Of a stretch of 34,679 nucleotides of DNA, positions 1-34,679 are shown in pieces (the first letter of the stretch is position 1; each line of letters begins with the position of its first letter). Below the pieces are notes generated by a model that did not search any database, was not told the DNA's origin, and was given only the letters and a program-made list of their open reading frames with translations. The translations under genes were made by a program, and so were the position numbers. This stretch comes from a virus: IMG/VR virus record IMGVR_UViG_3300042905_005203, positions 1-34,679 of that record; one strand, given 5' to 3'.

Positions 1-2
1 TC

Positions 3-464
3 TTAAAGTACCCGATGATGCGGAAGATGTTTCATGCGCCGCCGGTTAAAGCTCCGATCACTATGTGGTTTGATCACGACTCGTATTTAGAGCCGACGTT
101 AGACGTCAATAATTGGTTTGACCGCATCGCTATGAATCTCAGCCATTGCGACATGAACGGCTCTGTTTATACGTCTGAGTTATCTGCCGCCCAGCGCGAC
201 TGGGTTACTGAGCAGTCGTGGTTTCATAAAGAACGCGACAAGCCGTACCTGCGGCACGCGCTTGGCGGCTGGTGGTCGATTCGCACTGAATTGCTCCAGC
301 AGTGGGATTGGCCGCCGCCGGATTTAAAGCAAAAGAACGGCGACGTGGTTTTGGGCGCTTTGTGTCAGCACCAAAATTTACGGCTGTGTCATTTTCGTGA
401 CGGCTTGTGTATAAACGCTAATGATGCGGGTGTAGAGGCTGCGCAGCCCCGGACGATGGTGTAG
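3..464 (+). CDS. Glycosyltransferase family 2-like protein, 3' part (cut by window edge)
   Basis: The reading frame is open to the left edge (L-K-Y-P before the first Met at 15), so the gene starts outside the window and only its C-terminal ~153 residues are seen. The motif WFDHDSYLEP looks like the acidic DxD-type nucleotide-sugar/metal site of GT-A enzymes. The later GGWWSIRTELL, WDWPPPDL and NGDVVLGALCQ segments fit the C-terminal half of phage GT2-like proteins, where a Trp-rich segment and a Gly-Asp acidic pair close the active site. It would transfer a sugar from a nucleotide sugar to an unknown acceptor. It runs directly into the next gene. The family call is by motif only, and the true N-terminus cannot be judged. 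Confidence 0.65.
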   Translation, partial: LKYPMMRKMFHAPPVKAPITMWFDHDSYLEPTLDVNNWFDRIAMNLSHCDMNGSVYTSELSAAQRDWVTEQSWFHKERDKPYLRHALGGWWSIRTELLQQWDWPPPDLKQKNGDVVLGALCQHQNLRLCHFRDGLCINANDAGVEAAQPRTMV

Positions 465-884
465 GTGTTTATGGAGCTAAAAGTTTCGCAATTAGACCTG
501 CAGAAAACGGCAGAAAATTGGCCGGCTAATTTGCCGTTTAAACCGGCGCTGATGCTTAAGCAGCCTGTTATGCAGCCGGATGACTGGTGGATCGCCGACG
601 CGCCCATAGTGCCCGGTACGCCGCCTACGTGGGCCTCAGCGGGCCACGACCAATACGTGCGAGTACCGCTGTTTTCGTACGATTTAAATCCAGCTGCAGA
701 TTTAGCGTTTGCCTACATGTTGCAGCTTGGGTTATCGTGTGCTGGTTATTTACCGGGTCGTGTTAAAAAGTTTCATGTTGTCACTGGAAGTCCTGTTGAC
801 CTAATTCGCGACGAAGGTATAAATACAGCGGTCGCATTGCGCTACTGGGTTGGCGTGGCAGTTGTTACAGACAAAGGAGCATAA
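465..884 (+). CDS. Unknown phage protein, 139 aa
   Basis: Not recognised. The frame begins with a GTG directly after the stop of the upstream glycosyltransferase; an ATG two codons later (471) is an equally good start, and neither has a strong SD. The product is soluble, with no signal peptide or membrane segment. It carries a Trp/Pro-rich N-terminal half (DDWWIADAPIVPGTPPTW) and a hydrophobic C-terminal third. Two bases separate it from the next gene, so it is probably co-transcribed and translated with its neighbours. A tail or baseplate role is possible from context but nothing in the protein shows it. Confidence 0.6.
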   Translation: MFMELKVSQLDLQKTAENWPANLPFKPALMLKQPVMQPDDWWIADAPIVPGTPPTWASAGHDQYVRVPLFSYDLNPAADLAFAYMLQLGLSCAGYLPGRVKKFHVVTGSPVDLIRDEGINTAVALRYWVGVAVVTDKGA

Positions 885-886
885 GA

Positions 887-1555
887 ATGGCAAGCGTGAC
901 AAAAGTGATTGATGTAGTTTCTGAGCCGGTTAATAGCTCTGGCAACACTGCAATGCAGAGCATTCCCGTAAAAATTGATGCATCCCAGATGCAGCAGGTT
1001 TTGCAGAACTTGGCTAGACAGCAGCCACAAATCGGCTCGTCTTCTGTTGGCCAGTCTGCCGGCGTGGCTGTAGAGCCGCAAACAGAGCGCATCAATCCTT
1101 CGGTGTATATGCGAAACATTTCTGAAGAGATGGAAAAGTTGTATGCGCGTTTTGACAAGCTGAAGAAATTGGCGGTAGAGTTGCACGGCCGTCAACTCGA
1201 CACGTCGATCCCCGAGCACGTGCGTATTAAAAACATTGTTATTGATTTCACTGTCACCAAGGACGGCAAAGAAGAAGCGCACACAGCCGAGATTCAGTCT
1301 GTGGCGTCGATTGGCGATATTACCGGACTGATGTCTACAGAGTTTGGCGTCATTATTCTTGCGCTTTCTGAGCAGGCCAAACAACTGGAAGATCTCGCTC
1401 AGAAAACCGGCGAGCGATGCTCTTCGGCGTTGGCGGAGTGGGAGACGAACAATAAAGACAAGAAAATTGTGAGAACCGGTGAAGCTGCGGCTGTATCTGT
1501 AGACGTGGCAGATACAAGCGCCGAGGACGGTCCAATTACATTAGAGGCGGTATGA
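887..1555 (+). CDS. Unknown phage protein, 222 aa, possibly structural
   Basis: Not recognised. The ATG at 887 is preceded by a GGAG SD about eight bases upstream. The N-terminal ~75 residues are Gln/Ser-rich and low in complexity. A helical, charged middle (SEEMEKLYARFDKLKKLAVE) is followed by a compact region containing IVIDFTVTKDGKEE, which reads like a beta hairpin, and a second helical stretch rich in Gln/Glu. The tail is acidic. There is no enzyme motif, signal peptide or membrane helix. The stop overlaps the next start in an ATGA arrangement, which indicates coupled translation. The helix and beta composition would suit a virion or assembly protein, but this is inference. Confidence 0.6.
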   Translation: MASVTKVIDVVSEPVNSSGNTAMQSIPVKIDASQMQQVLQNLARQQPQIGSSSVGQSAGVAVEPQTERINPSVYMRNISEEMEKLYARFDKLKKLAVELHGRQLDTSIPEHVRIKNIVIDFTVTKDGKEEAHTAEIQSVASIGDITGLMSTEFGVIILALSEQAKQLEDLAQKTGERCSSALAEWETNNKDKKIVRTGEAAAVSVDVADTSAEDGPITLEAV

Positions 1556-2397
1556 CGGCAAAAAAGTTTAGCCGACATCAGATTATTCGTCGCCGAGCAC
1601 AGTTGATGACTGTGCTCGACGCTTTTAGGGACCAGACGATCTCTGGCAATGTTATTTATGAGGTTGCAGATCGGTTGTTGGCTGCGCTGCCAAACACTGT
1701 GTCGCGCAACGCCGTTTTTGAGACGGTACGAGTCATGGCCGGTACGACCCTGAGTCAGAAGACGCTTGCCATGTTGGCGTGGCGGATGTCAGGCAACCTA
1801 GACCGACTCAATGACGGCGAAGCTATTCTGCCGTGGACGCGGCAGATGTACGACGAAATCGTTCCGGTATCAGTTGAACGCGTTATCCCGGCTAAGCGTC
1901 GCGATAAAACCGGATTTATCTTTTCTTGTCGGGCGCTAGCGGGCTCGCCGTGCGCTGAGTTATTTCCCCAGTTTTTCCCCACTAATAGCTGCCGCGCAAT
2001 TGCCCGTGTTGTGGGCTTCTCTAACAACTCGTGGGGTCCGTTGCAATATTCCGGCGTAGGCCTGCACTTTGTCAACTTGATGTTTTTTGCGCACGTTGAA
2101 GCCGAGCGGAGTCGGGACAAGCCGTACTTTAGGCAGGTTAGCGTTACGAGTAGCATGCTTAAGCACAATAAAGAATTGCTCTCTGTGCGCTGCCGAACCG
2201 AGCCTTGTCCAGAAGGGTATCAGCACGCTTGCACAAATTGTTTTATTGGGTACAACGAGTGTTCGTATGCGGTGCACGCAAAGACATACGTAGAAGCCCA
2301 TTGTCGAAACTGTAATTCTACGGCTTTCTTTGACCCCGAAAACATAGGGGTTATGTGCGTTAATTGTTGTCGTATAAACACGTATACGATTCACTAG
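1552..2397 (+). CDS. Unknown protein with Cys-rich, probably zinc-binding C-terminus, 281 aa
   Basis: Function unknown. The start overlaps the previous stop (ATGA) and has AGAGG just upstream. The first ~110 residues are mainly helical and basic. The C-terminal third carries clustered cysteines: Cys214, Cys219, CTNC at 227-230, Cys237, CRNC at 251-254 and CVNC at 269-272 followed by Cys273. The spacing CPEGYQHACTNCFIGYNEC, then two more CxxC pairs, suggests at least two zinc sites. A zinc-stabilised structural protein or a nucleic-acid binder are both possible; no catalytic motif is visible. It sits in a tight unknown-function cluster just upstream of a RuvC-like nuclease. Confidence 0.6.
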   Translation: MTAKKFSRHQIIRRRAQLMTVLDAFRDQTISGNVIYEVADRLLAALPNTVSRNAVFETVRVMAGTTLSQKTLAMLAWRMSGNLDRLNDGEAILPWTRQMYDEIVPVSVERVIPAKRRDKTGFIFSCRALAGSPCAELFPQFFPTNSCRAIARVVGFSNNSWGPLQYSGVGLHFVNLMFFAHVEAERSRDKPYFRQVSVTSSMLKHNKELLSVRCRTEPCPEGYQHACTNCFIGYNECSYAVHAKTYVEAHCRNCNSTAFFDPENIGVMCVNCCRINTYTIH

Positions 2398-2412
2398 TTC
2401 AAGGAGAAGAAC

Positions 2413-3072
2413 ATGGCCGATATCGGCTACCGGCGGAAGGGAGATTCTGGTCCGCTTTACAATCCCGAGCGAGACTACGCGTACATTACGCCAACTCTTA
2501 TGCGGCAAGCAATTGAGCGGTTGGACGCCAACGACGATGCGGATCGGTCTCGTTGGCGCGCCGAGCACAATATCACTGACGAGGAAATCGTCATCGCCGC
2601 CACCGTGCTCGCTGAAGCGCAGCGCGATTTTGTTAACGCTGCTGATCCGGTAACAAGCTTTGCCGCAGCTTTAAATCGGCATAATTTTTTTAGCTTGCGT
2701 TATGTCGTTCGGCAGTATCTTTGGGCTGCTATTGGCGAAGTATTTTGCGCCGCTTGGTTCGCCGCTGTGCGAGAAGTGTCTGTTGTCGGACAGGAATCTC
2801 CCGCGCAGACAGACATGGCGCGATTTACAGCTGCGGTTAGAGAGTTTGCTAATCTGCGCAAATCTTCAACATACGACGCGGTGTTTATGGCTGAGCATTT
2901 GCGTATGACAAACGATGTATTGCTGGGGCGAGAAAAAGAATTGTTGACAGCGTATAAACAGCGCGGCTTGGAATTAGCTAAACTGCATGAAGAGCACAAA
3001 ATATTGCAGGCTAAAATTCAGCAGCCTTGGTTCGCCCGGCTTTCGGCCTTGTTTTTTAGAAAGGCAAAGTAA
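2413..3072 (+). CDS. Unknown phage protein with C-terminal coiled coil, 219 aa
   Basis: Not recognised. The ATG at 2413 has a clear AAGGAG SD. The N-terminal ~65 residues are charged and probably helical. The middle (~70-120) is aromatic- and Ala-rich (FFSLRYVVRQYLWAAIG) but not convincing as a membrane span. Residues ~165-205 form a heptad-like coiled coil (KQRGLELAKLHEEHKILQAK), followed by a short basic, aromatic tail. The stop codon shares one base with the start of the RuvC-like gene, so the two are translationally coupled. A role linked to DNA handling is possible from that coupling only. Confidence 0.6.
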   Translation: MADIGYRRKGDSGPLYNPERDYAYITPTLMRQAIERLDANDDADRSRWRAEHNITDEEIVIAATVLAEAQRDFVNAADPVTSFAAALNRHNFFSLRYVVRQYLWAAIGEVFCAAWFAAVREVSVVGQESPAQTDMARFTAAVREFANLRKSSTYDAVFMAEHLRMTNDVLLGREKELLTAYKQRGLELAKLHEEHKILQAKIQQPWFARLSALFFRKAK

Positions 3073-3710
3073 TGCCAAAGTATAGGATGTACAAAGACCC
3101 GGACTCGTTTGCGTCTAAGGTCGGTCCGTGTCCTAAAGAGGCTACGCGTTTTTTAGGTTTAGACTTGGGCAGCAATTGTGGCGTAGCGGTGTATGATCAC
3201 GTTCCTGGCAAGCGTTTGTTGCAGGATAAGTTGCAACTGTTTCAGTGGGACTTATCGACACAAGGACTGGAATCTGGCGCAGCCCGATTTGTGCGTTTAC
3301 GTGCTTTTTTAAATGTTGCGGCGCCGCACGTGTTAGGCTATGAAGACGTGAAGTACTCTCCGCCTAAAGAGTTTTTTATGAACAAAAAATTCGGTATTCC
3401 AGCTGTACTCTCTAGGGTAGCCACGGCGTCTGAGGTTTTGGGCGGCATGAAAGTTACTGCCGCTACGTGGGCTGAAGAAAACAACATTATCTCCAATGGC
3501 TACGCTATCGCTACAATTAAGAAGTTCGCTACTGGCAACGGTAAGGCCAGCAAAGAAGACATGATCGTGGCGGCTAACAAGTCTTTGGGTGCCGCATTTG
3601 ACTCCACGAAGTACAAATCCACAGGTATCGATAACGTAGTGGACGCCGCGTTTGTGCTGCTCATGTTAATTCAACGTGTAAATGCGGGTATGCCGGCGCC
3701 CAAGAAATAG
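3072..3710 (+). CDS. RuvC-like Holliday junction resolvase / RNase H-fold nuclease
   Basis: A phage RuvC-type enzyme would cut branched DNA, clearing replication and recombination intermediates before packaging. The RNase H-fold acidic residues are in the expected order: FLGLDLGSNCGVAVYD gives Asp31 on strand 1, VLGYEDVKYSPP gives Glu91 on strand 4, and TGIDNVVDAAFVLL gives Asp187 and Asp191 in the C-terminal helix. The basic stretch NGKASKEDMI just before the last motif matches the position of the conserved Lys of RuvC-like phage enzymes. Length (212 aa) is slightly above bacterial RuvC (~170), with an N-terminal extension of ~25 residues. The start overlaps the previous stop (TAATG). Confident as a RuvC-fold nuclease; exact substrate is inferred. 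Confidence 0.8.
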   Translation: MPKYRMYKDPDSFASKVGPCPKEATRFLGLDLGSNCGVAVYDHVPGKRLLQDKLQLFQWDLSTQGLESGAARFVRLRAFLNVAAPHVLGYEDVKYSPPKEFFMNKKFGIPAVLSRVATASEVLGGMKVTAATWAEENNIISNGYAIATIKKFATGNGKASKEDMIVAANKSLGAAFDSTKYKSTGIDNVVDAAFVLLMLIQRVNAGMPAPKK

Positions 3711-3715
3711 CGCAT

Positions 3716-4360
3716 ATGTCTACGCACGGCCCGATATACGAGTTAGACGCGATCACAAACGCGGATCGTATTGTTACACGATCCTGCGCCGATGTTTTGC
3801 GCGGATTTAGCAAGAAAGTTGCGTTGTTTACGCCGGCACTGCTTTTAACGCACGGCGGCTTCGACCGTGATCCGGTAACCGAGTTCGACGCGAGATTTCC
3901 AGTTGAAGACGCAGATAGTCGTCCATTCTGCATCGATTTAAAACCAGACACCAATGAGTTTTTCTTTTCCGGCCTGGGCGTGCGCCGACTGCCCGGTTAC
4001 CCGCTACCAGTTAATTGGGATAAACGTGTTTATGGCGTAGACAAAGAGCGCGAAGAAGAGTGTTTTGCGTTTTTGTCTGGTATTGCTTTTTCTGACCCTA
4101 AGACAGGCTTTTTTGCTAGCGTCTTCGCTTACGACATTACCATCCCCGACCCGACTTCGTGGTTCAACGAGACATTAGTTGTAAAAGTTCTTGGTGTGAT
4201 TTCAAACAAGTTTATTACGATGTTAGAAAAGCGGTTAACCGGACCGGCGGGTGTCAGGCAGATACCCGTGCCGTCAGCAACCGCCGCGCTCGGGTTTCTA
4301 CAGCAGAACGGAATCCTTAGTCCGTTTACAGAAAACGATCCTCTGGATATTCGAGAGTAA
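3716..4360 (+). CDS. Unknown phage protein, 214 aa
   Basis: Not recognised. ATG at 3716 lies five bases after the RuvC-like gene, with no clear SD. The protein is mixed alpha/beta by appearance, with hydrophobic patches such as KVALFTPALLLTHGG and an aromatic stretch TNEFFFSGLGVRR. No signal peptide, membrane span or cysteine cluster is present. Position between the nuclease and other unknowns suggests the same transcription unit. Nothing in the sequence assigns a role. Confidence 0.55.
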   Translation: MSTHGPIYELDAITNADRIVTRSCADVLRGFSKKVALFTPALLLTHGGFDRDPVTEFDARFPVEDADSRPFCIDLKPDTNEFFFSGLGVRRLPGYPLPVNWDKRVYGVDKEREEECFAFLSGIAFSDPKTGFFASVFAYDITIPDPTSWFNETLVVKVLGVISNKFITMLEKRLTGPAGVRQIPVPSATAALGFLQQNGILSPFTENDPLDIRE

Positions 4361-4361
4361 C

Positions 4362-4778
4362 ATGCACGAAGAAGCTAGGCCGGCTGATTTGTTTTACGCC
4401 GTCGTGCTGCATGCGGACGGCACATTTGCTACAGAGCAGTTCGACGATGTAGAACAACTCGCTGCGCGCTTGAAAGCGCTTATTGATCGTGACGTGTCGG
4501 TGTCTTGCTTCACAGGCGCGCGGCTGCATGTCTCAAAGCCTCCGATGCGATATCTCATAACGCCGTCGGGCAACGTGCCGTTATTCGACACCAACCCGCC
4601 CATCGAGCCAGATGACACGGGTTATCTGGGGTTTGATCCTGCGCATCTTGAAGAGCCGCCGCAGCTAGCCGTGCCGCCCGTCGGCCGACCGACACCGGCG
4701 ACAGATGAGTTTTTCTCAGACGATGACGGTGACGCCATCAATCTTTTTGACAACGCGCTACCCGATCCTGACAGCTAA
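4362..4778 (+). CDS. Unknown acidic phage protein, 138 aa
   Basis: Not recognised. The frame stays open upstream to 4251, but the ATG at 4362 falls one base after the previous stop and is the natural start; a longer form would overlap the preceding gene by 110 bases. The N-terminal ~70 residues look folded (LFYAVVLHADGTFATEQFDD). The C-terminal ~60 are Pro- and Asp/Glu-rich and probably disordered (FFSDDDGDAINLFDNALPD). This is the last gene before an intergenic region with a promoter/hairpin-like element, so it may end a transcription unit. Confidence 0.5.
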   Translation: MHEEARPADLFYAVVLHADGTFATEQFDDVEQLAARLKALIDRDVSVSCFTGARLHVSKPPMRYLITPSGNVPLFDTNPPIEPDDTGYLGFDPAHLEEPPQLAVPPVGRPTPATDEFFSDDDGDAINLFDNALPDPDS

Positions 4779-4784
4779 ACTATA

Positions 4785-4831
4785 GGCAATAACGCGGCAT
4801 ATTTAATACCCCGCTGTTTTCTTTTCGCGGG
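4785..4831 (+). promoter_or_regulatory. Intergenic promoter/hairpin element, copy A
   Basis: This AT-rich gap has GGCAATA at 4785-4791 and GGCATATTT at 4796-4804, 11 bases apart start to start, then CCCCGC at 4809-4814. CCCGC (4810-4814) can pair with GCGGG (4827-4831) across a pyrimidine-rich loop. The same blocks in the same order recur at 31650-31696, with identical spacing of the first two. Both copies lie directly upstream of a gene with a good SD, so I read them as promoters with a 5' leader hairpin. A terminator for the upstream unit is an alternative for the hairpin part. Confidence 0.5.
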
Positions 4832-4847
4832 TAGAGAAAGGGAACGT

Positions 4848-5033
4848 ATGCGTGTTGTTACATTTCGTGGGTCCGCGGTCAAGCGGCAGCGAAAGATCGC
4901 CGATGACAAAATTCTCCTAGTGTTTTATTCGAGGCCGCCTGTAGTAGTCACCGCGGCCGAGTGGGAAGCTGGTAAAGAAAATCTCTATTACGACGCTAAC
5001 GTAAAGCGTCGCGATGTCGTACGCAGTTTCTAA
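4848..5033 (+). CDS. Small unknown basic protein, 61 aa
   Basis: Not recognised. ATG at 4848 is preceded by AAAGGGA at a suitable distance, and it is the first gene after the intergenic element at ~4.8 kb. The product is a basic, soluble small protein with a beta-rich look (KILLVFYSRPPVVVTAAEWE) and a charged tail (NVKRRDVVRS). Its stop is inside the leader of the next gene, which suggests translational coupling. The good SD and the in-frame length support its being real. Confidence 0.55.
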   Translation: MRVVTFRGSAVKRQRKIADDKILLVFYSRPPVVVTAAEWEAGKENLYYDANVKRRDVVRSF

Positions 5034-5043
5034 GGACATGCCC

Positions 5044-6072
5044 ATGTCGACAGCAGCAGAACAACTTAATACGCAAGTGGGCGACAAGGTCGCCGCAATC
5101 ATCGCTCAGCAGCAGCGTCTGCTAAAGCGGTTCTACGACGTCTCTCATTACTTGAGCGGCGTTTGTGCTGGGCTGTACATGCCCGGCGTAGACCAAACTT
5201 TCGACAACCCGATTCGGAGTCTTAGCGGTTATCGTCGTCCGCCGCTACTGACGCTTGAGGTCCGAGACGAAAGCCTGACTTTTTCTGGCGCCATCAGCCG
5301 TCGACGTAAAAACAAGATGGTCTACTCGATCATCTTCAGTTACGACGTTTCGATGGTGTACACGCCCCGCGGCGGCGGTAAAACGCTGGCCGCAAACAAC
5401 ATCGTGCTCGCCCGCCGCGCAAACGAGATGTTGGCCGCTATCGTGGCCTACGGTCGTCGTGCGTCTTTTGGTCTGCATGAGGATTTGCAGCCGCTCCGGT
5501 TTCCAACTGTAGTGCGCAATAACGGCCGCATTGTCGCCGAGGATTATTCGCCTGTGCTTGGCCTTGAGGTTGAGAACCCGGCGAAGGACTTGGACGTTGT
5601 CGACGTCAGTTTGCCTAACCCGGCAGAAAAGATTTTGGCTCGCCGCGGAATTGATTATCCGCTCGGCGTCGGCCAGCCCGAACTTGAAGACATGGTCTTC
5701 GAGTTCAAGGCTGCCGTGCCAGACTTTGATGTCGATTGGTCGACAGCTGTAGACGCGCTGCTGTTTCGCAAACCACGGTTTTCTGTTAAGCTCCCGCTCG
5801 CCGAGGCAGCGCTTTACGCGCCCGAAGCTGCGGTACACGCTATGCGAGAAAACTTGTACAAGCGGTATCGTTGGGAGGCGTCTTTTAACGACCTGCTTGT
5901 GGCCGCGAAAAATTCTCAAAACCCGCTGCGCATTAGCCGACTGTCCGCGATGCAGTTATTCCCTGTGGAGACTGCGCAGGACCTGTCGGAGGATTATGGC
6001 GGTACGGTGTTAACACCGAACAACTGGGCCCCGGCAAGTACCCGCCCGGCCGTGGTGCAAGAACCCGCATAA
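5044..6072 (+). CDS. Unknown phage protein, 342 aa, possibly structural
   Basis: Not recognised. Candidate starts are 5014, 5038 and 5044; ATG 5044 sits seven bases after AAGGA and avoids overlapping the previous gene, so I prefer it. The protein is soluble, mixed alpha/beta and without signal peptide, membrane span or cysteine clusters. The segment TPRGGGKTLAANN resembles a P-loop but lacks the first Gly of GxxxxGK[ST], so I do not call an ATPase. Size and position upstream of the portal gene would suit a virion protein, but no capsid or tail family is recognisable. The C-terminal ~20 residues are Pro/Ala-rich. Confidence 0.6.
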   Translation: MSTAAEQLNTQVGDKVAAIIAQQQRLLKRFYDVSHYLSGVCAGLYMPGVDQTFDNPIRSLSGYRRPPLLTLEVRDESLTFSGAISRRRKNKMVYSIIFSYDVSMVYTPRGGGKTLAANNIVLARRANEMLAAIVAYGRRASFGLHEDLQPLRFPTVVRNNGRIVAEDYSPVLGLEVENPAKDLDVVDVSLPNPAEKILARRGIDYPLGVGQPELEDMVFEFKAAVPDFDVDWSTAVDALLFRKPRFSVKLPLAEAALYAPEAAVHAMRENLYKRYRWEASFNDLLVAAKNSQNPLRISRLSAMQLFPVETAQDLSEDYGGTVLTPNNWAPASTRPAVVQEPA

Positions 6073-6076
6073 CACG

Positions 6077-6370
6077 ATGCGATTCTTCCTCAAACCTGAC
6101 AAACCAGTGTTGAACTGGCTGCTCGACCAAGACGTCGAGCCGCACGTTATACCCGTCTTTCCTAAAGACGAAAAATCAGGTTTGGTGGTGGCCCATCTTC
6201 TTTCTGGCGGGGTTGTCGCCGAAGTGATACCGACCGTAGAGCACGTTGAGACGGCTTGCGGCAGCGGCATCCCACTTGGCAGGTTGTATTTTCAGATTCC
6301 TCGAAATCTGTTATACAGCGTGTGCGACACCCTCGGCCCGAAGGATTTTCTGGGGGGAAGCGCTACGTAG
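6077..6370 (+). CDS. Small unknown protein ending inside a terminator, 97 aa
   Basis: Not recognised. ATG at 6077 is four bases after the preceding stop, with no clear SD, so translation may depend on coupling. The product is soluble and beta-rich (HVIPVFPKDE, GLVVAHLLSGGVVAEVIP). Its last five codons and stop (6368-6370) lie within the stem of a strong rho-independent terminator, so a ribosome reaching the stop would sit on the hairpin. Confidence 0.55.
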   Translation: MRFFLKPDKPVLNWLLDQDVEPHVIPVFPKDEKSGLVVAHLLSGGVVAEVIPTVEHVETACGSGIPLGRLYFQIPRNLLYSVCDTLGPKDFLGGSAT

Positions 6371-6387
6371 CGCTCCCCCCTTTTTTT
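6352..6387 (+). terminator. Strong rho-independent terminator
   Basis: Six G (6352-6357), one A, the perfect palindrome AGCGCTACGTAGCGCT (6359-6374) and six C (6375-6380) form a stem of up to 14 pairs with a single bulged A. It is followed by seven T (6381-6387). This is a canonical intrinsic terminator. The stop codon of the upstream gene (TAG, 6368-6370) is inside the palindrome. It should end the unit begun near 4.8 kb, with the 304-aa gene starting 18 bases downstream. Confidence 0.9.
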
Positions 6388-6404
6388 AGCTATCAGAGGT
6401 TTTT

Positions 6405-7319
6405 ATGCCTACGTATCAGGACCCCGCAAGTGTGCAGTTAGAAAGCGGGCGCACCATGGCTGACGCTATCCGCCGCGGCCCATACGGTCTGCGCGGCGTG
6501 GTGGTCGGCAAGGCTACTGCCGGCGGGACGCCTGTAAACTACGATCCACACGACATGTCTAAAGTGCGTATTAACATTATTGACCCTGACGGTAAAAATG
6601 TTAATGCGCTTGGTTTCGATCAGATGCCGCAGGATAAAGTAAACGCTGCGATCGCCGCCGCCGAGCAACAATTACCCGGAGACGATATTGATACTATAAG
6701 GGAGCGCGCCGCTATGGTGTTTGAGGAGTTGGCAAAGCTGAATAAATCTGTCGTGCAAAAGCCGGCTGCCGCGCGCAACGCCCCGCCGGTCATCGAAGAA
6801 GACTACGACGAGATAGAAATTGTCGACGAATTGCGCGAAGAGATTTCCCGGCCTATTCCGCCCCCCGTACCGCCGATTGAAAAGATAGATCGCGGCTACA
6901 GTCCTATGGCCGCTTTTGGCCTCAAGAAGAAAACGGCGGCGGCCCAGCAGAGTTCAAACGGCCATACGACTAACGGCGCCCGTGTTGGTCCGCCGCAAAA
7001 GCTTGTCTATTTTGAAAAAGAAGGCATTGGCACGGTTCCGGCGTTTTTTCACGACATTATCATTTCTACCGCTCCCGCTGACGACGAGGCTATCGAAGAA
7101 AACGGGTTTATGGTGTTAATATACGATCTGCGTTTTGAACAGAACGCGGCCCGCTGGTTTCCGCCGTCAAACGATCCATATCAACGGCCGTGGGCTGTGC
7201 AAATTAGCGAAGATTCTAAGCTGTACCTTGTGCATACCACAGGTTTTCAGTATGTTTATGATAACCGCGAATACTGCGTACTGCTGGTAGAGCGCGCCGT
7301 GATGTCTACCGGAATGTAA
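6405..7319 (+). CDS. Unknown phage protein, 304 aa, two-part with linker
   Basis: Not recognised. ATG at 6405 has AGAGG upstream and begins shortly after the terminator. The N-terminal ~120 residues are folded and partly helical. Residues ~125-190 are an acidic then Pro-rich linker (EEDYDEIEIVDELREEI, RPIPPPVPPIEK) with a Lys/Ala/Gln-rich stretch. The C-terminal ~110 residues are beta-rich and aromatic (GFMVLIYDLRFEQNAARWFP). No enzyme motif is present. Its place directly before the portal gene suggests a virion or assembly function, which is inference only. Confidence 0.6.
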   Translation: MPTYQDPASVQLESGRTMADAIRRGPYGLRGVVVGKATAGGTPVNYDPHDMSKVRINIIDPDGKNVNALGFDQMPQDKVNAAIAAAEQQLPGDDIDTIRERAAMVFEELAKLNKSVVQKPAAARNAPPVIEEDYDEIEIVDELREEISRPIPPPVPPIEKIDRGYSPMAAFGLKKKTAAAQQSSNGHTTNGARVGPPQKLVYFEKEGIGTVPAFFHDIIISTAPADDEAIEENGFMVLIYDLRFEQNAARWFPPSNDPYQRPWAVQISEDSKLYLVHTTGFQYVYDNREYCVLLVERAVMSTGM

Positions 7320-7322
7320 AAA

Positions 7323-7481
7323 ATGGAAAAGCGTGGCGAAATTCGTGCTGGGTTAACAAATCCGGAACACGAGCCTGAAAAAAAAGCAGCCGACAACAAG
7401 CTTAAAAAACCTACTGTCGCGGAGTTAGATAACGACTTCCGCAAATTAGCTGCTGAATCCGCCCATAACGCCGCTAAATAA
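7323..7481 (+). CDS. Small charged protein upstream of portal, 52 aa
   Basis: A short frame fills the gap between the 304-aa protein and the portal gene. It starts with ATG three bases after the previous stop and ends nine bases before the portal start. The translation is strongly charged and helical, with Lys/Glu-rich segments such as NPEHEPEKKAADNKLKKP and VAELDNDFRKLAAESA. There is no strong SD, so coupling to the upstream gene is likely. A clean fit between two genes and protein-like composition support it. Function is unknown; small charged helical proteins beside portal genes can be assembly factors, but nothing here proves that. Confidence 0.5.
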   Translation: MEKRGEIRAGLTNPEHEPEKKAADNKLKKPTVAELDNDFRKLAAESAHNAAK

Positions 7482-7489
7482 CGAGGTGC

Positions 7490-9424
7490 GTGGTGTCGCT
7501 TACTCCAACCTCACAACTCGGCTACAACTCGCTGGGCAAAGGCGTTCATTCTGACGAGCGCTTTCCGGACCCTTTCTGCGACATAGCCAGCCTGTCTATG
7601 CCGGAAAGTATTCAGACAGCTTTACGCTGGACTGAGTATGTCATGAACGCCAACGGCCCGTACCGGCAAGCCGTTGACCGCGTGGTGTCGTACTTTATTA
7701 CTGATGTCGAAATTTACGATATCGGTGAGAATACCACAGGGCGCGAAGAGAAAGAAAAGTTTCAGGTCTTTCTTGAAGACACTCTCAGCATCAAAAACGT
7801 CCTGCACACGATCGGGCTGGACTACATGTCCTATGGTAATTCGTTTACCAGCCTGCTTGTTCCGTTTCGCCGGTATCTGTCGTGCAAGTCCTGCGGCCTC
7901 GAAATGCCGCTAGACAAAGTTTACAACTCTGAACAGTGCGCGTTTAAGTGGCAAGACTTTCAGTTTCACGCTACCTGCCCGAAGTGCAAGCGAACTGGAG
8001 AGTGGCGCCATATCGACCGGCGATCCGGCGACACCGACAACATGCACGTGAAACGCTGGAGTCCGCACGAGATCGACATTCTTTGGGACCCGTACACCGA
8101 CGACTGCTCCTACGTCTGGAAGATTCCGCAGGACTACCGAGCGCTGATCAAGCAGGGGCACTTGCATCATCTTGAGCGCGCCAGTTGGGAAGTGATTCAG
8201 GCGATCAAAAACGAACAGAACTTGATGTTTGACAAGGGCGTGATTTACCATCTGAAAGAAGACGCCCTCGCCGGTATGCGTAATCGCGGTTGGGGTATCT
8301 CTCGCGTGCTGACGAATTTCCGGCAGGCGTGGTACTATCAGATTCTGCATCGCTATAACGAGGCGATTGCGCTGGATTACGTGATTCCGTTCCGCGTAAT
8401 TACACCGGCGCCGCGCGGTGGCGATGCTCAGTCTTCCGACCCCGTGCACACGATTAATTTGTCTAATTTTACGGCGCGGGTGCAGTCTATGCTTCGCGCC
8501 CGTAGGACAGATCCTGCTCGTTGGAATGTGCTGCCTTTTCCTGTGAACTATCAGGCGCTTGGCGGCGACGCCACGCAGCTAGCGCCCAAAGACTTGCTGG
8601 ATCAGGGGCTTGAAACGCTGCTCAAGTGCATTGGCATGCCGGTTGAGCTTTTCAATGGCACGCTGTCGTTCCAAGCTGCGCCGGCAGCGCTGCGCTTGTT
8701 TGAAGCGAACTGGAGCCATTTACCGCACAACATGAATCGGTTTTTGACTGACCTATCCGGCCACGTCGCCAATGTGATGTCGTGGGAGCCGGTAGGTGCC
8801 AAGCTCGTTCGCGTTACTCACGCGGACGACCTCAACCGTCAGATGGCCAAGCTGCAACTAATGCAGGGCCAGATGATCAGCAAGACTACGGGTCTTAAGA
8901 GCGTCGGCATCGACTATGAGGACGAGACTAAGCGCATGCTCGAAGAAGAGCGCATTTACGCCGACGAGCAAGAGCGCATGCAAAAGGAGATGGAGCAGTC
9001 GCAGCAGATGAAGGATTTGTCGCAGTCTGCAGAAATGATGGGCGGCGTAGGTCAAGCTGGTGCCGGTGCGACAGGCATGCCGCCGCAGCAAGGCGGCGCG
9101 CCTGTACCAGCCGCTGGCGGCGCGCCTATGGGTCCTGGGCAGCCGTCTGCTGTTGATCACTTCTTGATGCAGCGACAGAACTCCGGCAGTATTCCACGTA
9201 CGCCCGAAGATCTGCAGCAGCAGGCGCAACTTATTGCTAACCAGTTGCTCTCTATGCCTGAGACACAGAAAGACTCGGAGCTTATTAAGCTCAAGCGCGG
9301 CGACGCGACGATGCACGCGCTGGTGACAAGTATTATTGACGACATTCGGCAACAAGCTCGTTCTCAGGGCGGCGCTATGGTGATGGCGCAGCAGTACGGA
9401 CAACCCGCGCCAGCCGGTATGTGA
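7490..9424 (+). CDS. Portal protein
   Basis: The portal is the dodecameric ring at the capsid vertex through which DNA is packaged and ejected and to which the tail joins. The 644-aa length and layout fit: an N-terminal helical region with YRQAVDRVVSYF, a core with WGISRVLTNFRQAWYYQILH and DYVIPFRVITPAP, the conserved LGGDATQLAPKDLLDQGLE / GTLSFQAAPAALRLFEANW region, and a helical Gln/Met/Gly-rich C-terminus typical of phage portals. An unusual Cys cluster (CKSC 132-135, Cys150, CPKC 163-166) looks like a zinc ribbon inserted in the N-terminal half. Start: GTG 7490 and GTG 7493 follow GAGG; 7493 has the better spacing. No terminase or protease gene is seen beside it. Confidence 0.8.
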   Translation: MVSLTPTSQLGYNSLGKGVHSDERFPDPFCDIASLSMPESIQTALRWTEYVMNANGPYRQAVDRVVSYFITDVEIYDIGENTTGREEKEKFQVFLEDTLSIKNVLHTIGLDYMSYGNSFTSLLVPFRRYLSCKSCGLEMPLDKVYNSEQCAFKWQDFQFHATCPKCKRTGEWRHIDRRSGDTDNMHVKRWSPHEIDILWDPYTDDCSYVWKIPQDYRALIKQGHLHHLERASWEVIQAIKNEQNLMFDKGVIYHLKEDALAGMRNRGWGISRVLTNFRQAWYYQILHRYNEAIALDYVIPFRVITPAPRGGDAQSSDPVHTINLSNFTARVQSMLRARRTDPARWNVLPFPVNYQALGGDATQLAPKDLLDQGLETLLKCIGMPVELFNGTLSFQAAPAALRLFEANWSHLPHNMNRFLTDLSGHVANVMSWEPVGAKLVRVTHADDLNRQMAKLQLMQGQMISKTTGLKSVGIDYEDETKRMLEEERIYADEQERMQKEMEQSQQMKDLSQSAEMMGGVGQAGAGATGMPPQQGGAPVPAAGGAPMGPGQPSAVDHFLMQRQNSGSIPRTPEDLQQQAQLIANQLLSMPETQKDSELIKLKRGDATMHALVTSIIDDIRQQARSQGGAMVMAQQYGQPAPAGM

Positions 9425-9427
9425 ACA

Positions 9428-10468
9428 ATGAGCATCGGCATCTACACGCACTACGCCCTGTGCGACCAGACTTATTTTGCCGTTCGGCTGGCGGACTTTT
9501 TACGCACCCGCGGGGTAGATGTATCTATCTATGCCGATAACCAGCCGGCAAAGCTAAAGTGCCGCTACGACAACGTTGTTGCGCACAAAACAAAACAAAC
9601 GTTTACTGCGTGGGCTAAGAGCAAAACGTCTATTGTGTGGACGCACATCCCCCGCATCGAGCAGGTTAACTACGCAAAACGCAATAAAGTTTTAACGGTT
9701 TTAGCGCCTATGTGGCAGGAGTTAAATCCGCCGTTTCGCAAAACGGCTAAGCAAGCCGATCATGTTATTGCGATGTCGACCGAATGCCGCGAGTTGTTTT
9801 ATGGTGTGTACAAATTTCGCAACACCACGCTTGTTCCTTTTGATGCCGGGTTGCCCGTAACCAAAAAAGAGGGCAATATAAATCACCGGCACATTAAACT
9901 TTTGTTGCCGTGGTTTGACCGAAACGCTCGTTGCACCCAGAGCGTATTTCTGGATCACTTAGAAAACCTTATCACGCACATGCCGGAAGCGCATTTAACG
10001 GTATGTATTTCTTCTAGCAAATTTTCTCCTGCGGTTGCCAAGTTTTTTCAACGGCTCGGCCAGAAAACTAAACGAGTTAAAGTTTTGCGCGGCGTACCTT
10101 TTTCTAGGCGGCCGGCCATATTCGCCGAACATGATTTAACTGTGTTTCCCGCTGAGTGCGATAACTTTGGCGCCTGCAATTTAATGTCTATTAATTGCGG
10201 AACGCCAGTACTTACTTTTGCTGTATCGCCCCAGACTGATTTCGTATATCCTGACGCAAACGGCGCGCTGGTAAAGACCAAAATCGACTTTGACGAAAAC
10301 GGTGTACCCCATGCCGCGCCGGACTACGACCGATTTGCAAAAGTACTACAGACGCTTATCGCCGAGCCTTGGCACATTGACAACATGAACAAAAAAATCA
10401 ACTATAACCTCAACTCACGCCGCAAATCATTTGAGCTAGGATGGCAATCAATTTTACGGCTTGTTTAA
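9428..10468 (+). CDS. GT-B fold glycosyltransferase (GT4-like), 346 aa
   Basis: The Rossmann-like N-terminus (SIGIYTHYALCDQTYFAVRL) and the C-terminal donor-binding part (HDLTVFPAECDNFGACNLMS, then INCGTPVLTF) match GT4-type glycosyltransferases, which transfer a sugar from a nucleotide sugar. The usual E-x7-E pair appears as Glu243 with Asn251 in the second position, so the donor site is atypical. It follows the portal gene by three bases, with no clear SD, implying coupled expression with virion genes. Targets could be virion proteins or host glycans; the sequence does not say. Confidence is high for the fold, low for substrate. Confidence 0.7.
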   Translation: MSIGIYTHYALCDQTYFAVRLADFLRTRGVDVSIYADNQPAKLKCRYDNVVAHKTKQTFTAWAKSKTSIVWTHIPRIEQVNYAKRNKVLTVLAPMWQELNPPFRKTAKQADHVIAMSTECRELFYGVYKFRNTTLVPFDAGLPVTKKEGNINHRHIKLLLPWFDRNARCTQSVFLDHLENLITHMPEAHLTVCISSSKFSPAVAKFFQRLGQKTKRVKVLRGVPFSRRPAIFAEHDLTVFPAECDNFGACNLMSINCGTPVLTFAVSPQTDFVYPDANGALVKTKIDFDENGVPHAAPDYDRFAKVLQTLIAEPWHIDNMNKKINYNLNSRRKSFELGWQSILRLV

Positions 10469-10492
10469 AAGTTGGGGTGCACGGAGGCACCC

Positions 10493-11257
10493 ATGAAAAA
10501 GACGGACGAGTTATCGCTGGAAAAAACAATTCAATTTGCTGCGCAGTGCTACGCCTCAAAAACGACTTTATCGGGCGAAGGTTTGGTTGCGCACTCCAAA
10601 CAAGTGGCCCGGCACGCCGAAAAAATAGCCGCAGAGTTGTATCAGGACATGCGCGCCGACTATATGCCGGACGATACAAAAGACAGCATCACAGCAATTG
10701 TGCACTGTGGCCTACTGCACGACGTATTAAATGTTAGCGCTTGCGCATTCGAGAGCGTGGCCGAAGTTGCAAATGTACAAATCGCCGCCATGGTAGCCGC
10801 TATTAGTCGTGATTTTCGGCTTGTTGAAACGAAGCGCGACATGGAGTTTCGCGGGCGGCTAAGCCAAAGTCCTGTTGGCGCGCAAATTGTCGCGGTTGCT
10901 GACATCATTTGTACCGCCAAAGATTTATCCTCCTTGGTCGATTCCTCTGGTTTAACCTTTGCGCCGCGTATCAAAAAAACACTTGCGCAGCTAGACGGAG
11001 ATCTATTAGCCGTCCACGCCGCAAACAAATACTATATTTTGCGGCTATATGCGCACGCTGCCCGGAACCTTTTGATCGAGGTCAGTCAGAAGCTGAAAAC
11101 GCACAAGCAGCAAGCCCGACTCGAAAAATTAGCGTTGCAAAATACCAAAACGTTGAGAGAATCTATTGCCGCTTCTAAAAAGTCGCGTAAGCAAAAGACG
11201 CCAAAAACTGAGGTGCGTTATGCAAGTAAACGAAATGTTCAAAAAGATTCTGAGTGA
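10493..11257 (+). CDS. HD-domain phosphohydrolase (SpoT/MESH1-like HD)
   Basis: ATG 10493 has GGAGG upstream and is preferred to a TTG at 10472. The metal-binding HD signature is complete: His34 (EGLVAHSKQVARHAEKIA), His76-Asp77 in HCGLLHDVL, and Asp137 in AQIVAVADIIC. The pattern is closest to the RelA/SpoT and MESH1 type of HD domain, whose members hydrolyse (p)ppGpp or related nucleotides. No synthetase domain is present. The C-terminal ~60 residues are Lys-rich and extended (KKSRKQKTPKTE), perhaps nucleic-acid binding or disordered. It overlaps the next gene by 38 bases and lies near thymidylate kinase, fitting nucleotide metabolism. The precise substrate is inference; a nucleotidase or generic HD role is equally possible. 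Confidence 0.65.
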   Translation: MKKTDELSLEKTIQFAAQCYASKTTLSGEGLVAHSKQVARHAEKIAAELYQDMRADYMPDDTKDSITAIVHCGLLHDVLNVSACAFESVAEVANVQIAAMVAAISRDFRLVETKRDMEFRGRLSQSPVGAQIVAVADIICTAKDLSSLVDSSGLTFAPRIKKTLAQLDGDLLAVHAANKYYILRLYAHAARNLLIEVSQKLKTHKQQARLEKLALQNTKTLRESIAASKKSRKQKTPKTEVRYASKRNVQKDSE

Positions 11258-11546
11258 CTTCCAAGCAGCCGACCCGCACGACTCGCGTGACGGCGGTATC
11301 TTGCGCGCCTTCTGCGAATATGCTACGAAATGGCTCAATGATTCCGGGTTGATTGGGGTCGGGCACACAACCAATGGCATGTCTCTTCGCTTTGCGGACG
11401 GGAGCGAATATCTACTGACAGTCGCGCCGCCTACTGAAGTGCCCGTCGCAAGCATGCCTGCTTTTTCTATCACTGGCAACAATGGCGGTAGCGTGCGATC
11501 TTCGGGTGCGGTTCAAGACGCGTCTGTGCGAATTATGGGCAACTAG
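11220..11546 (+). CDS. Small unknown protein, 108 aa
   Basis: Not recognised. ATG 11220 follows GAGG at a good distance and overlaps the 3' end of the HD gene by 38 bases; the open frame extends further upstream but without a better start. The N-terminal ~50 residues are amphipathic and helical (NEMFKKILSDFQAADPH). The middle is beta-like (GMSLRFADGSEYLLTVAPP), and the C-terminal ~30 residues are Gly/Ser-rich and probably disordered. No motif points to a function. Its immediate downstream neighbour is thymidylate kinase, fifteen bases away. Confidence 0.5.
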   Translation: MQVNEMFKKILSDFQAADPHDSRDGGILRAFCEYATKWLNDSGLIGVGHTTNGMSLRFADGSEYLLTVAPPTEVPVASMPAFSITGNNGGSVRSSGAVQDASVRIMGN

Positions 11547-11561
11547 TAATTGGAGGGCTCT

Positions 11562-12245
11562 GTGTTTATCTGCTTTGAGGGTATTGATGGGGCCGGCAAA
11601 ACCACGCAGGCTCGTATGCTCTTTCAGGCGCTTAAAGATGCCGAGGTAAAAACAGAACTGGTAGCCGACCCCGGAACTACAAAAATAGGCACCGCTATTC
11701 GCCAGATTCTGCTCGACAACGACGGGCCGATTACGCCGTTTGCGCAAATGCTTCTTTTCTCTGCCGCCCGTGCTGAACTCGCGTCTTACATGGAACCGAA
11801 GTTGCATAATCACGTCATTATTTGCGACCGCTGGCTGCTATCGACGCTTGTGTATCAGGGCACGCTGAACGACATTGAGCCGACCCTGATTGTCGATATT
11901 TTTGACTGGACGACCGGCATAAACCCGGATATCTGCTTTCTGTTAGATATTTCGCCGACAGACGCCAAAAAGCGCATGGGCAAGCCTCGGGACCGGTATG
12001 AGCGCCGGTGCATGGCCGACCGCAAGAAAATGCGCGACGCTTATCTTACATACGCAGGCGACGACTTCGCTCAAGTTACGCACGTTATCGACGCAACTTC
12101 GGCGCCGAACACAACACACCGGCAGATAATGAAAATTGTGTCTGCCGCGTTGAAGGGGTCTAAAACCTGTATGCCAAAGAGAAGGGATTCTAAAAATGGC
12201 AGTAATGGTCGCGCCGGAGATCGCCGCTCAAAACCTAGAGCGTGA
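11562..12245 (+). CDS. tmk: Thymidylate kinase (dTMP kinase)
   Basis: Phosphorylates dTMP to dTDP with ATP. The frame opens at a TTG (11550), but GTG 11562 follows GGAGG by five bases and is the likely start. The P-loop is FEGIDGAGKTTQ (Gly7 to Thr15). The substrate-binding DR motif is ICDRWLLSTLVYQG with Asp89-Arg90, where bacterial enzymes have DRYxxSSxAYQG. KKRMGKPRDRYE supplies the basic lid-type segment. Length from GTG is 227 aa, close to the family norm (~205-215) with a basic C-terminal extension that overlaps the next gene by 50 bases. Together with the thymidine kinase near 29 kb it gives a salvage route to dTTP. Confidence 0.87.
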   Translation: MFICFEGIDGAGKTTQARMLFQALKDAEVKTELVADPGTTKIGTAIRQILLDNDGPITPFAQMLLFSAARAELASYMEPKLHNHVIICDRWLLSTLVYQGTLNDIEPTLIVDIFDWTTGINPDICFLLDISPTDAKKRMGKPRDRYERRCMADRKKMRDAYLTYAGDDFAQVTHVIDATSAPNTTHRQIMKIVSAALKGSKTCMPKRRDSKNGSNGRAGDRRSKPRA

Positions 12246-12702
12246 ATCCGAGATTTTTGTATCTAAATCCGAGGCGCGCCGAATTGAGCGGCAGCTACTC
12301 GTAAGTCCCCCGCACCGCACTGTAAATCAGTCGTTGCGCAAGATTTGTTTTATGCTGCATGCTTTAGCTCAGAAGCATGTGTCAAAAACAGCCGGGGCGT
12401 TCGAGGATTATTCAACTTTTGTGCACTGCACAAAATTGTTGCAAGATATGGGCCTAAAGCCCGAAATTTCCTCGCAAATGGACGCGGCGGTTTCCAGCGT
12501 CGGCACAGATGTCATTAAAAGCTCTTTTGAATATCGCCAGCTACGTAATAAAATGATTGCTGGTTTAGCCGTCATTGCTGATTTAACAGAACGTCCAGCG
12601 GCGGCCGGATCGCAGGAATACCAGAGAGGTGTGCGAGAGGGTTATCGCCGCGCAAGCGATATCGCTGCCACGTTTCTTGAAGACATCGACGGCGAGGTTT
12701 AA
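12196..12702 (+). CDS. Unknown helical phage protein, 168 aa
   Basis: Not recognised. ATG 12196 has AAGGGA upstream and overlaps the end of the thymidylate kinase gene by 50 bases. The protein looks almost all-helical and soluble, with segments such as TVNQSLRKICFMLHALAQKH and KSSFEYRQLRNKMIAGLAVI. It contains no metal-binding or nucleotide-binding motif. Its placement just after nucleotide-metabolism genes is the only contextual clue. It is followed two bases later by the next small gene. Confidence 0.5.
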   Translation: MAVMVAPEIAAQNLERESEIFVSKSEARRIERQLLVSPPHRTVNQSLRKICFMLHALAQKHVSKTAGAFEDYSTFVHCTKLLQDMGLKPEISSQMDAAVSSVGTDVIKSSFEYRQLRNKMIAGLAVIADLTERPAAAGSQEYQRGVREGYRRASDIAATFLEDIDGEV

Positions 12703-12704
12703 AT

Positions 12705-12968
12705 ATGGAACCGAAAAGCGTAGTCGATCAGCTTGGGGACTTAAATCCAGAAGCGTATTTTTTCGACAATATGGCGTCGGCGCTTGTGGGGTTGGGCTAT
12801 ATCGGTCATCGGGACCCGGTAGCCGTGTATAGCCGCGCCAAAATCTACGAAAAACTGGCTGCCGATGGTTTGTCAGCAGAAGACGTAGAAGAGTATTTCT
12901 CCAGCAAATTTGTCGGTCTTTGGGCCGGCGAGCACACACCTGTTATCCTTGATGACTTAACGGAGTAA
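12705..12968 (+). CDS. Small unknown acidic protein, 87 aa
   Basis: Not recognised. ATG 12705 lies two bases after the preceding stop, without an obvious SD. The product is acidic and helical, with LNPEAYFFDNMASALVGLGY and KLAADGLSAEDVEEYFSSKF, the latter reading like a helix-turn pattern of an all-alpha small domain. No membrane segment or cysteine is present. It is part of a run of three small proteins between thymidylate kinase and the first tail-fibre gene. Confidence 0.5.
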   Translation: MEPKSVVDQLGDLNPEAYFFDNMASALVGLGYIGHRDPVAVYSRAKIYEKLAADGLSAEDVEEYFSSKFVGLWAGEHTPVILDDLTE

Positions 12969-12976
12969 TAAATTCA

Positions 12977-13291
12977 GTGGCTACGCTTGTAGAAAACACG
13001 CCCAATCACATTCAGTTTGTAAACGCTGTTTCTGGTTTAAAAGATGCGCCTACATTGTCCGTACAATCAGGTGACTGGGAGGCTGGTGATTACGTTGAAA
13101 GCGGCGTGGTTTTCGACACGCTCGGCGAGCAGGCGCCAATATTGACCGCGGCTGACGCGCGTAAATTGGCCAAATGGCTAACTCGCGCGGCTGATGCGCT
13201 AGAGGGCGTAAAAAATTCAGACAAGAAAAACAAAACGCGCCATCGTTACGAAGAAGACGATGACGACGATATAAACGATTACAAACGGTGA
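12977..13291 (+). CDS. Small unknown protein with acidic/basic tail, 104 aa
   Basis: Not recognised. It starts at GTG 12977 (GTG GCT ACG), eight bases after the preceding stop, with a weak SD. The first ~75 residues look folded: a beta-rich half (LSVQSGDWEAGDYVESGVVF) and a helix (DARKLAKWLTRAADALEG). The final ~25 residues are strongly charged, a Lys run followed by an Asp/Glu run (HRYEEDDDDDINDYKR), and probably disordered. It lies immediately before the first collagen-like fibre gene; a link to tail assembly is possible but not shown. Confidence 0.5.
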   Translation: MATLVENTPNHIQFVNAVSGLKDAPTLSVQSGDWEAGDYVESGVVFDTLGEQAPILTAADARKLAKWLTRAADALEGVKNSDKKNKTRHRYEEDDDDDINDYKR

Positions 13292-13298
13292 CTAAGAT

Positions 13299-15992
13299 AT
13301 GGCCAACAAGAAAATCTCTGAGCTTCCGCTTAAGTCAACCCCCGGCGCAAATGACATCCTTCCGCTTGTCGATACGGCTACGCAGCCGTTTCAAACTAAA
13401 CGCACCACGCTCGGCGCGATAGCAGCCGCTATAGGCGGCGGGGGTGGCGGTTCAGGCGCCACAGGCCCGCAAGGCGCTACAGGCCCTCAAGGCGCCACTG
13501 GACCACAGGGCGCTACAGGCCCAAGCGGCGCAGGCGCTACAGGCCCTCAAGGTGTAGCAGGCGCTACTGGCCCGCAAGGCCCGGCCGGCGTTGAGGGGCC
13601 GCAACAAGTATTTACTTACGCGACTGCGGAGTCTTTTCCGCTTACCGGCAACACAGAAACTTTCTATATCGACGCGGCGGAAAGTCGTATCTACGTTTGG
13701 CGCGACACCGCGTATGTAGAAGTTATTGGACAGGCCGGACCACCGGGCGCCGATGGTGTTGGCTTAATAGTCGCCGGCGACGGCGACGGTAGTCTCGTGG
13801 GTCTTGGCGCCGAAAATACCAACAGCGCCACATCAGACTACAGCGTTGTTGTAGGCGGCAAGGATAACACCGCTGACGGCGAATATTCCAGTATTCTCGG
13901 CGGCCGCAACAATGATATCAACGAGCAAACCAACGCGCACATTGTTGGTTCGGATATCGTCGCATATGGGCAAGACGCCACTTTTGTAAATAACTTGGTG
14001 GTCGCGGGTATCCCTGACCCCGAGAACGAAGGCGAGTTTATTAATGGCGGGATCGCGCTCCGCAACTTTTCGGGTATTGGCGTCGGCGCGTTTGACAACA
14101 TGACTAGCGGCCAGAACGGCATTTCGCTCATCTGCACCGCCGGTTACGAGTTGAACTGGCAGGGCGGTAGGCTGCGCAAAGTAAACCTTGGCGACACAGA
14201 CGGCCTGCCGCAGCCGATCTATGTTGATTCGCCGCTGTGGTTTCCGGGCGAAGGCGAAAGCAACATGGAGATCAGTTCCGCGGGGCTGCTGTTCCCCGAC
14301 GGCACGACGCAAAATACCGCAGCGATTACTTCCGTAGACGGCGGATATGTTGCAACTTACTACTTTTCTACCGGTAATTTAAGCACGCTTGCCAACTGGA
14401 CAGACGATTACGATCAAGCCGCTACCACACTCCCGACCGCAGACGACTTTGTTGTTATTTCTGGCGCGGCATCTGCTGGTTCCGTAACCGCGCTTACTGG
14501 TGTAATTTTGTCTGGCACATTTGCCGGCACTATTACGGCTGATAATGTTTACGTTAAAAATGATGTCGTTGTCACTGGAACCATAAATTGTTCTGAACTT
14601 GCTATTTTTTCCGACACGGCGACCAATCAAGGAAACACAGTTAATGGCGATGCAAAGTTTATGTATCTGACCGCGGCCGATAGCGAACAGTACGGCAACG
14701 GCTATGTGGTAGATGAAACGGGTTACGCCAACGGTAACGTAACGGGCGACACGCTAGACTCAGCCGGCGAAGAAATTTTAACTTGGGTATTTGACGGTAC
14801 AAATTTGCTGGGCACTGTCAAAGGCAATGCAATTTTTATTAACACCGCCTACAAGACAGGCGACGTAATTGGCAACGCGACATTCTTGGGCAGTTCGCGT
14901 GATGACGGCGGCACGATATCCGGCACAGCCACGTACAGTAGTGATGTCACTGGTTGGATTGATGATGCCTATTGGTACATTAATGGTCGCCGCACGGGAT
15001 TAAACGCGTCCGGCACTGGTTATTGGAATGAGTCTTACTGGGTCGCCAGCGTTGAAACCGATTTGCCAGAATCAGGCACCGGCTTTTGGAGCGGCGCTTA
15101 CTACATCGCCGGCGCACTTACTGACCTTGATTCAGACGGCAACGGCTGCTGGGAAGGCGACCTTTATGACAACGGTGTAGAAGTCGACCTCACGGCTTAT
15201 ACCGGCTACAACCCCTGTAATTTTATTTACTACATCGCCGGAGTAGTCACTGACCTTGATCCAGACGGCAACGGCTGTTGGAACAACGTGGCTTACACTG
15301 CTGGCGTTGCAGATTTTGATCTGACAACCTACACCGGCTACAACTCCTGTGACGACATTTACTACATCGCCGGAGTAGGCACTTACCTTGATTCAGGCGG
15401 CAACGGCTGTTGGAACGCCGTGGCTTACACTGCTGGCGTTGCAGATTTTGATCTGACAACCTACACCGGCTACAACTCCTGTGACAACATTTACTACATC
15501 GCAGGCGTAGGCACTGGCCTTGATCCAGACGGCAACGGCTGTATAGATAACAAATATTACGTCAACGGCGCAGTTTCGTTTGACCCCGCCACTGACACCG
15601 GCTACAACTCCTGTGATTCTACTTACTACGTCGCCGGCGCGGCCACAACTCTTGATCAAGACGGCAACGGCTGCTGGAGCAACATAGAGTACACTGCCGG
15701 CGTTGCAGATTTTGACCCCGCGACTTACACCGGCTACAACTCCTGTGACAACATTTACTACATCGCAGGCGTAGGCACTGACCTTGATTCAGACGGCAAT
15801 GGCTGCTGGAACAATGTGGCTTACACTGCCGGCGTTGCAGATTTTGATCTGACAACCTACACCGGCTACAACTCCTGTGATTCTACTTACTACGTCGCCG
15901 GCTCGGCCACAACTCTTGATCAAGACGGCAACGGCTGCTGGAACGACGAACTATATGTTAGCGGCGCGACAGACGGTGATCCATGCCCGTAA
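13299..15992 (+). CDS. Modular tail fibre protein with collagen-like rod and 44-aa Cys repeats, 897 aa
   Basis: A probable receptor-binding fibre. Residues 1-45 (KKISELPLKSTPGANDILPL) form a head shared with the fibre at 19984. A short Gly-X-Y collagen-like rod (ATGPQG units) spans roughly 13455-13600. Next is a region with YadA-head-like repeats (VVVGGKDNTADGEYSSILGG, then QDATFVNNLVV), then a domain beginning YYFSTGNLSTLANW that recurs at the end of the protease at 18901. The C-terminal third is about seven copies of a 44-aa repeat with an LDxDGNGCW core and GYNSC. Each full unit holds two Cys and an Asp-rich loop that could bind calcium. The start has a weak SD. Fibre identity is confident; the receptor is unknown. 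Confidence 0.75.
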   Translation: MANKKISELPLKSTPGANDILPLVDTATQPFQTKRTTLGAIAAAIGGGGGGSGATGPQGATGPQGATGPQGATGPSGAGATGPQGVAGATGPQGPAGVEGPQQVFTYATAESFPLTGNTETFYIDAAESRIYVWRDTAYVEVIGQAGPPGADGVGLIVAGDGDGSLVGLGAENTNSATSDYSVVVGGKDNTADGEYSSILGGRNNDINEQTNAHIVGSDIVAYGQDATFVNNLVVAGIPDPENEGEFINGGIALRNFSGIGVGAFDNMTSGQNGISLICTAGYELNWQGGRLRKVNLGDTDGLPQPIYVDSPLWFPGEGESNMEISSAGLLFPDGTTQNTAAITSVDGGYVATYYFSTGNLSTLANWTDDYDQAATTLPTADDFVVISGAASAGSVTALTGVILSGTFAGTITADNVYVKNDVVVTGTINCSELAIFSDTATNQGNTVNGDAKFMYLTAADSEQYGNGYVVDETGYANGNVTGDTLDSAGEEILTWVFDGTNLLGTVKGNAIFINTAYKTGDVIGNATFLGSSRDDGGTISGTATYSSDVTGWIDDAYWYINGRRTGLNASGTGYWNESYWVASVETDLPESGTGFWSGAYYIAGALTDLDSDGNGCWEGDLYDNGVEVDLTAYTGYNPCNFIYYIAGVVTDLDPDGNGCWNNVAYTAGVADFDLTTYTGYNSCDDIYYIAGVGTYLDSGGNGCWNAVAYTAGVADFDLTTYTGYNSCDNIYYIAGVGTGLDPDGNGCIDNKYYVNGAVSFDPATDTGYNSCDSTYYVAGAATTLDQDGNGCWSNIEYTAGVADFDPATYTGYNSCDNIYYIAGVGTDLDSDGNGCWNNVAYTAGVADFDLTTYTGYNSCDSTYYVAGSATTLDQDGNGCWNDELYVSGATDGDPCP
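15100..15989 (+). repeat. Tandem 132-nt coding repeat (44 aa), about seven copies
   Basis: The 3' third of the first fibre gene is built of units of 132 bases; for example, GTGGCTTACACTG occurs at 15288 and again at 15420. Each unit encodes YYIAGVGTxLDxDGNGCW followed by YTAGVADFDLTTYTGYNSC. Some copies are nearly identical in DNA while others differ, which points to recent duplication or gene conversion between units. The repeats are in frame throughout and are protein structure, not a CRISPR array. Confidence 0.85.
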
Positions 15993-16031
15993 AATTACAG
16001 CGTACTTGTGTATATACGAAGAGAACAACAT

Positions 16032-17666
16032 ATGAGCACTGAAATTAAAATACGCCGCGGCTCGGCCATATATTTTTCTACTACAAACCCGGTGCTTTCT
16101 GACGGGGAACCAGCGCTAGAAATAGACACCGGAAAAATAAAGTATGGCGACGGCTCAACAGCGTGGAACTCGCTGGCTTATTTTTCTTTGCCTGCCGCGA
16201 ACGTCTCTGGTTTAAGCGAGGCCGCGTCGGCCGCTGCGCCTGTACAGTCTGTTAACTCACAAACAGATGACGTTTTTCTAACTATAGACAACATTCCAAA
16301 ATCAGATTTTGATAATTGGAGTATTAATAGTTTAAATTTTGACAGCGTCTACGGCAGTCGCCCCTTTCCGGTTTTTGCGGCAGGCAAATTTTATTGTTTT
16401 GCTCACGGTACAATTTTTGCCAGCGCCGACGGTAGAAATTGGACATCTGCCGCAACGCCGGTGATTGGGCAAGGTACTAATTTTTATGTTGCTTACGGCA
16501 ACGGCATATTTGTTTTAATATCGCTTGCTCAAGGTGGTTCTTTTTCAAATTTACACACAAGCCCCGACGGCAGTACATGGACTCAACGTCCTGTTCCTAG
16601 TGGTTTAGTGTTTTCAACTTGGCCTTTTAGTTACGCCGCTCAAGGTCGGGGCAGTCCTGTGAATTTTGTAAATGATCGTTTTGTATTGCTCGGTTTTGAC
16701 GGAAATAATGCCGCTAAAAGCGCCGTGAGCACAGACGGATTAAATTGGACTGTTAGTTCTGGTTTTTTGCCGACAATCGCTGGCGGCTGGTGGAGCGGAT
16801 TAGCATATGGCGCTGGCTTGTATGTTGCTGTTGCCGCATACAGCGACACTAAATACGCTACAAGTCCTGATGGTTTGAACTGGACAGAACGCAATTCGCT
16901 ACCGACAATATTAACAGGGCCAGCCGGGCTACAAAATATCGCATTTGGCAATGATTGTTTTGTTGTTACTAATCCTCAAGGACAAGCACGTATTGGTAGA
17001 AGTGTAGATGGAATAAATTGGACATTAATAGTGCCTCAATCGGAATTTGACGGCGTAATAAGCGTTCGCTATGTAGATAATTATTTTGTATTTTTTGGTA
17101 ACTACGGAAAAGTCTTTACAAGCACAGACGCAACAACATTTGCACAAAAAACCAGCATCCCCGGCGCAAGTACGAGTTTTATTAGATCCGCACACGGTAA
17201 CGGAACGCTTTTAATCAGCAATGGCCAAGGGTCGGGGGTTGCCGTAAGTGACGATAAAATTATTACCGTCGCGAGAGACATTGTTTTCAACTCTTTTGGC
17301 ACCGGCGCGAATCAGTTTTGTCAGGGCAACGATTCGCGACTATCTGATGCTAGAAATCCGCTGGCGACCGCCTCTTCGACCGCGCACGGCAACTCAGGAT
17401 CAAGCCGCACGCTGTCGGCTACGTCGGCGGTACAGACATGTTCGCTCAGCGCTAATTGCACCTTCGCGATGCCGACAGCATCAGCGTCAGCCTTTGTGCT
17501 TATTTTGACTCAAACTGGTTCTTTCACTGCCACGTTTACAGGCGTGCGCTGGCCAGGCAACGCAGCGCCGACAATTACAACTGGGGCAAATAAAATCGAC
17601 ATTATTCGTTTTGTGTCAAACGGCACAAATTGGTACGGCCAGATCACGCAAAATTACAACGTTTAA
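16032..17666 (+). CDS. Tail fibre with Mtd_N-type N-terminus and Asp-box-like repeats, 544 aa
   Basis: ATG 16032 is preferred to 16008 because the conserved N-terminal domain begins there. Residues ~1-50 (EIKIRRGSAIYF, then NPVLSDGEPALEIDTGKI and YGDGSTAWNSLAYF) match the Mtd_N-type domain at the head of many phage fibres. Residues ~100-400 carry five or six repeats around S-x-DG-x-NWT (SADGRNWTSA, SPDGSTWTQR, STDGLNWTVS, SPDGLNWTER, SVDGINWTLI). These are the Asp-box-like turns of sialidase or exo-beta-propeller folds, so a glycan-binding propeller is likely. The C-terminus (GANKIDIIRFVSNGTNWYGQ) is a common fibre tip. No catalytic sialidase triad is identified. Confidence 0.7.
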   Translation: MSTEIKIRRGSAIYFSTTNPVLSDGEPALEIDTGKIKYGDGSTAWNSLAYFSLPAANVSGLSEAASAAAPVQSVNSQTDDVFLTIDNIPKSDFDNWSINSLNFDSVYGSRPFPVFAAGKFYCFAHGTIFASADGRNWTSAATPVIGQGTNFYVAYGNGIFVLISLAQGGSFSNLHTSPDGSTWTQRPVPSGLVFSTWPFSYAAQGRGSPVNFVNDRFVLLGFDGNNAAKSAVSTDGLNWTVSSGFLPTIAGGWWSGLAYGAGLYVAVAAYSDTKYATSPDGLNWTERNSLPTILTGPAGLQNIAFGNDCFVVTNPQGQARIGRSVDGINWTLIVPQSEFDGVISVRYVDNYFVFFGNYGKVFTSTDATTFAQKTSIPGASTSFIRSAHGNGTLLISNGQGSGVAVSDDKIITVARDIVFNSFGTGANQFCQGNDSRLSDARNPLATASSTAHGNSGSSRTLSATSAVQTCSLSANCTFAMPTASASAFVLILTQTGSFTATFTGVRWPGNAAPTITTGANKIDIIRFVSNGTNWYGQITQNYNV

Positions 17667-17677
17667 TTGAGACTACA

Positions 17678-17911
17678 ATGGCTACAACTTATAGTTACAC
17701 AGTAGAGCCGGACACTTTTTACGTGCACATTTACGTTAGCACGCAGTCGGCGCCGGTTATCTATCAGCCCGTGGGGCCAGACGGCAATCCGTGGCCGGAT
17801 CAGGCTAGCGCGGAAGCGTGGGCCGCGGCATACGTCGCCGAACAAACGGCGTTGCTGCCCGTTGAAGACGAAACAGATAATACGAATTCGCCTAGTGGGC
17901 CGGAGATGTAA
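17678..17911 (+). CDS. Small tail-fibre-associated protein, 77 aa
   Basis: Not recognised as a family. ATG 17678 lies 11 bases after the preceding fibre gene; the frame is open further upstream but that would overlap the fibre. The protein is beta-rich at first ([20 protein letters not shown]), then has a short Pro/Gly/Trp segment ([17 protein letters not shown]), a helix and an acidic tail. The position between two fibre genes suggests a fibre-attachment, chaperone or tip protein; this is inference from context. Confidence 0.5.
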
Positions 17912-17916
17912 ATTTT

Positions 17917-18876
17917 ATGAGTTTTCCCGCTAATCCTACACTCGGCCAGCAGCACGTTTTAAACGGTCGAACCTATACGTGGTCCGGGTTTGTTTGGAAT
18001 GTTTATCTGCCGCCGCTTTTAGCCGGCCCGACTGGCGCCACAGGACCACAAGGTTTAACCGGCGCTACAGGGCCGCAAGGTAATACTGGCCAAACCGGCG
18101 TTGTTGGCCCGTCAGGCGCTACAGGCCCGCAAGGCACGCCGGGTCCGGCCGGCTCTCAGGGGCCCGGCATTGTTATCGAGGGTATCGTTGCCGCATGGCC
18201 CCCAACGGCGAGCCCAACAGCCGGTGACGTTTGGATATTTAATGGTTCAATTCCATCTGGTTCTCCAGTCGGCGCTACGGCTGGTGACGGCGTTGTGTGG
18301 ACGGGTGACGCGTGGGTATATCTGGGGCCGATTCGCGGACCACAGGGAGCTACTGGCGCGCAGGGATCAACGGGCCCACAAGGGCTTGTCGGACAAACTG
18401 GCGCGCATGGCCCAAGCGGGGTCACGGGACCCTCCGGCGCGACTGGGCCGCAGGGTGTAACAGGTGCGGCAGGTCCGCAGGGGTCTACTGGAGTTGTTGG
18501 CGCGACCGGTCCCGCCGGCCCGCAGGGCGCAACGGGTCTGTCAGGTTCGGGTAGCAGTGTAGTTGTGACGCTTTCTTCCGCGGCCACATTAACGACTGAC
18601 GCCTCGGCCGGCGACATTTTTAATTTGACGCTTACCGGCAACGTTACGCTTGCGAATCCGATAAATCCTGTTGACGGTAAAACAGTTCGTTGGCGTTTAA
18701 AGCAAGACGCAACTGGCAATCGAATTATTACGCTGGGTAATAAATTCAACGTCGCATCGTCGGCGACTGTTCCGTTACCGTTCAGCACGACTGCAAATAA
18801 AATGGACGTACTTGCCGCGACCTACGACGCCAGCCGCGACGTTTGGGACGTCGTTGCGCTCTTGCTTGGTTATTGA
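17917..18876 (+). CDS. Collagen-like tail fibre protein, 319 aa
   Basis: The N-terminus ([20 protein letters not shown], then WSGFVWNVY) is a small phage fibre-head domain. Two Gly-X-Y collagen-like blocks (roughly 18016-18170 and 18330-18548) flank a compact region with [16 protein letters not shown]. The C-terminal ~100 residues ([20 protein letters not shown], then [19 protein letters not shown]) match a tip domain found on many phage fibres. Collagen-like rods of this kind trimerise and act as flexible stalks. It begins five bases after the preceding small gene. Confident as a fibre or fibre-tip protein; the receptor is unknown. Confidence 0.75.
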
Positions 18877-18900
18877 TGCGCGGCTAAATCGGAGGCCCGC

Positions 18901-19908
18901 ATGTCGATTAATAAAACAATTATTCCAGCAAGAATGCACGCGGCTGTTATTAGTCGCTTAAACGGCAAAACTGCGGCTACCGCAAAACCGGTGTACAGTT
19001 CGCAAGATCCCTACGGTCCAAACGGCGGCACTTTTATCCGCAACTCAAATTGCTGGATTAACGGCATCACCAACATTTCTTGTTTTTCGCCGGCGCAACT
19101 AAGCGGCGCAAACTGGCGCGTTACAGCCGGGACGTTAATCACGCCAAAGCACGTATTGTTTGCGCGGCACTTTATCCCTGCGATTATTAGTGGCGGAACG
19201 CCGCTGATATTTGTTGACGAAAACAATAACGTTGTTCGTAGAAAATTAATTCAAATAACATCTGCCGGACATACCGATATCTCGGTTGGTTTGCTTGAGT
19301 CCGACGTATCGCCAAACATAAAAATTGCCAAAGTTTTGCCTAAGAATTACAGCGATTTTATTGATTTTTATTCTGTACCGGTCGTGTACGGTGTAGGTCT
19401 CGATCAACAAGAAAAAGCATTAGTGTTTAGTTTATCGCAAATTTCAACCTCGTTTAACGTAAATGTTGGTGAAAATATTCCTGCCCCTTACCGAGATTTT
19501 TCAGAAGGTCTTATTGCTGGAGATTCTGGAAATCCCGCTTTTCTTATCGTCAATAACGAACTTGTAGTCATGACAACTTGGTGGACGGGCGGCGCATATG
19601 GCGGTGGCGGGCCATTTGTGTCCAATACGCAAAACTACGACGCAATTAACCAGTTAATAAACGACTTGTCGCCCGCTGAGGGTTATTCGTTAACTGATGT
19701 CGATTTGACGGCTGCCGCGACAGAGCGCCAGCTGTACTTTAACGAAACTGTGGATTCAAACTGGACGACTCTTGGTAATTGGTTTCAGGACAGCAATTTC
19801 ACTACGCCGGCCGGCACACTTCCGTCCGTATTTGACACGCCAATCTTGCCGTGGGCTAAAAGCGTGCATCGCGTTATTGGCGGCAGCGGTGTTTTAAGCG
19901 GCTTTTAG
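18901..19908 (+). CDS. Trypsin-like serine protease in the tail-fibre locus, 335 aa
   Basis: A chymotrypsin-fold protease by motif. The catalytic triad is placed as in S1-type enzymes: His90 in GTLITPKHVLFARHF (like the TAAHC region), Asp126 in AGHTDISVGLLESD (like DIALL), and Ser209 in LIAGDSGNPAFLIVNNE (GDSGxP). NYDAINQLINDL matches the closing C-terminal helix. No signal peptide is seen. After ~residue 270 follows a domain (YFNETVDSNWTTLGNWFQDS) shared with the first fibre, which stops abruptly after ~55 residues and looks truncated. GGAGG precedes ATG 18901. It might be a virion-borne enzyme that processes fibres or degrades host surface protein; substrate and self-processing are unknown. 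Confidence 0.75.
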   Translation: MSINKTIIPARMHAAVISRLNGKTAATAKPVYSSQDPYGPNGGTFIRNSNCWINGITNISCFSPAQLSGANWRVTAGTLITPKHVLFARHFIPAIISGGTPLIFVDENNNVVRRKLIQITSAGHTDISVGLLESDVSPNIKIAKVLPKNYSDFIDFYSVPVVYGVGLDQQEKALVFSLSQISTSFNVNVGENIPAPYRDFSEGLIAGDSGNPAFLIVNNELVVMTTWWTGGAYGGGGPFVSNTQNYDAINQLINDLSPAEGYSLTDVDLTAAATERQLYFNETVDSNWTTLGNWFQDSNFTTPAGTLPSVFDTPILPWAKSVHRVIGGSGVLSGF

Positions 19909-19933
19909 ACGTTTTTGCGCGGTGGATCAGGCC

Positions 19934-19983
19934 GGCAAAATGTGCTATTTTATAGAGCGCACCTAAGCTCGCGAGAATAGCTC
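19934..19983 (+). promoter_or_regulatory. Possible promoter upstream of long collagen-like fibre
   Basis: This 75-base gap is one of the few larger gaps in the fibre locus. It contains GGCAAAA at 19934 followed by the AT-rich CTATTTTATAG, which loosely resembles the GGCAATA...CATATTT blocks of the two stronger elements at ~4.8 and ~31.65 kb, although the spacing differs. No convincing SD precedes the ATG at 19984. This is a weak candidate, given because it starts a new fibre gene after the protease. Confidence 0.3.
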
Positions 19984-22506
<2,523 letters not shown>

Positions 22507-22508
22507 AC

Positions 22509-25500
22509 ATGCGCGGCCACATTGGTTTCAAAATAAACCCAGCTTTCTTAGCGCTTGGGAAGCCCAGAAACCCCAGCGTAATTGCTTTCAATTCCGCTGG
22601 GCTTATTTCTTTTGACCAGCCAGCGCGCTTTGCTTCGCCGTTTGTAAGTTACGAGTACCAAGTTTCTAGGGACGGCGATAACTGGCAAAGCAACGCAAAC
22701 TTTTTCTTTTCGTCGGGGCAGCAGGCCGCCACCACAGCTGTACCGATTGAACTGCTGTTTTATGACAGTGATAATAATCGTGTATTTGATCTGACAGACG
22801 CGCCAATCTATGTTCGCGTTCGCGCCAACATGCTCGGCGTGAACGGTTTGTGGTCTGATCCAGCTGTGACTACGCCGACATGGGACATTGATCCAAACGA
22901 AACTGTGACCGTGTGCGACTTCACCGACGGGTCATGCGATCCCGGTCCGCTTAAAGAACAACCAAAACACGCGCTCATATCGTTTGCAAACAACAGCCTA
23001 TCTAAAGTCGCTACTAAGTTTACTGGTACATGCGCCGCTGCTTGCGAAACCGCGACAACAGATTACTTGTATCTGACTATTGATTTTGAAGAGCCGTTTT
23101 ACGAGATCGTGGCAATTACTGCGCAAGGCGGCGACCCGGGCTTAGAAGCATGCCCCTACCTTGTCGATATAAGTTCCTGGGCTTTTGATTTTCTTGGCCA
23201 ACCAATACGCGTCGGGCCATATCCACGGCCAGTTAGTGATCCGCCGGTGGGCGATGCGCCGCGCGGCGTTCCAGGCGCGATTGGTTTTATAAAAGTACGC
23301 GGGTCTGTGATCTCAACTGGAGAAGCAACATTCGGCCCACCGGAGCATCAATTAGAGCTGAGAAATACTGTGTGGGGCGGAATTTTGCAAGCAGTTGTCG
23401 GCGTAAATTATTATCCAGAAACGCCGCTGGGAAATCTGCAGCAATTTTTCATAACTGATGAAACAAAATTTGTTGTTTATGGCGGCCCCGGTAATCGAGA
23501 CAGCACCGGCGCTACCGAAATTGCCTACACTTCAAACGTGTCTGGAAATCCGCTTCAATTTGACAGCGTTCCTACGTATGCTGGTTCGCAAGAATTGTTG
23601 CCAGCAGGAACAACGGTATATCGCCGACGAAAACTTGTTTTTAGATTTGACCGCGCCGGACTTAATCTGGCGCCAAATGCGCCTATAGTTGTAGATTTTT
23701 ATGCCGCGCAGGTCATTTTAGCGTTAAATCAAGAAGCCGGTATAGGGTGGACGTCTACCGGCCCCGGGCCTTTAGATCCCAACTTCGGCGGCTGGGGTCC
23801 TTGGCATCTAGGGGAAACACTAAACCGGTTTCCAGACCCGCCTTGGCCGCCGGGCGCAACAGTAACCGGACCCGGCGGCGGGACGTTCACACCGTTCGAT
23901 CCTTGTTTTCCTGTGCTGCAACACTGGGTAACGCGAACTTTTAATTGGGTTGGTCCGGGTTGGTACGATTTCGTCGAAACAATTAGCGCGCCGGCGTTAC
24001 CACCCCAAAAGTTGACGCCAAAAATTAACGCCCGCTTTAGCCGCGTCATCAACAACAAACTCGTGCTTGGTGATCAGTTGACCAATATTCACGGCGACAC
24101 AACTACGAGTTGGCCGCGTAAATATTCTGTCTGGCATCCAGATCCAAATTCAGCCGCGGCTGTAACGACCGCGCCGTCGCCGTATTTAAAACCGCGCACG
24201 GCGACAGAGGACATGCGTCTGCGATACGCGCCGGTTGCATATCGTGATCCCGCCGCCCAACACACTGCGGGTTTATTTGCGGCTGGAACGTCTTTTTACA
24301 ACATTGGTTCACGAAAACTTTTTACTGTTTGGGCTGATCGTTCTGGCAGCACGACGTTATATCCAACGCACGGAGAACTGGCCGCTAGCGCCTTTATTTC
24401 GCTTCCGACCGCTGCGGCCGGCTCTGATCCGGCAGTACGTGCTAGTTCTGTCTGCCCTGGTATAACCAGTTATGTCGTAACGGGAGATCTCGTGGGCGGC
24501 GATGGCGGAAGCATTTATGACGACAAGCCACAAATTTTGTATTACGACGTGCATGAATTAGACAACTGCGTACTGCGAGAAAACGCATCTAACTTTGCAT
24601 TGTGCGCGCCGGTTTCTGGTCAGCTGGAAGATCAACCTTACGCTAACCTAGCGCAAGTACCTGTCAGTCAATATTGGTGCCTGTCACAACGGTCTGAAAC
24701 TTGCATCGCTGCGCACAAAAAAAGCATCACCAATTTAACTGGCGGTGTGTGGAAGTACTGGCTGAAAGATCGGTTCAACGGACCCGAATATGACATTTTT
24801 GTAACAGACGGGACCAACGTAAAAAGAATGCCAGCGCACACCAGCGTCGCGAACGGCTGTCTGTATGCCTTTTTTGAGGGTCAAATAGACTTTGAAGTAT
24901 TAGCGCAAACAGGTGCGCTGCCGCCGACGCCTGCGCACACGGTCGGTTTAGACGCGCTTCCATTAAAGCCAACGCAGATCAAACTTGAATTGCGTGGTTG
25001 GCACGGGTTTGTGAACGATTTGCGGCTAATTATAAAGCGGCCCGGAGGCGCTGTTTTTTTTGACTCGATCTACGGCTTCTCGGCGGCCACAAAGCAGTAT
25101 CAGAATAGCGACTACGCCAGATTGCGCCCGTACTTAGGCTGCAATGTCGTCAACTCAGAAGCTACTTTTGAGACGCCGACTGATACAGAATTCTGGGGCA
25201 ACCTCGTATTATCTTTTCATACCTACGGCCAACCAGAAGACATGCAGTTCGACGGCACATGGACAGTCGAACTGCGCGACATTCGCGCCGGCGACGAAAT
25301 TCAACTGCGCGGGTTTAGACTTGGTTTTATTCTTGATAGCTCGCAGTGGTTGGGCGTAGGCGAAGAAGTGCAGCTTACGCGCGCGAACATAGACACACTG
25401 CTGCACCCGCCTGTTAGTCCATTTGCCAAAGTGTTTTCGATTGATTTAAACGTGCTTGTGTACAAACCGCCAGTGCCAGCAGCTTACATTACAAGAGTCG

Positions 25501-26696
25501 CTGCAGACGTTTTAGCGTACAGCGCGCCCGCACCTATCCCTGAAATTACAGGGCTAGAAATAGATGCGCTTACGTATCGCGCACCAACGGCTATACCAGA
25601 AGTTACACAGGTCGAAATAGACACGCTTGCGTACAGCGTAAAAGCGCCTGCTAATGATATTACAGCGTTTAATATTGACGCTCTTGTATTCTCTCCGCCG
25701 CCGCTGCCTGGGCCGCCGATTATTCAAAACGTGCAGAACAATATTACAACAAGTTTAAGGCAAATTGTCAGTTGGACTGCGCCGACTGAGCCGGGCATTA
25801 TAGACTACGCAGTAGAGTACTCGACTGACGAACAAAATTGGACGCCAGTTCAACGCGCAGCTTCTACAGCAACCAGTCAAATTGTTGAGAATCTATCGCC
25901 GGGCACATACATGTATCGTGTGGCCGCAATTACCAGTCTCGGCGTCGGGGACTTCTCTGCTACATCTCTGGCGCTAGAAATCAATTACGTTGCGCCGTCT
26001 GTTCCGACTAATTTGCGTGTAGGTGTGTTTGGCGGCGGCGGGCAGTTCGGGTCCGCGGTAACGTTATATTGGTCGGCTCCCGTATCGACGGGTGGTGGGC
26101 CGATAACGCAATACGTGGTCGAGTGGAATTACGCTGACAGTCAACCGGGCGCTTTTAACACTCTTCAGAACACTGTAGTTGCAGATACTGCACTTGGTTG
26201 GCACGGTAATTTCGTAGTTATAAATGGTTTGCAACCCGGCCGATTATTAGCCGTCAGAGTTGCAGCAAAAAACGTCGGAAACCAAGTTTCTAATTTTGTT
26301 GGTACGCAAACCTCTCCGCTGCCGCAAAGAACACCGTATGCGCCGCAAATCAGTGTGTATTCGGTTTCGGGCGGCGCTGGCCCGGCTATAACCGTCTCCG
26401 GTCGTGTGATGAGCCAGCTTGGCGCGACAGTTAGAGTGTGCGGACAAACTAACGATTTATCCGCTGTCATTACCATGGACAATTTAAATATCCCGATTCG
26501 ACTTGAGGTGGAGTTTTCAACGGACAATGGCCGCAATTGGCAAACGGCGTTCGAGGCTGCTGGAATTGATAGAATTCCCATAACGCCCGGTATAACTTAT
26601 CTGGTGCGCGCGCGCTGGAGTCTGACGTCTAATTTGTCAGATCCGAATTTTTGCGGCCAGTATCATAGCTTTTTTAGTGACGTCGTGCGGCGGTAA
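22509..26696 (+). CDS. Giant tail/receptor-interaction protein with P-domain-like and FN3 domains, ~1395 aa
   Basis: ATG 22509 is two bases after the fibre stop and is preferred to an upstream in-frame start at 22476. The first ~100 residues (FASPFVSYEYQVSRDGDNWQ) read as an FN3-like beta-sandwich. A long uncharacterised middle follows. Around 24960-25345, LRGWHGFVNDLRLIIKRPGG and FDGTWTVELRDIRAGDEIQL match the jelly-roll P-domain seen in proprotein convertases and bacterial surface proteins. Next come four ~19-residue repeats with a D-x-LxY core. Two FN3 domains follow (IDYAVEYSTDEQNWTPVQRA; SVPTNLRVGVF to PITQYVVEWNYADSQ). Such proteins are typical of tail tip and host-range regions. No enzyme motif is seen. 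Cysteines are scattered through the middle. Confidence 0.65.
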   Translation: MRGHIGFKINPAFLALGKPRNPSVIAFNSAGLISFDQPARFASPFVSYEYQVSRDGDNWQSNANFFFSSGQQAATTAVPIELLFYDSDNNRVFDLTDAPIYVRVRANMLGVNGLWSDPAVTTPTWDIDPNETVTVCDFTDGSCDPGPLKEQPKHALISFANNSLSKVATKFTGTCAAACETATTDYLYLTIDFEEPFYEIVAITAQGGDPGLEACPYLVDISSWAFDFLGQPIRVGPYPRPVSDPPVGDAPRGVPGAIGFIKVRGSVISTGEATFGPPEHQLELRNTVWGGILQAVVGVNYYPETPLGNLQQFFITDETKFVVYGGPGNRDSTGATEIAYTSNVSGNPLQFDSVPTYAGSQELLPAGTTVYRRRKLVFRFDRAGLNLAPNAPIVVDFYAAQVILALNQEAGIGWTSTGPGPLDPNFGGWGPWHLGETLNRFPDPPWPPGATVTGPGGGTFTPFDPCFPVLQHWVTRTFNWVGPGWYDFVETISAPALPPQKLTPKINARFSRVINNKLVLGDQLTNIHGDTTTSWPRKYSVWHPDPNSAAAVTTAPSPYLKPRTATEDMRLRYAPVAYRDPAAQHTAGLFAAGTSFYNIGSRKLFTVWADRSGSTTLYPTHGELAASAFISLPTAAAGSDPAVRASSVCPGITSYVVTGDLVGGDGGSIYDDKPQILYYDVHELDNCVLRENASNFALCAPVSGQLEDQPYANLAQVPVSQYWCLSQRSETCIAAHKKSITNLTGGVWKYWLKDRFNGPEYDIFVTDGTNVKRMPAHTSVANGCLYAFFEGQIDFEVLAQTGALPPTPAHTVGLDALPLKPTQIKLELRGWHGFVNDLRLIIKRPGGAVFFDSIYGFSAATKQYQNSDYARLRPYLGCNVVNSEATFETPTDTEFWGNLVLSFHTYGQPEDMQFDGTWTVELRDIRAGDEIQLRGFRLGFILDSSQWLGVGEEVQLTRANIDTLLHPPVSPFAKVFSIDLNVLVYKPPVPAAYITRVAADVLAYSAPAPIPEITGLEIDALTYRAPTAIPEVTQVEIDTLAYSVKAPANDITAFNIDALVFSPPPLPGPPIIQNVQNNITTSLRQIVSWTAPTEPGIIDYAVEYSTDEQNWTPVQRAASTATSQIVENLSPGTYMYRVAAITSLGVGDFSATSLALEINYVAPSVPTNLRVGVFGGGGQFGSAVTLYWSAPVSTGGGPITQYVVEWNYADSQPGAFNTLQNTVVADTALGWHGNFVVINGLQPGRLLAVRVAAKNVGNQVSNFVGTQTSPLPQRTPYAPQISVYSVSGGAGPAITVSGRVMSQLGATVRVCGQTNDLSAVITMDNLNIPIRLEVEFSTDNGRNWQTAFEAAGIDRIPITPGITYLVRARWSLTSNLSDPNFCGQYHSFFSDVVRR
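25431..25700 (+). repeat. Short in-frame protein repeat (~57 nt, ~19 aa), four copies
   Basis: Inside the giant tail protein, four units of about 19 residues repeat the pattern x-x-x-D-x-L-x-Y-x-x-P-x-x-x-P-x-I-T (VAADVLAYSAPAPIPEITGL, EIDALTYRAPTAIPEVTQV, EIDTLAYSVKAPANDITAF, NIDALVFSPP), preceded by a weaker one. They link the P-domain-like part to the FN3 domains and look like a Pro-rich spacer strand. Confidence 0.6.
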
Positions 26697-26707
26697 TCGT
26701 GATGCAC

Positions 26708-26713
26708 TATAAT
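26708..26713 (+). promoter_or_regulatory. Weak -10-like TATAAT
   Basis: The 91-base gap before the gene at 26788 contains a consensus TATAAT, but I find no -35-like hexamer at the correct distance upstream. It could be a phage or extended -10 promoter, or chance. The gap otherwise holds only the AAGG SD at ~26777. Confidence 0.25.
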
Positions 26714-26787
26714 GCTGTCTGCTGAACCGAGAGTTGCAATTCAAGTCTGCGTACAATATTTTTGTTAACTACCTGCAAGGTGAAGAA

Positions 26788-27906
26788 ATGGCTGTAATTT
26801 TTTTTGACGGCTTCAATAGAACGCCAAACTTGAATCATTGGACGCTCACCAACGCAACGTTTGCGGTGGGCGCGAATAGTTCATTGGCGGTTATCAACGC
26901 CAACGGAGACGCCAGCAATAAGATACGCCTTAGCAACGTTGGCACGCACTCCAATAAAAAACTGTATTTAGGTGTTCGCATTGCAGGCTACGCGGCCCCG
27001 CACGACGCTACGCAGTCGTTTTTAACTTTTTATAACGCGGCCGGCGATTCGGTTTTAGTGATCAAATGGGACACAAATGTGGCCGCAAGTGATTTGGGGC
27101 TGACGATCGTCCAGGGCGCGACGACACTTACGACGTACACTATTTTGAACTCAATCGCGTCTACGGGTACGGTCAGTAATACCGGCGCCAGAAACTTTTT
27201 TGTGGGGACAGGCCCAAGTGGCATATCCTCGGTCGGGCGCGTACTGGAGTTTGAAATCGATCTGGCCGACGACACAATTGCTGTGCGCTATGAAGGACAA
27301 AGTTTATTAAACAGCGCTGCGGCTGAACTGACGTCACTCGCCACGCCTATTGCCGATATCGCCACGTTGGATATTTTTGGTGCCGTGACGGACGATTACG
27401 GCGTATATCCAGTCGTTTTTGATTTGTATTTACTTGACGACACAGGCACGTTTGCTAACACTTGGCTGGGCTCAGAGTTTGAAGTAAAGTCGTCAACTTT
27501 TGACAACACCGCGCCGACGTTTAATCAGTGGAATGTAGTCGGCGGCAGCAACGGTAGTGTTTTAAATAGCGCCGACGGAGACACGAGCTATATCCGGTCC
27601 GGCGTGTTTAATGAAGTTGGCGTGTTCCCGGTTAGCGATATTAGCTCGTCTATATTCGCCCCGGCAATTGCCGCAATGCGTGTAGACTCTGTAAGCCGCC
27701 GACCTAGTCTTGACGCTGCTTATAAGTACGCGTACAACAACGGCACGACTACGTTTGAGATGGGTAGCAGAATTGTGCTCGCAAGCGGTACTTACGCGAC
27801 AAAGCCCGCGCAGATTATTCGCACAAATCCCAACACAAATCAAGCGTGGACTCTTTCGCAAATTAACAGCGGTTCGTTTGGCGTAAAGTCTGTCGACCCG
27901 GCTTAG
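26788..27906 (+). CDS. Probable tail protein with lectin/LamG-like N-terminus, 372 aa
   Basis: ATG 26788 has AAGG about seven bases upstream and starts the conserved-looking segment AVIFFDGFNRTPNLNHWTLT; the open frame extends further upstream but without support. The opening DGFNR motif, followed by long beta-rich segments (NKKLYLGVRIAGYAAPHDAT; VLEFEIDLADDTIAVRYEGQ), resembles the jelly-roll LamG/concanavalin-like folds found in phage tail and fibre proteins. There is no cysteine, membrane span or catalytic motif. Its location in the fibre locus supports a tail role. The fold assignment is inferred from pattern only. Confidence 0.55.
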   Translation: MAVIFFDGFNRTPNLNHWTLTNATFAVGANSSLAVINANGDASNKIRLSNVGTHSNKKLYLGVRIAGYAAPHDATQSFLTFYNAAGDSVLVIKWDTNVAASDLGLTIVQGATTLTTYTILNSIASTGTVSNTGARNFFVGTGPSGISSVGRVLEFEIDLADDTIAVRYEGQSLLNSAAAELTSLATPIADIATLDIFGAVTDDYGVYPVVFDLYLLDDTGTFANTWLGSEFEVKSSTFDNTAPTFNQWNVVGGSNGSVLNSADGDTSYIRSGVFNEVGVFPVSDISSSIFAPAIAAMRVDSVSRRPSLDAAYKYAYNNGTTTFEMGSRIVLASGTYATKPAQIIRTNPNTNQAWTLSQINSGSFGVKSVDPA

Positions 27907-27910
27907 CAAC

Positions 27911-28810
27911 ATGGCTCCGCTCACATTGCTCAACGGCGGATTGCGCACACACAACGGCGCGCTTGTTCTGAGCGCGTCCAGTTCGTCGCCGTGCTGCTGC
28001 GAATCGCCGCCCCCGCCGCCATTAGTGTGCGATTGCGAAGCAGACGACTATTACGACGAGTTTTTTCTTTACGAGTTTGTCGAGTCGCCGGTCTTGGGCG
28101 GGGGCGGCGGTCCGTGCGTCCCGCCGTTTTATATTAGAGGAGAGCAGCAGTTTACAATTCCCAATAATATCCCGTTACCGGTCAAAATCGTACTTGACGG
28201 TGCTTGCGCAGATTGCGGCGTAGATGACGATATAGTGTTCAACGGCAGCGTAATTCAAGAAGGACAGTTTCCTTTTTCGGGTGGCTGCAACGGCGCGCAT
28301 CAATTCACTTACTGCGAGTGCTACAACGGAACGCGAACGATCACGCTGGCGACACGAGATAATTTTGGCGGCGGCATGGCTGCTAAGGTTTATGTGAGAT
28401 TTTGTAAATTGTGCGAATCTTTTGCTGACAACGTAATTGGCAGTAGCCGGCCGTTTATTCGAACAGGCAACGCCGCAGGAACAGGCCCGCTGTGCTACCC
28501 GCCACAAGTAACGCACACTCTCAATGTACAAGTTCCCGACTGTTTGTCATTGCCAGCCAAAGTGCGAGTCACGGCGGATGTCGTTGACGACGATATTCGC
28601 GTTAACGGCGTAATTGTTGAAGCCGGCCAACATTCTGGTCCCGGCGCCAACGTAAACGGCGATCCAAGCCTGTTCTACGACTGCAACATACCGCACCCCA
28701 TAGACTACGAGTTCGTATCAAATAATCGCACTGTTACGCTAGAGATAATTGATAATTTCGGCGGCGTTTGCGGGTACAGGAACCTCAAAGTGTGTTTTTC
28801 TGCGCCTTAA
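27911..28810 (+). CDS. Cys-rich tail-locus protein with two repeated beta domains, 299 aa
   Basis: ATG 27911 is four bases after the previous stop, with no clear SD. The N-terminus (LTLLNGGLRTHNGALVLSAS) leads into a cysteine triplet, PCCCES, a Pro run, and VCDCEAD. Two related domains follow, at about 28160-28400 and 28545-28805. Each has a VDDDI-x-x-NG motif, a beta strand ending RTITL or RTVTL, and a D-NFGG motif, and ends in a Cys. There are about 18 cysteines, far more than in its neighbours. Disulfides or metal binding are likely. It is probably a tail fibre tip or adhesin, but no family is recognised. Confidence 0.55.
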   Translation: MAPLTLLNGGLRTHNGALVLSASSSSPCCCESPPPPPLVCDCEADDYYDEFFLYEFVESPVLGGGGGPCVPPFYIRGEQQFTIPNNIPLPVKIVLDGACADCGVDDDIVFNGSVIQEGQFPFSGGCNGAHQFTYCECYNGTRTITLATRDNFGGGMAAKVYVRFCKLCESFADNVIGSSRPFIRTGNAAGTGPLCYPPQVTHTLNVQVPDCLSLPAKVRVTADVVDDDIRVNGVIVEAGQHSGPGANVNGDPSLFYDCNIPHPIDYEFVSNNRTVTLEIIDNFGGVCGYRNLKVCFSAP

Positions 28811-28819
28811 ATTACTCAA

Positions 28820-29422
28820 ATGGCTAAACTCTATTTTCGTTACGGCACTGTCGGCAGCGCGAAGACGCTCAATCTTTTAGCTGTCGCGCATAACTACCGG
28901 CAGCAGGGCAAAGAAGTCCTACTCATCAAACCTGCCCTAGATACGCGCTTCGGCGCCGATGTCATCAAAACGCGCGCCGGGTTAGAAATGCCCGCCGACG
29001 TGCTCGCGCCAACTGACCATGCCGTTATGCCATTGCCGGCGCTTGACGGCATTGCCTGCATACTCGTGGATGAGGTGCAATTCGTGCACCCCGATATTGT
29101 CGACCAGTTTCGGCACATCACGTATTCAGCGGTGTCGCCAAATCATCCAAACGGCGTGCCGGTGATTTGCTACGGCCTAAGAGCAGATTTTCGCCGCGAC
29201 GCTTTCCCCGCCGCCACGCGACTCTTTGAATTAGCTGACAGTATTGAAGAAATCAAAACCACGTGCCATTTCTGCTTGCGAAAAGCGGTCTTCAACCTTA
29301 AACTGCTCAACGGCAAACCAACACTCAGCGGGCCGTCAGTAGAACTCGGGTGCGAAGAAAAATATCTTCCCGTATGCGCGTCTTGTTATGATCGACAACA
29401 CTATAACATTAAGCAGCCTTGA
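28820..29422 (+). CDS. tdk: Thymidine kinase
   Basis: Phosphorylates thymidine (and deoxyuridine) to the monophosphate with ATP. The type II architecture is clear: an ATP-binding P-loop RYGTVGSAKTLNLL (residues 8-16, a variant of GPMFSGKT), VDEVQFVHP with catalytic-type Asp84-Glu85, CYGLRADFR (117-125), and a zinc site made of Cys149/Cys152 (CHFC) and Cys186/Cys189 (CASC). Length 200 aa matches the family. Together with thymidylate kinase at 11.6 kb it would convert thymidine to dTDP. No SD is visible before ATG 28820. The 3' end overlaps the next gene by 35 bases. Confidence 0.9.
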   Translation: MAKLYFRYGTVGSAKTLNLLAVAHNYRQQGKEVLLIKPALDTRFGADVIKTRAGLEMPADVLAPTDHAVMPLPALDGIACILVDEVQFVHPDIVDQFRHITYSAVSPNHPNGVPVICYGLRADFRRDAFPAATRLFELADSIEEIKTTCHFCLRKAVFNLKLLNGKPTLSGPSVELGCEEKYLPVCASCYDRQHYNIKQP

Positions 29423-29717
29423 AGTAGCCATTATTCACGGCGCGTTTCTCGGTTTGTTTGTGGCGCTTATCTATTTTTGGGTGCGCTACGCGAATGAAAA
29501 GCAAAAGCGCTTATCTGAACAAAATATACGCGGGCGACGAATTGTGCAGTTAGAGCGCTGCATTGAGTTTTTCAAAGAGCGCGATCGGCTTGAAGAAGTA
29601 GTGCGTCGCCAGCGCGCAGAAGCTTCAGCAGTCACGCTGCCCGTCACGCATTGCGAACGCCGAGAACGCCGTCGAAGATTCCTGCCGCTGGAGCAAGATA
29701 ACAATGCTGCCCGCTGA
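29388..29717 (+). CDS. Small membrane protein with basic, coiled tail, 109 aa
   Basis: ATG 29388 overlaps the thymidine kinase gene by 35 bases; no SD is visible, so translation is probably coupled. One membrane helix spans about residues 12-32 (EVAIIHGAFLGLFVALIYFW). A basic, heptad-rich region follows (EKQKRLSEQNIRGRRIVQLE, then KERDRLEEVVRRQRAEASA) that would lie in the cytoplasm if the N-terminus is outside. Holin/spanin-like or membrane-anchoring roles are possible; there is no lysis enzyme next to it. The overlap and lack of an SD lower confidence slightly. Confidence 0.5.
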   Translation: MIDNTITLSSLEVAIIHGAFLGLFVALIYFWVRYANEKQKRLSEQNIRGRRIVQLERCIEFFKERDRLEEVVRRQRAEASAVTLPVTHCERRERRRRFLPLEQDNNAAR

Positions 29718-29991
29718 CCAAGCCCTTGTTCAAAAATGCTTAAGTGCCGCGTTGACTAAAGTTTACGGCATGCAGAAAAATTTATCTGTCGCAAAAAATA
29801 AACTTCAACAACAAGAAAAAGCGCTTTACGAAACGACGCCGCTGCCAGTAAAACAGGCTAGTGACGCGCTTAGTTCGCCTTCAATACTTGACGGAGATGT
29901 AGATATGAGCGCGCTCAACGACGCAATTAAAAGACTGTCTAAGGGATGCGATTGCCCAAACTTGCACAACCCCAATTTTCCTACCACGTAA
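29704..29991 (+). CDS. Small unknown protein, 95 aa
   Basis: Not recognised. ATG 29704 overlaps the previous gene's 3' end by 14 bases. The protein is a soluble alpha-helical molecule with VQKCLSAALTKVYGMQKNLS and a likely coiled segment (VAKNKLQQQEKALYETT). Near the C-terminus is a short Cys pair (GCDCPNLHNPNF), perhaps metal-binding. It lies 15 bases upstream of the next gene. Position in a run of small genes after thymidine kinase is the only contextual clue. Confidence 0.5.
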   Translation: MLPADQALVQKCLSAALTKVYGMQKNLSVAKNKLQQQEKALYETTPLPVKQASDALSSPSILDGDVDMSALNDAIKRLSKGCDCPNLHNPNFPTT

Positions 29992-30006
29992 TAGGACACG
30001 AAAAAC

Positions 30007-30507
30007 ATGGGCTGCTGCGGCAATAAAACGGAATGTCAGCAAAAACAACATACAAACGCTACAAACGTGCCACGACACGAAATTGTCGACGCGTTGTCGG
30101 GTGTTAGCGTAAGCCTTGTTACAACGCTGTACGAACTAGCCTCATCTGGTTTGGACGCTAGTAAAATTCTGCGTGGTTTAGATATCAAAAACACAGCCCT
30201 AGAGCAGCTGGCCAAACAAATCGCTGACTTGGCCGTAGAGAACGCGTACTTCAAAAGCGTTTTAAATCTTTTTACACCCTGCGACGTCAACGTAGCCGAC
30301 AGTGAAATCGAGATTCATTTCGGCCCCAAAAACACTTATACGCTGAAGATGCCTGTCACGTCGCACAATAGCCGGAAAGAAATTGCCAAACAGTTTCGCG
30401 CTGCTGCGAATAAGTTAGAGGCTGAATTAAAAACAGCTAAACCAGTCTATAACCCGTTTCAACAACTGTTCCCGTTTTTTGGTTCTGCCACCGAAACTGA
30501 GGCCTGA
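30007..30507 (+). CDS. Unknown phage protein, 166 aa
   Basis: Not recognised. ATG 30007 has an AGGA SD-like sequence upstream. The extreme N-terminus has a Cys pair and another Cys (GCCGNKTECQQ), perhaps metal-binding or lipid-free zinc-like. Residues ~28-85 are helical (KILRGLDIKNTALEQLAKQI), and the remainder is mixed (DSEIEIHFGPKNTYTLKMPV) with another helix near the C-terminus (EIAKQFRAAANKLEAELKTA). It immediately precedes the GT4 glycosyltransferase (five-base gap). Confidence 0.5.
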   Translation: MGCCGNKTECQQKQHTNATNVPRHEIVDALSGVSVSLVTTLYELASSGLDASKILRGLDIKNTALEQLAKQIADLAVENAYFKSVLNLFTPCDVNVADSEIEIHFGPKNTYTLKMPVTSHNSRKEIAKQFRAAANKLEAELKTAKPVYNPFQQLFPFFGSATETEA

Positions 30508-30512
30508 CAATA

Positions 30513-31643
30513 ATGGCACGGAAGCCAACGCTGCATTTAATCGGCATTTTTCACACAGTTCATAATCAGCATTTTTCGCACTGCGCTTTTACCGGCAAAG
30601 CGCTGCGATTCTCCAAGATGCTGCAAATGTGCGGTTATGACGTCATTGAGTACGCCAACGAGGGCAGCGAAAGCGAAGCTAAAGAAAAGGTCGTAATGCT
30701 GACGACCAAGGAGTACCAAGATCTCGTCGGCAATCGCGACAAGACCGCGTTTCACGGTGACTTAGCCGCCACAGGCACCAAACACCACAGTCTGTTTGAG
30801 GCGCGGTTAGTCGAGGAAATGAAAAAGCGCGTCCAACCCAAAGACATTATTTGCCACCCCTTTGGCCACGCGCATTCTCGTTTGCTCAGCGACTTGCCAA
30901 CCAACATTCATGTCGAGACCGGTATTGGTTATCCCACGCTCGTTAAGGGCACGATGCGTATTTTTGAAAGTTATGCGTGGCGCCACTACCACTGCGCCAA
31001 AGAAGATCGACAGGGCACGAACTATGAGTGGGTGATTCCCAACTATTTTGAGATCGACGACTGGGCGCCGAACTACGAGCCCGGCAAGTACATTGCGTTT
31101 CTCGGGCGCATTAATTCGTGTAAGGGGCTGGACACGATTCTAGAGATCGCCAAGTACATTGATAAGAAAATCATTCTTTGCGGCCAAGGCGATCCGAAAC
31201 CGTGGGCGCACCCCAACATTGAATACTGGGGGCCGCTTACGGGCCGGCAGCGTAGCGACTTTATGCGCAACGCCATCTGCTCGCTCATGCCCACTAACTT
31301 CATTGAGCCGTTTGGCGGATCTGGCGTCGAGGGCCTGCTTTGTGGGACACCGCTCATCGCGACTGACTACGGCGCGTTCACAGAAACCGTGCAAGAAGGT
31401 TTCAACGGCTATCGCTGCAAGACTTTGCTGGATTGGTTAGAGGCTATTGAAGTTGTCGGTCAGTTAGATCGCAAGGCTATCGCTGACAAGGCTCGGGCGA
31501 CGTACAGCCTACAGGCGTGCGGCAAACGATACGATAAAGCGTTTACGCAGATTCACGCGCTTTACGACGATGGCTGGTACGCACTGCCAGAGAAGTATAA
31601 ACGCCGCAAATTACTGTCGCCGGCTGCGCCCGATAAAGCCTAA
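30513..31643 (+). CDS. GT4-family glycosyltransferase, 376 aa
   Basis: A retaining GT-B glycosyltransferase by motif. The C-terminal donor domain is clear: YIAFLGRINSCKGLDTILEI (strand, GR and K-G as in GT4), IILCGQGDPKPW, and EPFGGSGVEGLLCGTPLIAT, which carries the E-x7-E pair (Glu265 and Glu273) of the nucleotide-sugar site. The N-terminal acceptor half starts with a Rossmann-type strand (TLHLIGIFHTVHNQHF). Length 376 is usual. There is no clear SD. It is the last gene before an intergenic element at ~31.65 kb, so may end a transcription unit. Acceptor unknown; virion or host-surface glycosylation are both plausible. Confidence 0.8.
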   Translation: MARKPTLHLIGIFHTVHNQHFSHCAFTGKALRFSKMLQMCGYDVIEYANEGSESEAKEKVVMLTTKEYQDLVGNRDKTAFHGDLAATGTKHHSLFEARLVEEMKKRVQPKDIICHPFGHAHSRLLSDLPTNIHVETGIGYPTLVKGTMRIFESYAWRHYHCAKEDRQGTNYEWVIPNYFEIDDWAPNYEPGKYIAFLGRINSCKGLDTILEIAKYIDKKIILCGQGDPKPWAHPNIEYWGPLTGRQRSDFMRNAICSLMPTNFIEPFGGSGVEGLLCGTPLIATDYGAFTETVQEGFNGYRCKTLLDWLEAIEVVGQLDRKAIADKARATYSLQACGKRYDKAFTQIHALYDDGWYALPEKYKRRKLLSPAAPDKA

Positions 31644-31649
31644 ATTTTT

Positions 31650-31696
31650 GGCAATATCCGGGCATATTTCTTGCACCCCGCAATTTTGTATTGCGG
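31650..31696 (+). promoter_or_regulatory. Intergenic promoter/hairpin element, copy B
   Basis: GGCAATA at 31650-31656 and GGCATATTT at 31661-31669 are spaced 11 bases start to start, exactly as in the copy at 4785. CCCCGC follows at 31676-31681. CCGCAAT (31678-31684) pairs perfectly with ATTGCGG (31690-31696) over a 5-base loop. It lies between the GT4 gene and a small membrane protein gene with a strong SD. The conserved upstream blocks suggest a phage promoter; the hairpin, followed by only a short T tract, could be a leader structure or a terminator of the upstream unit. Confidence 0.5.
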
Positions 31697-31731
31697 ATTT
31701 TGTGCGCTGTCTGGCGTTCGTGGAGGGAGCC

Positions 31732-31908
31732 ATGTCCACGCTCAGATTTCTTCGTGAAGCGGCTATGCTGCTCGCTGTTATCAGCGGCGCAGCCATCGGG
31801 TTCATTGCTACTCGGCACATGGAGCCGACGGTGAACATGGTGTGCTCGTTTCTCGGCATGGCGTCTTTCGGGGCGCTTGCCGACTTTTGCATTAGAGGGG
31901 GAAAATAA
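31732..31908 (+). CDS. Small membrane protein with two helices, 58 aa
   Basis: ATG 31732 follows GGAGG by six bases, which fixes the start against a longer upstream frame. Two hydrophobic helices are visible: residues ~12-28 (MLLAVISGAAIGFIATRH) and ~36-54 (MVCSFLGMASFGALADFCI), joined by a short polar loop, with charged ends. This two-helix hairpin shape is seen in small holins and other phage inner-membrane proteins. It is the first gene after the intergenic element at ~31.65 kb and precedes a signal-peptide protein. Holin function is not shown because no endolysin is in the window. Confidence 0.55.
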   Translation: MSTLRFLREAAMLLAVISGAAIGFIATRHMEPTVNMVCSFLGMASFGALADFCIRGGK

Positions 31909-31909
31909 C

Positions 31910-32527
31910 ATGATGCGTATCGTGTACGCGGTGGTGTTCTCGATGTGGCGATGGATTCTCGCCGCTGCTCTGCTGGGCTTCGGCGCCGGCTACGTCTTTG
32001 CTGACGAGTCGGAAAACATTCGTGCCGCGCTGGACGAAAACTTCGCCGCATACAACGCCGAAGACGTCCCGCGGATGATGAAGACTCTGTCCCCGACCCT
32101 GCCAGACCGCCACGAATTCGAGCGACAGTCGTCTAAGCTGTTCGCTGATACGGATGCGTATATCAGCGTCAAGGACTTCGAGGTTCTGGATATCAGGCCG
32201 CCGTTTGCAACAGCCCGTGTTGTGCAGGCAACCATGCCCGCGCAGGACACGCCTGAGCCGACGGCAGAGGAGGCCTACTATCGCGAGAACTCCAAGCTCT
32301 TGCCAAGCGAGGAGGAGGTAGAGTACGTTCAGGCCTTCAAGAAAGAGGGCGGCAAGTGGCGTTTGTGGTTGGTGATGACGCGGCCGCGGAAGCCCTACGT
32401 GGGCTACACCGACGACGGCGTCTATCACGGCCCTGGCGCCAAGGCGATCAACGCCAAGAACGGGATCGCGGTGAAATCACACTGCCCCAACGGAAACTGC
32501 AGTTTCCCGCGGGTCAGTAGCCGTTAA
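31910..32527 (+). CDS. Exported NTF2/SnoaL-like domain protein, 205 aa
   Basis: Two adjacent ATGs (31910, 31913) follow GAGGGG. The N-terminus is a signal peptide or anchor (AVVFSMWRWILAAALLGFGA) with a likely cleavage after VFA, before DESEN. The mature part (IRAALDENFAAYNAEDVPRM to VLDIRPPFATARVVQATMP, then KKEGGKWRLWLVM) has the helix-then-sheet pattern of NTF2/SnoaL-like domains, which bind small ligands or mediate protein contacts. The tail has a Cys pair in HCPNGNCSFPR. By eye the codon use is more G/C-ending than in upstream genes, which hints at acquisition from a host. Function in the envelope is unknown; superinfection control is one possibility. Confidence 0.6.
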   Translation: MMRIVYAVVFSMWRWILAAALLGFGAGYVFADESENIRAALDENFAAYNAEDVPRMMKTLSPTLPDRHEFERQSSKLFADTDAYISVKDFEVLDIRPPFATARVVQATMPAQDTPEPTAEEAYYRENSKLLPSEEEVEYVQAFKKEGGKWRLWLVMTRPRKPYVGYTDDGVYHGPGAKAINAKNGIAVKSHCPNGNCSFPRVSSR

Positions 32528-32535
32528 CTCGGCAT

Positions 32536-32607
32536 GGGGCTGTGGCGCAACGGTAGCGCATCGGACTTTTAATCCGTTGGTTCTGGGTTCGAATCCCAGC
32601 AGCCCCA
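32536..32607 (+). tRNA. tRNA-Lys (UUU)
   Basis: A 72-base cloverleaf. The acceptor stem GGGGCTG pairs with CAGCCCC, the D-stem is GCGC/GCGC, the anticodon loop is CTTTTAA with anticodon TTT, the T-arm is CTGGG-TTCGAAT-CCCAG, and the discriminator is A. The outer pair of the anticodon stem is a T-T mismatch. CCA is not encoded. It would read AAA and AAG lysine codons. Confidence 0.85.
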
Positions 32608-32666
32608 TTTCTAGCAAACGGATTGCTGGAAAGCGTCGATTGTTTTCTTACGCAAGGAGGTGTTCG

Positions 32667-32927
32667 ATGCAGTTGCTTATTGTGCTATTTACGGCGTTTC
32701 TCATGCCGCTGCTGCAGCCGGTCGCCCAGCTTGGTGCGGCCAAAGTGCACGAAACGCTCGGCGTTCCGTTGCAGCAGTCGCAATCGGTGGCTACGCAGCC
32801 TATGATGCAGGGGCCTCCGCCGGTTGTTCGGCCCCAGCCACCCCAATACCACTTCGACGGCGCGAGGTGGTACAAGTACGAGAACGGACAGATTTATGTC
32901 TGGACAGGAAACTCTGCTCCCTTTTGA
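32667..32927 (+). CDS. Small exported or membrane-anchored Pro-rich protein, 86 aa
   Basis: ATG 32667 has a near-perfect AAGGAGG SD, which sets the start. The N-terminus (QLLIVLFTAFLMPLLQPVAQ) is a hydrophobic signal or anchor. The middle is Gln/Pro-rich (PMMQGPPPVVRPQPPQYHF), and the C-terminus (GARWYKYENGQIYVWTGN) is aromatic and likely beta. It overlaps the next gene by 32 bases. With the two upstream genes it makes a short run of envelope-targeted products. Function unknown. Confidence 0.55.
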   Translation: MQLLIVLFTAFLMPLLQPVAQLGAAKVHETLGVPLQQSQSVATQPMMQGPPPVVRPQPPQYHFDGARWYKYENGQIYVWTGNSAPF

Positions 32928-33216
32928 GTTCGTGTGCGAATTTCCCGAACGCGGCGGATACGATCAAATTCCGCCGCACATGCAGGAGGCCATTCGGCGC
33001 TACGTGGTACAAGGCCTAGCGCCCGGTCATTTCTTGCAGGGGGTAATCTCGAACGACTTGCGCATGGCAGTCAATCATGCGGATAGTACCAACCTGCCGT
33101 TGCTAAAGCTCTACGCGCAGTGGTTCTACAACGTGGCGCCTTCGGGCTGCCACGGCAACTTGGCTAACATGCTCAAGTGGATTTCAGAGCGGCAGCGTGA
33201 CGCCGAGTCGACGTGA
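32896..33216 (+). CDS. Conserved-type phage hypothetical protein, 106 aa
   Basis: ATG 32896 lies inside the 3' end of the preceding gene; earlier in-frame starts would overlap it more. The pattern IPPHMQEAIRRYVVQGLAPG, then HFLQGVISNDLRMAVNHAD, YAQWFYNVAPSGCHGN and MLKWI matches a small protein of unknown function that I recall from many phages, with a G-x-FL-x-x-V-x-SNDL core and a WxYN-x-x-P-x-x-C-x-G motif. The family has no known role; it is soluble and mostly helical. Confidence 0.6.
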   Translation: MSGQETLLPFEFVCEFPERGGYDQIPPHMQEAIRRYVVQGLAPGHFLQGVISNDLRMAVNHADSTNLPLLKLYAQWFYNVAPSGCHGNLANMLKWISERQRDAEST

Positions 33217-33223
33217 CCACAGG

Positions 33224-33259
33224 GCCCTGCCGGCGAGATTTAAAATCTCCCGGCAGGGC
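33224..33259 (+). other. Long perfect hairpin before tRNA-Leu
   Basis: GCCCTGCCGG (33224-33233) pairs with CCGGCAGGGC (33250-33259). After one bulged C, GAGATT pairs with AATCTC over a TAA loop, 16 pairs in total. It lies between a protein gene and the tRNA starting at 33267, with no T tract after it. It may be a processing signal, a transcription-pause or insulating element, or a terminator lacking the U tail. Confidence 0.7.
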
Positions 33260-33266
33260 ACCCTAT

Positions 33267-33340
33267 GGGAGCGTAGACCAACCGGCAGAGTCAAAGGACT
33301 TAAAATCCTTGTGTTGCGGGTTCGAATCCCGCCGCTCCTA
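33267..33340 (+). tRNA. tRNA with anticodon UAA (Leu) but short variable arm
   Basis: A 74-base cloverleaf: acceptor GGGAGCG/CGCTCCT (first pair G-U), a three-pair D-stem (GAC/GTC), anticodon stem AAGGA/TCCTT with loop CTTAAAA (anticodon TAA, reading UUA), variable region GTGTT and T-arm GCGGG-TTCGAAT-CCCGC, discriminator A. Bacterial tRNA-Leu normally has a long variable arm, which this lacks. No CCA is encoded. The anticodon assignment is clear; charging identity is less so. Confidence 0.75.
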
Positions 33341-33354
33341 CTAGAAAGGTTTTC

Positions 33355-33645
33355 ATGTCTTTGATAACAAAATACGCATTCGGCGGTGCATGCAAAGCTA
33401 CCGAGCTAGGCGACGACTTGGTCATTTCCGGCCCGTGTTATGACTGCAAGCGACCGCAGACCGTCACTGTGCGAAAAGACGCGCTGGAAAAATTTCGTGC
33501 TGGCGCTCACGCGCAAAACTGTTTTTCCAAGTTGTCAGCCGAAGAGCGTGAGTTTTTAATCTCTGGCATTTGCGGTGAATGCTGGGACCTGATGTTCTCC
33601 GAGGATGAAGACGATACCAATGACGGAGAAAACAGCGATCTATAA
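33355..33645 (+). CDS. Small zinc-binding-type phage protein, 96 aa
   Basis: ATG 33355 follows AAAGG. The segment ISGPCYDCKRPQTVTVRKD, then LSAEEREFLISGICGECWD, forms two CxxC pairs (Cys28-Cys31 and Cys73-Cys76, counting from the start) and matches a small phage protein of unknown function that I recall as widespread. The C-terminus is acidic and disordered. The start sits 15 bases after the tRNA. Probably a zinc-stabilised adaptor or nucleic-acid-linked protein; function not established. Confidence 0.6.
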   Translation: MSLITKYAFGGACKATELGDDLVISGPCYDCKRPQTVTVRKDALEKFRAGAHAQNCFSKLSAEEREFLISGICGECWDLMFSEDEDDTNDGENSDL

Positions 33646-33982
33646 ACCGGTCTGCTGCTACCAATGCGGCGAGACCATGCGCTCGTATACGTTTAAAGAC
33701 GTGTATAAAATGCGCATCGACGGTAAAATTCATCGGGTGCCGGTACTCGCCGTGCCGTGCACGCGTTGCGACGCCTGCGACATCGCGGTGACAAGTAGCG
33801 ATTCCGATGAGGCCATCATGTGGTCTTACAATCAGTACATCAAAGAGCACCGGCTTGATACGCCGTGGTTGCTCTTTCGGCGGTGGGTTCGACGGCAGTG
33901 GCTCCGGCAGTACGACCGCTGGAACTACTGGGTCTTCAAAACTTTCTACAAACAGGAGCGCACGCATGGCGATGCCGCTTGA
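33620..33982 (+). CDS. Small protein with YgiT/MqsA-type zinc finger, 120 aa
   Basis: Candidate starts are 33605 and 33620, both overlapping the previous gene; 33620 overlaps less and the protein core (AIYKPVCCYQCGETMRS) begins just after it. The Cys pairs in VCCYQCGETM and PCTRCDACDIAV, separated by RIDGKIHRVPVLAVP, match the YgiT-type zinc finger seen in the N-terminal half of MqsA antitoxins. No DNA-binding HTH follows; instead there is a basic, Trp-rich helical tail (LLFRRWVRRQWLRQYDRWNY). No MqsR-like toxin is adjacent. It may be an orphan zinc finger used as a regulator or adaptor. Confidence 0.55.
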   Translation: MTEKTAIYKPVCCYQCGETMRSYTFKDVYKMRIDGKIHRVPVLAVPCTRCDACDIAVTSSDSDEAIMWSYNQYIKEHRLDTPWLLFRRWVRRQWLRQYDRWNYWVFKTFYKQERTHGDAA

Positions 33983-34253
33983 AGTCGAGTTGTTGATCAC
34001 GGCGTGGGACAACGCCAAGAAGAACGCCTTCGGAGGCGAGGGGTTGAACATCGACCCCGAAACCGGTGAGATCGTCGACGGCACTGAACTGCCGCCCGAC
34101 CTTGCCGACCTCGTTTCCGACATTAACGACAAGATGATGGACTTGGTGTCTGTCTATCGTATCATGGAGCGCCCAGAGCGCTACCTAGACGACGCGGGTG
34201 ATTACGAGGACGAAACCGATATGGACATCCGCGAAACAGCCGATAATCTGTGA
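33966..34253 (+). CDS. Small unknown acidic protein, 95 aa
   Basis: Not recognised. ATG 33966 has AGGAG eight bases upstream and overlaps the preceding gene by 17 bases; the upstream part of the frame is not needed. The product is acidic and helical (PLEVELLITAWDNAKKNAFG, LADLVSDINDKMMDLVSVYR) with an Asp/Glu-rich tail. It ends just before the tRNA-Val gene. Confidence 0.5.
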   Translation: MAMPLEVELLITAWDNAKKNAFGGEGLNIDPETGEIVDGTELPPDLADLVSDINDKMMDLVSVYRIMERPERYLDDAGDYEDETDMDIRETADNL

Positions 34254-34261
34254 TTACGCGT

Positions 34262-34335
34262 AGCCGCATAGCACAGTTGGTTAGTGCGCCTCGTTTACAC
34301 CGAGGAGGTCGGGGGTTCGAATCCCTCTGCGGCTA
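34262..34335 (+). tRNA. tRNA-Val (UAC)
   Basis: A 74-base cloverleaf: acceptor AGCCGCA/TGCGGCT, D-stem GCAC/GTGC, anticodon stem CCTCG/CGAGG with loop TTTACAC (anticodon TAC), variable AGGTC, T-arm GGGGG-TTCGAAT-CCCTC (one G-U), discriminator A. CCA is not encoded. It would read GUA and related valine codons. Confidence 0.87.
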
Positions 34336-34339
34336 TTCC

Positions 34340-34410
34340 GGGCCGCGGAAACCGGTTGGCAAAGCACTCTTATAAGGTGCTCACGCGTGGTTCAACTCCA
34401 CGGCGGCCTA
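34340..34410 (+). tRNA. tRNA-Ile (UAU), with unusual D-arm
   Basis: A 71-base tRNA-like fold: acceptor GGGCCGC/GCGGCCT (first pair G-U), anticodon stem GCACT/GGTGC with loop CTTATAA (anticodon TAT), T-arm CGTGG-TTCAACT-CCACG, discriminator A. The D-arm between acceptor and anticodon arms is short and shows little pairing, so it is atypical and the gene may be degenerate. If functional it reads AUA isoleucine codons. It starts four bases after tRNA-Val. Confidence 0.6.
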
Positions 34411-34441
34411 CTGAATCCACTCACACCCACAAGGACTTTCC

Positions 34442-34651
34442 ATGAACATTCTTCGCATTGGCGGCGAGTTCGACGGCGGTAAGATTGTCGGAATCAATCG
34501 CCATGGCGTGCTCACCGTAAGAGGCGAGTACATGAGGTTTTACCCGCAGACATCGGTAGAGACGATGCTGTCTTGGAAGCAGCAGGGCCAAGACACGGTC
34601 AAGGGCGTCACAAAGTACCGCGGGGAGAAGCTTGCCGACCTCGCGGCCTAA
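34442..34651 (+). CDS. Small unknown protein, 69 aa
   Basis: Not recognised. ATG 34442 has AAGGA upstream. The product is a small beta-rich, charged protein (ILRIGGEFDGGKIVGINRHG, then LTVRGEYMRFYPQTSVE) with a basic C-terminus. No motif points to a function. It is the last complete gene in the window. Confidence 0.55.
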   Translation: MNILRIGGEFDGGKIVGINRHGVLTVRGEYMRFYPQTSVETMLSWKQQGQDTVKGVTKYRGEKLADLAA

Positions 34652-34668
34652 CAGGTTCCTTAACACGG

Positions 34669-34674
34669 AAAGGA
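34669..34674 (+). promoter_or_regulatory. SD for a gene starting beyond the window
   Basis: AAAGGA lies five bases before the right edge and downstream of the last stop. It resembles the AAGGA SD used at 34442, so the next gene most likely starts just past the window edge. Confidence 0.35.
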
Positions 34675-34679
34675 CTAAC

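What the first reader, a model, noticed from the sequence alone, without database searches (positions are those of the whole stretch)
18901..19908. Trypsin-like serine protease embedded among collagen-like tail fibres
Seen in sequence: His90, Asp126 and Ser209 in S1-type contexts (KHVLFARHF, HTDISVGLL, GDSGNPAF), with no signal peptide, between two collagen-like fibre genes. Known: S1-fold proteases are rare in tailed-phage tail loci, where depolymerases and tail lysozymes are usual. Inference: a virion protease that matures fibres, or that cuts host surface protein during adsorption.
Basis: partly seen in the sequence, partly recalled or inferred. Interest (0 to 1): 0.7.

Follow-up and report, generated by a model that had tools for sequence, protein, structure and literature searches.

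The report
Trypsin-like protease in phage fibre locus
A phage carries, among its tail-fibre genes, a trypsin-fold protease with its catalytic residues intact; it belongs to an undescribed family that recurs in the fibre loci of other large phages, is fused here to a fibre module, and has exported-looking relatives in planctomycete bacteria, so it may be a virion enzyme that cuts surface protein, although no activity or virion location has been shown.

Summary
ORF 18901-19908 has no Pfam, PHROG or NCBIfam match, but it has relatives in eight other phage lineages, a podovirus and a few Planctomycetota genomes; all but one deleted phage form share its His90/Asp126/GDS209G core. A family profile matches only S1 proteases in the PDB (5 of 5 hits), and an AlphaFold core model (pLDDT 54, pTM 0.62) matches chymotrypsin-fold chains at VIA Z about 10. 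The phage relatives lie in fibre loci. In six of eight related lineages a solenoid-type fibre gene lies directly upstream, and that fibre's N-terminal cap is fused to the C-terminus of the window's protease (E 2e-14). One related phage lacks the whole catalytic core in frame yet keeps both ends and its fibre genes, which argues against an obligatory fibre-maturation role. The closest bacterial homologues found are chromosomal, apparently exported planctomycete proteins. Best reading: a fibre-borne protease that cuts protein at the host surface. Catalysis, virion location, target and the window's host are untested. New variant of a known kind (virion-associated depolymerase).

The parts
18901..19908 (+). 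S1-like serine protease gene, 335 aa, with a fused fibre cap at its C-terminus
   Evidence: ORF; relatives; fold
18891..18895 (+). Shine-Dalgarno GGAGG before the ATG at 18901
   Evidence: sequence
18985..19719 (+). protease core, aa 29-273, modelled as the chymotrypsin fold
   Evidence: AlphaFold model pLDDT 54, pTM 0.62; Foldseek; VIA-align
19168..19170 (+). codon of catalytic His90
   Evidence: invariant; aligned with the S1 histidine
19276..19278 (+). codon of catalytic Asp126
   Evidence: invariant; aligned with the S1 aspartate
19525..19527 (+). codon of catalytic Ser209 in GDSGNP
   Evidence: invariant; aligned with the S1 serine
19732..19848 (+). fused N-cap of solenoid-type fibre, aa 278-316 (LYFNETVDSNWTTLGNWFQDSNFTTPAGTLPSVFD...)
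   Evidence: hmmsearch E 2.1e-14, best hit in the window; blastp 41-56% identity to the caps of relatives' fibres
17917..18876 (+). upstream collagen-like fibre; its C-terminal domain (about 18544-18873) recurs in the fibre blocks of L005, L009, L010, L014 and L029
   Evidence: PF01391 E 6e-19; C-terminal domain profile
19984..22506 (+). downstream long collagen-like fibre
   Evidence: tail-fibre PHROGs, best E 1.8e-140

Best explanation
The gene encodes an S1-like (clan PA) serine protease that is made in the cytoplasm without an evident export signal, joins the tail-fibre apparatus (in this phage through a covalently fused fibre N-cap), and reaches the cell exterior as part of the virion. 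There it cleaves protein on or around the host cell during adsorption, as a proteolytic counterpart of a tailspike depolymerase. Shown here by computation: the S1-like fold and conserved triad, the fibre-locus setting in several phage lineages, the fusion to a fibre module, and exported-looking chromosomal homologues in Planctomycetota. Inferred: catalytic activity, virion location, an extracellular protein as target, and a planctomycete host.
For: Profile A3 finds only S1 proteases among PDB sequences (5 of 5; 1a5i E 0.019, aligned over most of the domain with H, D and S matched). Core model: listed Foldseek hits all S1 (best E 3e-6), VIA Z 9.5-10.2. Triad and GDSGxP invariant across phage and bacterial relatives at 24-56% identity. 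Fibre locus in the relatives; solenoid fibre directly upstream in L003, L005, L008, L009, L010 and L029. Fibre N-cap fused to the window protease. Two tandem protease domains in one ORF of L005. Distant homologue in the tail region of a podovirus. Bacterial homologues with signal-peptide-like N-termini, which fits an enzyme that works outside the cell.
Against: No virion proteomics and no activity data. The model is of modest quality (pLDDT 54; TM-scores about 0.4). In several relatives the gene next downstream is not a fibre but small membrane-protein-like or other genes. The fibre association is by gene order in most relatives, by fusion only in the window. The catalytic core is missing in one lineage, so it is not essential there. 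The substrate pocket residue before GDSG varies between relatives, so no specificity can be read.
Confidence: 0.5

Rival explanations
1. Fibre maturation protease: it cleaves the neighbouring fibre proteins (cap or chaperone segments) during tail assembly.
For: Tight linkage and fusion to fibre modules; cytoplasmic synthesis would put enzyme and fibre together.
Against: L029/L030 keep the adjacent fibre genes but lack the catalytic core; the bacterial relatives look exported and have no fibres nearby; MW202510 pairs the protease with different neighbours.
Confidence: 0.17
2. Non-virion role: the protease acts inside the infected cell or its envelope late in infection (host takeover, lysis, release of progeny), and sits in the fibre block only because both are late genes.
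For: Small membrane-protein-like ORFs, possibly lysis genes, follow it in L005, L012 and L014; a trypsin-like protease with no fibre neighbourhood is known in phiM9.
Against: Fusion to a fibre cap in the window and the constant fibre upstream; no export signal seen in the phage proteins.
Confidence: 0.2
3. Non-catalytic use: the S1-like domain is a structural or receptor-binding head of the fibre and the triad is no longer used.
For: The catalytic core is absent in one lineage; enzyme folds are reused as binding heads in some fibres (general knowledge).
Against: H90, D126, S209 and the GDSGxP loop are among the very few invariant columns of the family, which a pure binding domain would not need.
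Confidence: 0.08

Closest known systems
Peptidase family S1 (chymotrypsin/trypsin), clan PA; Pfam PF00089 and PF13365
   Same: Order and context of His, Asp and Ser, GDSGxP loop, best structural matches all S1.
   Different: Below detection by Pfam; GDSGNP instead of GDSGGP; only two cysteines, so none of the usual S1 disulfides beyond a possible 51-61 pair; no IVGG-type activation N-terminus seen; a family-specific second histidine (H84) is invariant.
Exported planctomycete homologues (L032 in G136, L033 in G104; L034 in G006 more distant)
   Same: Same core: 41%, 38% and 24% identity to the window core, same triad and GDSG loop.
   Different: Chromosomal, signal-peptide-like N-termini, extra N-terminal domain in L032/L033, no phage or fibre genes recognised around L032 and L033.
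UOF78081.1 of Caudoviricetes sp. ct3Et533 (MW202510, podovirus)
   Same: hhalign probability 97.6, E 4.5e-12, triad aligned; lies in the tail region between a tailspike-like protein and an FN3 protein.
   Different: About 25% identity, an N-terminal extension of about 130 aa, different neighbours; annotated only as hypothetical.
Virion-associated depolymerases (review PMC5380687)
   Same: Enzyme domain in the fibre or tailspike locus of a tailed phage.
   Different: Those described are mostly polysaccharide-degrading; the polypeptide-cutting case given there is a poly-gamma-glutamate peptidase of Bacillus phage PhiNIT1, not an S1 protease.
Trypsin-like protease of Sinorhizobium phage phiM9 (AKE44730; PMC10783043)
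   Same: Trypsin-like serine protease gene in a large tailed phage.
   Different: Lies next to the major head gene, about 24 kb from the fibre genes; no detectable similarity to this family.

Membership tests
S1-like peptidases, clan PA (works like) | Double beta-barrel chymotrypsin fold | tested here: met
   Core model matches S1 chains only in the listed rows: Foldseek E 3e-6, VIA Z 9.5-10.2 over about 155 residues; model quality modest
S1-like peptidases, clan PA (works like) | His, Asp, Ser in that order in S1 contexts, with a GDSGxP loop | tested here: met
   Invariant across the full-length relatives and aligned with the S1 residues of 1a5i
S1-like peptidases, clan PA (works like) | Triad spatially assembled | not testable with these tools
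   Model coordinates are not released
S1-like peptidases, clan PA (works like) | Peptidase activity | not testable with these tools
   Needs an assay
Pfam PF00089 Trypsin (membership) | Match above the curated cut-off | tested here: not met
   No match for the window protein or relatives; it is therefore not filed as a PF00089 member
Virion-associated depolymerase | Gene lies in the tail-fibre or tailspike locus | tested here: met
   Collagen-like fibres on both sides in the window; fibre blocks in the relatives
Virion-associated depolymerase | Enzyme domain physically part of a fibre or spike protein | tested here: inconclusive
   Fibre N-cap fused to the window protease, but the solenoid repeats are missing and in the relatives protease and fibre are separate genes
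Virion-associated depolymerase | Present in the virion and degrades a host surface polymer | not testable with these tools
   Needs virion proteomics and enzyme assays
phiM9-type phage trypsin-like protease | Sequence homology to AKE44730 | tested here: inconclusive
   hhalign probability 0.2, E 0.31; shallow alignments, so distant ancestry is not excluded

The most novel reading that the evidence does not exclude
A tail-fibre-borne, protein-cleaving depolymerase: large phages of Planctomycetota took an exported host-type S1 protease, dropped its export signal, and mounted it on their fibres to cut a protein-rich cell surface during adsorption.
Probability: 0.27. Interest if true: 0.75.

Novelty: new variant of a known kind. 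Interest (0 to 1): 0.52.

Why it matters
Virion depolymerases described so far mostly attack polysaccharides (PMC5380687). A recurrent S1 protease in fibre loci would add protein cleavage to the ways tailed phages reach their receptor, would point to hosts with protein-rich surfaces, and gives a concrete gene family, its bacterial relatives and a natural core-deletion variant with which to test the idea.

Tried and rejected
Pfam, NCBIfam, PHROGs and PADLOC scans of the protease gave no usable family. The first AlphaFold job on the full protein with 7 rows failed (pLDDT 36) and was discarded. A genome-contig scan with the phage profile found no bacterial relative, probably because its peptide patterns were strict; the later six-frame search of Planctomycetota did find some. 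A viral scan with the podovirus homologue found none, and tblastn of the planctomycete homologue found none among phages or plasmids. The window's last residues (RVIGGSGVLSGF) look like the fibres' C-terminal cap, but the profile did not support this. The family tree cannot say how often the gene moved between phages and planctomycetes (support 80/42, two very long branches). A head-maturation protease was set aside because the gene lies in the fibre block and its relatives do too. The weak matches L035 and L036 were not used. Paper searches found no description of this arrangement, but subscription journals are mostly not held.

Full report
What is there. The window is a 34.7 kb virus record. 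ORF 18901-19908 encodes 335 aa with a ribosome-binding site and no hydrophobic N-terminus by eye. His90, Asp126 and Ser209 are as described. An identical 11.0 kb stretch exists in a second contig, L002 (0 mismatches), so the gene is unlikely to be an assembly artefact.

Fold. The window protein alone gives no Pfam, PHROG or NCBIfam family, though 5dj7, 5dk1, 4m7g and 1pyt, all S1 proteases, appear among its weak PDB sequence hits (E 0.2-0.6). A profile of six relatives gives only S1 proteases among PDB sequences (five of five hits; the top one, 1a5i, E 0.019, is aligned along most of the domain with all three catalytic residues matched). With planctomycete rows added the two best hits are again S1 proteases, but the list is short and weak. 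A first full-length model failed. A model of the core with nine rows reached pLDDT 54 and pTM 0.62; the 50 listed Foldseek hits are S1 chains (best E 3e-6, probability 1.00), and VIA-align gives Z 9.5-10.2 over about 155 residues for the listed chains, again S1-fold. TM-scores are only about 0.4, because parts of the model are poor. Among viral models the best match is an uncharacterised protein of an uncultured Caudovirales phage (E 1e-9).

Family. Viral contigs encode relatives in eight distinct lineages besides the window's own: L003, L005, L008, L009, L010, L012, L014 and a deleted form, L029/L030. The full-length ones are 50-54% identical to the window. A podovirus, MW202510, has a distant homologue (P0001; hhalign probability 97.6, E 4.5e-12), the only one found among 50,697 phage records. 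L005 carries two protease domains in one ORF. Across phage, podovirus and planctomycete sequences only 15 columns are invariant, and they include H84, H90, D126 and the GDSGxP loop.

Setting. In the window the gene lies between collagen-like fibres. In L003, L005, L008, L009, L010 and L029 a fibre with solenoid-like repeats and a characteristic N-cap lies directly upstream. That N-cap is fused to the C-terminus of the window's protease at aa 278-316 (E 2e-14, by far the best hit in the window); the solenoid repeats themselves are absent there. L012 and L014 lack the N-cap fibre but have other fibre-like genes nearby. The fibre C-terminal domain of window ORF 17917-18876 recurs in the fibre blocks of L005, L009, L010, L014 and L029. 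MW202510's homologue follows tail genes, between proteins annotated as rhamnogalacturonan lyase and FN3.

A natural deletion. L029 and L030 (identical over 8.2 kb, so one phage in two assemblies) keep roughly the first 78 and the last 46 residues of the protein in frame but lack everything between, triad included. The fibre genes around it are open. So the fibres of that phage apparently do without the protease core. An assembly error has not been excluded by reads.

Bacterial relatives and host. L012 carries a DUF1501 gene (E 1e-74) whose one hit in the genome scan is a Pirellulaceae MAG (34% identity). A six-frame search of 294 genomes of that phylum (Planctomycetota) found strong homologues of the protease in two (E about 1e-40; 41% and 38% identity to the window core) and weak matches in three more; a second search of 392 genomes kept three. 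The two best lie among ordinary chromosomal genes, with signal-peptide-like starts (by eye) and an extra N-terminal domain. Other phyla were not searched with this sensitivity, so this does not show that the family is planctomycete-specific, and nothing ties the window itself to a planctomycete host.

Mechanism. The best-supported reading is a protease carried on the fibres, reaching the outside with the virion and not by export, that cuts protein at the host surface. The S1-like fold, the conserved triad, the fibre locus and the fusion are shown by computation; activity, virion location and target are inference. Fibre maturation and a non-virion role are the main rivals; the first is weakened by the deletion, the second by the fusion.

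Known precedents. Trypsin-like proteases are known in large phages (phiM9 and relatives, PMC10783043), but in phiM9 the gene is beside the major head gene, about 24 kb from the fibre genes, and not detectably of this family. A review of virion-associated enzymes names a poly-gamma-glutamate peptidase as a polypeptide-cutting depolymerase (PMC5380687). Paper searches found no description of the arrangement seen here, with the limits of the library in mind.

Verdict. The finding is real, more interesting than a lone odd gene because it is a recurrent family tied to fibres, but its function is inferred. The protein works like an S1 protease by every test that could be run; it is not a PF00089 member by cut-off. 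As a system it is a new variant of the virion-associated depolymerase theme.

Noticed in passing
L010:3717-4448: A second, separate trypsin-family gene (PF00089 E 1.3e-16) with a signal-peptide-like N-terminus lies about 3.5 kb upstream of the fibre-locus protease; it has no match among phage records.
   Followed up: partly
L029:6001-6375 and L030:6001-6375: In-frame loss of the entire protease core with both termini kept, in two assemblies that are identical over 8.2 kb.
   Followed up: partly
L012:10377-11762: A DUF1501 gene (E 1e-74), a type common in planctomycetes, sits in the phage contig; best genome hit Pirellulaceae. A similar-looking second gene follows at 11880-13115 but was not tested.
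   Followed up: partly
L005:11815-12741, L012:8291-9214, L014:10667-11593: A conserved ORF that resembles a papain-like cysteine protease by eye (GDCxSH..., HCMxF/HAMCW, NSWG); no Pfam match for the L012 copy.
   Followed up: no
window 13299-15992: Fibre-like ORF with a collagen-like start, a bactofilin-like segment, a weak copy of the same N-cap and a long run of Cys-containing repeats (YNSCDNIYYIAGVGTDLDSDGNGCW).
   Followed up: no
window 16008-17666: Fibre-like ORF with an Mtd_N domain (E 9e-9) and repeated DGxxWT motifs; whether a diversity-generating retroelement lies nearby was not tested.
   Followed up: no
window 7490-9424: Portal-protein homologue of Salmonella phage Arash and of Vibrio phages D69, D148 and D181 (25-29% identity), all 180-188 kb, so the window is probably part of a large phage.
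   Followed up: no
window 32535-34336: Three tRNA genes (Lys, Leu, Val) near the right end.
   Followed up: no
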